A DNA stretch of 64,000 nt from NCBI GenBank assembly GCA_964036045.1, contig OZ038392.1, positions 26,707,663-26,771,662 of the forward strand. The letters run 5' to 3'. Shown piece after piece: positions 1 to 64,000 of the stretch. The notes under the pieces were generated by a model. That model did not search any database. It was not told the origin of the DNA and saw only the letters and a list, made by a program, of their open reading frames with translations. This DNA comes from Eutreptiella sp. 'Long Island Sound 2002' (taxonomy: Eukaryota > Euglenozoa > Euglenophyceae > Eutreptiales > Eutreptiaceae). Within the stretch, counting starts at the first letter, position 1. Each line of letters opens with the position of its first letter. A program made the position numbers and the translations under genes.

Positions 1-565
1 CCTTGCACCCTGAGTCCCAGGCGGCAATCCTGTGGACGGCCTCCTCAATGGAGTGCAGGGTCGTGGCCTCCTTCACCATCTGGTTGTGCTGGCCATGCAT
101 CTCGACGAACTCCAGTGTCTCCTTCAGCTGGGCCTCCAGGCGGATCCTCAAGGCCTCCTACTTCTCGCGCTGAACACGCTCGACGACCATGAACCTCTGC
201 AAATCCTGCACCCTGTCCTCCTCGTCGTCTCTGGGGTCCCCTACTACGACGAGGGCGCCCTTGGGCTTGGATCCCTTGTGGGCTGTGGCCACCGAGCGTG
301 ATACCACTGACCTAAGGTCATCGGATCCCAACAGGGATCGGCGCAAGATGTCCACGTTCACCTGGGAGTCGAGCGTAGGTGGCGCAATGTTGGCCAGGTC
401 CACCGGGGCAACCTCCTGTTGCAACAAGGCCAGCTCGTTGTGGTGCCTCAGCGCCTCGGTGATAAGGCCAGTGGTTGCAGAGCCTCCTCTGCTACCATGA
501 TGCAGGTTTGGCGGGATCGGTCTCTGGTCGGCCACATCCCCGGTTGCTTGGCCGGACTTTGGCAT
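1..565 (-). pseudogene. Broken coiled-coil ORF running off the left edge
   Basis: A reading frame starts with ATG at 565 on the minus strand and runs left to position 1. It is interrupted by one in-frame TAG at 160-158, after which the same frame continues open to the edge. The N-terminal part is polar and Gln/Arg-rich. The part beyond the stop is a charged helix with E/K/L/Q heptad-like spacing, typical of a coiled coil. No catalytic motif is visible. The left end lies outside the window, so length and family cannot be judged. It could be a retroelement gag-like ORF or a host gene fragment. The in-frame stop, with the frame conserved on both sides, suggests a decayed gene. Confidence 0.4.
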
Positions 566-2210
566 GCTGTTGCCTTTTGCTGGGGTTCCCTTGGGTTTTC
601 CTCACTGCGTCAAAAAAGGGAAAACCCTGTCCTGAAAATCCTGCACACCCTCCGACAGTCACCCGAGCAAGCTGCAACAAGTGGATGAGGAGCACTTGGG
701 AGCGTGGGGGGTACTCAGTGGCGGATGTACAAGGCAAAGATGGGGATGGTGATGAAGGCAATCAACATGAGAAAAGCAACAAAGGTAGGGGACCCTATGT
801 GACAAATCAATCACACTGGAACACCAAGCACACATGGCAGAAGAGGTCAGGATGGGGATGCCGGGCAGGAGGAAGGTTGCTGGAGTCCCTGTACCCATTC
901 CCACTCTGATCCTCAAGCCGTTTCAAGGGTTGGTGACACCCAGGTCTGGGTGCAGAAATGGCAAAAATAGCCAAAACTGGGGTAATTCCCATGGGTGGCT
1001 CGGACAACCAAGGCTGAACCCATGGCCCATGGGATAGGGAGTGAGATATAGGACTCATATCTAAGTGCAAGACTTGCAACTAGGCCCGGGCTTGTCATGG
1101 CCATAAAGATATGGGGCCGCCAATTGACCACACGGGGGGCTGAAATTGGGTCCCAAAAAGCGTGATTTGGCATAGCCAAAAATGAGCCAAAAATGAAAGT
1201 ATCCCCAAGGGTATATCTCCATGGTGCCTTGGAGACGGGACTCAGCGTTCTGTGTGAGACCCCATGGGGGTCTAATGGGGGCCAAGACGTACGTAGTTCT
1301 CAGAGATCTCCATTGGCCATAGCATGGTGTTGGCCTGAATCGGGGCCGGAAGTGCCAAAGTGGCAAAATTGACCATACTCACCTCAAGATAGCCCCCCGG
1401 AACTGTGGGCATCAGTCCATGCATGCGGTGTGTGAGTTCTGGGGACCTATATGCATAAGCAACATACCCTACACGGTCCATTGGTCCCTGCCTGCGGCGT
1501 GCACGGGCAGGCTGAACATGGTGCACGTCGGGCCAAAAATGAATGAATGATAGTTCTCACACCTTGTACCTGGGCTGCACGTCGGGCCAAAAATATGGAA
1601 AATGGCAGAAAATGGCCGAAAATGCGCACACTCATGGTGGGGCAAATAGGGTATATGTCCGACTTAGACCGGGGCATGCCCTAGAATTGGTATCAAGTCC
1701 TATGTGTCATACATACCCTTTGGGCGTTGACCAAACCCCCCTGGATTTGGGAATGGCAGGGCCGCCAAGTGAGCCATGTTTTTGGATGGGCCCAAATTGC
1801 CCACAAGATGGCCTTGGTGTGCCAAGCTCAAGAGGAGTTACTGGCTGGGTCCAAGATATGTTGGGCACGGAAGTATGTACTCTCATAACATACTTGGGTC
1901 ATGATGTCAATTCTTTGTACCCTGGAGACACAAGGTCGCCACTTGACATCACGACGGCCGGAAAATGGTAAAATTAATGAAAAACATGAAAAATCGACTT
2001 GAAAGCCCCACAAAATATATTATAGCCGGTAATTACCTTCACACACTGTGTCCCGGCACCAAGGTTCTTCGATTCCACGCTTGGGCTCCACTTGAGGTGC
2101 CATGCAAGGTTGCTCGCGCTGCTCCCCAAGTGGGCACGTGGAAAAGTGGAAAAATGCAAATAACACACCTTGCTTGCACCGCATCGCTTCGGGTGTGCTC
2201 TCCATGGGAC
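566..2210. other. Non-coding stretch left of the gypsy element
   Basis: No gene is supported here. ORFs are short and lack recognisable motifs. Several phrases recur imperfectly, for example 'cgtcgggccaaaaat' near 1528 and 1580 and 'ggccgccaa' near 1112 and 1762. This suggests degenerate dispersed repeats. Confidence 0.5.
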
Positions 2211-2505
2211 TGTTATGGCTCCGAACAGCAGCAGCGCAGCGAGCGCGTCAGGTGCAATCGCAGTCGCAATCGCACGGCAGCCTGTGAATACATATGAAGC
2301 ATCGAAATGCCAGTTGCCTGAACGAAGTGCTGTATGATACTTCGATATCTCTGGACAGGGTTTTTATCTTCGAATTTGAGAAGTGTCTATGTATTGGTGC
2401 TCCGTCTAAAGATCCTGCGCAGAGGTTTGTCGATTTGGGATTTGGGAATTTCGAGAAACAAGAGAAACAAAAGGACAAGAGAGTTCCCAAGTCGCAAACC
2501 ACAAC
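2211..2505 (+). repeat. 5' LTR of the gypsy element
   Basis: This 295-bp direct repeat of 19979-20273 starts TGTTATGGCT and ends around CAAACCACAAC. The two copies have equal length and about 95 percent identity by eye; most differences cluster near positions 37-55 and 225-235 of the LTR. The exact 3' border is ambiguous by a few bases because a TG...CA end would fall at CCACA. Confidence 0.88.
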
Positions 2506-2590
2506 AAGAGGCAGCCAGCTACGTGGCGGGGAGATCAATATTTGAGACCAATCTTCGACGCCGTCAACTTGATTTGGATTTCAATTTGCA

Positions 2591-4156
2591 ATGGAGCGAC
2601 CTTTCGACGACGCAGCTATGCTGCACTTTATCAGAGACAGTCTGTTTCGAACGGACTCACCGTTGCATCACGAGTTTTCTATTTTGTTAGAAAAGTTCAT
2701 CGCAGGGCGCATCGCAAGTCGAGAAAGCGAGTGGTTTCCATGCATTTCTCGTGATCTTCACAGCTTGTCGCAGAAGCTTGCAGATACTCTAGCCAAGGTC
2801 ATCGAATTGGAACAACGCATTGATGCGTTGCAGACAACAGCAGCAAATGCTACTGCGGCAACTGATCACCGAGTAGACACTTTGCAGTCCTCGATGGAGA
2901 ATGCAACACAAGCTGCTGTAAGCGAACTTCGACGTCTGGAACATGAACTTTCGCAATGTTATGTCCTTCTCGACGAGCTTACACAAGTTTCGAGTCAACA
3001 ACCTTCGAATCACTTCCAGTTTCCACAGTAACAACCACAACCACAACCACAGCCATCTCCTTCGAGCTATCCGCCGTATTCACCGCCGAACAGTTCACCT
3101 TATCCACCGCAACAATCACCTCCACAGCCACCTGTCCTCGACCCGTCGATGAATACAGCGAACTCAATGCACCAAGTCAATCCAGTGAATGTCGCAATTC
3201 CAACTGCTCCAACACTCGAGATTCTGGGACGTCGTGTTGAACGCTTCAATAAGCTGATTCGAAGATTCTCTGGGTGACCGGGATCTGGAGAATTTTGCAC
3301 ATGGGAAGAGGACCTTATGAGAGCCTTCGCTTTGTCCGATATCACATCAACCGTCGATCAGGTGACCACCATACCGTTTCTCCTTGAAGGTGATGCTGTT
3401 GAGTATTATCACAGTTTGACGAAAGTTGTACAGGATGACTCGTTCGAGCTCATGCGCGTGTTGGGTCAACGTTTCGATTGCATATCCCACGAGCCAGTCT
3501 ACCTGTCGAGAGTGTTGACCTTGAAAGAAAGTGAGTTCCCTCCACATGCGGACTACGTCAAGGAATTCCGAAATTGCGCCATCAAGTCGAAGGTTAACAC
3601 CAGTGACCTCCAGATGGGTTACCTCGTCAACTCTCGATTTGTTGAAGGTTTGTCGAATGACGCTGTTCGTCGGCAGTATATCGTTGAGGTCCGTTCGAAA
3701 TGGCGTTCTGGGAGACCATTTGGCTTCGATACTTTGGTGGAGACCATTGCAGAAGCCTACATGACGGCCAGTTACCAGCTCGAGGAGGTACAGAACGCAT
3801 CGAGAACGGCACCTGATACCATCGGTCCTGTGGTCTCGAGACCCCTGCCTATGACGGTCTCGCCAACCCCGACCTCTACAACATTTCCTTCCAATCCTAT
3901 GCCAACACCGCACGTCAACCCCATGCCAACTCCAGCCGCGGCCCCCATGGCTTCGACTGTACCAGAGCCAATGAACCTCGATATAATTGCCAAGCTCCGA
4001 GAAGAACTACATGCATACATTGGTGAACGTCGAAATGAACGGTTGGGACGTCAAGATGGTCGAGAAAGTAGGCGCTGCTACAATTGTGGCGAACAAGGCC
4101 ACTTGGCCCGCGACTGTCCAAAGCATCGACCGCCATCCCGAGGACGAGAATGTTGA
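2591..4156 (+). pseudogene. gag: gag of the gypsy element, two in-frame stops
   Basis: One frame runs from ATG 2591 to 4156 (521 codons) and is broken by TAA at 3029-3031 and TGA at 3275-3277. Both look like C-to-T changes (CAA, CGA). The N-terminal 146 residues include a coiled coil. A Gln/Pro-rich linker follows, then a retrotransposon capsid-like region (about 3370-3700) with the typical pattern of aromatic and Arg residues. A zinc knuckle CX2CX4HX4C (CYNCGEQGHLARDC) lies near 4076-4117. After the TGA at 4154 the same frame continues Arg/Ser-rich with more stops. In the family this protein forms the virus-like particle and packages RNA; here it is broken. Confidence 0.85.
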
Positions 4157-4451
4157 GAATCAAGATCAGGCACGCCACGAAGAGATCTGAGTCGAGACAG
4201 TAAGGGACGGTTTTGATCCCGCTCCAAGAGCAAAGAACGGCCCACGATGGCCTAGGAATCATCTTCGAAGACCTGGTGGTGGATGTCCTCGAGAAGAGTT
4301 GAACACCACCATCAGTACCAGTAAACCCGAAAAGAATTCGACACTTGGGTGTGTCAACGTCAAAGGAACCGAACCTGAGCATGTGTCTCTGTTCACGGTT
4401 TGAGGGCGCATTTGTGCACGTCGTGATGACTCCTTTGACTCCAGCGTCGAA

Positions 4452-4712
4452 TTGTTAGTCAACTGTGGAGCAACCAGTGACTTCATGTCAATGCAGACTG
4501 CAAAGAGGGCGCGACTTCCCCTCTACAAACTGACAAACCCTGGACACATCTTAACAGCCGGAGGTGTCCAAGTCGAAGTGCGATACTACACGAGAGCCTA
4601 TGTTCGAGTTGCAGAACTCGTATTTCGACATCACTTCAAGGTCTTGGAGATTCTGCCGGATGTGGTACTTGGACTACCATGGCTTCAAAGCTATAATCCA
4701 ACTGTCAACTGA
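4452..4712 (+). pseudogene. Aspartic protease domain of the gypsy pol, active site altered
   Basis: The 86-residue frame has the retropepsin-like fold signatures: the active-site loop reads LVNCGATSDF where the family has (L/I)(V/I)D(S/C)GA, and a hydrophobic LGLPWL segment lies near the C-terminus, as in Ty3/gypsy proteases. The catalytic Asp is replaced by Asn (AAC for GAC), so proteolysis is not expected. A TGA ends the frame at 4710. Pol resumes in the same frame after a short gap. Confidence 0.75.
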
Positions 4713-5950
4713 AAGGAACGGTATGCGGACTTCCAACATGGCTCGAGTTCATACCGGTTGTCTTTTGACGAGTAGAGACATTCCACCCAGCTGCAGTTCC
4801 AAGCCGCTTCGAAGTTGGACCTTCTTTCAATACTTTTATCCAGTGCCTCGAAAGCGAGTCCGGTTGGAAATCCTACCCCGCATGCCAAGGAACGCCCTGA
4901 CCTACACTCGTCGACACACGTCCGGAATGATGCTGACATGTACGATGAGTCCGAAACGGAAGATGGTATCACCGATGGAGAGTGCAGCGATATGGAGATC
5001 GAGTACATCTCGTTGCCGAATCTCAAAAAGGAGGACCGTCGAGCTGATCTCACGGGAGATCAAGTGTTTCTGTGCTGCATGCCTCGACCTGCAGTGCCGG
5101 TGGATCAAATGCATAAGATGCAAGCAAGCAGTGACGATGACGGGCTTGACCCCGTTAGACGCAAATTGCCTATTCGAATACACAAATGGGCGGACCTCTA
5201 CGACCGGGAGAAGGCGGAGTATGGAGACCTACCTCTGCATGGACCTGGTAAAAATCATCGAATACGCCTCGATTCGGAAGACAATCCACCGTGGGTGCAC
5301 CCTTACAAAATGGACCCGAGTCAATTACATGAACTTCGATGACAGCTAGGCAAGTTACATCGATCTGGTCGGATCATACAATCCTCGAGTCCATACCGAG
5401 CGGGTTGCCTGATGGTGAAGAAAGTGAATGGTAAATGGCGTATGTGCGTCGACTACCGAGCGTTGAATACACGAACTGTTCGAGATCGATATCCTTTTCC
5501 TTCGATCCAATCCCTCTTGAGTACACTGGGGGGTTCCACCGTATTTTCGAAGACAGACCTTGTTAGTGGGTTTCACCAGAACCGAATCCACGACGAAGAT
5601 GTCGAGAAAAACCGCCTTCAACACACAATTTGGCGCCTTCGAATGGGTTGTCATGCCCTTTGACCTCTGTAACGCGCCATCGACGTTTCAACGCGTCGTG
5701 AATGATGTCCTTTGAGACGACTTGGGGATCTTCGTATGGGTGTACATCGACAACATTCTCCTCTTCTCGAAGCATGCTGATGAACACCAATGACATCTCG
5801 ATTTGGTACATGAACTACTCCGTCGACACCAGCTATTTTCCTGCATCGATAAATCCACGTTCTTCCAGAGTCGACTACCCTTCTGCCGATACATCATCGA
5901 CAGAGATGGAGTACACATGGACCCGAAAAGATCAAGGGCATTCGAGGTTG
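4713..5950 (+). pseudogene. Reverse transcriptase region of the gypsy pol, frameshifted
   Basis: An acidic linker (4815-5342) precedes the RT. The stop at 5340-5342 is TGA where the context expects Arg. RT fingers begin at about 5412 (VKKVNGKWRMCVDYRALN). A frameshift at the A-run near 5604-5612 moves the frame, after which the palm reads [14 protein letters not shown] and then VYIDNILLFS. The YxDD catalytic box is therefore YIDN, with the second Asp changed to Asn by a G-to-A change. In-frame TGA codons follow near 5716 and 5791, and another frameshift near 5925 returns to the connection domain. The enzyme would not work in this copy. Confidence 0.85.
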
Positions 5951-6884
5951 GCCTCCCCCGACTACGGTCCATGAAATTCGACAATTCATCGGGTTGTGTG
6001 GATTTTACCAGCAGTTTGTCGAAGGGGTCCAAGCTGTCGCAGCCCCTCTGACCGCAATGTTTAAGGCAGATCTCGAGTGGGACTGCACAGCTGTGCATCA
6101 AGCTTCCTTGGACAAGCTGAAGCAAGCAATGATCAATACGACACATCTCAGTGCCATCGACCCCCGACAGCCGTATCACTTGTACACGGATGCTTCGAAA
6201 GATCGCGTGCGTGCCACGCTAGCGCAGCGATGCGCGCATGGAAAGTACAAGGGACATCTTCGACCTATTGCCTTCATGTGGCGGAAAATGCAATCTTCCG
6301 AGACTCCATACTTGATTCGAGAACATGAGCTGTTGGCCATCGTGTTAGCCTTGAAGCAGTGGTTTCATCTACTTCGAGGACCACAGCAGGTGCATGTGCA
6401 GAATGACCACAAAAGCCTTCGTTATCTTAAGACATGGCCTCGACGGCTGACACGACGACAAGCACGTTGGTCCCAGTTCCTCGAGGAATACAACCTCACG
6501 TTGTGGTATGTACCAGGCCTCGAGAATCCAGCAGCGGACGCCTGTTCCCGGCTGACTTCGCGACAGTTGATGGACATCGAGAATGCCACACGTACACGGG
6601 CCTTTGTAATACCCTTGGTCGAGAACTGGTATTCACCGGAAGGAGAACCCGTCGATGAGTTCCTGCATGTGTTCGAGGACTCGTTCTCACACGATGAAGT
6701 GTGGCCCCAGCCATACGACCACCTGTACGTTTCACTTCGAAGCGGACGCTCCGTGGGGAAGGAACCTGATGTTGACGAAGATGCGGAACCAGCCCTCCAA
6801 TTTGACACCGAACCAGCCGTCGGGCCGGAGGACCTGGAGCCACTACCGTCAGACAAGACAGCCGTCGAGCCGGAGGACCAGTAG
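5951..6884 (+). pseudogene. RT connection and RNase H domain of the gypsy pol
   Basis: The frame starting near 5950 reads the tether common to Ty3/gypsy (IRQFIGLCGFYQQFVEG). The RNase H follows, with HLYTDASKDRVRATLAQ (first catalytic Asp), REHELLAIVLALKQW (Glu), and VQNDHKSLRYL, where the family has TDH (Asp conserved). It ends with the family-typical NPAADACSRL. A Pro/Glu-rich spacer with repeats of AVEPED type follows. A TAG at 6882-6884 separates this from the integrase in the same frame. Confidence 0.85.
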
Positions 6885-8420
6885 CCACTGCCATCAAACG
6901 AGATTCTGGCTGAAGATTCACAGAAACCAGAGGTACATCTCGATGATGCTGGCAACCAGCCAGACATGCCTACCGACAGCGACGACCTTCCCTACATAGA
7001 CATGGACTGTCCTCTTCGCGTCACTTTTGGCAAAGAACTTCGATATGCTCCGACCCTGGCGGAACTGATTCGCTGTCGACGCCACCGAGACCGCACACTA
7101 CAATCAGTTCCCTTGCCTAAGGTTGGGCCGAACACACCGTACCCGTCGCGTCTTAAAGGTACACACCGTCGAGTACACCGACACTATCAGTGCAAGGATT
7201 TGACTTCCACAGCTGTGTGGGCAGCAGCCTATCGAGAAGACCCACGTACGAGACACATCTACGAAGTCGCGGTTCGAAGCCCTGCGGCACAACACCAACT
7301 CCGTGATGCCAAGTTATCCTTCGATGATGGTACATTCTTCTATTTGTCGACAATGGGCAAGCGTGTGCTTGTCCCTCGAACGCTCGTGACCTCGATCGTG
7401 GCTATGTATCACGAGTCGGAGTTCTATGGTCATTCGGGAGTACTTCGAACCATGGCACTGATCAAGCGCGACTACGTTTGTTCACATCTCCAACATTACG
7501 TCGAGCGGTACATCTTAAGCTGCGATGTGTGTCAAGCGGCTAAGTCACGGCGTGTCGGCACCGCCAGGCTACCCAGACCCTTGCCGGTGCCCGACACTAA
7601 ATGGCATAGTGGGTCCATCGATTGGGTTTCAGGATTGCCGCTGACCACTAGGGGCCATGACGCCATCATGACTGTGGTCGACCGGTTCTCCAAGCGTGGA
7701 ATGTTCATCCCCTGCCACAAAGATATGACGGCCGACGACCTTGTCTATCTGTTCCTGCGTGAAGTAATTCGACTCAAAGGATGTCCTCGACAAATTGTTT
7801 CTGCTCCAGACAAGCTGTTCGAGTCCCAAGCGTGGAAAGAGTTGGCTCAGCGTTTCAAGATCGAGATGCACCAAACAGTAGCCAACGGTCCTCGAGGCAA
7901 CCGCCTAGCGGAGCGCAGCAACCAGTCGATCCTCCAGCGCCTGCGTACACACGGCATTTCTGGTAACAACAAGTGGGATGTCGACCTTCTGTTCGCCGAG
8001 ATTCAGTTTAACAACCTGACGTACAATAGCCTTCGGCTATCCCTTTTCCAGATTGATGAGGGACGTACACGCCATTTTCCCTTGGACTTTCCCCGAATGA
8101 CTTCTCATGCACATGAGCCTTCAACCGCGAATGTCTACATGCAACGAGCTGAGCGTACCTTCGATTCTGTGCGTGCAATGCTTGCCGAGGAACGTCGACG
8201 CCAAATGCATGTGGTCCTGTAAATGGACCGACACGTTCGAGTGCCTGAAGTGGGGGAACGATGGTGGGTGTTGGTGCCGGAATATCGACATAAAGGGAAA
8301 CTCGATGTTGTTTGGTGCGACCCTTACAAAGTTCTGGAGGTACTGAAAAAGGGCGAGAACGTTAAACTGGACATCCCTGCCCCTTCGATGGGTTGCGAGT
8401 TTTTAATCGAGACAGCATAA
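6885..8420 (+). pseudogene. Integrase of the gypsy pol, one catalytic Asp lost
   Basis: The reading frame is open from 6966 to the TAA at 8220-8222, then continues in frame to 8420. An HHCC zinc-binding domain is seen (H..HSGVLRT, CDVCQAAK). The catalytic core follows, with SIDWVSGLP (first Asp). The second block reads SAPDKLFES where relatives have SDRDKLF, so the second catalytic Asp is gone. The Glu block reads NRLAERSNQS. A GPY-like segment follows after 8223 (WWVLVPEYRHKGKLD). The DDE triad is incomplete, so strand transfer is not expected. Confidence 0.85.
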
Positions 8421-8673
8421 AGCCCTACATCCATCGAGAGGGACAGCGAGTGTGGGAGGACAGCCAGTGTGGGAATTCCCGATGCCACCTGTCAAAACCG
8501 GGGACTCCCCTCGACTTGTCAAGATTCTGGCTAGACGTCAAGTGGGATCTAAAAAGCGCCGCACGTTCCTGTACCGCTGTGAATGGGATGACCACACATG
8601 GTCCTGGGAGTGGAGTAAAGCTCTAGAGGAGGATCCCGTGTACCTTGAGCTTCTTGGACTCCATCCTGAGTAA
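8421..8673 (+). pseudogene. Chromodomain-like C-terminus of the gypsy integrase
   Basis: After a frameshift the frame at 8452-8673 reads LVKILARRQVGSKKRRTFLY, then CEWDDHTWSWEW and a helix ending LELLGLHPE and a stop. The spacing (V-KIL-R, beta strands, W-x-W, terminal helix) matches chromodomains at the C-terminus of chromovirus integrases, which steer insertion to histone-marked chromatin. The domain is divergent and the call rests on pattern only. Confidence 0.6.
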
Positions 8674-8808
8674 CCTCACTTCTCTGCAGCGTGGTTTTTC
8701 GAAAAACTCATACGGGGTTCCAGGTCGACCACTGGAGCCTCCGCCTACGGTACTACTCCCCGGACATCCCTAACTTCCTCTCGACCTCCGCCCTCTTGAG
8801 CATCACCA

Positions 8809-9579
8809 TTGAATGTCATCGTTGTTGACGAGATCAACGACACTGCCGGCGGAAATGGTAATGGTGCCGAAGCCCCAGCAACATCGACCTCAGCTTGCCG
8901 CTGTCGATCAGTAGCGTCAGCGCCAACTCGACCGAGTCGAGCGCTGGATCCGTTCTCGGCGCCGAACTACAGTCAATCGGCATACGCTGGAAGCTCGAAA
9001 GGAAAAGGAGGCCCCTCCTTGAAAGGAGGCAAGGGAGCGTCCGGATGGCTCGACAGTTCTTGGACATCGAGGCCGAACACCTGGACATCGAGGCCCAACA
9101 CATCCAGGAACGAACCGTCGTGGGGAAGAGAGCCGAACACCTCCAACAACAACAACGAGGACACTGCCCCCAACGACGAGTCATGGGTCGACCAATCATG
9201 GCTGTCGAACGCCCCGAGAACGCAAGCTACCACTCAAACGAACCAGTTAAATTCCTACTCTGAACAAGACGACGACGATGAAGACTATGGAGATCTACCC
9301 GATCCCTGGGCCGACGATGAGGATTATACGTATGCCACACAGAGTTGGTCGACGCCAGTGCCCTGTTACGATACTGTTCTGAAACCAGAATCGCTGTGGC
9401 AGCCATATAATCTGCAACAATACAACCTTGAAGTCCAGACCATCGAAGAACTCCGGCACCTGGGCACGTCCCGAATGAAGCCACCCTACAGATTTGGGAC
9501 GCACGAATACGATGCACTTGCGACAGAGTACATCAAGCTCGACCCGCAGGTGCTCACCATCGCGTCGAGTGCCATGGCT
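8809..9579 (+). pseudogene. Extra 3' ORF of the gypsy element, first part (before the LINE)
   Basis: An open frame lacks stops from just after TGA 8797 through the LINE junction and continues after the LINE at 18206 in the same frame; without the insertion it would be 672 codons. No in-frame ATG is present near its start. From about 8815 to 9260 the other two frames also read as plausible charged or coiled-coil sequence, so the true frame of the first third is uncertain. From about 9260 the frame encodes an acidic segment (EQDDDDEDYGDLPDPW) and then an ordered region. No known domain was recognised. It lies where an env or accessory gene would be in other elements, but no signal peptide or membrane helix is visible. 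Confidence 0.5.
8906..9579. repeat. 674-bp target-site duplication of the LINE, left copy
   Basis: Bases 8906-9579 (GATCAGTAGC ... GCCATGGCT) are repeated at 17532-18205. Both copies are exactly 674 bp and I saw no mismatch on reading them against each other. The base before each copy differs (C versus G). After each copy the sequences diverge at once: LINE poly(A) complement here, continuing gypsy ORF there. Confidence 0.93.
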
Positions 9580-9969
9580 TTTTTTGCACTGAACGGCGCC
9601 TTTTGTGGCTGGCCAGGCCGGGGAGAAAGGCTCTTGCGCGCCAAGCTTTTTTGGGGAGGGGCGGGAGCCCGAAATCAAGTTCAATCGCGGGCTGAGTACC
9701 GCTGCACGTTGCTGTCCTCGTCTGCTTCATCTCAAAGAGACTTGGCAGCCCCGTTATAGACAACCGCAGGCCGGGGTCGCCGCTTGATACCCGAAGGCGG
9801 TGTGGTTGCGGATTGGGGGTTAGAGCATGACGGCTTGAGCACGGGGGGTGGCTTGGGGGAGGGATTCATTTGCAGAAGTGACTGGTGAGTGCCAGTGTGG
9901 TAGTACTGATTGATCGCGCCGCTAGGGCTGTCGAGGGTCGGCGTGAGAAAATGTGTAAGTGTGGCTTTT
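9580..9969 (-). other. LINE 3' UTR and short A-tail
   Basis: About 390 nt lie between the ORF2 stop and the insertion end. The insertion ends in a run of seven As on the minus strand directly against the target duplication; one of the seven is shared with it. No ORF in this stretch has recognisable content. Confidence 0.75.
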
Positions 9970-12900
9970 TCAAAGAGATGACACGTTGGACGAGTGTGAG
10001 GACGATTGTGAGTTTGTACTCGCGGGGGAGGGGGGGGCTGGTGCGAAGTACCTTGTTATGCGAGGAGAAGGGGCGGAAATGGGGGCGGAGGCGGCGAGGG
10101 GGGGTGCTGGTCTAGGGGGGGGAGGGAGGTTGAACATGTCCCTGATTGTGAGCGGCCGTTTGGGGGGCGGAGGCTCTGGCTGGGGTTGACTTGCGGTACC
10201 GCGTTTCAGTGATAGAGGCCGGACGGGCCTTGGGGGCTGGCGGCCGTGTTTTCGAGTTTTGGTGTGTGCCGCAGGAGATGGGGGGCGGGGGCGTTTTGGG
10301 GGCTTGTGTGCAACTTTGTCCGGGAGGGGGGGGGGAGGGTGGTAGGCGGGGGGGGGGCGTTGTTGGGCGGTGTGCGACGTGCTGTAGGGCGACCAGGGGC
10401 GTCCCCATGAGTTGGGGCCCGTAGGGGGGGTGAGCGGGGCTGGGGGGGGGTGGTCTTTTAGCCATTCCAGCGTGCGGTATAGGGCGCTGAGGAGCAGGGG
10501 AACACGATCCCCCAGGGCGAGTTTTAAGTCGTGACAGTGTGCTGGTTTTCTTCGGCCGGAGGGAGGGGTTGTGAGTTTGGTGTACAGCGTCATGGGAACA
10601 AGCCCCCGGACGAAATTGCGTCTCTCCCCCACGTGTGTGGTCGCGGACCACCATTGGGACACCACCGTGGTGAAGGGGGGGCGCCAGCATTGAATGTAGG
10701 ATTGGACCAGGTGTTCGCACGTTGGGCAGTGTGAGACGAAAGAGATAACATCCATCGGGTGCGGGTCGGGGCAAGCGTGGCAATGGCGAGGGCGCAAGTC
10801 GTCGTGGAAAGCAAATGGCGCCATGTTGAAATTTCCGGAGGACCATTTGAAAGGGAGGCCTTTGAACCACGAAGTGTGATTGTAAAAATGGAAGCCGGAC
10901 GGTGCGTGGATGTTTTCGTGTTTGTGGCGAGGGAGGAGATGCTTGATTGAGGTTGTAGTCAATTTGTGTATGACTGGGAGGGGGCCCCTGGATATGCACC
11001 CTATCGGGGGGGGGGGAAGGAGGGAGGGGTCCCAGACCATCACGTGGGCGGCCCACTTTGAGTAAGCATCTGAGATTTCATTCCCCACGAACCCGGCGTG
11101 CCCCTTGATCCACCCCCAACCCTGGATCATCCCTGGGCGTAGGGAACCCTGAATGGACTGGAGAGAGGATTCCCACGTGCCGGCTGGCGAGCGTGATGGG
11201 AGGCCTGGGGGGGTGTTCGGAGAGAGAACGGTGATAACGTGGAGGTTGTCCCCTAGCACGGCGAAGGTGAGGTGCGGGTGAGATGCAAGGGCCCACCGTA
11301 GGAACATAATAGCGGCCCAGAACTCCGATCCCTCTGATGACTGGTACGCGGACGTTTGGCACAGTACCCATCTGGAGCCATTTGGAAAAAACAGGGTGGC
11401 CGCCGATCCGTAGCCCAAGGCGCCCGCTGAGCCATCCAAGTACACCCATGTCGTGCCGGGGGACGATGCGAGGAGGAGGGCAAGGGCTGCTTCACAACCC
11501 CATTCTTCGAGGTCGTCGGGGTCAAGGGAGTGAGGTTCATCTGGGAGCCGGTACAGCTCGCCATGCAGTGACGAGTCGAGTAGGACCCCGCCGTATGGCC
11601 CGGGGGGGGGGTTGAGGATGTATTCTTGAGGGTGAAGAAGGGGGGGGGTGAGCAGTTCGTGGCGCCCCGCCAGTTGAGGGAGGACAGAAATGGCTGGGTT
11701 TTGAAAGGTGTATTCTTTCTCGTTGCGGCGGAGACCGGGGTTTTTGATGGTGTGGGTGGTGCCGTCCGAAAACTGGAGTGTGGCCGATTCTGAGTGCACT
11801 TCCGTGACTGTACCTAGGTGGAACCCCAGGTCCTGGGGCGTCCGTTTTAATCTGTTGCCGAACTTGCTGTATTGTGGTGCCGGCTTGGTGGGTAGGAACC
11901 GGATCTGGACTTTTTCTTTTGAGAGGAAAAGGGAGGGGGGGCAGGAGGCCCAGAGGCCGGTGCTGTGGTATCGGAAGCCTATGGCGTGGCATGCGTCCAT
12001 GATGGTGTCTTGGATTGGGTTGCGTGTGGTGGAGAGCATTGCTTCGGAAAAAGATTCGTTTGTCGAGGCCGGGCCGTCTCCGTTGAGGTACCTTATTGCG
12101 GTGTTTACCAGGGCCATGCAAATTGAAAAAGTGAAGTGGCGGAGTCCTAAGCCTCCCTGGTGGCGAGGGGTGTAGCGGGCCTTAGGGGAGACGAGGCGGG
12201 AGATCCTGTGGGCTCTGTCCGGGGAGGGGTCATGCGCAACATTTTGCCAGATCATGGCCTGAAGGGCCCCCAACTCGTTCAGGGCCAGGGGGTGTGCCAT
12301 GAGGCGGTAGGAAAGAATAGGGATGAGTTGGACGTTCACTAAGAGAATGTATTCCGAAAGGGTGAGCTGGAGGGGTTGGAGGGTTGTGAAAAATGAGCGT
12401 ATTTCCGACTTGGCCAATGCCAGTGTTTGTGCCTCATGGTTGGCGGTGAAGATGTATACCCCTAGGTATTTGTAGAAATTGTGTGGTTGCCCCGTCTTTT
12501 GGTTTGTTGTCGACAGGGGGGTGCCCGAGGGGGAGGTGAAGGTTCTGGGGGGAGCTGTTCCCATAGCGTGGATCTCGGTTTTGCTGAGGTTAAGGTCTAG
12601 ACCCCACTCCCTGGCGACCGTGTCGAAGAAGTTTAAAACTTGCTGTATGCGGTCCCCATTCTCTGATCGATAGAGGAGGTCGTCAACAAAGGCGTGGCCC
12701 GATTCGTGTGGGGAGGGGGGTGCAGTGACGTGGGACGGCAAGGCGAAGAGGAGTACATTCAGGTAGAGGCAGAAAAGGATTGGTGACATGGGGCATCCTT
12801 GCCGAACGCCTCTGGTTTGCAGGTGTGAGGAGTGGGTTTGACCTGACACCACTGGGAAGTCGCGAGGGGCACGGTACAAGGATTGAATGAGGTTTACAAG

Positions 12901-14883
12901 GGGCGTAGGAAAGTTCAGGCGGGATAGAACTGTGAAGAGGGTGGTGTGGGGGACGGAGTTAAAAGCCTTATTGAAATCAATGTAGAGGCTGTAGCTACCG
13001 ACCGATTCCCGAAACGTGGATAAGAGGTTGAAAATGTGGTCCTGGCATCTGCGGTTCGGAAGCCCGCCGAACTGGGTGGGGTGTATGATGGAATGTTCAA
13101 CGGCCGCTGCCAGTAGCTCTCGGTTGGCGTGTGTTGCAATTATTTTGTAAACGCTGTTCAGCAAGGCTATAGGCCTGTAATTTACCGGGTTCATCACGTC
13201 CCCTTTCTTAAAAAGCAAGATAATGTTGGCTTCGAGCCATTTCTCGGGAAACGGCCGGTGGAGGTAGTAGTTGCATACCTTCCAAATGAATTGTTGGATA
13301 GGGGGGGGGGAGACGTGCAAAGTGTAGTTGTTTGTGAAGTCCCGCCCCCCCGCCTTGTTGGGCTTGGACCTCTTAAGCGTGTTGCGTAACGATTCCCAGG
13401 TAATGTCAGGGAGGAGGCCGTGTTTTGTGGGTTCGGGGCAGGCGGGGGAGTGTGCGAGTAGGCGATCCACTAGAGTGTTCGGCGGTGCGTATTCGAGGCT
13501 GCCCCCCAGGGTGAGGAGTGTAGAAGAGAAAATAGAGCCCACTTCTTTGGGGGTGGAGACGAGCTGTGTGGTGCCCGGGCGCTTCAGCGTTATTTCACCT
13601 CGTTCCACGGGGTTGAGCGCCTCGTTGATGGTGCGTTTGATCCTAGTTTTCCTCACTAGGCACCGATGGATTTTGGTGGTTGCGGCCTTGTTCACTTTGG
13701 TTTCCCACTCCTTGACGAGTTTGTTGAGCGTGTCCATGGAAGCGGGGTAGTTGGGATGGCTGGGGGGGGGCAGGGTTTGCAGGGACTCTTTGATTTTCTT
13801 TACCAGAGCCGAGGAGGTAGGGCGTGACGGCGTGGTGATACTGTGGTAGCTGGTCGCCACTTCCTCCAGCACGACGTCTGTGAAAAGCTCGATGTCCGCC
13901 GAGGACAAGGACTCAAAGCGGGGGAGGGTAGACTCGCACCATCGCGCCAGGGGGGCAAGGGAGTCGTGGTGCTTGGAGCGTTCCCGCTCCGTCAGTTTTC
14001 GGAAAACTTTCCTCTTAGTTGTGGGAGCTTCGGTAAAAGGGTGAGGGGGGACTTGAGAGGTGTACGTGACTGGGTGGTGGTCTGACGTTTTGTCGTCGGT
14101 TTGGATGGTTGCAGAGGTGGGGGCAAAAAATTCCGAGGCCGCCGGGGAGAGCAAAATATGGTCAAGGCGGCTACTGCTTGCCCTGTACGGGGTGGGGTAT
14201 CGGGAGAAGGACCGCTCGGTCGGGTGAAAGTGCCGAAAGGTATCGATGAGGCGCGGCGGGTCGCTCGTGATCTGTCTGCGAAGCCACGGCCATTCGTTGT
14301 CCGTTTGGAGGTTCGATCCGTCTAGTTCAGGGCACATTATGCAATTGGTGTCCCCACCGAGGACGTGGTTAGGATACTGATGCATGAGTGGCCGTAGGAT
14401 GTTTTCAATTTTTGAGCGGTGGACGTCCGTGCTTGGGGCGTATACCGAGACCAGCAAGGTGGGCGGGGCCCCCGGGAGAGTGAGAACGGCTGCCGCCAGC
14501 ATCCCTTCTGTATCTAGTCGGGGAAGGGGGGTAACGAAGCGGGAGAGCCGGGGGGAACAGACCAAGACGGAACCATGCTCGCCTCTGGAGTGTTTGTCTT
14601 GGCTGATATTCGAAACGATGGTGGCTTTAGTGCCCGAACCGTAGGCGTATACGTGGGGGAGGATGGGGGCGTGATTGATTTCTTGGAGGAAGAGGATGTC
14701 GAAGTCGTTTTTGAGGTGTCGGAGAATTTGGCTGCTCACTATGGGTTTCTTCTGCAAGTTGTGGGATAGAAAACGCAGTTCTGAAGGGAGGGGTATGGGG
14801 GGGCGGTGAGGCCGTTGGTAACCCTTCCGTAGGCGCGTTTTGGATCTCGGGGGGGGCGGGATAGGGGGGGGCTGGGGGGGCAC
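9970..14883 (-). CDS. LINE ORF2: endonuclease, reverse transcriptase, RNase H
   Basis: The product nicks target DNA and copies the element RNA in place. Numbered from codon 14883, the APE-type endonuclease spans about residues 35-280, with N42, E68, Y148, D178/N180, D241 (RLDH) and SDHH 267-270. The RT spans about 540-830, with D636 in LYIDFNKAF, RQGCPMSP at 694-701 and FVDD at 732-735. The RNase H spans about 1145-1285, with D1150, E1187, D1212, H1262 and D1272, all present. A zinc-finger-like C1368-X2-C1371...H1385-C1386-X2-C1389 follows. A Pro-rich basic tail of about 200 residues ends the protein. The codon at 14883 is GTG. The frame is open upstream to a TGA at 15018-15016 and contains no ATG there, so the true start is unknown. 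The protein appears intact. Confidence 0.93.
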   Translation of the reverse strand: MPPQPPPIPPPPRSKTRLRKGYQRPHRPPIPLPSELRFLSHNLQKKPIVSSQILRHLKNDFDILFLQEINHAPILPHVYAYGSGTKATIVSNISQDKHSRGEHGSVLVCSPRLSRFVTPLPRLDTEGMLAAAVLTLPGAPPTLLVSVYAPSTDVHRSKIENILRPLMHQYPNHVLGGDTNCIMCPELDGSNLQTDNEWPWLRRQITSDPPRLIDTFRHFHPTERSFSRYPTPYRASSSRLDHILLSPAASEFFAPTSATIQTDDKTSDHHPVTYTSQVPPHPFTEAPTTKRKVFRKLTERERSKHHDSLAPLARWCESTLPRFESLSSADIELFTDVVLEEVATSYHSITTPSRPTSSALVKKIKESLQTLPPPSHPNYPASMDTLNKLVKEWETKVNKAATTKIHRCLVRKTRIKRTINEALNPVERGEITLKRPGTTQLVSTPKEVGSIFSSTLLTLGGSLEYAPPNTLVDRLLAHSPACPEPTKHGLLPDITWESLRNTLKRSKPNKAGGRDFTNNYTLHVSPPPIQQFIWKVCNYYLHRPFPEKWLEANIILLFKKGDVMNPVNYRPIALLNSVYKIIATHANRELLAAAVEHSIIHPTQFGGLPNRRCQDHIFNLLSTFRESVGSYSLYIDFNKAFNSVPHTTLFTVLSRLNFPTPLVNLIQSLYRAPRDFPVVSGQTHSSHLQTRGVRQGCPMSPILFCLYLNVLLFALPSHVTAPPSPHESGHAFVDDLLYRSENGDRIQQVLNFFDTVAREWGLDLNLSKTEIHAMGTAPPRTFTSPSGTPLSTTNQKTGQPHNFYKYLGVYIFTANHEAQTLALAKSEIRSFFTTLQPLQLTLSEYILLVNVQLIPILSYRLMAHPLALNELGALQAMIWQNVAHDPSPDRAHRISRLVSPKARYTPRHQGGLGLRHFTFSICMALVNTAIRYLNGDGPASTNESFSEAMLSTTRNPIQDTIMDACHAIGFRYHSTGLWASCPPSLFLSKEKVQIRFLPTKPAPQYSKFGNRLKRTPQDLGFHLGTVTEVHSESATLQFSDGTTHTIKNPGLRRNEKEYTFQNPAISVLPQLAGRHELLTPPLLHPQEYILNPPPGPYGGVLLDSSLHGELYRLPDEPHSLDPDDLEEWGCEAALALLLASSPGTTWVYLDGSAGALGYGSAATLFFPNGSRWVLCQTSAYQSSEGSEFWAAIMFLRWALASHPHLTFAVLGDNLHVITVLSPNTPPGLPSRSPAGTWESSLQSIQGSLRPGMIQGWGWIKGHAGFVGNEISDAYSKWAAHVMVWDPSLLPPPPIGCISRGPLPVIHKLTTTSIKHLLPRHKHENIHAPSGFHFYNHTSWFKGLPFKWSSGNFNMAPFAFHDDLRPRHCHACPDPHPMDVISFVSHCPTCEHLVQSYIQCWRPPFTTVVSQWWSATTHVGERRNFVRGLVPMTLYTKLTTPPSGRRKPAHCHDLKLALGDRVPLLLSALYRTLEWLKDHPPPAPLTPPTGPNSWGRPWSPYSTSHTAQQRPPPAYHPPPPLPDKVAHKPPKRPRPPSPAAHTKTRKHGRQPPRPVRPLSLKRGTASQPQPEPPPPKRPLTIRDMFNLPPPPRPAPPLAASAPISAPSPRITRYFAPAPPSPASTNSQSSSHSSNVSSL

Positions 14884-15100
14884 TGGGGAGCCGGGCTGGC
14901 TGGGCTGGCTAAGGCAAAGAAAGTGCTGAATTTGGTCGGCCGGTATCCCGGCCGAGGTGAGCTCGTCGTCTAGCCCCTTGCCTGTGATGGTGGAAGCCGT
15001 GACTGGGCCGGTGGTTCACTGAATCTTGGCCCCTTTGTGTTCAGGTAGAGGGGGCTGGACAGTGCAGGAGGCGGGTACCCGGCCCTCTGGCTTTCGTGGG
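14884..15100 (-). other. ORF1-ORF2 junction of the LINE
   Basis: ORF1 ends in TAA at 15103-15101. ORF2 is in a different frame and is open from just after TGA 15018-15016, with no ATG before the GTG at 14883. The open upstream part reads as plausible protein (GLDDELTSAGIPADQIQHFL). ORF2 may start at a non-ATG codon, by reinitiation after ORF1, or through a frameshift that cannot be placed by eye. Confidence 0.5.
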
Positions 15101-17530
15101 TTAGCTTGCCTGTGGTATGTGTCGGAGGATTAGAGCGAGGCGAGGGACGGTACGAGGGACGGTTAGCCCAAACACTTCGTCTTCTCTCCGTCGAGGTATA
15201 CCGTGGTGCCACTCATGGCGTGCGGCCCCCGTGAGGACCAGGAGAGAGCGGGCAAACAGGCGGATGCGAAAGGAGTCCCCGTTGGAGGGGTTCTTAAAGA
15301 ACATTGTGGTGTCCGATTGGGAACCAAAAATGGACACTGGGTCGCCTAGCAAGGGGTCGTCCCCGTGGTAGCCGATGCCCTCTCCCGGGAGATACATTGT
15401 GCCCGTGATTTGGTTGGGAGGAGGGTGTGAGAGGCCTAGCCGCTCCAGCGCGGCATTGTAGGTTTGGAGGATGGAGGAAAACTCTTCCGGGATGAGGGAC
15501 GTGGCGGCGACTTTGCTCGGGCCGAGGTATGCGTGGCCGAAGTGTTGGACTGAGCGCCCGTGGTACTTCTCCCACGTGTTGTCGTGGAGAATCTTTTTTA
15601 CCGTTTCCTCTTGGCTTTCGGAGAATACGTCGCGGACGTAATAAAAACCAGCGGGGAGGCGGGGGTCGATTTGAATATCCGAGGCGGGGGTGGGGGCACC
15701 GTGGTCGGGGGGTAGGAGGGTGGTCGCCTCGCCTCCTAGTGGAGCAAGCAGCGGGACGCTGGTCTCGGACATCTCTTCGATGCGGCTTGGTCCCGGCGTT
15801 GGCGTAGCGGCGCCGGCGTCCTCCGGTGCCGCGTTCCACTCGCTGATGCGCTCAGTCAGCCCCGTAGCGGGCCTTTCACGAAGGGCGGTGACAAGTTGGG
15901 ACACGAAGGCCGTGGACCCCAAGGCGGCCCCCGCTTGGAGGCGCTGCACTATGGGTTGCTCGTGCTCGGCCACATCCGGGTCTTGAGCGGGGAGGATCTT
16001 CTCGAGGGCGATGAGGTTGCGGTGTAGTGGGGCAAAGGCAGCGTCTCCATATTTGAAATCATGCGCTAGCAGCGCGGATTCCCCCTTTTCGTAGACCACG
16101 AGGTAGGCTTGTTGGTGTTCGTAGGGAGGCCGCGTGGGCTCGAACGACACGTACGGGCCAAGAAACCCCGCTTGGACGCGCAAGTCGAGAGCGTGCGCCG
16201 ATCTTGGGGCCACTAGGAGCACGGCGGTCTTCGGGGCCTTAGATGAGTCGTATGAGGGCGGGGCCGGCGTCGCGTGGGCTCGCTCGGGGGCGCCCGAAGG
16301 CGCGGACCTCGCGTTGCCGTCGGATCGTGACGAGAACCGCACTAATTGCCCATCTATGCCATGAAAGAGGACAATGCCGCATGAGTGGAAGAAGCGGATA
16401 GCTAACGTTTGGACACCGGTCTTCATGACGTCGCACGGCGCGTGAGTGGTGTCAATCGCCACGACCAAGGAATCTTTAGACCGGAACATCGCTCCTAGGG
16501 GCGGTGAGGCGCCCCGTCCACCGGGCAGGTTGGCGATCATCATGGTGAGCATTTCCGGAGCTTGTAGGTCTTTGTTTCTTTCCTTTCGGTCCCTAGCGAT
16601 CACGGCTCGATACACTTCGGTAGTCGGCAAAGCGTGCATGTCCATTGCAAGGAGTTCTCCGGTGAGGAATTGGGCGCACTCTCGGACCTTAAACATGAGC
16701 TCGTCGGCAAAGCGAGATGGGAGTTCCCAATCAAACCGGTAGTAGGCCCAATGCGGGCTCTCGGAAGGGACTATGTGGCCAAACGGGTAGTAGGCATTTT
16801 TGGTGTTCACCGATACGTTTGCTAGCGCGGGGACAAACATTTCGTTCATTAACTTCATGAAAGCACGGGCGTCTCCAATTTTGCGTTGCCTTGGTTTAGT
16901 TTTATCTCTCTCTTCCGGCGGCGAAGGCTCAATGTGATCAAGGAATTCTATGCTCACCTCAAAACGTAGTGTTTTGTGCAACCGGAGGTCTCGCACCGTT
17001 GGATGGGCGTGCTTGGCGGCGAAGCGGAAAGGTTCAAACTTAAAATTGATGTCTTCATATCGGCACCCGTCAAAGGAAGAGGTGTTTAGGAGCAAGGCAA
17101 CATACGGCATCGTTTGATGGCCGCTCGTGCGGAACTCGTAGGAGTCTTTGCCGTCCCTTTTGACCTTGTAGGCGTCCCGGAGTTGCGCCCCGTGCATACA
17201 TATCACGCTAGAAATGTACGGAAGAAGAGGAAAAAGGGCGGAAGTTGAGCCTAGCATGCGAAAGGTGGCGGCAACCACTTGAGCGTCCCACGCCGGAATA
17301 ACGAACCATCCTTTGAGGTCTTTGTTCTCTTCTTTGGCTTTATCTAGCACGGTTCTTAATTGTTTAGCCCACGGGGTGGCGGTGGGTGGAGACTCCTTGG
17401 CTTCGGCTTGGGAATAGTCCAACTCATACGGCTTTAGGTAGAAACGCTTGTGCTTGAACAAAAGCTTTTCGAGCTCAGTGTAGTTATTGTGCGCAACGGA
17501 AGAGACCCTACCTCGATCTAGAATTTCCGT
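15101..17530 (-). CDS. LINE ORF1 with C-terminal AlkB-like Fe(II)/2-oxoglutarate dioxygenase (partial 5')
   Basis: The frame is open for about 809 codons, from the 5' junction of the insertion to TAA at 15101. The first codons are not a start, so the N-terminus is probably missing. Residues below are numbered from codon 17461. Residues 1-590 have no domain I recognise. Residues 599-786 (15667-15104) match the AlkB fold: opening LPAGFYYVRDVFSESQEE, then N683 and Y690 in an N-x6-Y context, LPGEGIGYHGD with H699 and D701, LLVLTGAARHEWHHGI with H753, and RLALILRH with R774 and R780. These are the iron (H, D, H) and 2-oxoglutarate (R) ligands of the family. AlkB proteins demethylate nucleic acids. 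Here a role in clearing methyl lesions or marks from element RNA or cDNA is an inference. Confidence 0.88.
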   Translation of the reverse strand, partial: TEILDRGRVSSVAHNNYTELEKLLFKHKRFYLKPYELDYSQAEAKESPPTATPWAKQLRTVLDKAKEENKDLKGWFVIPAWDAQVVAATFRMLGSTSALFPLLPYISSVICMHGAQLRDAYKVKRDGKDSYEFRTSGHQTMPYVALLLNTSSFDGCRYEDINFKFEPFRFAAKHAHPTVRDLRLHKTLRFEVSIEFLDHIEPSPPEERDKTKPRQRKIGDARAFMKLMNEMFVPALANVSVNTKNAYYPFGHIVPSESPHWAYYRFDWELPSRFADELMFKVRECAQFLTGELLAMDMHALPTTEVYRAVIARDRKERNKDLQAPEMLTMMIANLPGGRGASPPLGAMFRSKDSLVVAIDTTHAPCDVMKTGVQTLAIRFFHSCGIVLFHGIDGQLVRFSSRSDGNARSAPSGAPERAHATPAPPSYDSSKAPKTAVLLVAPRSAHALDLRVQAGFLGPYVSFEPTRPPYEHQQAYLVVYEKGESALLAHDFKYGDAAFAPLHRNLIALEKILPAQDPDVAEHEQPIVQRLQAGAALGSTAFVSQLVTALRERPATGLTERISEWNAAPEDAGAATPTPGPSRIEEMSETSVPLLAPLGGEATTLLPPDHGAPTPASDIQIDPRLPAGFYYVRDVFSESQEETVKKILHDNTWEKYHGRSVQHFGHAYLGPSKVAATSLIPEEFSSILQTYNAALERLGLSHPPPNQITGTMYLPGEGIGYHGDDPLLGDPVSIFGSQSDTTMFFKNPSNGDSFRIRLFARSLLVLTGAARHEWHHGIPRRREDEVFGLTVPRTVPRLALILRHIPQAS

Positions 17531-17531
17531 G

Positions 17532-18205
17532 GATCAGTAGCGTCAGCGCCAACTCGACCGAGTCGAGCGCTGGATCCGTTCTCGGCGCCGAACTACAGTC
17601 AATCGGCATACGCTGGAAGCTCGAAAGGAAAAGGAGGCCCCTCCTTGAAAGGAGGCAAGGGAGCGTCCGGATGGCTCGACAGTTCTTGGACATCGAGGCC
17701 GAACACCTGGACATCGAGGCCCAACACATCCAGGAACGAACCGTCGTGGGGAAGAGAGCCGAACACCTCCAACAACAACAACGAGGACACTGCCCCCAAC
17801 GACGAGTCATGGGTCGACCAATCATGGCTGTCGAACGCCCCGAGAACGCAAGCTACCACTCAAACGAACCAGTTAAATTCCTACTCTGAACAAGACGACG
17901 ACGATGAAGACTATGGAGATCTACCCGATCCCTGGGCCGACGATGAGGATTATACGTATGCCACACAGAGTTGGTCGACGCCAGTGCCCTGTTACGATAC
18001 TGTTCTGAAACCAGAATCGCTGTGGCAGCCATATAATCTGCAACAATACAACCTTGAAGTCCAGACCATCGAAGAACTCCGGCACCTGGGCACGTCCCGA
18101 ATGAAGCCACCCTACAGATTTGGGACGCACGAATACGATGCACTTGCGACAGAGTACATCAAGCTCGACCCGCAGGTGCTCACCATCGCGTCGAGTGCCA
18201 TGGCT
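17532..18205. repeat. 674-bp target-site duplication of the LINE, right copy
   Basis: This is the second copy of 8906-9579 with the same length. It continues without a break into the rest of the gypsy extra ORF at 18206, showing that this was the original sequence into which the LINE inserted. Confidence 0.93.
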
Positions 18206-19453
18206 GGTCAACGAAGAGGTCACGTATTCCTGAGCGAATGCCATGCAGCAGTTGTGACGAGTACGAACGCTGCTATCAACGAATTGCGCAAAATCATCGA
18301 CATTGACAGCTGGGGTCGAACAGCGCCGGTCCCCTACGAGACGATGCGAAGCGCGCCTGACACATCCTTCGATGAACATGGGAATGCTGGTGGCACGCCG
18401 AGCTACCAGTGGTACACAAAGATCGAAGTGGCTTGTCAGAACTTTCGAAAGACCCTCGTCGACTGGCGGCAATGCAACGAAGAGCTCGACTGGGGATTCA
18501 GGAACAATCTCTCCAAGCACGACCTGCCCAATCAAATTATGCGCCTGAACCGCATGCATCGAGAGATCTCAGGAATCCATGACCTGATGCACGTTGCCGA
18601 TGGAATCGAGGTAATCTTCAGGTACCGACGTCTCTGGACAGCGGACAAGATGCGTCAAGCAGCACCCGTTGCCGTTTACGATCCTTGGGCTCGTTCGAGA
18701 CCTCCAGAAGGTTTGCCAGACGAACAGCTGGCTGTTCGAAGACCGAACCCCCTTTCTCGCATACAAGGTCGACTTGCTTCTTCGACGACACCAATTGCGA
18801 GGCCTACAAGGTACCACTCGACTTGGGTACAAACGATATGGGTGCGCTCCACATCGAACATCGGACCTTATAGTCCAACTCCAGGAGTACTATCGACTAG
18901 GAGAATCGACCGGACCGGAGTTTTGATTGCTGACACACCGTGGTGGCGAGTCAATACGCGAACTGGTCAGTTCTATCACAGCATGGCCGCTGGTACTGGT
19001 TCGAAGCAAACCTATCGATGGTTCACCGGTCGACATGACGCGTTCTCCTTCAGGGTCACCAATCGGATGGATTTGTGGAACGAGGTTGTTTGGAGACCGT
19101 CGAACCTTTGGGATTTTTATGCGACCAAGGCACAAACATTGGGACCGGGACAATTCCCAGCACTTGCCCGTGAACATGTCTTCGTATTCCAGTACAAGTC
19201 CCCAATCGACGGCCGGCCCGGTGATCCCAACCTTCGATTGCTCAACCATCGATCTGGTATCCTGATTCAGAAGCGTGCCCTCGAAAGCGACATTCTTCGA
19301 CACTACACGGGTCATGACACCTTCAAGTTCATGCCTGGCGTCGAGACGCTGAAGGAAGTGCAGGAAGTATGTCGAGTCCAGGTGGTCGCTCGTCCACATT
19401 CGAGTGGGGCACAGACTGCTGAAGCGACAGTCGAAATGCCAGGTAATGGCTGA
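18206..19453 (+). pseudogene. Extra 3' ORF of the gypsy element, second part (after the LINE)
   Basis: This continues the frame of 8809-9579. The first section (to about 18665) is rich in Arg, His and Trp and reads like an ordered globular protein. Between about 18669 and 18926 another frame (LGLVRDLQKVCQTNSW ...) reads more naturally and uses the CGA/TCG codon style of this element, so two compensating frameshifts are likely in this copy. After 18926 the original frame is again convincing (TPWWRVNTRTGQFYHS). No match to a known family was recognised. The ORF ends TGA at 19451-19453. Confidence 0.5.
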
Positions 19454-19567
19454 TTCAACAGTCTGGATGCCAAGTAATGGCTGATTCGACAGTCTGGATG
19501 CTAATTAATGGCTAATTCGACAGTCTGGATGCCAAGTAATGGCTGATTCGATAGTCGGAACGCCATT
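19444..19567. repeat. 31-bp tandem repeat, four imperfect copies
   Basis: Units start at 19444, 19475, 19506 and 19537. Each reads TAATGGCTGATTCGACAGTC plus 11 more bases, with one to several differences. The array overlaps the stop of the extra ORF and lies in the region before the 3' LTR. A weaker partial unit precedes it. Confidence 0.85.
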
Positions 19568-19966
19568 AATGGTGTCGACTGCCTTAATATGCCCTGTCGA
19601 TTTGACAGATGTATAGGCCTTTTGGTTGTTTGTCTGCTGGGCACTCAGCTTCGAGGGCTGTACCCAATGCTATGGTTTTTTGACGGGCCCACAGCTTTGC
19701 TGTGGGTAGCGCCCGTGCAGTGTGCTTGGCGAAGTTGTCTTATGCAGCTTCTGCCAGGACACAGCCTTGGCAGAGTCCAACACGGCGTACGAATGAGGCG
19801 CTGACGACAGGTATACCATATACTGTACCTCAGTGTGTGGGTTTCGACCACTATTATGCTTCAGTAGCCAGCACATGTCGAGGTCCAAAAATTTTTTTTC
19901 TGGGCCCACCCTTCAAGTTCGACAGTGTGACGCCCACCCAGAGGAATGAGACCTCTTCGAGGTCTC
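19568..19966. other. Untranslated region before the polypurine tract
   Basis: No gene is seen. This is the internal 3' region of the gypsy element between the tandem repeat and the polypurine tract. It contains a short imperfect inverted repeat around CACAGCTTTGCTGTGG (19690-19705). Confidence 0.5.
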
Positions 19967-19978
19967 AGGGGGGGGTGG
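19967..19978 (+). promoter_or_regulatory. Polypurine tract for plus-strand priming
   Basis: AGGGGGGGGTGG lies immediately before the TG that opens the 3' LTR. In LTR elements this tract resists RNase H and primes plus-strand synthesis. Its position supports the LTR border at 19979. Confidence 0.7.
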
Positions 19979-20273
19979 TGTTATGGCTCCGAACAGCAGC
20001 AGCGCAGCGAGCGCGCGAGTCGCAATCACAGTCGCAATCGCACTGCAGCCTGTGAATACATATGAAGCATCGAAATGCCAGTTGCGTGAACGAAGTGCTG
20101 TATGATACTTCGATATCTCTGGACAGGGTGTTTATCTTCAAATTTGTGAAGTGTCTATGTATTGGTGCTCCGTCTAAAGGTCCTGCGCAGAGGTTTGTCG
20201 ATTTGGGATTCCGGATTTTCGAGAAACAAGAGAAACAAGAGGACAAGAGACTTCCCAAGTCGCAAACCACAAC
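19979..20273 (+). repeat. 3' LTR of the gypsy element
   Basis: Direct repeat of 2211-2505, the same 295-bp length, with about 16 mismatches by eye. The flanking bases on the two sides of the element do not show a clear target-site duplication. Confidence 0.88.
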
Positions 20274-21180
20274 TGGCCCTTGGGTGAAGGTTGGACTTTC
20301 GAGTGTTGATTTTGGTCAGAAAGAAGGGGTCAGCTTAATATGGGGTCTGTTGGCGGGTTCGTCTTGGACTGGTACACCCGCCAAATGGGCACACGAAATG
20401 ACCCATATTTGACCAACAACCCTACCCAAGCTTTACATACCCAACCTAGTGGCCTAGCACCAAAGGATGCCTATAATCTCCTGTAACCTTGGTCGTTGAA
20501 CACACATGCAAGTGCTTGGGTTGCAAATCGTCTTCATTTCGGAAAGCCGATTTTTGGCATGCAAGCACAAAATGTGGCCAACTGGGTTGCAATGTACATA
20601 TATGCACGCTCCGGGGAAGTCAAGTGATATGACCCGGGTGTTAAGGCGTGCAAAGAGGGAGATCATACGGACTCAACGTATTTCTGCATGTACTTGGTCG
20701 CCAAGTGCACGAGAATGACCAATATTTGGAAAACCCCAAAAATGTATAACCCTTCGGGCATGTTGAGTTGGGATCCAATGGCCCCAATATATGAGGTTGA
20801 TGGGGGCAAACCCTCATCAACCGTGCCTATGAGGCACATTAGGCCGCATTTGGGAGCTTGAACGCGCGGATCCCTTGTTATTGAGCTTGGGGGATGAAAG
20901 CGCGTTTCGAGATTTTTCGTCACGGGAAAAATCGGCGACTTATGCCAAAAAATAGAGATAACAATTGCGGAACACTCGAAGTGTGTTGCGCCGTTAAGTT
21001 CTCGAAAAATGACTTTATAAATTTGGCTTATCAGAGCCGTGGCACAGGCGACGCCGTCATTTGCGACCGCAACAACGGGCGCCTGTGGTAAAATAATAAA
21101 AAAGAATCGCCGCAAGTGCAGGCCAATTCGCAATCACTGCATCGATCAATTGCCGTCGCGAATCTGTACAAAATACATGG
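20274..21180. other. No gene recognised
   Basis: Only short ORFs without motifs are present. Some of the plus-strand reading between 20890 and 21180 may belong to the decayed retroelement whose chromodomain follows, but this cannot be shown. Confidence 0.4.
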
Positions 21181-21213
21181 TTCCGCGGCCGAGGCCTGCG
21201 TGGTTTTTCGTCA

Positions 21214-21435
21214 GTGGTTGCAGGTATTGCACACTACAAGTATAAACTGGGCTGGAAATTCATAACCCTGTGGGATGGCTATGGGCTATCTGAGGCAACC
21301 TGCAAACCCATGTCTGCCTTTATACAGCCAGATGGGAACATCAATTCCATCTTTGGTTCCTACCTCGCTGAGAACAGCGAGGGACAGCTACTAACCCGTG
21401 CTGAGACTCTGTCCCAGCGTAAGAAGAAAAACTAA
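21214..21435 (+). pseudogene. Chromodomain relic of a second LTR retroelement
   Basis: A 73-codon frame reads VVAGIAHYKYKLGWKFITLW, then DGYGLSEATCKPMSAF, and ends in a basic RKKKN before TAA. The pattern matches the chromodomain at the integrase C-terminus of chromoviruses (V..I..H, W.FL..W.GYG..EATWEP...F); the usual Trp of TWEP is Cys here. Nothing upstream could be matched to integrase, so this is probably a truncated remnant. It differs clearly from the chromodomain at 8452-8673. Confidence 0.45.
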
Positions 21436-24060
21436 TCTCCTTGTGCCTATCTATTCATTGTTCCTAACCGAACTTAGGGGGTTGCAAGCTTCAGGAGGTG
21501 GTGGTATACCCCAGATATCCCCTCCTCCCGTTTAGAGTCTCCTTTGGGCCACTCCTGCGGGAGTATCGGGTCCCCTTGGACACACAGTTCCCCCTCACCA
21601 AGCAAAGCAACACTTGGGATCATCCGAATACCATTAGGCCGCTTATCTTCTTTGCAGCCCAATGGTCGGTGAGTCCTATTGCTCCAGCCTCCCACCGTGC
21701 CAGCATCGTGCACAGTGTAGAACCAAGAACTCGCCACGCGCTGGAGTAGGTACCTGCGGGGTTGGATCAGTCCGGGCTGCCCCCCTCCATACGACCACCC
21801 CAACTGCGGATGACCTGAACACGCCAGCCTACGTGAACAGATTCCGTCCCTTCGGAACTCACAGTTGGGGCCTATTACTCGCAGCCCCCTCTGTCCTCTA
21901 ACCTCCCAGGGGTGGTGAGCACCTTTGTGCTGACTGCTAGGCCTACTCAGTGTGTGCAAGGACAGGCTCAGGACTCCTGTAGAGGTCGAATTTCGGTGAA
22001 TGTACTAATTCCGACCCTCAATCTGGTTCGGGACTCCAAATACCTGCACATCCGCTGCTTTTGGAGCCCTGTTCCTGCCCTGGTTGTGCCCTGCACTCCC
22101 ATGCCTGTGGTTACCAGTGTGAACCAGATGGCCGCTTATCAAGTTTGCAGCCACCCAGCGAGTGAGTGGCTTGTTGACCACGTGTTGCACGGGATATGCC
22201 CTAATGTGATGACCTTGGGGAGCAAACGAAGAGCGGTGGCTTCCTAGACCAGGGGGGAATGGCAAGCAAGGTGTTGAAGGCAAGTTGTGCGCACCCTCGT
22301 TGGGGACAAGCGTGCCCACAGTTAGGACCCCTAACTGGTCCAGACCCATGGGGTTCTACCCGTCTTGGCGGTGTTACCATACCCCTAAGTGTGCTACGTA
22401 TGTCTGTGTGTGTCTCACTCCTCTCCCCAGCGTGGCTGCCATCATCGGCCTTCACTGATGTCGGACCGAAGGTCCTATATAGCTACTGGTACCACTCCTA
22501 TGGGGCCCAATTAGGGTGCTGGCGCCTAACCTTTGGGGAAACGGCAAAAGCCCTACCTACTAAAGGGGAGGGGTGGCCAAGTGTGCTAAGGGCATACAAA
22601 ACGCCCATTTTTCTAGAGGCCAAAAGCTAAATCGCTCCCCTGCACGCGAGGAAAAGCCCGCGGAGCAGGAGACACCACTACACTACACTCGCTAATGCCA
22701 GCACCAGCCCTCGAAGGCAGGGTGAGCAAGACTGTACTGAGTCTCTACCAGGCTTGCTGACTCAACCCCCAAACAAGCTACTGGATGCCGGTGGCAAAGG
22801 ACTCACGGGTCCTATTGACCCCCGTGTGAGAAAGTGAACGAAGATAGCGCCACTAGGCGGCTGTGGCCTAACGGGGATGTCACAACACATTTCCCTGCTA
22901 GGGCTTGGAGGGAAGGAGTGCTGTGTTTGCGTGCACAGCGTGTGGTAAGGGTTTTACATGAGGAGGTCGTTCTGTCCTTGCCACTCTTGGCTGAGGTTCA
23001 TTTTAATTGTGGGATCTGCGCCCTTTTTAGCTCGGCAAGGGGGTGCACCAATCACCCTGTACCTTTCCCACCTGAAAGCAAAGGCAGATGCAGGACGGTT
23101 TGAGGCCGAGGAACCTAACCAACCTCTCCGTATTATTCGGGTCTCCGGTTGGAAAATACTACACTGTCCCCAAACCGTCCTATCAAGCAAGCAAGCGTTA
23201 AGGACTCCGCCCGTTCTCTTATAGAACGTAGCGCGGAGCCCTGGGTAACCTAACAAGGGTTTCAGCGCGTGCACAGCGCGTGGCCTACAGCCCTTTAATG
23301 CATCATGCAGCATGTAGGGAAGGTAGATGAGTCGCATATATTGTTTCTTTTCCTACATTTAATCGTAGCAATTTAACCAATCACGAAGAAACTCAACTAG
23401 GAGGTGAGGTCCCCCTCGGCTTACTCACCTTGCTCACCACTTATCATGTGTATGCCGAAGGACAACGAACACAAGAGCAACCCTAAGCAACCCTACGGCG
23501 ATTTATAAACAACCCTAAGCGATTAATGCATCGTGTGTATTATGCACTTCTTCCTTTGTTTCCTGCAAGAGAGAGAGAGGGAAATGACGGGCAACTGCAC
23601 AGCGCAAAACGAACCCTAGCGTTTTAAACAAACCTACTTTAACGCCACGGCGAGAGCAGGCAAGAGCAAGCACTTTCTTTCTGACCTGTGGAGAAAAGGA
23701 GGAAGTGAACGGATGCACAGAGAAGTGACACAGCGTGTGAATGCCGGGATTAGGCACATGCATCGCGAGCACAGCGCACACTCTAACCCTACGTGCGCGG
23801 TGCGTGTTCCATTTGTCTGACATACCTTTGATCCTTGGTTTTACGTGTGCAGAGCGAAGAAAGTGAGCACCCATACTCCCAACAAACGCAACTGTGACAA
23901 CCCTAGCGTTTTAGCGAAACGAACAACACAAACACAGTGGTTACATGTGTCATGACAGTAACATACCTGAGAGGCGGGTTGTCCGTCTGCTCTGTTGTGT
24001 GGCTACTTGTTGCATACTTTTTCCTAAAAGTTATAAAATTTTCGATGCAGCGGTGCAAAA
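21436..24060. other. Long stretch without a recognisable gene
   Basis: ORFs are short, and none shows a domain, splice-site logic or codon pattern I can defend. It may include the LTR and flank of the retroelement whose chromodomain ends at 21435, but no second LTR was found. A motif of CCCTA(A/G) type recurs around 23480-23510. Confidence 0.4.
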
Positions 24061-24620
24061 ATTTCTTATAAAAGCTTTTAAGAAGAAGGCTCACACCTTC
24101 TTTTCTCAGAGCCGAGTGGACTCCCGAACCTCTTTTCTTGGGTGCGGCTCAGTTGCGCCTGTCTGCGACTATAAGTTTTCAACGAAAGATGACGATTTCT
24201 AACTTGTTTTCGTCAACTTTTAGCGATTTGACTTCTTAAATCGCTAATCCTTCCGCTAAACCACAGGATTCACACCCTATTGGTTACATTTTCTTTTTTT
24301 TCAGCTCCTGGAGTTTTGTGCACTCCATCAGGAGAATTGCTCCGCCCTGACCTTTGGTCAGGATCTTTACTAAAACGCTGTTTATACGGCGATCGCCGCC
24401 TGCATTAGAGCGTTTGATAGTACCCTAGTGGGCAAGCATGTAAACTGCAGGGAGGAGGTCATAGGTTCAAACCCCGCTACCCCCACATTTTTACCAAAAG
24501 TTTTCGCCGCACACTGGCGACTTTTGAGGAATGCCCCTTCGAAGGGACATCATTCACGGTACATTACACTGTTTTTCAAGGGTACCTACAGTGTGATAAG
24601 CTTCTATGAACTGATGAGAG
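24061..24620. other. Hairpin-dense segment
   Basis: Several near-perfect hairpins lie close together: AAGAAGG/CCTTCTT near 24083-24102; TAGCGATTT at 24221-24229 with AAATCGCTA at 24238-24246; CTCCTG/CAGGAG near 24305-24334; CCTGACC-TTT-GGTCAGG near 24346-24362; GGCGATCGCC near 24388; and ACACTGT/ACAGTGT near 24567-24597. The segment is also more AT-rich than its surroundings. Such hairpin density is common in algal organelle genomes and rare in nuclear spacer. An organelle-to-nucleus transfer is possible but unproven. Confidence 0.5.
24411..24486 (+). tRNA. Degenerate tRNA-Cys(GCA)-like sequence
   Basis: The sequence aligns by eye with tRNA-Cys: a D-arm-like CCTAGTGGGCAAGC, an anticodon region AACTGCAGG with GCA at 24447-24449, a variable region AGGTC, a box B match GGTTCAAACCC at 24464-24474, and CTACCCCCA at the 3' end. 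A T5 tract (24488-24492) follows, as after Pol III genes. The 5' acceptor strand does not pair with the 3' strand and the T-stem has mismatches. It is a tRNA pseudogene, an organellar relic, or the head of a SINE rather than a working tRNA. Confidence 0.35.
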
Positions 24621-25402
24621 TGTCATTGGCTGGTTAGGAACATTTTCTGAGGTAATTTTGGGGAAATTTGAGCCCTTTTCCTTGGTCCTACTAGCTTGAT
24701 CAACTAGTACTCCAGGGGGGAGTAAGAAAAAGTCACTACCAAGTCTTTCTTGGGGTACTTGATCCAGGCCAAGCCCCCCCTAATCCTTAGGAAGTCGTTG
24801 AGACCAACATTTAATCATTTTTATCACTCTTTTGAGGCTTTAAGTACATTTTTCAAAGTAACTAGGGTTATAACCCTACCCCCCCATGAAGTTCACCCCT
24901 ACCACTCAAGTGAGCGGAGGTATCTTTTTTGAGACATGGCCACGACGGCCAAAAACATTCACAAATGCGGCCAACGGTCCGAAGTTCTGCCCTACTTAGA
25001 CATATCTACATGCTCATATATCGGGCCTAGGTGTTTCCACTACCTTAAGGTACCAATGGCTAGGCGACCTCAATTATGGCACTTCCCATATGTAAAAAAG
25101 GAAAACAGAACGTCAAACTGGTCCTGCGCTGCAGTGCAGCATTCTCCAAGTGGGCCATTCTTTGATGCAAGCGGATGATGTGTAAGTGTATTGGTGTATT
25201 GGTGCAGTGGTTTTGGGATACTAAAATGAGAAAAGAGAATGAAAACAGCAAGGGCGCACACAGGCAAGGGCAACAGCTTCGTGAAAATAAACTCAAACCA
25301 GTTAGTTAGCCCAGTCCAATGTAGATCCACTTGCTCCAGCGAGTGATTATTTAATCAAACCTGGTTCTTTTCGGCGAATGTTTTCAAATTCATTGATCCA
25401 TT
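24621..25402. other. No gene recognised
   Basis: AT-richer spacer with T- and A-runs. No ORF has recognisable content. The last part may be the 3' UTR of the minus-strand zinc-finger ORF that ends at 25403. Confidence 0.4.
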
Positions 25403-26740
25403 TTATGGCTGCTTGGGCATTGAGCTGTGTTGTTGACTTGATGTTAAAGTCAGCGGCTGTTCTTGACCATGCCTTCGCCATTGCTTGTTGATAGCGTGGA
25501 CGATCGTTGAGCAGTGTCTTGAGCGTAGAAGTACTTTTGGATCTTTCATATCGAATGGATGAGGTGCTGGGAGGTTGGTGGAATCGATGGACGCTTTGGG
25601 GTGGCTCGTGGTTTTTGATGGGCGTTCAAAGAAGAGGCGAGTGTTGCCTCCCATAGAGTCATAATCCGCTTGCGCCGTGTTTTCGTATTCTGGAAATTGA
25701 GTGCTCGAGTTGGTATTTGTTGAGCTGTCTTGGAAACTGGGCAATGAGGCATTTTCCGAATCGTTCCTTGAATCTTCCTTGCCATTTCTCTCGTCTTCCG
25801 AGCTGGAACATGAGTCGTTTCCCTCCTGAGCACCACTTCCTGAACCTTCACTCGAGCGTTCTTCGTGACCTCCATAAATATTAAGCGGTTCGGTGAGTTC
25901 ATCGTCCTCCTCATCTTCTGTGGGTGTTCTGGCTTGTGATCTCTGGCTGCTTTTGTGAAGAGATTGAGAGACAGTTTGGGTAGTGTCTTTTGGCTCAATG
26001 CGTCGGAATTTCTCGTATTCAATAATCAACGGTTTGGCATGACCTTCTAGTTTGCGCCTTTGCCGGCAGTTCATACACCGTAGTGGTTGGTGCAGACCTT
26101 TGCGTTCAAACCATTCGGCGCAGTCTTGGGGTGTTACGAAAATATCTCCGCAGGTCTTGCACTTGATCGGTTGGCTTTCCTTTGTTGCCGAACTTTCGTC
26201 CTTTGGATTCGGTGACTTTCGGCAGCGTTGTTTCAGAACAGTTCGCCAGGCTTCTTCTTCATCATAATCAGTAGATTGAGATTCTGATTCATTAGCGTCA
26301 TGGATATCTCCGGCCCGAAGGGTCTGCAAAGCATCAAATTGATTGTGACTTGCAAACTTAGATATATTAGAAGCTGTTGCCCTTACCTGCCCTTGCAAGC
26401 TTCTACCTGTTGGAGGCTTCAAATTGTCAAAGTTTTTGTTGTTCGAGGCACGTGTTTTTTCCGGTGTTGGTTCTGCGACAGAGAAAGAATATGGGGTGTG
26501 GGTAATATGTGGCCGTTGCTCTGTTGTTTCTGAGCTTCGTGTTGAAAGCGAATGTCTAGAGGAGCGTGAAGAAGAATGCTTGTACCAGCATTTGTGCCCG
26601 AATTTACAGCGTTCTTGGAAGCGACATTCGATTGAGGATGCTTTACGGCGAAACGAAATATAGAAACTTACGAGAGTGAAGTAGTTCGGTATTTCTTCGG
26701 AGAAGTCTGCGCACAAGATGCAGCTGCGCAAATCTTGCAT
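25403..26740 (-). CDS. CCCH zinc finger and zinc-ribbon protein
   Basis: An uninterrupted frame of about 445 codons starts at ATG 26740; a longer form would need a TTG at 26752. Near residue 40 a CCCH finger is visible, C-X5-C-X5-C-X3-H (CRFQERCKFGHKCWYKH), a type that usually binds RNA. In the middle a second module reads CKTCGDIFVTPQDC, then WFERKGLHQPLRCMNCRQRR. This resembles the small zinc-ribbon family in which CXXC pairs flank a Phe...KG...P.RC core. The rest is Ser, Glu and Asp-rich and probably disordered. A perfect GTAAGT lies at 26671-26666 just upstream of the finger, but I could not find an in-phase acceptor. A 5' exon and a different start remain possible. Function unknown, probably nuclear or RNA-linked. 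Confidence 0.65.
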   Translation of the reverse strand: MQDLRSCILCADFSEEIPNYFTLVSFYISFRRKASSIECRFQERCKFGHKCWYKHSSSRSSRHSLSTRSSETTEQRPHITHTPYSFSVAEPTPEKTRASNNKNFDNLKPPTGRSLQGQVRATASNISKFASHNQFDALQTLRAGDIHDANESESQSTDYDEEEAWRTVLKQRCRKSPNPKDESSATKESQPIKCKTCGDIFVTPQDCAEWFERKGLHQPLRCMNCRQRRKLEGHAKPLIIEYEKFRRIEPKDTTQTVSQSLHKSSQRSQARTPTEDEEDDELTEPLNIYGGHEERSSEGSGSGAQEGNDSCSSSEDERNGKEDSRNDSENASLPSFQDSSTNTNSSTQFPEYENTAQADYDSMGGNTRLFFERPSKTTSHPKASIDSTNLPAPHPFDMKDPKVLLRSRHCSTIVHAINKQWRRHGQEQPLTLTSSQQHSSMPKQP

Positions 26741-26752
26741 TTCGATCTGCAA

Positions 26753-27339
26753 TACTTCAGTTTTGGTCCCACCAGCATTTCGATCTGAAGGTTTTTCGAA
26801 AAGACTTCTTTTTCCGATTCATTGCGCAAGCGCGCGCGTTTTTTTGGAGCGGAGGTATCTTCCTTCATGGAGGTAATACCGAAATAAAATAGGCACTTCA
26901 TGCCTTGGGCCTTGTAGGTTAAGCCTAGTGGTCTCCCACCTCAGGACCCCTATACTCAATTGTTTCTATCACTTATTGTGGTTCTACTTTTCCATTGAGT
27001 CTGAATTCAGTTGCTTGGCCATGCTGGCCAAGCCAAATCCCGTGTCTGGCCCAACCAACCTGCCCCAGATTCCTAACCAACTCCATTGCATGTCAAATGG
27101 TGCACATGAAGTGCATGAGACTATCTTGGTGGCCAGACTAATGTCAGTTTTCATTGTAAAATCATTTGTTTTGTCCATATGTGACCGAAGCTTTGTGTTT
27201 AAGCTTGCACTGTCTATCTGCAGCCCCTCTTTGCTACACATGTTTTGATTGTGGAAGGATTTATCCTGATTTCATTGATCCGGTGCCTGGACTTGCTCTA
27301 CTTTATCTTTGTGTAGACCTTATTTTGACTTGTGGAAAA
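26753..27339. other. Spacer right of the zinc-finger ORF
   Basis: A 77-codon minus-strand frame (26668-26901) with a basic stretch (PKKRARLRNE) overlaps the start of the zinc-finger ORF in another frame and ends in the TAA of GTAAGT. It may be a 5' exon, but the phase does not work with the nearest acceptor. Otherwise no gene is seen. Confidence 0.35.
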
Positions 27340-27968
27340 TCAGCAAAGTTTTGTAAAACAAATACAAAGAACAAGCACAACTGTGGGCAAACCAGAAACC
27401 TTTTCTGCAAGCAAGCAAGCAGCAGCAAGCGCCGAATGGGCACATATCAGACTTCCGTTGTGGTGCTTCAGATTCGAGTAAAATTTTGGTGGATGATACC
27501 TGTGGGTGTGAGGTAGAATCACACAAAGTTTGAGCGAGACACTCAACGGTGGCGGCCAAGAACCGGATTCGCAAGTGGCGGACCTCAATTTCAAAAGCTG
27601 CAGTTTTAGGGCCAAAAACAGCCATTTCAGGGCCAAAAAAACCCTGGAACACATTCAAAACGGCCAAACGAAGGGAAACGGTGGGTATACTTCCCCGTGT
27701 CAACGAGCTCTTTGCGGCCCTCTAACTCAATGATATGTCCCGGAAACGGCCCAAAAAGGCCCCCAGAAGCTCCAAATGCCGACAGCCACAAACAAAGAAT
27801 AGGCCATATCTTTGGCTCAAAATGCGATTCGGAGGGCACATAATCCACCCGCAACCCCACACTTTTTGTAGTGTCCACCCCTCAAAATTGCCCATACGGA
27901 CACCTAGACCCCAATACCTAGGCCCACTAGGCTACGGCAAGCTGCAAGCTCAAGCCCAAACAGGTGGG
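27340..27968. repeat. Partial copy of the inverted-end/TTAGGG repeat family
   Basis: From the CAAG-rich tract and AAATGGG onwards the sequence parallels the copies at 30.7, 37.4, 38.9, 40.7 and 41.8 kb: GTGGATGATACCTGTGGGTG, CTCAACGGTGGCGGCC, then CGGCAAGCTGCAAGCTCAAG near the end. The left part of the unit is diverged, and the right part is cut off by a G-run at about 27980. Confidence 0.75.
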
Positions 27969-29844
27969 TGCCCAAATGGGGGCGGGGGGGGGGGGTAGTT
28001 GGCGTCCTAGGACCCGCGGAGTTGCCCCCCCCCCCCCCCTCCCGGGATGATGTGCCTGCAGGTTTTTTTGGGAAACCTGTGTACGGGAAGACTTTTTTGT
28101 TTTCCCAGTTAAGGACTGCCCGGTGGGGTCCAGCTGAATCAAGGATTGTAGTGTGCACCAATAGTGGCACAAAGTAGTAAGGGGTAATCTTTGCACTGCG
28201 CACGCACGGCGTGCTACTTTTAGACTATGCTCCCCCCGAAGAGCCCCCAAGCACACCCCTTGGAAGCGCCCTTGGAATTAGGTAAACCCAAACTGCCCCA
28301 GCTCAAGAAAGTTGCAAACTACCTTCCCTTCACATAACACACATCATGCACAACTAGAAAAGCCATGAACAGCGCATTGGTCGCCACCCTCAAGAACACA
28401 CAACGAGCCTTAATCGCGTCCTTGTATCGGATAATCGGACTTGCTTCAAAACTTCCACTTCCCAATGGAATCTTTGGCCGTCCGATGCGTGCTTGTCCCC
28501 CCGAGTGGAAATGGCTCTTCGCCACTCTGCAGAGATATAATGTAAAGCATAAACACAATCAAGAGAGTCGCAAACGGCATTGCGTGTAGTGCCGCATACC
28601 GTCACTTGTTTTGCGCTTGCCCTTGAAACTTTCTGTTGTACACGGTCCAATCGGGTGAATCCTGCTAGTATCAAAGCGTGGATTCAAAGATTGTCCCGGT
28701 TTCCTCAATAGCACCGCAAGGTTGGAGCCCAAAAGAGGGCCGAAATGCTACGTCACCCCTGCATTCTTGGGGATCCCCAAACAAAGGGTGACAAAATCAG
28801 AAGTCAAAACCTCTGCTAGGGGTCACCATGATGCCCCTAGGGGCCCGTAGTATCTCAAAGTATGGGTCTCTAGTATGGCCAGACGCCCAAACAGTTGCAC
28901 TGCGCGCGCACTAAGCTTAAGGCTCCCCCTAATGTGGTTGCCCACTACCACTGAAGGAACTAGATTTTCTTTTGTTAAGGACCGCCCTCAGGGACAGCCC
29001 CAAGGACCATCAACGCCAACCACCATCTTGGGGGTCCCCAGCGCCCAACACAGGGACAAAATCAGAAGTCGAACCACAGCCCGGAAAAAAAGGTTTTCCT
29101 ATTCTTAAGGGCTTTCCCTAATAAAAAAAAATTGGGGCTTCTTAAGGAGATCCCTGTCAAAAACCACGTTTGACAACTCAAAACCATGTAACATCATTCG
29201 GGCAAACATCTTTCTAAAGGACCCCCCTGGGACCCCATTGCACTATGCTGAAGGCACCCCCCTATTTGCCCCCCCCCCCCCCCACACACACTCCAATCAG
29301 ACCCTACTGAGTAGTATGAGCCACTGAATCCTTTGAGCAAAAGCAAGACAATGCTGGACACAATCTGCGTATTCCGGGCACTCGGCGCTCCCCTTGGACG
29401 TGCTAGCCATGGCGTGATAGGAGCAATTGTCAAGCAGGGTGATCAAAAGCGCTGGGAAACAAAGACGATTAGAAAGTAACTTGGGCAGTGCTGAACAGCA
29501 GTCTTCTCCTTTTTGGTTTTTGGTTCAGGCCAAGGTTAGTGAAGGTAGAGAAGCTCGCATACCATATGGTACTCAACAGTACTCAAGTTCTCAGAATCAA
29601 GAATCAAATATGTCCTGTTTGTATATTTGTCCCACGGAGCACCGCTGAATCTGAAACCACCAGGATACCGGTGGAAACAAAGCTGGAAACTGCCATGCCA
29701 AAATGACAACAGCACCGCTGTAACTCAGCCAAAAAAAAATAAAGATCGAAAATGCACGCAAACTGAGCACCTTGGCCCACATCTACACACTCCAGAACTG
29801 AATGAAAATAGATGCCACATAAATACCAAACACACGCCACACCA
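27969..29844. other. Repeat-rich spacer with a reversed MITE fragment
   Basis: No gene is supported. A G-run (27979-27994) and a C-run (28026-28040) lie close together. At about 28975-29030 the bases TTAAGGACCGCCCTCAGGGA and the following AACGCCAACCACC match the end of the hAT-type MITE in reverse orientation. An imperfect duplicate around GACAAAATCAGAAGTC occurs near 28790 and 29055. ORFs in this stretch are short and without motifs. Confidence 0.45.
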
Positions 29845-29992
29845 AGATGAGCTGGCGCAACCTGCTCAATGTATGGTGCTCGCAATGAGTTCCAGGGATC
29901 AAGGTTCACAGCCGTCCCGTTCTACGACGGTTCCACAAACGACTGTGGTAGCGGATCTGAAACGTAGTGAGGGTGAGCTGACTCTGATACCA
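29845..29992 (-). repeat. Leader of an LTR retroelement (uninterrupted copy)
   Basis: Read on the minus strand, a tRNA-primer-like site is followed by about 135 nt of leader that recurs at 49349-49430 plus 48010-48095. In the second copy a retroposon splits it. This copy shows the empty site. No gag or pol sequence was recognised next to it. Confidence 0.5.
29980..29992 (-). promoter_or_regulatory. Primer binding site matching initiator tRNA-Met
   Basis: The minus strand reads TGGTATCAGAGTC. TGGTATCAGAG is the complement of the initiator tRNA-Met 3' end, used by many plant and algal LTR elements. A TATATAAG box lies on the LTR side near 30013-30020, as expected if an LTR occupies the bases to the right. 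Confidence 0.5.
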
Positions 29993-30689
29993 GACGCCCG
30001 ACAAGCCGTAGCTTATATAAGAGGGGGTGGGGATTCTCAGGATCGTCAGAAATTATGAGACGGGGACCCATGTCCGAACCATTGAACGGGGGCCCTTCGG
30101 CCTGCAACACCCTCCAGTGAACAGGCCAGCCCAATGGCAGGTGGCAGCGCCATCGAGCTTCGAACCGCACCCCGCCACATGGGCATCCACCGGTCTTACC
30201 ACTCCCCTGCGCAGCCCGGCAGGGACGGGACAAGGTCGGGGGTTGGGGCTACTCGCCCTCTATTTGGAGCATTCTTATACCTGCACCAGAACACCGGAGC
30301 GGGGATGGCAGAAACGCATGTGAGAGACAGAAGACGAAGTGCTGTCCTTGTTATAAGGGGCGGATGTTTGCAGAGGAGATCGGTGGACGGGGCAACTTTC
30401 TTTTCTGGGCTGGGAGTGGGTGGGGTGGCGGGTGGGCAGGGAAGTATGAAGGGGGCAGGGGCACGCCCCCCCCCCCCACCCCAGTAGAAGTGGGCCGAAG
30501 GCCCCTTGGGGGGGGGGGGGGGGGGGGCATTGGAGGGGGGGGGGTTCAGGGAGGGGCGATGGGGGGGGGTTCAGGGAGGGGCGATGGAGGGGGGGTCCAG
30601 GTGGGGCGATTTGGGGTGGTGGGGGGGGTGGGGGCACAGGCTCCCGTTACCTCCCCTTGCCCTCCCTCTGGGGTGAGAGCTAGGGCTCG
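29993..30689. other. Possible LTR remnant and G-rich spacer
   Basis: If the primer site at 29980 is real, the minus-strand LTR would begin here, but its far end could not be found. From about 30470 the sequence is dominated by runs of G (for example 30509-30527) and short G-rich direct repeats. No gene is seen. Confidence 0.35.
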
Positions 30690-31880
30690 GGTTAGGGTTA
30701 GGGTTAGGGTAAGGGTTAGGGTCACCGAGCTGGTGGAACCAGTCTTGGTTTTATAACCCTTTTTAGTGTCTAGGGTGGACCTACCAGGTTTAGCAGCAAC
30801 AGCAAGCAAGCAAGCAGCAAGCAGGCAGGCAGCAAGCAGGCAAGCAGCAGCACGCGCGAAATGGGCAAAAATCAGAATTCCGTCGTGCTGCTTTGGATTT
30901 GGTTGAACTTTTGGTGGATGATACCTACGGGTGTGAAGTACAATCACACAAAGGTTGAGCGAGACACTCAACGGTGGCGGCCAAGAACCGGATTCGCAAG
31001 TGGCGGACCTCAGTTTCAAAAACTGCAGTTTTAGGGCCAAAAACAGCCATTTTTGGGCCAAAAAAGTCCTGGAACACATTCAAAACGGCCAAACGAAGGG
31101 AAACGGTGGGTACACTCCACGTGCCGCTTGACTTCCCCGTGTCAACAAGCTCTTTGCGGCCCTCTAACTCCACCATATGTCCCGGAAACGGCCCAAAAAT
31201 GCCCCCAAAAGCTCCAAATGCCGACCGCCACAAACCAAGAATAGGCCATATCTTTGGCTACATGGCTCAAAATGCAATTCCGAGGGCACCTAATCCACCC
31301 GCAACCCCCCACTTTTTGTGGTTTCCACCCCTCCGAATTGCCCAAACGGACGCCTAGACCCCCATACCTAGGCCCACTAGGCTACGGCAAGCTGCAAGCT
31401 CAAGCCCAAACAGGTGGGTGCCCAAATGGGCCAACAGGGTCCAGTAGGGGTAAAAAGATGACTTTTCTCAAAAATGATCCTAGACGGTGAAACAAGTGTT
31501 TTTGGACCGTTTTGAGCTTGTGGTGGCCCATTTTGGTCCTCCGAATATCCCGAAATGCCTTGAAAATGGGCTGTTTTGGGACCAAAAATGGGTCAAAAAT
31601 GGGTCAAAAACGCATTTTTCCAAACCTCATCCTAGACCATTTGGGGTGCACAAACGGGTGAAATGAGCCCATTTTGAGCCCATTTTGGGGCATTTTGGCC
31701 CCTCAGAAGTCCAAAAAGCCTTGAAAGTGGGCCTCGTGGTGATGGGGTTCACTTGCAAGCTGATTCCACTTTGTCAAGAGCCATCAATGTGTGAATCATT
31801 CTTGATGTCCCTCACCAGTCATAGCTGATGTTCCCTCCCCCACCAGCTCGGTCTCAATATTCAGTCTTGATTAGGTGTAG
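30690..31880. repeat. Inverted-end/TTAGGG repeat family, full copy
   Basis: GGGTTAGGGTTAGGGTAAGG precedes the unit. ACCGAGCTGGTGG at 30724-30736 opens it, and its exact reverse complement at 31840-31852 closes it (1129 bp). A spacer including AATATTCAGTCTTGATTAGG follows. Inside are a CAGG/CAAG-rich tract, a conserved central part, and a right part with phrases such as CTTGAAAATGGG. No coding sequence was found. Confidence 0.85.
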
Positions 31881-33752
31881 GGTTAGAGGCAGGCTGAGGG
31901 TTCGGGTGGGCGTTAGAGTCAAGGTTGGGTTCAAGTATAGCGTTGGGGTGCTCCACTGCTGGGCGGGGAGGGATGCTACGTGGGCAAGGGGAATGAAAAA
32001 AAAATTTCCAGGCGCCTTTGGCGCCACCATATGTATGGCCAGTAGCTATTGACCCTTGGTAACTAAGCAGGCCCGGAGGGCAGGGGGGGGGAGTCGCGTA
32101 CCTGAACTGAGGAGACGCCCCCCCCCCCGTGGGGGAGGGGGGGCAGGGGACCCAAAAGATTGTGTATCAAAAATGGCCCGATCAGATTTTCCCTGTTGCA
32201 AATTTCGTTTTTTCCCACGACGGTCACTTTGGTCTGGACGGGGGGGGTCCAGGGGGGGTAACCCCCCCTCCACCTGCGGTGTACGGCCATTCTAATGCCG
32301 GGGGGGGTCGCCAGGCTGGGTCAGTCGGTCTGCCTGTTGGTCCTTCGGGAGATCTGACGTCTGATAGGTGTGGGCAGCCCGGAGGGATGTGCACCGAAAT
32401 GCAACAAACTGTGACGGGGACGTGGGAAACCGTACTGGGAAAGCATTGAACTGGAAAGGGAGTGTGACGACCTAAAATCCAGGGTTTCGCGCAAGGGTAG
32501 GTCACGCGCGTGTGACCCCAAAGTGACCAGGTTTTTTATTTGAACATTCTAATGACCAGGATGGACTGTCTCGCGCGAAATAAAGGAATCCCGGTACCGG
32601 GGGTTCCGGGGGAGGGGTCAACACAACACCAGTGCCCAATGGGCCCTCCACTTACTTGGCCTTTCTGGCAACCCCCCCCCCCCCTCCTGCAGTCCCGCAA
32701 CGATCAGGAAAGGGGTCCAGCCCAAGCTGCACCCGCTCTCCTCGCCCGATCCTGTGCACAAGAGGTACAGTGTGTGTGGGGGGGGGGGGGGGGGGCTGTC
32801 CTTTTGGGGGCCGTTGTGGACAGAGCATTGGGATGCGGATCGCCGGGCGGTTGTCGGCGGGCAGGACCAACTGTCGTCGGTTAACGGCCGCCTGCTGGCG
32901 GTTCCCGGCGACGTTCCGCGGTTCGCCACCAAGAACAGGAAGTAGTAAGGGTCAGGCTAAAGCTGGGACAAGCAATCAGCACTCAGGCAGTATCACGGCT
33001 CCAGTGGTGCTCAATGGCGAAGGATCAGGGCTGGGTAAGGGTCAGATGGTGGGCCATCGAGCCGTTGTTTCCAACAGTAAGGCGTTTTCCCCCTTTCGGG
33101 TGGTGGGGGTATCCCTTTTGCCGGTAGTACAACAACTTTACCCTGCGTGCAACGGCGTCCTCTATTGCACGAGCAAGAACCCCACCCAGTTTTACAGGAA
33201 ACCCCAACGGCGGTTGGTTGCGGCACGCTGAGAGGGTGGGATCTAAATGCCGTCACAGACCAGCGGCAACGGCCGTGGGGCATGCCATGACGGAAGTGTA
33301 ACGAAGCGGAACGGAAATGCAGCGAGCCGGAACAAGGGGTGTGGCAGGGGAATGCAGTCCACGGTCCCCGGGCGTTGATCGGTGTGTACCGGGAACACGC
33401 ACGGCACCGCCCGGCGTGGCGCCTTCGCGCCGGGGCGCCACCAAGGCTCTAGGATGGCTAGAGTAGAGTAGAGCCCGAGGCGTTGGCACGGAGCAATGGC
33501 CGAAACGGAAAGGAGAAGTGCTTGCTTGCTTGTTGCTTGCCAGCTAGATTTATGGGGAGAGCGGTGGCCCAAAATGGCGGCTCAGGCGAAGGCCGGGGCC
33601 GGGCTGCAAGGCAGAAACAAAGAAAGGGTCAGCCATGTCCTTCGGGCACGTGCCAGCCTCCCGGTCACTCCGGAAACCCGTCAGAGGTCGCGCAGGCGAC
33701 TGAGGACTCCGGGCGCCTACAGGGATTGTGAGCACCCCGGGCTACTCAAAGC
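31881..33752. other. Spacer with homopolymer runs, no gene
   Basis: A GGCGCC-TTT-GGCGCC hairpin lies near 32011-32025, followed by G- and C-runs (about 32080-32275, 32670-32685, 32777-32794). ORFs here are shadows of low-complexity sequence. Confidence 0.45.
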
Positions 33753-34141
33753 CAGGGCGGTCCTTAACGGAAAAAAAAAACTGTTCCGGAACATGGTTTT
33801 TTCAAAAACGACCGCGTGTAGCTCATATGTTCAACCATGGTTGGTGGCGATTGGCGGTTGGCGGCTGCTGGAGATTGCCGGTTGGCGGTTGGCGGTTGGC
33901 AGTTGGTGGTTGGCGGCGGTTGGCGGCGGTTGGCAGGTGGTGATGGGTGGTTGGTGGCGGTTGGCAGCGGTTGACGGTTGGCAGTTGGTCGCGGTTGGCA
34001 GTTGGTAGTTGGTGGTTGGCGGTTGGTGGTGGTTGGCGGTTGGTGGCAGTTGGCGGTTAGCGGTTGGTGGTCCCTTGGGGCGGTCCTTAAGACCGGTCCT
34101 TAACCAAAACAAAATAATCTGGTCCCTTAAGGACCGCCCTG
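33753..34141. mobile_element. hAT-type MITE with internal minisatellite
   Basis: This 389-bp element starts CAGGGCGGTCCTTAA (33753-33767) and ends with the exact reverse complement TTAAGGACCGCCCTG (34127-34141). CTCAAAGC flanks it on both sides (33745-33752 and 34142-34149). Eight-bp target duplications and CAGGG-type ends are typical of the hAT superfamily. The middle is a minisatellite of GGTTGGCGGTTGG type, and the right side has subterminal repeats of the end motif. No transposase is encoded, so it would need one in trans. Confidence 0.9.
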
Positions 34142-34149
34142 CTCAAAGC

Positions 34150-35261
34150 CACGGCGACATATCCCAACCCACCCTGCGTTACCGTCACACACCATAAGGT
34201 CTCGCATCCAACCCCAAGCTTCCCCTTTAGGATTGATTACGCTATTAACCCATTTAATGATTGATGCACGCCAGGCTACCCCAACCCACGCCGAGGTACC
34301 CCAGGCCATCGTAACCCACCCCAAGCTACCCCAAGGTACCCTGAGCTACTCCCACCTCCCGGAAGCCACGTTAAGGCACCCCACGCCACCCCAAGCCACC
34401 CCAGGCTACTGGCCAAGATCCTGCAGCCCCCACACAGCACGACACGTTTGTGTCCGTGCAGCGCCATGCTGGCGGAAACGGGTGGTGTAGGGGAAAACAA
34501 GGATAAAGGATAAGGCAGAGGGCCAAAGGCCACAGAGCTGCCGACCGGGGCCTAACAAAACTCCCAGACTCCAGTGCGCCCGACCTCAGCAGTGCGCCAC
34601 CAGATCAGGAACTGCCAGGCCACCATTTGATCACCGTCGGTCAGCGGCTGTGCATTGGGGGAGAACGCACAACGGGGTCCGGCCTCGAAAGCCACTGGGC
34701 ACACCGTCCCCCCGGAACGGCAACAGCGGGACGGCAGCGGCGGCGCATTCCTCCGAACGCACCCGTTCAAGCGAATGCCTGACGGCAGGGCAGGGCCTTC
34801 CTTCCTGGACCCAACAGAGACGAAGCTGTGGCTGTAAGCAGGGCACTCCTCGAAACATTCTGTCGCCAGTGGTCGTTGCATGCCAAACACCGCGCTCAGA
34901 CTTGCCATCAGCGTCCGCCAGGTCAGACGAGATCAGAAGCAGCTGGATCCTACACCGAACACAGCTGGTTCCTCCCGAGTTCCGGGTGGACAGCAGCGGA
35001 TACTACTGAGTGGCGCATCGGACGGGGGCTGATTCCTAACGAAACTCAGTCGCCCTGCCGGACACTAGTGCATGTCTAGACGTGCTTTGCATCAACATCG
35101 GTTACGCACCAACCGCCGTCAGCGGCAGGCCAAATGCCGTCGGTTACGCACCAACCGCCCACTCCGACGCTAACGGCTAGGGGGACGCCCTTTCGTGGTG
35201 AGGAAAAAAAAAGCAGGGCCGGGTGCTCTTCAGGGAGGTCCTTGACTGCAGGCCATGGATC
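34150..35261. other. Spacer right of the MITE, with a dispersed repeat
   Basis: Diverged short repeats of CCCCA(A/G)GCTACC type occupy 34280-34420. Bases 34902-35081 (GACTTGCCATCAGC ...) have a clear relative at 57459-57640. No gene is supported. The last part may be 3' UTR of the glycosyltransferase gene. Confidence 0.45.
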
Positions 35262-35567
35262 TCATTCAAACGCCTTCTCATACGGCCACAGCGGGTCATG
35301 CACCTCGAACCAGCCCTTGACCAGCTCCATCAGCGGCGGCCCAAAGCACCGGTCCCCAAGCCAGTTGCTCTCCCAGTTCATATGGGCTGCGTTCTCCAGG
35401 CGCTGCGTCACGTCCCCGGCCTTCTCCGCCGCGCGCACCAGCGCCTTGACAACGCTCTTCAGGAACGGCTGGGCCACCACGAAGTTCTTCGACACGGCCT
35501 CCAGCAGCTGCACGGTCTTCGTCCCGAAGGAGTTGGTGACGGTGACCAGCCCCGCCGCGACCAGGTC
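35262..35567 (-). CDS. GT4 glycosyltransferase gene, exon 4 (terminal)
   Basis: After an acceptor CGTTCCCCCAG the exon reads DLVAAGLVTVTNSFGTKT in phase 0 and ends TGA at 35264-35262 (101 residues). It completes the signature of the WsaF-like GT4 C-terminal Rossmann domain, in which SPHPS.PPL is followed by an A.G...VTN.F segment; exon 3 ends exactly at PPL. The remaining helices close the GT-B fold. No ER retention signal is visible at the end (WPYEKAFE). Confidence 0.82.
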   Translation of the reverse strand, partial: DLVAAGLVTVTNSFGTKTVQLLEAVSKNFVVAQPFLKSVVKALVRAAEKAGDVTQRLENAAHMNWESNWLGDRCFGPPLMELVKGWFEVHDPLWPYEKAFE

Positions 35568-36406
35568 CTGGGGGAACGCAGACGAGAGGGGCCAAGGAAG
35601 GCAGGCTGCAACGGTTGGCAATGAAAATTGAAAAAACGCGGGCCGTCCAGCAGCCAGCTCAGTATTTCGGCACACAAGTGGACGGCACTGTAAAACGGTT
35701 GGTGGGTAACCGACGGCGGTTGGAAGGTAACCAATGGCAGTGGGAGGGTAACCCACAGCGGTTGGGGGGGCAACCAACGGCGGTTGGGGGGGGTAACCAA
35801 CGGCGGTTGGAGGTGGACGCTTTTTGGAGCAAGAAAAAAAAGGAGGAGGGGGGAGCGTTTTTCAGTGGACACGTCATCGGCACCTCGTCCTACCCCCTGT
35901 CTTCCCGACTGAGCGGGTGCCGCGTGCCAACTGTCAGCTGGTCGCGCATCTCGTACTCACACACATGAAGCACGCCGAGGGACAGAGATGGACACGAAAA
36001 CCCAAGGCTGCCCTGAAGGAAGGTAAAAAAAACAAGAAACGGGTTCCTAACGCCAACAGAAACGGAACGTTCACGGTACGCGCTCTGCTTCACGGTCGAG
36101 ACTGGGCAAGACACCAAACCACAGAAACAGTAGTGAACAATGGTTTGGCGGTTGGGGGTTGGGGGTTGGGGGTTGGTGCTTGGTGGCGATTGGCGGTTGG
36201 CGGTTGGTGGTTGGTGGCGGGTGGCGGTTGGCGGTTGGAAGTCAGTGGCGGTTGGCGGTTGGCGGTTGGAAGTCGGTGGCGGTTGGCGGTTGGTGGTCCT
36301 TGGGGGCTGTCCTTAACAAAAAAAAATGGGGGTTCTAAAGGACCGCCCTGCGAAAAACCCCATGGGGGGCAATGCACCACAAGGGGCCCGGCCGGGCAGG
36401 CCATAC
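35568..36406 (-). other. Intron 3 of the glycosyltransferase gene
   Basis: The donor is CTG|GTATGG at 36406 and the acceptor CCCCCAG at 35568. The intron holds a minisatellite with diverged units around GGTTACC/GGTAACCAACGGCGGTTGG (about 35695-35815) and a degraded MITE (about 36010-36350). Confidence 0.75.
36010..36350. mobile_element. Degraded copy of the hAT-type MITE
   Basis: The right end TAAAGGACCGCCCTG (36336-36350) and the inner GGTTGGCGGTTGG minisatellite followed by GTCCTTGGGGGCTGTCCTTA match the element at 33753-34141. The left end is diverged and its border uncertain. A target duplication could not be confirmed (CGAAAAAC on the right, CGAAAAC near 35995 on the left). Confidence 0.6.
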
Positions 36407-36616
36407 CAGCGGCGGCAGGCTCGGGTGTGGCGAGATCATCAGCGACAGGCCCACGTCCCCGGACTGCACCAGCTGCCGGTACTGGTCCTCCGGCACGTTC
36501 TGCCAGATCTGCATCCGGACCCGCTTGCCGCACGGCATCCCGAGCCACTCGAAGTAGTCCTCCTGCGCCCCCATCCCAATGAACTCCCACCCGGACGCGA
36601 ACGCCGGCTCGCACAC
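36407..36616 (-). CDS. GT4 glycosyltransferase gene, exon 3
   Basis: The exon is 210 bp, 70 codons, phase 0 at both ends. The acceptor is CTCCCCTTTACAG|GTGTGC and the donor CTG|GTATGG. It encodes VCEPAFASGWEFIGMGAQED, then a charged helix, then GDVGLSLMISPHPSLPPL. The SPHPS.PPL block is the donor-side signature of WsaF-like rhamnosyltransferases (GT4, GT-B fold). The first 56-57 nt have a near-copy at the start of intron 2 (43033-42977), four mismatches by eye. Confidence 0.85.
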
Positions 36617-37352
36617 CTGTAAAGGGGAGGTATGCAGGTACCCCAACCTTGAAATCTTCCCCCTTTTGTTGGGCTGGTTCCCCCCCTTGGGGGGGGAGGG
36701 GGGGGAGGTTGGCACAAGGCCTTGGTGGTTGGCTCTGTTAGCCTGTGGCGGCGCCTATTGGCCTCTCGCCTTTGAACCTTCTGCTACGACAAGCCGGCAT
36801 CCGCGGGCATCCCCCTGCCTGGGTGGGAATCCAGAATGCAACTTCTGCCCATGGCATCCTCCCGTGACGGCCTGATCAGTGCCCGGTTCGGGGGGGGGGG
36901 GGGGGGGTTGTACCACAAATTTGTACCATAGTATCACAGTGCAGATCTGCTTCGGCGCCTTTGGCGCCTTGTAAATTTTCTTTGGTGCCTGCGGCGCCCA
37001 GTATTTCCTATGCTGTCTGGGGCAAGGTGACCCCCCGCATGGGGGGGGGGGGGGGGGACAGGGGATTTCAATGGGGAGGGGATTTCAACGGGGGGGGGGG
37101 GCTGCTTGCCCTCAGTCTTCAAGGGTGACTTCCACAGCGGACTGTAGTCTCAACCCCAAGAAACAGGCGCAGCACAACAGGTCATTGTCAGACTATCGAT
37201 TTCGGGCTCAAGAAGCCCCTCATCACAATCACAGTTGTTGCAAATCTAACAGCAAATCAACACATGGAGTCTGACGAACTCTCACCATATGCCTTACTAG
37301 GAGTCAAATGCCCGTGTTTGGACCACATTCTAAGCAAGGTAGGGTTAGGGTC

Positions 37353-38875
37353 ACCGAGCTGGTGGAAACAGTCTTGGTTTCTAACCCTCTTTAGTGTCTA
37401 GGGTGGACCAAACAGGTTTGGCAAGCAAGCAAGCAGCAAGCAAGCAGCAAGCACACGCGAAATGGGGAAAAATCACAGCTCCCTCGTGGCGCTTTGGATT
37501 CAGCCAAAATTTTGGTGGATGCTACCTGTGGGTGTGAGGGACAACCACAAAAAGTATGAGCCAGAAACTCAACGGTGGCAGCCCGGAACGGGCGTCGCAA
37601 GTGCTGGACTTCCATTTCAAAATCTGCAATTTAGGGCCAAAATCAGCCTTTTTTTGCCAAAAACCGCCCTAGAACCTGCTATAAACGGCCAAATGAAAGG
37701 AAATAGTGGCTACTCTACACATGCAGCTGGACTTCCCCGTGCCGAAGGGCCCTCTAGGGCCCTCTACCTCCACAATATGTCCGTGAACCGCCCCCAAAAG
37801 GCCCCCAAAATCCCCGGAATTTGTGCACATTGGCCGCCGATAGCCCCAAACCAAAAACAGACCATATCTTGGGCTACGTGGCTCAAAACGCGATTTCGAG
37901 CACACCTAATCCAGCCGCAACCACCCACTTTTGTGGCTTCCACCCCTCAAAATTGCCCTGACCGACGCCTAGACCCCCGTACCCAGGCCAAATGGGCTAC
38001 TGCAAGCGGCGAGAGGTAGCCCAAAGAGGTGGGTGCCAAAATGGGTCAACAAGGTCCACCGGGTGCAAAAAAAAAGGACGTTTTTCAAAAATGATCTTGG
38101 ACCACATGGAATGCCAAAACAAGTGTTTTTGGAGTGTTTTGAGCTCGTGGTGGCCCGTTTTGGCCCTACTAAAATCCCAAAATGCCTTGAAAATGAGCTG
38201 TTTTGGGACAAAAATGGGTCAAAAATGTGTTTTTCTAGACCATCCTGGACCATTTGGGGTGCCTAAACAAGTGAAATGAGCCCATTTTAAGCCCATTGCA
38301 AGCCACTTTGCCCCCCCCCCCCCCAAGTCACAAAATGCCTTGAAAATGGGTTGTTTTGCGATCAAAAATGGGTCAAAAATGCATCAAAAATGTGTTTTTC
38401 CAAAAATGATCCTGGACCATTTGAGGTGCAAAAACAAGTGAAATGAGCACTTTTTGACCCCATTGCAAGCCATTTTGGCCACTCCAAAGTCACAAAATGC
38501 CTTGTAAATGGGTTGTTTTGCGACCAAAAATCTGTCAAAAATGGATCAAAAATGTGGTTTTCCAAAGATACTTTTGGACTATTTGGGGTGCACAAACAAG
38601 TGGAATGAGCCCATTTTGAGCCCATGTTGAGCAATTTTGGCCCCTCTCAAGGGCGAAAGGGCCTTGAAAATGGGCCAATTTGGGACCACAAATGGCTCAA
38701 AAAACGGGTCAAAACTATGGTTTTCCAAAAATGATCCCCGTCCAGTTGTGGTGCCCAAACGGATGACTACAGCCCATTTTGAGCCCCTTTTGAGCCGCTC
38801 TCGTCCACTTTCCAGTGCGTACCTCATTTGTCGTTGAAGTCTCCTAAACGATATTCCTTCCCCCACGAGCTCGGT
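37353..38875. repeat. Inverted-end/TTAGGG repeat family, expanded copy
   Basis: It opens with ACCGAGCTGGTGG at 37353-37365 and closes with CCACGAGCTCGGT at 38863-38875 (one mismatch to the reverse complement), 1523 bp. TAGGGTTAGGG precedes it. The right half is expanded by a tandem repeat of about 160 bp. Confidence 0.82.
38079..38790. repeat. Tandem repeat of about 160 bp inside the repeat unit
   Basis: Successive units begin TTTTTC(CA)AAAATGATCC near 38079, 38230, 38395, 38553 and 38712. Each contains GACCATTTGGGGTG-like, AACAAGTGAAATGAGC-like and ATGCCTTGAAAATGGG-like blocks. Spacing is about 150-165 bp. A C-run interrupts the second unit. Confidence 0.75.
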
Positions 38876-38900
38876 CCCAATATTCAATCCGGTTAGGGTC

Positions 38901-40668
38901 ACCGAGCTGGTGGAACCAGTCTTGGTTTTGTAACCCTTTTTAGTGTCTAGGGTGGACCTACCAGGTTTAGCAGCAGCAGCAAGCAAGCAAGCAAGCAAGC
39001 GGCAAGCAGCAGCACGCGCGAAATGGGGAAAAATCAGACGTCCGTCGTGGTGCTTTGGATTTGGTTGAAATTTTGGTGCATGATACCTATGGGTGTGAAG
39101 TACAATCACACAAAGTTTGAGCGAGAAACTCGACGGTGGAGACCGGCAACGGGATTCGCAAGTTTTTGGGGCAGTTTGGGTGCTCAGGATATGCGTGAAG
39201 GGGTCCATCTGCATTGGAACTAAGCTAAATGATAAACAAACACCTTTCATCATCGTTTAGTGTGTTATGTACCCAATTAGGGGCCTCAACGACCTTTTTT
39301 TGGGGCAAAAATACCGCAAAATCAGCCTGAAAAGCACCCTTTTTGCATACCTTTTCAAATCACACCTTCTCGTGCCGTGTTTTATAGCCATGGATTGCAT
39401 TGGGCACCCTTGTGGCGGCCTTGTAAAGCTTGTGGTGATTAATAACGATGAATGGGATCACTTTGAGGCCTTTTTCCACATTGTCATCACCCTTCGATGC
39501 CCCATTTTGGCACATCAGAGTGGTGTTGAGCGCGCACAGTGCACGTGCTAGGGTAGGGTTACATGGGTCATCTGTGGGTCCAAAAATGGTCCCAAATCAT
39601 TTTTTCCAAATTTGTTCCTAGACCACTTGGGGTGCTCAAACAAGTGTTTTTAGCCCATTTTGAGCCCATGGTGGCCCGTTTTGACCCTCCAAAATTCCCA
39701 AAAGGCCTTGAAAATGGGCTTTAGGTTTAGCAGCAGCAAGCAGCAGCAGCACGCGCGAAATGGGGAAAAATCAGAACTCTGTCGTGGTGCTTTGGATTCG
39801 GCTGAAATTTTGCTGGATGATACCTATGGGTGTCAAGTACAATCACACCGAGTTTGAGCAAGAAACTCAACGATGGTGGCCGGGAACGGGATTCGCAAGT
39901 GGCAGACCCAGGCTTCAAAATCTGTCAAAAATGGCCAGAAAATGCCTTTTTTTGGCATTTACGGGTGCCTATCAGGTCCCCGGAGAGGGGCATTGGCAGG
40001 GAAACTGATATACACATGATGAACAATCACCTTTGGTCACTGTCTAGTGAGTTTTACACCCAAGTAGTGCGTCCAACGACCCCTTTATGGGTTCAAAATA
40101 CCACAAAATCGGCCTTGAAAAGCACCCTTTTTGCATAATTTTCAAGTTGCACGTTCTCGTAACGTGTTTTTTAGCCGTGAATTGCATTGGGCACCCTTTG
40201 GGTGCTGAATAACGATGAATGGGATCACTTTGAGGCCTTTTTCCATATTGTCATCACCCTTCGATACCCCATTTTGGCACAACAGAGTGGTGTTGAGCGC
40301 GCACAGTGCACGTGCTAGGGTAGGGTTACATGGGTCATCTGTGGGTCCAAAAATGGTCCCAAATCATTTTTTCCAAATTTGTTCCTAGACCACTTGGGTG
40401 CTCAAACAAGTGTTTTTGGCCCGTTTTGAGCCCATGGTGGCCCGTTGGGACACTCCACAATTCCAAAAAGCCTTGAAAATGGGCTTTTTGGGGACCAAAA
40501 AGGGTCAAAAACGGGTCAAAAACGCGTTTTTCTAGAATGATAACTAGACTGTTTGGGGGTGTATAAACAAGTGAAATGAGCCCGTTTTGAGCCCATTGTA
40601 AGCGATTTTGGCCCGTCTAAAGTCACAAAATGCCTTGAAGGTGATGTTCCTTTCCCCACCAAGTCGGT
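38901..40668. repeat. Inverted-end repeat family, copy with a duplicated core
   Basis: It opens ACCGAGCTGGTGG at 38901-38913, preceded by GGTTAGGGTC, and closes near CCACCAAGTCGGT at 40656-40668. Inside, a segment of about 760 bp is present twice: 38967-39720 and 39721-40490 share the CAGGTTTAGCAG start and the GTGTTGAGCGCGCACAGTGC block (about 39515 and 40287). Confidence 0.78.
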
Positions 40669-40685
40669 CCCAATATTCAATCCCA

Positions 40686-41837
40686 GTTAGGGTTAGGGTC
40701 ACCGAGCTGGTGGAACCTGTCTTGGTTTTATAACCCTTTTTAGTGTCTAGGGTGGACCTACCAGGTTTAGCAGCAGCAGCAAGGAAGCAAGCAGCAATCA
40801 AGCAGCACGCGCGAAATGGGGAAAAATCAGAAGTCCGTCGTGGTGCTTTGGATTTGGTTGAACTTTTGGTGGATGATACCTACGGGTGTGAAGTACAATC
40901 ACACAAAGTTTGAGCGAGAAATTCAACGGTGGCGGCCAAGAACCGGATTCGCAAGTGGCGGACCTCAGTTTCAAAAACTGCAGTTTAGGGCCAAAAACAG
41001 CCATTTGTGGGCCAAAAAACCCTAGGACACATTCAAAACGGCCAAACGAAGGGAAACGGTGGGTACACTCCACGTGCCGCTTGACGTCCCCGTGTCAACG
41101 AGCTCTTTGCGGCCCTCTAACTCCACCATATGTCCCGGAAACGGCCCAAACAGGCCCCCAAAAGCTCCAAATGCCGACCGCCACAAACCAAGAATAGGCC
41201 ATATCCTTGGCTACGTGGCTCAAAATGCGATTCCGAGGGTACCTACTCCACCCGCAACCCCCCACTTTTTGTGGTTTCCACCCCTCCGAATTGCCCAAAC
41301 GGACGCCTAGACCCCCATACCTAGGCCCACTAGGCTACGGCAAGCTGCAAGCTCAAGCCCAAACAGGTGGGTGCCCAAATGGGTCAACAGGGTCCAGTAG
41401 GGGTAAAAAGATGACTTTTCTCAAAAATGATCCTAGACCATGTGCGACGCTAAAACAAGTGTTTTTGGACCGTTTTAAGCTTGTGGTGGCCCATTTTGGT
41501 CCTCCGAAAATCCCAAAATGCCTTGAAAATGGGCTGTTTTGGAACCAAAAATGGGTCAAAAAGGGGTCAAAACCGCATTTTTCCAAACCTCATCCTAGAC
41601 CATTTGGGGTGCACAAACGGGTGAAATGAGCCCATTTTGAGCCCATTTTGGGGCATTTTGGCCCCTCAGAAGTCCAAAAAGCCTTGAAAGTGGGCCTCGT
41701 GGTGATGGGGTTCACTTGCAAGCTGATTCCACTTTGTCAAGAGCCATCAATGTGTGAATCATTCTTGATGTCCCTCACCAGTCATAGCTGATGTTCCCTC
41801 CCCCACCAGCTCGGTCCCAATATTCGGTCTTGATTAA
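40686..41837. repeat. Inverted-end/TTAGGG repeat family, full copy
   Basis: TTAGGGTTAGGG (40687-40698) is followed by ACCGAGCTGGTGG at 40701-40713. The unit closes with the perfect reverse complement at 41803-41815 (1115 bp). It is very similar throughout to the copies at 30.7 and 41.8 kb. Confidence 0.87.
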
Positions 41838-42976
41838 GGTCATTGAGCTGGTGGAACCAGTCTTGGTTTTATAACCCTTTTTAGTGTCTAGGGTGGACCT
41901 ACCAGGTTTAGTAGCAGCAGCAAGGAAGCAAGCAGCAATCAAGCAGCACGCGCGAAATGGGGAAAAATCAGAAGTCCGTCGTGGTGCTTTGGATTTGGTT
42001 GAATTTTTGGTGGATGATACCTATGGGTGTGAAGTACAATCACACAAAGATTGAGCGAGACACTCAACGGTGGCGGCCAGAAACCAGATTCGCAAGTGGC
42101 GGACCTCAGTTTCAAAAACTGCAGTTTAGGGCCAAAAACAGCCATTTTTGGGTCAAAAAAGCCCTGGAACACATTCAAAAAGGCCAAACGAAGGGAAACG
42201 CTGGGTGCACTCCACGTGCGGCTTGACTTCCCCGTGTCAACAAGCTCTTTGCGGCCCTCTAACTCCATGATATGTCCCGGAAACGGCCCAAAAAGGCCCC
42301 CAAAAGCTCCAAATTTTGTGTAGATTGGATGCCGACAGCCACAAACCAAGAATAGGCCATATCTTTGGCTACATGACTCAAAATGCAATTCCGAGGGCAC
42401 CTAATCCACCCGCAACCCCCCATTTTTTGTAGTTTCCACCCCTCAGAATTGCCCAAAAGGGCCGCCTAGACCCCCATACCTAGGCCCACTAGGCTGCGGC
42501 AAGCTGCAAGCTCAAGCCCAAACAGGTGGGTGCCCAAATGGGTCAACAGGGTGCAGTAGGGGCAAAAAGATGACTTTTCTCAAAAATGATCCTAGACCAT
42601 GTGCGACGCTAAAACAAGTGTTTTTGGACCGTTTTGAGCTTGTGGTGGCACATTTTGGTCCTCGGTTTTGGGACCAAAAATGGGTCAAAAAGGGGTCAAA
42701 ACAGCATTTTTCCAAACCTCATCCTAGACCATTTGGGGTGCACAAACGGGTGAAATGAGCCCATTTTGAGCCCATTTTGGGGCATTTTGGCACCTCAGAA
42801 GTCCAAAAAGCCTTGAAAGTGGGCCTCGTGGTGATGGGGTTCACTTGCAAGCTGATTCCATTTTGTCAAGAGCCATGGATGTGTGTATCATTCTTGATGT
42901 CCCTCACCAGTCATAGCTGATGTTCCCTCCCCCACCAGCTCGGTCCCAATATTCAGTCTTGATTAGGGTTAGGTTA
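41838..42976. repeat. Inverted-end/TTAGGG repeat family, copy at the intron border
   Basis: It opens with a slightly changed end (ATTGAGCTGGTGG at 41842), closes CCACCAGCTCGGT at 42932-42944, and is followed by the AATATTCAGTCTTGATTAGG spacer and GGTTAGGTTAG directly against the exon-like copy at 42977. The core lacks a short segment near 42665 that the neighbouring copy has. Confidence 0.85.
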
Positions 42977-43033
42977 GTCCTGCGCCCCCATCCCGAGGAA
43001 CTCCCACCCGGACGCGAACGCGCGCTCGCACAC
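42977..43033 (-). repeat. Near-copy of the start of exon 3 at the 5' end of intron 2
   Basis: On the minus strand this stretch reads GTGTGCGAGCGCGCGTTCGC and continues to GGGGCGCAGGA. It differs from 36616-36560 at about four positions. Exon 2 reads through into it in frame (AVCERAFASGWEF) and then hits a stop in the telomere-like sequence. It is either the beginning of intron 2 or an aborted exon extension. Confidence 0.8.
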
Positions 43034-43804
43034 CGCGAGCGACAGCGCGTTGATGGTGAGCTCATAGGCGTTGCGGTCCGCGTGCCGCCGGGCATACACG
43101 ATGACCTTCCGCACTCGGCTCGGGTTCTCGAGCGCCGCCTTCGCGGGGAGGCCCCAGGGCTTGATGGCCGGCTCCGTCCCGAAGGAGTAGGAGGGCTCGG
43201 GGGCGTCCATGAAGTGGTACTGCCCCAGGCGCTGCTCCCGGAACCAGCGCTGGAGGAACGGGGTGCTGTAGATGCCGAAGTGGGGGAGGCGGTACGTCTC
43301 CAGCGCCGTGACGTACCCGGTGTTGTGGGGGTAGAAGATGGGCTCGAAGTCCTGGATGAAGTACACAAAGTTGCGATTCTTCAGGGCTGGGTACGCGCGG
43401 AGGGTGGCGTCGCAGGTGAACGCAGTGTAGTACAGCGTCGCCATGAAGAGGTCCCCGGGGTTGACAGCGACGGTGGCGCCGTACGCGTTGTACACGTACA
43501 GCCCCTTCTCGCGGAGCAGCTCCAGCGCCGGGTACTTCTTGGCGTGCGCGCGGAACTCCTCCTCCCCCAGCCCCTCGCCGTCGATCAGGATGAGCCGCAT
43601 CCCGAGCTCCGTGTACTTCAGCATGCTGTTCATGAAGCGCAGGACCGACAGGGGGCCGCCCGTGAGGTCGCGGGAGAGGCCGTTGAGCACGACGTTGAGC
43701 CGCAGCGGCTCGGCGTCGTCGAGGCGCAGCCGCAGGGGGCGCCGCTGCCACATGTCGTACCCCTCGAAGTGCTGCGGCGTCATCGAGCACCGGAAGTTGT
43801 CCCC
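43034..43804 (-). CDS. GT4 glycosyltransferase gene, exon 2
   Basis: Acceptor CTCTTCTCTCAG|GGGG follows a C-rich tract. The exon has 257 codons, phase 0 at both ends if spliced at GCG|GTGTGC. It contains the N-terminal Rossmann half of the enzyme: LNVVLNGLSRDLTGGP near the start, VYFIQDFEPIFYPHNTGYVT in the middle (the IQDFEP block is diagnostic of WsaF-like GT4 rhamnosyltransferases), and VIVYARRHADRNAYELTINA near the end, which opens the donor-binding half. Family members transfer sugars, often rhamnose, from a nucleotide donor; the substrate here is unknown. Confidence 0.87.
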
Positions 43805-44510
43805 CTGAGAGAAGAGCGGCATCGGGGGGGGGGGGGCACGGAAGTATTAGAAGGGGGGGGAAGGGGTGAAGGGGGTCTGAAGGGGGGAGGGGGGGGGTGT
43901 TTGGCTGGGACCCCCCCTCCTCCTTCAGTCCCCCTATGGTCCCCGCCGAGGCGGGCCGAAAATTTTTTGAAGCTTCGATCCTCTTGGCACCGAAGGCGCC
44001 GAAGCAAAAATTTGCTGTCAGCCTCAAACATTACAAGAGGAGGAGGGAGGGGGGGAGGGGGCCCAAGGGGAGGGAGGGGGGGGGGCTCAGGGGAGGTACC
44101 CCCCCTCCTCCTACGGTGGACGGCCCTTCGAACACATCTCTGGGGGGGGGAATTTCGTTTGTAGAATGGAATGGCTACGCTGTGAACAGAAAGGTCTCCG
44201 CATCATGTCGAAGAATGTGCCGCGCCGGCGCTGCCGCATCACATGCAGAGACGGCGTCGCGCGCCAACGCCGCACACCGAGCTCCCTTGCGGGTGTCGGT
44301 TTCTAGATCGCAACCCGTGCCGTGCAATACCTCCAGAAACCCCTGGCTGCGTACTGCGTGCTCCAGCGGACAACACATCCACCTCACAAAAAAATGAAAT
44401 CGAACACCCACTTCAGTATCTCTGTACCCCCGCCCCCCTTGTCCTCCCCCACCCGAGGGAAGGCCTTCCCCCTCCCGCGCGCCTTGTCAAAAGTCCCAAA
44501 TTAATATGGC

Positions 44511-44539
44511 CCCTACGCCTACTGTAGCTTGGACAAGGG
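44511..44539. repeat. Short dispersed repeat (CCCTACGCCTACTGTAGCTT family)
   Basis: CCCTACGCCTACTGTAGCTT plus GGACAAGGG occurs here and at 44988-45017 (interrupted by the MITE), 46499-46530 and 46708-46740. Better copies begin AATTAATACGGTCCCTACGC and end GGCTTATACAAAGGGGGG. A partial copy in reverse lies near 46457-46476. Confidence 0.8.
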
Positions 44540-44778
44540 TGTAGACGCCCGGGTTCAAAAAGAGAAGATTGCACGGTGAGCTGGTGCAACAATGGGGAGT
44601 ATAATGCACAAACATCCCCAAAATCAGAGCTATGTGGGTTCAAGTGGGCAAACACTCACAACAAAATGTGTCCATGACCCTATGCAACTGGCAAATTTGT
44701 CACCAAACCCATGTCTTATGTGGCCGCAGTACATTTGGTACCGAATTAAATTAGGTCCCAAATTAATACGGTCCCTAC

Positions 44779-44987
44779 CAGGTCCTTAACGGGCAAAAAA
44801 AAGTGTTCCTTTACACAGTTTTCCCAAAAAAGCCCGCGGGTACAACATGTGTTGGCGGTGGGCGGTTGGCAGTTGGCGGTTGGTGGCGGTTGGTGGCGGT
44901 TGGTGGTGGTTGGTTGCTGGTCCCTTGGGGCGGTCTCTAAGGGCTGTCCCTAACAAAAAAAAATCTAGTCCCTTAAGGACCCCCCTG
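44779..44987. mobile_element. hAT-type MITE inserted in a dispersed repeat
   Basis: This 209-bp element starts CAGGTCCTTAACGGGC and ends TTAAGGACCCCCCTG, a shorter relative of 33753-34141 with the same layout (A-run, GGTTGGCGGTTGG minisatellite, CCCTTGGGGCGGTC). GTCCCTAC flanks it on both sides (44771-44778 and 44988-44995). The interrupted host repeat (AATTAATACG-GTCCCTAC-GCCCGCTGTAGC) is found uninterrupted elsewhere in the window. Confidence 0.9.
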
Positions 44988-45087
44988 GTCCCTACGCCCG
45001 CTGTAGCTTGGACAAGGCCTATACAAAAGGGGGGGAGGGGCAGTCATTTCAATTTACAAAGCTGGAAGAAACGGCGAGAGGCGGCAC

Positions 45088-45807
45088 CTGCTTGAGGAGG
45101 TCGTCGACCACTGCGACCTCGTTGGGGGTGAGGTGCAGTGGGGCGACGCGCTGCTCGCCGGGGCGCAGGTCGCCGGGGCAGACTGTGAAGCCCGGCCCGC
45201 AGGGGTGGCACGCCATCACGTGGTGCTTCTTCTCGCCGGCGACGAAGAAGATCCTCGTGCCAACCCACACGAACTCCCCTTCTTGGCCGTACTGGGGCGT
45301 CCAGTCGCAGTCGAAGGTCGGGCCCTGGGGGAGGACCGTGACGTAGGGGTCGATCGGGCTCAGGATGCGCACGGGCACCTTCGTCCGGCCCGACTGGTCA
45401 GAGGGGCACATCGTGTAGCGGAAGCTGCAGGGCGTGCACGAGGGGAGGTGGTGCCGCTTGCCGTCCCGGATATAGAAGATTTGTGCCCCGAGCTTCACGA
45501 ACGTGTTGTTGGGGCGGCTGTTGTCGCGGTGCTGCAGGACGGGCATTGGAGGGGCCAAGCGGGTCGCGAGGGGCCGGGCTGGCGTGGCGTCAGTCGCGAC
45601 GAGGAGAGTGCTGACGGGGGGCAGGGGGCGGGCACGGGGGGCGATGTGGATGTTGGGCCGCTGCGGGTGGCGTTGGGGGGAGCCCCGGTCCGATTGCAGC
45701 ACCTCGATCATGGTACACGTGACGATGCAGAAGCAGAGCAAGGCGAGGGAGCCCGCGTGTTTGGCGATGGAGCTGCCCAGTGCCCGAACAAGTGGGTGAA
45801 GTGCCAT
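45088..45807 (-). CDS. GT4 glycosyltransferase gene, exon 1: signal anchor and two Cys modules
   Basis: The ATG at 45807-45805 opens 240 codons ending AAG CAG before the donor GTGCCG. Residues 18-34 (AGSLALLCFCIVTCTMI) form a hydrophobic helix after K16-H17, a type II signal anchor that would place the rest in the Golgi or ER lumen. A Pro/Arg-rich stem follows. Two related modules at about 102-155 and 178-230 share G-(A/T)-(Q/R)-IF(Y/F), KRHH or KKHH, and C-X2-C-X6-C (C124, C127, C134 and C200, C203, C210); they may bind a glycan or metal. The modules are not named with confidence. The four exons together give 668 residues. Confidence 0.8.
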
Positions 45808-48009
45808 GGCGGCAAAGACAAGAGCCTGAACAACAGGGTCGATCACACAGCTCCTTGCTCAGGACCTACCCAGCCCCCTTCCCCCCTGTCGTTGGCCGAG
45901 GCCATAATTCTCACTTCTGAAGGGGGGGGGGGGGGCAGCGGCTAGGGGGGCCATGTTCTTCATTCCGGGTGGGGGGGCCAACGACATGCCCCGGGGTACC
46001 ATTCCAAGGCCTTCCAAGAGTTTACAACCATGGCCCTCTCAAAATTGACACCTGTCAGCTCAAACCCTCAACAATACACTTCTACGCATTCAGTATCAAT
46101 TGTATGAGCAAAATAATTTTGCATGTGCATCCTCTAACAATGTGGAGCCGAGAAATGCACGGCATTGGCTGCTTTTAGGCAAAAAGCCCCGGGGGGAGGG
46201 GGGGGGGATTCTCACTTCTGAAGGGCGGGGGGGTCGGCTAGGGGGGCCATGTTTCTTTGTTCTGCAGGGGGGGGGGGCGGCAACAAGGGGGGGGGGGCAG
46301 CGACATGGCGGGGGGGACGGTACCATGGTGGTGGGGGAGCAATCAATTCACCATGAGCTGAAGTACCCGGAAACAACATGCAGAGCAATGTTCCACTTGC
46401 ATGCCAAGGCCTGTCCTCAGCAGTTCAAGCGAAACAGAAACTGCGAACATATCCCCCCCCCCTTTGTATAAGCTACGCCAATGTACACAATTATTACGGT
46501 CCCTACGCCTACTGTAGCTTGGACAAGGGCGTGGCTTGCGCACAACACATCCAACTGCTGACACACACGTGCGCAGGCCACTTGTGCCAAAATTGGCAAT
46601 TCAGGACCTATAGGATGCATTAGACTAAAAAAAAAAATTCCTGGTGCACCAGCACGGGGCCACATGTGCGGAAATTGGCAAATGTGACGACAAACCCATG
46701 TCTTATGTCCCTACGCCTACTGTAGCTTGGACAAGGGCATGGCTTATACAAGGGGGGGGGGGTACTGCCAGCACAAAACCAGACATGGTAAGGCCTCAAC
46801 ATGAGACCACCGGTGCTATGCTACACTGTTCTTAGCGACATAGAGAATGGAATGTCTGTCTGTACACTACAAGAGGATATAACGCGGGGCGCACAAGGCT
46901 GGCATTCCTTCGGCCATAGCCCTTTACCTATACCCTGACTTCACCTGGTACTTGGACTAGGTATCCTAGCTACAAGAGCACATGTGCTGTGCCGCTATCA
47001 GAAACCGTAGTACAGAATACCTGAACTGGAGTTGCTGTCTAAAAGCATGCTACACTGAAAAAATCAAATAGAGCCGGGACCACCCTTCAACCTAATGCTC
47101 AGCCAAGAGACAAGCCACTCATCGGAGTTGCAGGGGAGGACTGAGGTGGTGGTAGTGGGGGCGCTGGGGGGGGGGTGTGACCTAATTAAAAAACAGACAA
47201 ATGCAAACCAGAGGTAATGCACTCCACAGTCAGGCAGGGCGCGGGGGGGTTGGGTTGGGTTGGGTGAAGGCCTCACCTGGTCGCCTACCCACGGTCCGCG
47301 CCGCCTTCCCTGCCGGACCCGACCGGGCGGCTATACCAGGGTGTCCGGTCACAAGGCCTACCGGACTGCTGACCGCCCCCAGACCCCGCGGTGGCGCTCG
47401 CGGGCGGGAGATGCCGCCGTGCCTGTGTGTATGTGCCCTTGTGTGTTTGTGGAGGGGGGGGGGGGGGGGGCTGTGGCACACCTGCTTGCTCCATTGTTGT
47501 TCGGCGTTGGCGCACATGGTGCGGGGAAGTGTGTGCCTGGTGCTCCAGGCCCCGGCAGGGAGGCTGGAGAGCCTGACTCTGAGCCCGCCGGGGGAGATGT
47601 GGGCCTGGGCTCGCAACCTCCACGTCACTAGGACATGCTACCCAACCACTCCACGACTGCCTGTTGGCACGGGAAGGCGGTGGTACGTGGCACGACTGGG
47701 GTCAGACCCGCACTCCTTGACTGCCTTAGGCACAGGTGGTGCTGCCACGCGGGCTGGGTCCGGCTCCCCACGGCCGAGGGCGTACCGCGGGCAGGTGGAG
47801 GGGCACCAGGGCGCAAAGAGTGCTTCCCTGCCCTGGGTGCCACCGGTGCTGGCTGCACTGGCTGCGGCGCTACAGCCCGCGTAGACGAGGGGGCCCAGAG
47901 GGCACCACACCCGAATGGCCTCTCCGTTGGGGCGCGGGGGGGGGGGGGCATGGCCATCGTGTGATCCACCTGCAGACGTGCGAGGCCACGACACCTTTCT
48001 GTTGTTTTT
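45808..48009. other. Upstream flank of the glycosyltransferase gene and spacer
   Basis: No gene is seen. Two copies of a 50-bp phrase with CTCACTTCTGAAGG and GGCTAGGGGGGCCATGTT lie at about 45908-45955 and 46210-46253. Two copies of the CCCTACGCC repeat lie at 46499 and 46708. G-runs are frequent. ORFs between 47200 and 47970 occupy several frames at once and look like GC-rich shadows. Confidence 0.45.
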
Positions 48010-48095
48010 TTTGTTCAGACTAAGATGAGCTGGCGCAGCATGCTCTCTTCATAGTACTCGAGAGTACATCTCGGGGCCAAGGTTTAGAGCTGTCC
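48010..48095 (-). repeat. LTR-element leader, left piece of the interrupted copy
   Basis: AAGATGAGCTGGCGCA and the following 70 bp match 29845-29922. The match stops at 48095, where the retroposon begins, and resumes at 49349. Confidence 0.7.
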
Positions 48096-49348
48096 GGTTT
48101 TTTTTTTTATCAAAGAGGCTAGTTCTGAAAGTGCCAGGTGCCGCGAGGGCAAAGTTCAGCGATTAACTACAGCTTTTGGCAACGCCAGGGTGAACATACG
48201 GGCGCCCATGGTTGACTGGGCGCCCATGGTTTCCCGTTGATGTGGGTGTCGTCATGTTAGGGGGATTTCCCACTCGTTTGGATCCCAGTGCCCTTTCTGT
48301 CGTTTTCGTAGTGGCTGCAGCAGGACTTCCCACAACGTGGGGTCCCACTGCTCTCGTGGCCGTTTCCGTGCGAAGTAGATGGCCTGTCGTGCCTGTCCGG
48401 AAGCATCCCAGTAGAGGGTTGCCTTAAGTCGGTATGCTTTTGCTGTGTCCTGCGCCAATTGGGTGACACGTTCCTGTTGAAGCAAGGCGTATCGGGCTTG
48501 TCGATTGTGGTCTGTGAGGAGCAGAGCTGTGTCGGTGCATAGTCTTGCGAACCTCTCGTATGAGAGGCGTGACATTTTCGCGTTAGCATACTGTTGCATG
48601 GTGTAGTGTTTTGCTTTTTCGTACCATTGTCGGCGCTCTAGACACAGTGCTGTGTATGCTTTTTTTTTTTTTTTTACGGTGCGTCTCTATGTGTTTCTTA
48701 AGGAAGTTTGTCGGTAATCCTGCTTGGCTGTTAGTGTTTTGGCGTTCCGGCGCGTAACTCCCGTAAGTGTTATCGTGCGGTTTCCGTGACTTGGGCAGGC
48801 TAGCTGGTCTCAAACGCGCGGTGTGCGTGTTGTACAGCCAGTTTGTCATAGAATGAGAGGTAGTGCTCCCACCGGTGGGCTCGGTTGTCGAGGCGTCCGC
48901 GTTTTGACGTGCACTCTTCGTGTGTCTGTTTTTGTGATCTATGTATGTTGGTAAACCAGGCTACCGCCTCGCCATCGTTTGCAGCGTGTGCTGCTTGAAG
49001 CCACATTTCGGCGTCTACAGTCATAGATGCTGTCGCCTCTGCCTTGCGCTTCCGGTTCCGGGCGTGGTACCGCAGTGGTGCTCCGACTTGGTCGCGTAGG
49101 TTCCGTGTAGTTTCCCGTGGTGGTAGATGCTGTGCGACAAACCTGGTTAGCCATAGGGGGGACGGGGGTTGCTGTGGTGTGCGATCGGCTAGTTTCTGTC
49201 TCAAGGCCTGAACGGCCTGGATTATTTGAAAATGGAAGAGGCCAACCTCTACCCGTAGTTTGTGTCTTTCCGTGTGGGGTATGGTGTCGATGAGAGAAAG
49301 TGGGATCGGTAACGTGGCGCATAACCAGAGTTCGTGGATGGTTCGTTA
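48096..49348 (-). mobile_element. Poly(A) retroposon (processed copy or truncated LINE)
   Basis: A 1253-bp minus-strand insertion has a ten-A tail (Ts at 48098-48107) and is flanked by AGAGCTGTCC at 48086-48095 and 49349-49358. The surrounding LTR leader is found without the insertion at 29845-29992. These are the marks of target-primed insertion. The content is one decayed coding region. Confidence 0.8.
48252..49204 (-). pseudogene. Decayed basic helical protein carried by the retroposon
   Basis: Three adjoining minus-strand frames read as one protein C-terminus: RQKLADRTPQQPPSPLWLTR... (49204-48800), a Lys-rich middle, and LSYERFARLCTDTALLL... ending WDPNEWEIPLT and a stop at 48252. A T-run of about 16 at 48660-48676 falls at one frame change. 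The protein is helical and basic, with no recognised domain. It could be the end of a LINE ORF or a retrocopied host gene. Confidence 0.5.
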
Positions 49349-49430
49349 AGAGCTGTCCCGTTCTACGATGATCCCACAAAGCTGTGGTAGCGGATCTGAC
49401 ACGTAGTGAGGATTAGCTACATCTGAGGAC
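49349..49430 (-). repeat. LTR-element leader, right piece of the interrupted copy
   Basis: CCCGTTCTACGATGATCCCA and GTGGTAGCGGATCTGACACG match 29920-29975. The primer-site part is diverged here. Confidence 0.65.
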
Positions 49431-50157
49431 CTGGTAGTGCAGCGGGAGACTGCCATGCCCGTAGGCATCCCAGTGTGCGCGAGACACAGTGATTGCAAGA
49501 TGTAAAAGCAGTGATGTGAAGAATGAAGGCTGATACGAGTCATCAGAGGACATTTCATACATCATGGGGGTGGGAAACATATGAGCACAGTTGAGCATTA
49601 CTAGTTGGGATTGGAGGCTTTACCGTTCCCTCTGGCACTGTGGGGAGCGGTCGGTGACACGGGGGGTCTGGTTACACCACCGAGGCCACAACACCCCCTT
49701 TCTCTTGTGTCCAGTTCACAACTACAACACCCTGTGCAACTGTCTAGCGAAGGCGAGCACACCATGAACATCACAGGCCAGCCCCTCCTCCACACTCTCC
49801 TGACGCCCTACTGCTCTGCATGTCCTGGGTCTCTGTGCTTAGCTTTATGAGTGTTCCATATTGTGGGCCATCAAAATGTGCTGAATATGTGGTTTTATCT
49901 ACAGATGAAAGGTATCTGGCTATAGATATTGTTTTCTTGTCATCTAATTGCTCACGACATACGACATGCAGCACTAGTTTCTGAAGGATGGCGCATCGTG
50001 GGGTCGGCCTGCTGATTTTGTTTATTTGTCACTTTCAATGTGTCTTAACCGCCATACCAGGCACACGTTGGTAGATTTCCAAAAGTAGATGGCCCTAAGA
50101 TGTTAAGGGAAATTTTTAGATGGCCCTAAGATGTTAAGGGAAATTTTTATGGGTCGA
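49431..50157. other. Spacer, no gene; short direct repeat at its end
   Basis: A direct repeat TAGATGGCCCTAAGATGTTA (plus AGGGAAATTTT) occurs twice at about 50087-50147. No ORF has recognisable content. Confidence 0.5.
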
Positions 50158-50439
50158 TAGTGGCTGTTTTTGAGATACAACATCACACATGCAGGTCATT
50201 CCAAGTACTTCCCATGTTTGCTTTTGTGCTCTTCCATCTCCTCCGACATGTTAGTCGCTGTTTTTGAGATACGACATCACACATGCGGGTGATTCCAAGT
50301 ACTTCCCATGTTTGCTTTTGTACTTTTCCATCTCCTCCGACATGTTAGTCGCTGTTTTTGAGATACCACATCACACATGCAGGTGATTCCAAGTACTTCC
50401 CATGTTTGCTTTTGTACTTTTCCATCTCCTCCGACATGT
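50158..50439. repeat. 94-bp tandem repeat, three copies
   Basis: Units start at 50158, 50252 and 50346, each TAG(T)(C/G)GCTGTTTTTGAGATAC... to ...CCATCTCCTCCGACATGT. They differ at a few positions only. The third unit overlaps the end of a short minus-strand ORF. Confidence 0.9.
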
Positions 50440-50563
50440 TATCATCACCCTTGAACACCCAATGAGCAACATCTTCTGAAACCTTATGTCTTTTGGGCAT
50501 CAAGACCACAAAGTCCATGATCAGGAAAATGACAGCAACAAGGGGGTGTTTGAACAAGGACAT
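50345..50563 (-). CDS. Small hypothetical protein with one hydrophobic segment
   Basis: The ATG at 50563 opens about 72 codons: a short hydrophobic helix (LVAVIFLIMDFVVLM), then a charged region (MSEEMEKYKSKHGKYL) encoded inside the third 94-bp repeat, then a stop. The two outer repeats encode the same C-terminal peptide but in shifted frames. It may be a terminal exon whose end was tandemly duplicated. No family recognised. Confidence 0.3.
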   Translation of the reverse strand: MSLFKHPLVAVIFLIMDFVVLMPKRHKVSEDVAHWVFKGDDNMSEEMEKYKSKHGKYLESPACVMWYLKNSD

Positions 50564-51281
50564 CTTTGGACTAGGAGTGGCAGCCCCCAAAGTGAACCGG
50601 CCCCGAACAAAAACATGCGCATGTTTGCATGACTCAGCGTGTTCTTATTCTTTTTGGTTGACTTTCGGAATGTGCAAGTCCGACTGAACTGAGTGCTCTT
50701 AGAGGTACTTAAGAACAACCCTGGAATCAGGTGGGCCCAAGATATGACAACATCAACCCCCACAGGGTGAGTGCGTTAGCACGTTGGACATGTTTCCCAT
50801 TTGTTCAGTGGGAACACGATGGAGTACAGCTTCTTTTTTTTTTGTGACGAAGCTGCAATAGTTTTACCATAGTTCTGCAGCAGTACGAGACAATCTCGGG
50901 ATGTAAGTACACTCCCAGAACATACCATAGCTTCTTCCCCTGTCAAGGACAGGGATCAAGGATGACTAAGAAGGAGCAACTAGTATTCCTATCTTGAGTA
51001 TACCCGGAGAGCGACCCGGGGTCGCCACGACTCATGTTTGGCCCTTGCCTTCTCACCTATGACAAGAACACGATGGAGTACAGCTTCTACCGTCACGCCA
51101 GAGGCAATAAAAGGGATGAAAACATTAGAGGTATGGACATTACGGCATCCAGTGGACCTCCGTGGTTCATACTTCTCCCCTAAGACGATCTCTATCATTG
51201 GGTGTTGACAATCCTATGCTGAGGAATAATGGAGCCAAAACCATGGACCTCCGACAGGGTCCCCTGGCTGCCCGCCCTGGT
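50564..51281. other. Spacer, no gene recognised
   Basis: A phrase of ACACGATGGAGTACAGCTTC type occurs twice (about 50815 and 51068). ORFs are short. Confidence 0.45.
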
Positions 51282-51860
51282 CACGCCCTGGTCACCCACC
51301 CTGGCTGCCCGCCCTGGCTGCCCACCCAGGCTGCCCGTGAGCCTGCTCGCCCACACTGCCCACCTAGGCTGTCCGCCCTGGCTGCCTACCAAGGCTGCCG
51401 TCCCAGGCTGCCCGCCGAGGTTGCTGCCCACCAAGGTTGCCCGCCAACACTGCCCACCATGGCTGCCCGCCTTGGCTGCCGATCAAGGCTACCCTCCCAG
51501 GCTGCCTGCCGAGGTGGCCCACCAAGGTTGCCCGCCCACATAGCCTACCACGGCTACCCGCCAGCTACACGCCGCGGCTACCCGCCCTAGCTGCCCGCCC
51601 TAGCTACCCGCCTAGTAGGTGGGCGGCCTAGGCGGGCAGCATGGGCGGGTAGCTTGTCCGGGTTGCCCCTCTAGGATGCCCGCCCTAGCTCCGCCCGCCG
51701 TGGTAGCTCGCCTTAGCTGCCCGCTCTGGTGAAGCGCCCGCCTTGGCCGACCGCCGCGGCAGCCTGCCCCGGATGCGTGATGTGGCTGCCCGCCATGGTC
51801 GCGCGCCCTTGCTGCTCGCACTGGCTGCCCGCCATGGCTGCCCGCACTGGCTACCGACCA
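51282..51860. repeat. Minisatellite of GGCTGCCCGCC units
   Basis: Diverged tandem units of about 13-15 bp (CTGGCTGCCCGCC, AAGGCTGCC and variants) fill nearly 580 bp. They create long ORFs on both strands that read as Cys/Pro repeats, which are not genes. Confidence 0.85.
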
Positions 51861-51869
51861 ATACTAAAC

Positions 51870-52135
51870 TCAATAATACAGTCCCTACCAAAGTCCTTGC
51901 TAAAGTTCCAACCAAAGTCATTACTAAAGTCCATACTAAAGTCCATACTACGGTCAATCTTGAAGTCCAGACCAAAGTCCATACCAAAGTCCATGCCAAA
52001 GCCAATACTAAATTCCCTACGTCAGTCAATAGGAAAGTCCATGTTGAAGTCCTCACGAGGGTCAAGACTATAGTCCACACTAAGTCCATACCAAAGTCCC
52101 TACTAATGTCCATACTAAAGTCCATACTAAAGCCA
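51870..52135. repeat. 12-bp minisatellite (AAAGTCCATACC)
   Basis: About twenty diverged 12-bp units of AAAGTCCATAC(C/T). Because 12 is a multiple of three, all frames stay open; the translated repeats are not evidence of a gene. Confidence 0.85.
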
Positions 52136-52224
52136 ATATGGACTGTACTGTTGGTATGTCTGCTGTGGCGACACGTTCTTTGATCGATGTCACGCGAAAG
52201 GGGTTGTTTAAGGTGTCCCCCCCC

Positions 52225-52375
52225 CCCAAGGGCTTGGCACTTGCTGCCGCGCCCCCACTCACGTGGCCCTCTCCCACTGCTTGCCCAAACCACCCCCACT
52301 GCAACCACCCTCACCCCAAGCGGGCACGGACACTGCTGCAACTCGCGAAGACATGCGCGTGACCAGTCGTCTGCA
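52225..52375. repeat. Dispersed repeat, copy 1 (second copy at 52810-52965)
   Basis: GGGCTTGGCACTTGCTGCCG, then CACTCACGTGGC and CAAGCGGGCACGGACACTGC, are shared with 52810-52965 at roughly 93 percent by eye. Both copies have the same orientation. No coding sequence recognised. Confidence 0.85.
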
Positions 52376-52809
52376 GCGGTGGGTAGCTCGGGTGGTGCAT
52401 GGTAGGGGGCCACCAGGGCCCCGATAGACAGTTTATAACACGTACATATAGTTGTGGTCCGCTGCAGCTGCGGCCGGCGCGTCATTTGCTGTGTCTGTGG
52501 CGAGCGGGCGGCCGTGGTGTGCGGAGCTGCGACTTGTGCCTGTAGTGCTGGGCGCCTGCAAGTGGATACGTGCCCCTCCGCTGCCCCGCCCACTCATTCA
52601 ACCTAGCTGCTGCATCTTTGCCGTGGTGCTTGGTGTCGCATGGACATCCCAGTGTCCGCCATGGTTGCGTAGGCAGGGTGGATGGGCGACGGCACACCAC
52701 GAAACAAAAAAACACTAAGCGAGCGCGCACAAGGTGCCCTCCTCCCACCCCCTTGCCCAATTTAAACTCCAATTTACTTCATAAAATGTAGTTTATATTG
52801 TTTTTCCAC

Positions 52810-52965
52810 CCCATGGGCTTGGCACTTGCTGCCGCGCCCCCACTCACGTGGCTCTCTCCCACTGCTTCCCCAAACCACCCCCACTGCAACCCAGCCTCAC
52901 CCCAAGCAGGCACGGACACTGCTACAACTCGCAAAGACATGTCGCGTGACCAGTCGGCTGCTGTG
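52810..52965. repeat. Dispersed repeat, copy 2
   Basis: Same unit as 52225-52375. It ends near GACATGTCGCGTGACCAGTC. The surrounding bases differ. Confidence 0.85.
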
Positions 52966-53644
52966 CCGGCAGCCAGCCTCGCCACCAACACCAGAGAACG
53001 CAAAAAAACTTTTTGAGGCACCCAATTGAAGCACCGCACCGGTTCAAGCTTTGTGACAGCGCCCTCACAGTGTATGTCAGTCAGCGGGCATCTGCGCGCC
53101 CATTGCTGCGGACATCTCAGGCGCGTCCTCCGGCGTGTCCTCCGCCGTCTGTTGCAACCTCTGCACTTCCTGCACCACAGCAGCCATCACAGTCACCAAT
53201 TCCGGCGACCCGACCACCCACAAGCGCTGTGTTCCAGGCGGATACCGGGGTCCGTGTCTCACAGGGGGGGGTGGACAAAAAATTTTGATACCGGGTGGAA
53301 TATTTTTTTTCGGGGGTGACCCTCCCTGGGGGGGGGGGGGCGAAAAAAAGTGGGTCTTATAGAAGAAACTTTTTCTTGCCATGTCACAGGTACCACACAA
53401 AATCACGGTGTTCCCACCACATAACATGCCTTTGCTACTCGTTGGCATTCCTCTGTTTGGCTATTTGGGGTACTAGCCCATGTCCAACAGGCCATTTGCG
53501 ACATGAAGCCGTCGGTGGCCCCTTCTCCATGGCATGCTTCGGAGCACAGTGGCACGAACCAGCAAACAACGTGCCGACACGGGTGGTATTTATGTTTAAG
53601 GGCACAAAGACCCCCGAGTACTCCCGGACACACATCGTGTCATA
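52966..53644. other. Spacer, no gene recognised
   Basis: Short ORFs only, plus a G-run at about 53329-53341. Nothing else could be supported. Confidence 0.4.
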
Positions 53645-53960
53645 GCGCCCCCTGAAAGCCTTGAAATGGGCAATTTTGAGACTGAGAGTGCAGCACAGGA
53701 CGTCTGCGGGAAATGCACTTAGAGGAATGATAGGTGAGGGGTGCGGGAAGAGTGCTGCGGGGCATGTCTTTTGACCGCGAGAGCATATTGGACCCATATA
53801 AGCGCATACCAGCTCCCAAAAAGCCTTGAAATGGGCAAATTTGGGAGTAGCAGTGCAGCAAAGGGGGCTTCACGGGGAACGCGGGGGGGCGAAGTTGTAG
53901 CAGAGGGGCGCGGGAGGAGTGTTGGGGGGCATGTCTCTCAAGCGAGCGAAGGCGAAAGGA
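53645..53960. repeat. Imperfect tandem duplication, about 175 bp
   Basis: The block AAAGCCTTGAAATGGGCAA ... GGGGCATGTCT occurs at about 53655-53768 and again at 53820-53938. The second copy has a longer G-run. Each block shares the CTTGAAATGGG phrase with the inverted-end repeat family. Confidence 0.7.
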
Positions 53961-54715
53961 AGGGTATCAAGGGTAGCATAAGGGGCGACGTGGCGGGAAT
54001 CTTTCTTAACATGTATCCTTATTCGGCCCCGTATCTGATGAGTCCGCCCCGGCCAGCTGGGTCCCAATATTCAGTCTTGATTAGGGTCAGGATTAGGGTT
54101 AGGGGTAGGATCTGACCCACGTGTACTCTCACCGTAATTAAGTGCCCCCGTCCCCTTGCAATCCCCTCCCACCCCCCCCCATTCCTCCATTCTGCCCCCT
54201 GGAACAGCCCCCTGCCTTCGCCCTCCATTGAACCTCCGGATGTTCCTGGGTTGGTTAGGGGGGTCCTGTCAGGGTAGTCCTTTTTGGGGGGGGAGTCCAG
54301 CCAGGGGGACTCTAATGACCCCCGCCCCCCCCCCAAAGCGAAAGCCGGAGAGCCCCAAGCAACAGGAACTGACCCTGAGAAAATGTTGTTGGCCATACAA
54401 TGTGCATGTTCAGCCATGAAAGTTCCCTTAGCCGTGGTGCTACGATACTCAAAAATATGTCAGGCATCGTTTTCTCCGATCGGGGGCAGGATAACATCGT
54501 ATGTGGATTGAAATCAAGTGTAGAGTGCAACTGACCAATGACGGTCTGCCCCACTTCCATTAGGGCAGCCCCCTCCCCGCCCAAGATAACAACGGTCAAC
54601 TGGGAATCCCCTGCTAAGGGTTGTCATTAACAAACGCTGCTTGCTTCCCCCGCCCACGGGGGGGCGACTACAACCGGTCCTGATGCGACCCACCCCCCAG
54701 CTATCTGTCAAAACT

Positions 54716-54716
<1 letters not shown>
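53961..54716. other. Spacer with a solo end of the inverted-end repeat
   Basis: At about 54052-54105 the bases GGCCAGCTGGGTCCCAATAT, then TCAGTCTTGATTAGGG and a TTAGGG tract, match the right end and spacer of the repeat family without a body. No gene is seen. Confidence 0.5.

Positions 54717-54752
<36 letters not shown>
54717..54752. repeat. Poly(G) run of 36
   Basis: An unbroken run of 36 G, the longest homopolymer in the window. Further G-runs follow to 54840. Confidence 0.9.
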
Positions 54753-54756
<4 letters not shown>

Positions 54757-54840
54757 TGGGGGGGGGTCCAGCCGGGGGTCGGGGGGGGGGGGGTTGGCCA
54801 GGGGTCAGGGGGGAGTCCAGCCAAGGGTGAGGGGAGGGGG

Positions 54841-55261
54841 GTTAGGGTTAGGGTCACCGAGCTGGTGGAACCAGTCTTGGTTTTATAACCCTTTTTAGTG
54901 TCTAGGGTGGACCTACCTTGTGGTGCCCCATTTTGGTACTCCGAAAATCCCAAAATGCCTTGAAAATGGGCTGTTTTGGGACCAAAAATGGGTCCAAAAT
55001 GGGTCAAAAACGCATTTTTCCAAACCTCATCCTGGACCATTTGGGGTGCACAAACGGGTGAAATGAGCCCATTTTGGGGCATTTTGGCCCTCAGAAGTCC
55101 AAAAAGCCTTGAAAGTGGGCCTCGTGGTGATGGGGTTCACTTGCAAGCTGATTTCACTTTGTCAAGAGCCATCAATGCGTGAATCATTCTTGATGTCCCT
55201 CACCAGTCATAGCTGATGTTCCCTCCCCCACCAGCTCGGTCCCAATATTCAGTCTTGATTA
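54841..55261. repeat. Inverted-end/TTAGGG repeat family, internally deleted copy
   Basis: GTTAGGGTTAGGG precedes ACCGAGCTGGTGG at 54856-54868; the perfect reverse complement closes it at 55228-55240 (385 bp). The left 70 bp join directly to the right third, so the middle of the unit has been lost while both ends survive. Confidence 0.87.
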
Positions 55262-55345
55262 AGGTTAGGGTTAGGGTTGGCCTTAGGGTTAGGGTTAGCC
55301 CTGGGGTTAGGGTTAGGGTTAGGGTTAGGGTTAGGGCTAGGGTTG
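55262..55345. repeat. Interstitial TTAGGG array
   Basis: About a dozen TTAGGG or near-TTAGGG units in tandem directly follow the repeat copy. TTAGGG is the telomere repeat of many protists and algae. Shorter tracts occur at 30690-30720, 37340-37350, 40687-40698 and 42963-42976. Confidence 0.85.
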
Positions 55346-56470
55346 CTGTTAGGGCTTGCAGCCCTCCTGCAGCCCTCCTTCAGGTCAAAATTTTTTCTTG
55401 TTGTTTTAACACAAATATGAATTCTCTACAAAATTTTGAGTATTTTGAGTATAAACACATAGTATGAAAACAAAAATTGGCGCCTTCGGCGCCGGGCAGT
55501 TTTCTCTAGGGACACTTGTTGGTGGCTGACCCGGCACCACTATCTTTCAAAACCCGGGGGGGGGGGGGGGGCTGGGGGGGGTCGCATACAAGGACCGGGC
55601 CCGGCCGCCCCCCCGTGCCCCCGCCCCACATTTCAACAAACGAACGAAGGAACGAACGGGCAAAAACGTTAAAAAAAAATCCAAAATGCATTGAAAAAAG
55701 CATTAAAAGGGATCTAAAACCCCTTGAAAGAGGGGCCAAGACAAGACTGTGCCCATGCACAACAAGCAGGTATTTTGCCCTCGTGTCCAAGTGCAATGTG
55801 GGACGCATCGCCAGTCCCTAGCCGCTCCAGCTTGGGCAGGAATAGGTTGCACCGAGGCAGAATGTGGTTGCGAGCAGAAGCAACTCCAACACGCACCACC
55901 CATGCATTCCCCCAAATGGACGGGGGTGTACCTAAACTTGCCACACAACAACACACGCAACAGCCTTTCCAATCGCCAGTGCCCATTCTTGTGACTGCTC
56001 TTGAAAGCCCCGCCCTCCCGCCTTGAGCACAGCCCCGGGGTCTGGACTCAAATACTGGTGTACTCCGGAAACACGTTCAGCCCCTTGTTCACTGCCTTGC
56101 CACTTCTCTCCTACAACTGAAGGTCACACGGGGGTTCTGGCCTGCAGCCGTTCATCAACGATCAATGCAGATTGGACCCGCCCGCCCCCGACTGCACTAC
56201 CCCCCCCCCCCTTAACTGTCAGAACAACACGAGGGGCTGCTTCCGCAACTTTTGCGAGGGCAGGGGCTCTGACGGAGGGATCGGAGCAGGGGAGAACGTC
56301 GCCGCACCAGAGAGAGGACATGCAGGCCCAGGCACGGGCCACAGACGGGCCAGCGAGGAAGAGACCCAAGCCCCTGGCGAGGGTCCTTCCCTCGCGGCGT
56401 GTCCACAAGGGACGGGGGGGGGGGCGGAGGGAGGTGCAGAGTTTTCCTTAAGGGGGGGGGGTCCGAGGGG
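55346..56470. other. Spacer with a GGCGCC hairpin and G-run
   Basis: GGCGCC-TTC-GGCGCC lies at about 55481-55495, followed by a G-run of 17 or more at 55556. No gene is supported; ORFs overlap in all frames. Confidence 0.45.
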
Positions 56471-56476
56471 CTGTGG

Positions 56477-56655
56477 GGGGGACCCCCCCCCCCTCAGGAG
56501 ACCCTGATTTGTTAGGCGCCGAACAAATTTTTTGGCCTAAACTGACTTGCGCCGAAGGCGCCAGAGAAAACCTATGATTGGCCAAAGGCCCGGCGAGAAA
56601 TTTGCCCAATCACTCAAGGTGGGAGTGGAGAGGTGTCAGACCCCCCCCCCCCCGC
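56477..56655. repeat. Poly(G/C)-flanked hairpin module, copy 1
   Basis: A C-run, then GGAGACCCTGA(T)TTGTTAG, GGCCTAAACTGACTTGCGCC, GAAGGCGCC (hairpin), GATTGGCC(A/G)AAGGCCCGG, and GTGTCAGACC followed by a C-run. The same order occurs at 58365-58590, and partly at 60355-60435. Confidence 0.8.
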
Positions 56656-58364
56656 AGGAGATGCTGAGTTGTTAAGCAAAACTCTGTCCTTCCCTTGCGG
56701 CGTGTACACAAGGGGGGGGGGGGCGTCGGGAGGTGGCCCGGCGGCCCAGCCCCGTCCTGCCTCTACGCTGACCCTCGCATGCGCAGCGTGCGGGACCTTC
56801 ATCGGCTGGTTTGCTTCCGCAATTTTTGGGACGCAAACCGTCCAAATCGCGATTAAAAATGCCAAAGTCCGCAAAAGTCGTGGCCATGAACTCCAAAATG
56901 CCCGCAAACCGCGGAAATCGCGGTTCCTCACCCCGAAGCAAACGAGAAACCGCGAAAATCGGATTTTTGTCTGAATTGGCAATTCCATTTTCCGGTCGTT
57001 CTTAAAGAGCCACATTCTTCTGCAATTGGGGCCGCAGATCAGACTCAGGGGGTGACAACAGCGGTGCCGCCGCTTGTTGCCCCATGTCCGGTTGTCTAGG
57101 CGTGCGGGTCATCGTACAGGGACCGGGCACTGTGGTAGTGCCACGGCTGGTCGTCTTCTGAGGGCGCGCGTCGACAACGCCCCTGTCAGAGCACCAGGCG
57201 GCATCGGTTCAGTGCTTTTCCGTCGTTCTGGCGAAGGGGGGGGGGGGGCGGCTTTACGAGGATGCAGCAGCGGCCGGCCATGCCGATGGTTCCGCTTGGA
57301 GGGCACGGCCAGGGCACGGCACGGCATGGCGGGGGATGCCGCGCTCCAAAGGTCAGATGGTCGATCTTCCGCGGCCCGAAGCTCGACACATACTCAAAGC
57401 GAGCAGCAGCCCCTTTTCCGTGGACTACAGCAGCTGCCCGTTCCTTGTGGCGTCTCGCCAGACTTGCCACTAGCATCCGCCAGGTCACGCGTGATCAGAT
57501 GGAGCCGGGTCCTGCTGAGTTCGACACGGGACGCAGCTGGTTCCTACTGAGCCCTGAGCAGATATTACCGAGTGGCGCATGGTACGGGGCTTATTCCGAA
57601 TGAAACTCAGTTTCCCTGCCGCATATTAGTGGCATGTCTGCGTCTCGCAGTGACTCTCTGCGCCAGAATCAGCGGGGGGCATACCTCAAAGCGAATGCCA
57701 CGTGGCGCTAATCGTCTTCAATTATTTTATGTGTTGAGGTCCCCATTGTCGCTCAAACTGGTTCCCCCCCCCCCCCACATCACCCGGGGAGGAATGGGCC
57801 TCGCCGCGCAACTCCGAACCGTTGGGCATGCGGTCCAGGGGTACTCCGATATCCGCGGCACCCCAAACCCAGGGCGAAGGGGATGCACTGGAAGGGGCGG
57901 AGGTACCCCCCTCCAGGGCGTCCAGCCAATGCCCAGCCACGGTCTCCCTGACGGCAAACGCCAGGTTCAGCGGCATTTGTAACCGACAGTAACCGCCCCC
58001 CAACCGCTTAGGCAACCTCCTCCGACCGCCTGCCTAACCGGCCGCCTCTGAGGCCCCTTCCCTTCCAATGCATCCCTCGGGGGACAGCATTGTGTGGACG
58101 GTGGCGTGGCCACGCTACATAAGCCCTGCCGTGGCGGCGGTTCCGAAAATGGAACGACCGAAATGCGCAGGCCCTTTGGCTGGCATTTCCTCTTGCCACT
58201 TTCGCGCAACGGTGCACGCACTCTGTCCCCACATCAGGAGCGGTGGGGGTGGGGGTGCGGGTGGGAGGGGGGTCGGGCTCGCGTCCACAGAACCTGTGAG
58301 AGAGGGGGGAGGGGGGGCAGGGGGCAGACTTTTTTTTAAGAGGGGGGGGGGGGTGGGTGGAGAC
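56656..58364. other. Spacer with a dispersed repeat copy at 57459-57640
   Basis: Bases 57459-57640 (GACTTGCCACTAGCATCCGC ...) are a diverged copy of 34902-35081. G-runs lie at 56713, 57237 and 58330. No gene could be supported. Confidence 0.45.
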
Positions 58365-58590
58365 CCCCACCGCAGGAGACCCTCAGTTGTTAGAGACGCC
58401 GAAGGCGCCGAAGAAATTGTTTGGCCTAAACTGACTTGCGCCGAAGGCGCCAGAGAAAATTTTTGATTGGCCGAAGGCCCGGAGAAAAAATGGCCCAATC
58501 ACTTAAGAGGCGGGGGGGGGTCCGAGGGGGAGGGGGGTGTCAGACCCCCCCCCCCAAAGATGCTCAGTTGTGAAGCAAAACTCTGGGGGT
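58365..58590. repeat. Poly(G/C)-flanked hairpin module, copy 2
   Basis: Same order of blocks as 56477-56655, with two GCGCCGAAGGCGCC-type hairpins (about 58397 and 58438). It is preceded and followed by G- and C-runs. Confidence 0.8.
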
Positions 58591-58612
58591 GGGCGGGGGG
58601 AAGGGGCTTGCG

Positions 58613-59057
58613 TCATCCGATTGGTCGGTCATGACTGTCGGCCTGTTGCACTTCGCGAACGCCGTGTCCGGCCACGGGCTTGGTGCCCACGGGACCATTC
58701 GATCGAGGTCCGTCGGCATCGGTGCCGGGGTTACGGGTGCAGTCGGGTTCGGCTTCGGCGCCGGGAGTCGGCCCCAGGGCGTCCGGCGCGCCGGCCAGGG
58801 GCAGGGCCGATGGGGCGGGCGGGACGGGCCCGGGGCCGCGATCGGTCCCCCCGTTGGGGCGCTTGGGCGGGCCGTGGGGGACCAGGTGCCCGACGCCGCG
58901 GTTGCACGTCACCCAACAGCGCTGGGCGGGGGGGTCGTCGAGGAACTCTGTCACGTCCATCGCCACACGCACGTCACTGCGCCAGGGCACGCCGTGGTCG
59001 TGCATGTACTCTTCGAGGTACTCCACCGCGTCCTCTTTGATGTACCACAGGTCGTCT
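58613..59057 (-). CDS. Candidate exon of an unknown gene
   Basis: After a plausible acceptor CGGCGCTCTGCAG| the frame reads DDLWYIKEDAVEYLEEYMHD and continues to VTEFLDD, which has normal protein composition (an acidic helix with aromatic residues). It then becomes Pro/Gly-rich and ends at TGA 58613. The first 45-60 residues look real; the Pro-rich end may be intron or UTR. No family recognised. Confidence 0.35.
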
Positions 59058-59291
59058 CTGCAGAGCGCCGAGCGGCCGGCTGCAGAGGCAGCAGCGGTCA
59101 CACCGAGGGTGCAACGCGGGGGAAACCCCCGGCCAGCCCCCCCGCCCTCAGATGACGAAATGACGATTACGAAATGTCGGCCATCCAAAGTACAGTGCAG
59201 TCACAGCCCTAGACCCCTCCTCTCGGAGACACAAGACAAAACACTGGACGTAGGTCATTGCTGCAACCCAAAAAACAATGTGAACAGTGTT

Positions 59292-59423
59292 TTACACGTT
59301 CTTTTTGACACATTTTCCCAAAATGCATTCCATTTCAGCCTCATCCTCAGAGCTGGATGAGTCACTTGACGAACTGGAGGACTGGCTGCTGCTAGAGGAT
59401 GAATACATGCAACGGTAAGGCAC
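59292..59423 (-). CDS. Candidate terminal exon with Ser/Asp-rich tail
   Basis: Acceptor TTTTGCTTTGCAG| at 59424 opens a phase-0 frame: VPYRCMYSSSSS..., then SSEDEAEMECILGKCVKKNV and TAA at 59294-59292. A long Ser run followed by acidic residues suggests a disordered C-terminus. It may belong with the candidate exon at 59893-60055. No domain. Confidence 0.35.
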   Translation of the reverse strand: MPYRCMYSSSSSSQSSSSSSDSSSSEDEAEMECILGKCVKKNV

Positions 59424-59892
59424 CTGCAAAGCAAAATGCGGTCCGGACCTTCTCAACATCCTCACGTTCAAAATGTCCGCGCGGGGGGGGGGGGGGTCCC
59501 ACACCCAACCCAAACCCCCACCTGGTGGCCCTACACTGAGAAGCCCATCCCAGAATCTTGTACAACACAGTCTTTGGCGCTGAGGGTTTTGATCAACTTG
59601 TGTGGCTACCTGCAGCTGCCGGACCACGAAACTCGGACTCGGTGCTTCAAATTTCAAAACCGCCATTGGTATGCCACACCCTCTCAATATATAAAGAAAG
59701 AGGCAACCCCCGCGGCTACGCAGAGCCATCCTACGGCCTGTTGATGGGGCGCTTGCCCGCGCGCGCGCGCGCGACCGCGTTCGTAAGGCCGTCCTGCATT
59801 CCGGGCCAGCCCCATCATACGTCCTTCTCCCGCGGAAACGCCACTACCCGCGCCGTCGGCTCGGCACCGGGGCCCACCCAACGCATACTTGA

Positions 59893-60055
59893 AAGACTTG
59901 TTCGTGATGGCCACCCACCGGTACTTCGTATCCCGATCGCCGGCCATCCTCCAGTACGCCCTGGGGTACGACTGTATTGCGATGGGGTGCTCTCCGTAGT
60001 CGGATTTCAGAGTCGGAGGGAGTTTCGTGCTCAGGAGCTCATTCAGACTTAACAC
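59893..60055 (-). CDS. Candidate internal exon of an unknown gene
   Basis: Acceptor GTGTCCTGCAG| at 60056 opens a phase-0 frame: VLSLNELLSTKLPPTLKSDY, then an aromatic-rich segment (SYPRAYWRMAGDRDTKYRW) ending near AITNKSFK, where GTATGC could be a donor. The composition is that of a folded protein, unlike the low-complexity DNA around it. Not identified. Confidence 0.4.
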
Positions 60056-60340
60056 CTGCAGGACACGGTCACGGGCAGACTTTTCCTTAAGGAGGGGGGG
60101 GGTTGTGGGGGGGACCCCCCCCCAGGGCTTTGCTTGAAGTGGAGGCGGGCAATCGGGGCAATCCCAGAGCGGTTGCAGAGCGGTCACGGGGGATGTGAAA
60201 GCGGTTGGGGGAGGCGGTTACTGGCGGTTGGAAGTGGGGTGGGGGGCTGGTGTTGGGGTATGGGAATGCCTTTGGGGTAGAGTCAGTGCCGTGGGGAGGG
60301 GCGAGGGGGGTACCCCCCCCCCCCTTCAAGCGATTCCCTG

Positions 60341-60435
60341 CCCCCCCCCCCCCCCCCCCCCCCCCAGGAGACCCTGAGTTGTTAGAGGCGCTTTTCTTTT
60401 GGCCTAAACTGTTGTTGTTAAGCAAAACTCTGGTC
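60341..60435. repeat. C-run and partial hairpin module, copy 3
   Basis: A C-run of about 25 is followed by AGGAGACCCTGAGTTGTTAG and GGCCTAAACTG, as in the modules at 56.5 and 58.4 kb. The hairpin arms are missing here. A GCGGATGGCGGTCGGCGGTT block, resembling the MITE minisatellite, follows at about 60474. Confidence 0.65.
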
Positions 60436-60576
60436 ACGGGGACCCAACCGCCCGAGCCGAGAATCGTTGGCAGCGGATGGCGGTCGGCGGTTGGTGGTCC
60501 TTGGGCACTGTCCTTCAGGGCCGTGCAGGCTCGCGGGTAGCACCCAAGACTGCATCGATTCACCGGAACAATGGCC

Positions 60577-61030
60577 TCACAGCCGCCCCTTCGCAACGAT
60601 CTCCGCTGCAGAACCCTTGGCCAGCCCCCCCAAACTGAATGGAAGTGGGTGCAGCCGCGAGCCTTGCATCAGGCGACAGCATACAACCGCTCCGAATGCG
60701 CACAACTCAGCCGATGTACCACGACCAGAGGCCGGGTTCTCACCTCCCGCCTCAAGGGCTTTTGGCCGACGTGGCCAAGATTTCCGTGCCTCCCCGACCA
60801 CCGTCCACACCGTTTCTTGCACTTTACGCCACGGTTGCAGGTTGCAGTCAACCAGCAGCAGTTGGAGCTCAACTGACAGGTGGATGCCACTGTAGCTGGT
60901 TAGTCGGCAACTGATTTGTTGGTTGTCTGCTGTGCCAGTGAGTCTTTGTGATGCACTGTGCTCAGCCAGTCGGACCTGGAATCTCACATTCACCTCTCTA
61001 TCATGCAGAACCCCTAGTAATTCGCCATCT
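60577..61030 (-). other. Open frame of protein-like composition, possible exon
   Basis: A minus-strand frame of about 150 codons has a balanced composition (VNVRFQVRLAEHSASQRL, then LQLLLVDCNLQPWRKVQETV). A strong donor-like GAG|GTGAGA lies near 60743. No ATG or acceptor fits cleanly and no domain was recognised. Confidence 0.3.
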
Positions 61031-61491
61031 TCTCCAGTACCCAACCAGCACACGCCTTCTGTACGAGTGCAACATAATCAGAGGGGCTGCACACCGAACG
61101 AGGCATGTTGCAGTAGAAGCCTGGGAAATCCTTTGCGTGCCCCCCACGCCCTGTGTGTGGATGCGCAGGGCTGTGGGCCTCTGTCAGCCCCTGCAGCCCC
61201 ACAGCTGTTGCTGGCGGTGGCCTCAAAGCACAAGGCTGCTTCTATTACAGGGGTGGCGAACAGGGAGACGGGAAGAGGGGGTTTTGGTAAAACTGAGCAA
61301 CAGATGAAGTAAAATTTCGTAAAATGAGGTAAAGCACAGCAAAAGAAATTTAAAACTTTTTTCAAAAAATGTTTTCACTCAGGTTTACCACAGACCCCCT
61401 TTTTTGTACTACGTCACTTCAATGGTATGTGGCTCTGATCCCCGGTCGTATCGGAGCCAGGCGACGCACACCGAGAGGGGGGGAGAGAGAG

Positions 61492-61492
<1 letters not shown>
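61031..61492. other. Spacer, no gene recognised
   Basis: One short minus-strand frame (61014-61226) follows a CCCAG acceptor-like site but overlaps the preceding candidate in another frame. The A-rich part at 61290-61370 is unremarkable. Confidence 0.35.

Positions 61493-61564
<72 letters not shown>
61493..61564. repeat. (AC)n microsatellite
   Basis: About 36 uninterrupted AC dinucleotides. Polythreonine-histidine and polycysteine-valine ORFs across it are artefacts. Confidence 0.97.
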
Positions 61565-61566
<2 letters not shown>

Positions 61567-61891
61567 TGACGCGAGACGAACAGGCGTGACAAACAAAGCA
61601 CTGCACTGGTCGGTAACGAATCCCGTCAGGCGGAATGGATCAGTAGAAGAAGGAGTGGAAAGCATGCGGCTGGGCGCCTTTCTGCAGTACAACAGAGTCC
61701 TCACCAGGAGGCACCGGCTGGTGGGGCGGTCCACGTATCGTGTCCACCCTTGCAGGCAGGAAACGGCATGAGACAGGCCCTGCGCACTGTCCCCTCTGTA
61801 CCCGTGCCCCGTACCCAGTCAGTACCCGCAGGCAACAGTCCTGTGTACTACCCGGACGATTCGGAAATTGAGAACCTGGATGTACCACCCG

Positions 61892-64000
61892 TCACCGGGT
61901 GGACACACACACACAACCTGCCCCGTGGCAGCTCTGCTGGCGTAACCTGTCAAGGCCCCCCCAGTCTGAATTCCACACTATGTCATATGCACGCAAGTCA
62001 GCACACCCTCTCGGGGCCCAGGAGGTATATCTGTCCCCCTCCCACTGTCCCCACCTTCTCAACCATACCTGGAGGTTGGCAATTGCCACGCACTTCAGAC
62101 TGGGGAGGGAATGTGACGCTGTGTAAACCGCTTTTACCGTCGCAGGCAAATGTGGTTCCGCTGCAAATGCGCGATGTAGGGCATGGTGTATTGCTCTCGC
62201 ACTGTCAGCACGACTATGGCCAGACAACATTGCTGTTTGCATCCACGCAATTGCACTCAGTATCTGTCCCGCCCACGACTGCAACCAGGGCCACCCGTTT
62301 GCAAGTGCTCCCGTAAAAATATTACTGAGATACCCCTTGAACGCATGCTTTGATGTCATCAAGGGTGGCCCCAGTCTCAGGAATCAGTCATCCTTTAGGG
62401 CCGCCGGGTGCACATGGTTAATGCCCCCTGCCCCCTGCCCCAACGCAATACAGAAGCCCATGCATTTGATAAGGGGTCCTAAACATTTGCCATGACAAGC
62501 CCCGTCCGTGTCTGCGCACGCACACTCCATGGGCGTGTCACACACGGTTTCCAGCACTATTTTCAAAAGGGAAACCAGCTCCTTGCAGTCTCCTGGCTCA
62601 GCGTCACTGGCCATTAAAATGCTGTCTCTGAAGTGACACAGGGCGATCTTCCACCGCCCCGTCCAGAAAACGTACCCCTCCTGCGACAGGTGCAGTGTAC
62701 CCAAACTCCTGAACGCCTGCCTGCCCTTGTACGACGCCCATATTGAGTGCAAGTCTACACTTTGGGCGGAGAAGCTTCCGCCCATCGGGATGCACCTGTC
62801 CCTTCTCCATAATTTGCCTACTGACCAACACTTGTTGTTTTTTTCCAGCTCAAAGGCAACATATCTGGACAGTTCATCATGTGTGATGTACCGGAAACTC
62901 TTATTCGTTCCCATCCCTGGCCTGTCCAAAGCGGCAACACTGTGATGCACATTCCAGGTCATGTTACCCATCCGCCACCTCCTCCTCTTTGTGAGAAACC
63001 CCACACCCTCCGACATGTGCTCTCCTATCCACTTTGGTTGGATCTTATTAAACTGTTCTTTATAGTCCAGCTCTGTAATGCAATGCATGTTTTCCCGATT
63101 GGCCCGCTGACACATCATTAACTCTCCGCACCTGAAAACTGTTCGGAATTTCCTCAATCAAACGTTCCAAGAAACATGTTAACGCTCTGGCCGCAGTGCG
63201 CGAATCTCGTTTGCGTATTTGGGGTTCAGGGTATGCCGCAATTGGGCGCCACAACCAGCGTCCCTTCACCAGGCTTTTTGCCTTTCCAATGATGTATAAA
63301 ACACATAGCCGTGCTATCAATTTGGCGTTCCAACCATGCTCTGTGATCAGGGCTTTCGTCTCTGCAATGACCTGTTGCGGGGTGGACCATGAGGTGATGT
63401 ATTTTTCGGCATGCAAAAACTCTTGCGTTTTTCTCCACAGCCAATTTTTACAAAAACCCCATGGCTCCCCCGCCCCTTTGTCGACAATTCTAACGTACAA
63501 ATGCTCGTGAATTTCCTCTACAGACGTGCGCGTAGTGTGTAGCAGCGTTCATCTCTCCTGAAACGGGCCCTTGGGGACAACGGCGTCAACGTTTGGCATC
63601 CTTCCCTGAACTTGCTTGGCAAACTGCTGGAGCGCTGAGACAGCCATTTTCCTGGCCCTCCTCCCCGTGACTGGGAGGGGATCGCGGGGGCGCAAAGGGG
63701 TCCCCGTAGCGTCCTGGACTCGAATCGGAATAAGAGCTAAACACCCATCTACCTCCATAACCGCCCCATATCTCTCAGGCTGAGCAAGGTTATGGCAGGA
63801 ACATCGCGGCTTCACCTCGCACAGGTCGAGGTCACGAGCTTTCCGGGCAAAATTCCATGTTAAGGTTATGGGGGCTCGATCGCACGACGCATACCAGTTT
63901 CATGACAGCCTGTTTTCCCCACGCCTTAGCATGTGTCGATTTCACGATTATTCTTGCTGGCTTGTGGACAATTGCTTTTTGACCAGGGGTCAGGTTGGGA
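61892..64000 (-). pseudogene. Reverse-transcriptase-like ORF of unknown family, broken
   Basis: The minus strand carries one coding region from the right edge to 61892 with at least three breaks: a frame change near 63890, another near 63110-63125, and an in-frame TGA at 62386-62384. In order, the pieces include a Cys/His segment (CEVKPRCSCHNLAQP, about 63800), GRWLWRPIAAYPEPQ (about 63250), ELDYKEQFNKI (possible RT motif A), RCIPMGGSFSAQSVDL (resembling RT motif B, IPQG-SPLS), HFRDSILMA (in the place of the YxDD box, only one Asp) and a Cys-rich CACADTDGACHGKCLG. A helical C-terminal region follows. No APE, RNase H or integrase motif is seen. The RT assignment is by motif order only. Confidence 0.5.

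Follow-up and report, generated by a model that had tools for sequence, protein, structure and literature searches.

The window, a stretch of 64,000 nucleotides from Eutreptiella sp. 'Long Island Sound 2002', contains a 5'-truncated LINE insertion of 7,949 bp on the minus strand (9580..17528), delimited by its exact junctions with a flanking direct repeat, its reading frames and its ends. The left edge is the 3' end of the element and carries a short A tail. The flanking repeat is 677 bp long, and its left (8903..9579, plus strand) and right (17529..18205, plus strand) copies are 99.85% identical, with one mismatch. We read it as a very long target-site duplication, and because its two copies have diverged so little, the insertion is likely to be recent. 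The window LINE is one 5'-truncated, probably young copy of an abundant two-ORF LINE.

ORF2 (9970..14883, minus strand) encodes 1637 aa and is stop-free. It had been described as an endonuclease, reverse transcriptase and RNase H protein. The endonuclease (Exo_endo_phos, Pfam: PF03372, residues 40-269, 14077..14766, minus strand; E-value 1e-8, plus motifs) is borne out, and so is the reverse transcriptase with its FVDD box (RVT_1, Pfam: PF00078, residues 560-809, 12457..13206, minus strand; E-value 2.3e-31), which in a PDB sequence search matches LINE-1 ORF2p with an E-value of 4.9e-19. The RNase H (residues 1145-1277, 11053..11451, minus strand) is a weak match, with an E-value of 1.9e-4 and 22.1 bits, under the curated Pfam cut-off of 25.8. 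By Pfam, an AP-type endonuclease and a reverse transcriptase are found together in the single ORF2, as in LINEs.

ORF1 (15101..17527, minus strand) is open to the truncation point. The TTG-started ORF at 15101-17461, given as a 786-aa ORF1 with the AlkB domain at its end, does end in that domain but is not full length. There is no ATG in the frame, which stays open up to the insertion edge at 17528 where the element is truncated, so the 786 aa are incomplete. P0002, a relative with a longer ORF1, has its first in-frame ATG at residue 82 of 984. Taking this ATG as the start codon, we infer from the sequence comparison a full ORF1 of about 903 aa, of which the window copy would be short by about 95 residues.

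Further features surround the insertion. The 677-bp repeat lies within a reading frame that extends beyond the right copy (17645-19453), it far exceeds the short duplications flanking other copies of the family, and a 31-bp tandem repeat is found at the end of the same frame (19418-19572). Other retroelement remains occupy 3317-8222, with a CCHC-type zinc knuckle and a reverse transcriptase/RNase H-like stretch recognisable by eye and an integrase matched by Pfam at 6966-8222. An ORF at 62384-63157 (minus strand) resembles, by eye, a piece of another retroelement protein.

The AlkB-type domain of ORF1

The AlkB domain makes up the last 188-197 residues of the window ORF1 (residues 590-786, 15101..15694, minus strand). 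The initial annotation had listed the AlkB ligands in order, and the residue numbers check out: N683 and Y690 on an N...Y strand, H699-x-D701, H753, and R774 and R780 in an R-x5-R spacing. H753 is the second H of W-H-H-G-I and aligns with the H of W-T-H-G-I in ALKBH8. The Pfam family PF13532 matches the window ORF1 with an E-value of 5.6e-7 and 30.4 bits, against a curated cut-off of 31.2. Four further LINEs of the same genome (L068 to L071, see below) include two above this cut-off (L068 with 53.7 and L070 with 43.5 bits) and two below it (L069 with 24.4 and L071 with 29.6 bits). The family is matched at an E-value of at most 1 in five of five ORF1s.

Searching the PDB with the window domain by phmmer gave 5yl6 (E-value 4e-12), ALKBH8 (7.9e-11) and ALKBH6 (4.5e-9). 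An AlphaFold2 model of the domain reached a pLDDT of 86.7 and a pTM of 0.84, and the predicted structure has the double-stranded beta-helix fold, with ALKBH6 as the best Foldseek match (E-value 4.2e-16). Its nearest structural relatives appear to be ALKBH6 and ALKBH8 and not the m6A eraser ALKBH5. With a fold match by Foldseek and matches above chance by Pfam and PDB phmmer, the AlkB assignment is confirmed at the level of sequence and model, and the C-terminal module of ORF1 is an AlkB-type domain and a putative dioxygenase.

The fold is also common to three proteins whose PDB titles describe them as acting on DNA, namely NMAD-1, ALKBH2 and E. coli AlkB. The domain might clear the target site or the newly made cDNA of methylated adenines or alkylation damage and so aid integration or expression. 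Its sequence is nearer to ALKBH6, ALKBH8 and Ofd2 than to the DNA-acting AlkB proteins, and no DNA-specific feature was noticed in it, which makes an action on DNA decidedly unlikely.

The long N-terminal region to which the domain is fused (15695..17461, minus strand) had been called unrecognised, and this agrees with the absence of a significant family match there in Pfam and NCBIfam. Two Pfam families appeared at chance level, each in a single member (E-values 0.17 and 0.26). A whole-ORF1 AlphaFold2 model had a pLDDT of 26.8, and no fold was obtained for the N-terminal region.

Copies of the window family and related LINEs

Searching the 2.28-Gb genome with ORF1 gave 3,457 candidates. The best-scoring 57, which are a lower bound on copy number and a biased sample, are all 99-100% identical and stop-free (57/57). 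In the protein collection the window family corresponds to clusters of 163 and 121 members, besides many decayed copies. We inspected the flanks of 14 full-length copies. In ten of them a short A tail is accompanied by a direct repeat that matches along 16-23 bp at the 5' edge; one of the remaining four lies within a tandem repeat and three are without a tail at the expected place. Copies of the family thus carry the A tail and target-site duplications of LINEs.

Five older copies (L063-L067) retain all seven checked AlkB residues (5/5). Between a young window-type copy and these five, dN/dS is 0.080-0.160 for AlkB and 0.110-0.153 for the rest of ORF1. Single decayed copies retain the AlkB ligands no better than other sites, which is expected as copies die once inserted. 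Selection on AlkB is visible between lineages only. Among 30 young copies, AlkB has 2 nonsynonymous and 8 synonymous substitutions and the rest of ORF1 has 10 and 57, counts which are biased because the copies were picked as best protein matches.

To look beyond the family, we searched the genome with a distant metagenomic AlkB protein (P0079) and scored the best 150 of 1,482 candidates. Their open frames range from 205 to 1,801 aa and in some cases contain stops, and the window copy ranks last among those listed. Longer stretches were examined for six of the 150 matches, L068-L073, and four of the six are LINEs with an AlkB-bearing ORF1 followed by ORF2. L068 represents one deep branch; L069, L070 and L071 represent another. 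The ORF1s of these four are homologous to the window ORF1 over about 550-630 residues (E-values 4e-54 to 7e-62) with AlkB last, and their ORF2s are 30.7-43.6% identical to the window ORF2 across the fetched part. This part holds endonuclease and reverse transcriptase in L068, endonuclease and the start of the reverse transcriptase in L069, and endonuclease in L070 and L071. Including the window LINE, five LINEs have the layout of an ORF1 with AlkB at its end and an ORF2 after it.

The linkage also holds at the level of a family. A reverse transcriptase search found 83 copies of the L068 family, of which 56 have AlkB upstream on the same strand, in 53 of the 56 at a distance of 1.6-1.8 kb; AlkB is never downstream, and in two copies it is on the opposite strand. 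The 27 copies without AlkB may be truncated, or their AlkB may lie beyond the best 150 matches. The same fusion is therefore present in other copies of the window family and in other LINEs of the genome, and a one-off fusion in the window copy is ruled out by the family copies, L068-L071 and the L068-family linkage. That a single copy picked up a piece of a host ALKBH gene by chance is likewise at odds with many family copies and four further LINEs of the same plan, and the probability of this is negligible.

The window LINE and the other four share 27-28% identity in the N-terminal region and 27-33% in AlkB; for the three pairs among L069-L071 the values are 59-80% and 52-73%. Between the deep branches overall, N-terminal identity is 25-28%. 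Across all ten pairs, AlkB identity declines in step with that of the remaining ORF1, which fits an AlkB domain in the common ancestor with no later swap. On these sequence comparisons, we regard AlkB as an ancestral C-terminal module of ORF1 across a clade of LINEs. In a tree from which L081 and L077 were left out, the LINE-type AlkB domains lie to the same side of a branch supported at 84/86; with all rows included the support is 87/82. The trees have long branches. They are consistent with a single origin and not decisive, and collinearity is the better argument.

Nine more short stretches were compared, four of which group with L068 and three with L069-L071, while L080 is distant and L081 has lost several residues. 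L081 was left out of the set of 13 LINE-type domains, in five of which the adjacent ORF2 was seen on fetched DNA. Among the domains that cover each position, the first H is kept in 13/13, the second H in 12/12, the first R in 12/12 and the second R in 11/12. The second metal ligand is D in six, E in six and N in one of the 13. Loss of the H-D-H triad in other copies had been named as grounds against the AlkB reading; the cofactor residues are in fact kept in other LINEs, with a change of the second metal ligand from D to E in one LINE branch. HxE instead of HxD is found at the metal site of L069, L070, L071, L075, L077 and L079.

AlkB might be kept for binding or structure and be non-catalytic, at least in the HxE branch, as E in 6/13 and N in 1/13 domains could suggest. 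Among 2OG oxygenases HxE, too, is an accepted metal-binding motif, the other ligands are near invariant in the LINE-type domains, and the seven checked residues are intact in all five older copies of the window family, so that we hold a non-catalytic role to be quite unlikely.

The remaining two longer stretches, L072 (103-1818) and L073 (1125-2423), look like ALKBH genes of the host and lie outside LINEs. Upstream in L073, a stretch resembling an RRM can be made out by eye, in an ALKBH8-like arrangement; Pfam gives no match there. With ALKBH8 and ALKBH6 among the closest matches in both sequence and structure, the LINE domain could also have an ALKBH8-type role on the cell's tRNA or other RNAs instead of on the element's RNA, altering wobble or other modifications and leading to better translation of the element or weaker host control. 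The fusion to ORF1, an RNA-coating protein in most LINEs, favours action in cis, and the separate host genes mean that such a function is not obviously missing from the cell. An action on cellular RNA is for these reasons unlikely.

A protein search with the five ORF1s returned 56 proteins, none of them below 76% identity to the window ORF1; since it also missed L068-L071 and the like from the genome itself, it says little about absence elsewhere. No relative turned up in two scans of viral contigs.

Spliced leader at the 5' ends

The 28-nt sequence ACACTTTCTGAGTGTCTATTTTTTTTCG starts 29 of 30 loci of the family with at most three differences, 18 of them exactly, and the exception is the truncated window copy. 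Of the inexact leaders, seven deviate within their first one to three bases, another three have an extra T and one has an inner substitution. This sequence is the spliced leader of Eutreptiella, and it is the same as that of E. gracilis (PMC3621762). It occurs exactly 1,513 times in the genome of the window, compared with none for the reversed control. The dinoflagellate spliced leader was not found within the 64-kb window, and the leader at the ends of the copies marks the host as a euglenophyte, against a dinoflagellate or Perkinsus. The leader also opens four of the five older copies (L063-L065 and L067), and one checked copy from each of two other deep branches (L083 and L084) has it with 24/25 and 25/25 bases. 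The young leader-bearing loci are L002-L030, with the leader at oriented position ~926.

In copies with a recognised duplication, the leader adjoins the target-site duplication directly or within a few bases. This position implies that the leader stems from the RNA template, and the LINE RNA that was reverse-transcribed had probably been trans-spliced. E. gracilis outrons have a C-rich tract and then CAG at their end (PMC11170887). As the duplication precedes the leader, a new copy is without an outron of its own. Re-splicing, or transcription starting at the leader, are candidate explanations for the single leader of the next RNA.

Of the 29 copies with a leader, 22 have its first base, which in some of them could belong to the target-site duplication. 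Six of the 29 have T for A at position 1. We dropped the idea that this T is a methylation footprint: in the three of the six copies for which both flanks were available (C22b, C23b and C10), the downstream copy of the target-site duplication carries the T too, so that the first A is simply absent.

In L027 (~926) the junction with the leader lies four bases downstream of its place in the other copies and ATTG is missing, perhaps because this RNA was spliced independently or because a few bases were deleted. A dense cluster of exact leaders lies at G000:C2:22680-1594736, with recurring spacings of 1,700, ~17,308 and ~27,937 bp, and is possibly a repeat array with leader genes. Two leaders at G000:C1:62485367 and 62485409 are 42 bp apart.

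The template of these LINEs would be a trans-spliced, cap-modified RNA, whose leader bases are perhaps methylated on the base-pairing face. In kinetoplastid cap 4, cap-proximal bases are methylated on this face. AlkB could then clear cap-proximal methylation of the leader so that the reverse transcriptase reaches its first base, which we rate as very unlikely.

Proposed role and known systems

We think it somewhat probable that AlkB demethylates the RNA of its own element, which would allow escape from host control and keep the template readable to the 5' end. LINE ORF1 usually is an RNA-coating protein, and an AlkB domain fused to it would sit on the RNA of the element. With the layout, fold, residues, co-divergence, dN/dS and leader ends as the observed basis, the ORF1 protein would coat its own RNA, and the tethered AlkB would oxidatively remove methyl groups from it with Fe(II) and 2-oxoglutarate as cofactors. 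Targets may be host marks or alkylation damage, for example m1A, m3C, m3U or m6A. The demethylated template would evade methyl-dependent host control, and the reverse transcriptase of ORF2 could then read it as far as the 5' end. The long retention across diverged branches suggests that the element needs AlkB to copy or to hide its own RNA.

A precedent comes from the orchid Phalaenopsis, where a Ty3/Gypsy element (Ogre-like, Tat) encodes an AlkB-type dioxygenase with its cofactor residues that demethylates m6A in RNA in vitro (PMC9289625). The orchid element is an LTR element with AlkB in a separate extra ORF, the domain is ALKBH5-like, near plant and human RNA demethylases, and a single lineage is reported to have acquired it recently (PMC9289625). 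The euglenid element, by comparison, is a non-LTR element with a fusion at the end of ORF1, and its domain is ALKBH6/8-like and common to LINEs with ~27% identical ORF1s. In mammals, m6A favours LINE-1 (PMC7873242). This, the domain nearer to ALKBH6/8 and the one HxE branch argue against a simple transfer of the orchid model.

The nearest solved folds and sequences, human ALKBH6 and ALKBH8 and S. pombe Ofd2, belong to cellular genes outside retrotransposons and have about 25-30% identity in structural alignments. LINEs with an endonuclease, reverse transcriptase and RNase H ORF2 are of the I-group type, and the window LINEs resemble these in having ORF1 and ORF2, the three enzymatic domains, a short A tail and short duplications. 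They differ in that ORF1 ends in a dioxygenase domain and copies start with the host spliced leader. The AlkB domains of plant viruses reside in the replicase. These RNA viruses are also selfish RNA-copying elements with an AlkB domain, unlike the LINEs in that it is not in a retrotransposon ORF1. AlkB of Alphaflexi-, Betaflexi- and Closteroviridae is thought to repair or demethylate the viral RNA (PMC9289625). Dinoflagellate and charophyte retrotransposons carry cytosine methyltransferases (PMC5890265) and are comparable in having captured a nucleic-acid modification enzyme. Theirs is a writer of DNA methylation, whereas the domain of the euglenid LINE is a putative eraser.

In open-access titles and abstracts we found the orchid LTR case and no AlkB in a LINE, and the main text of the E. 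gracilis genome paper does not mention AlkB; an AlkB-bearing LINE may still have been described earlier, for instance in Repbase or a subscription paper.

The debate on transposon control by RNA methylation, and on erasers carried by transposons, rests on enzymes of the host and a single, recent family of LTR elements. In the euglenid LINEs, a domain of the eraser type has long belonged to a whole clade and is retained down to ~27% identity, and the genome also holds very young copies. The leader ends suggest that the AlkB-bearing LINEs are copied from trans-spliced RNA, and that a retrotransposon needs its own dioxygenase becomes a directly testable claim.
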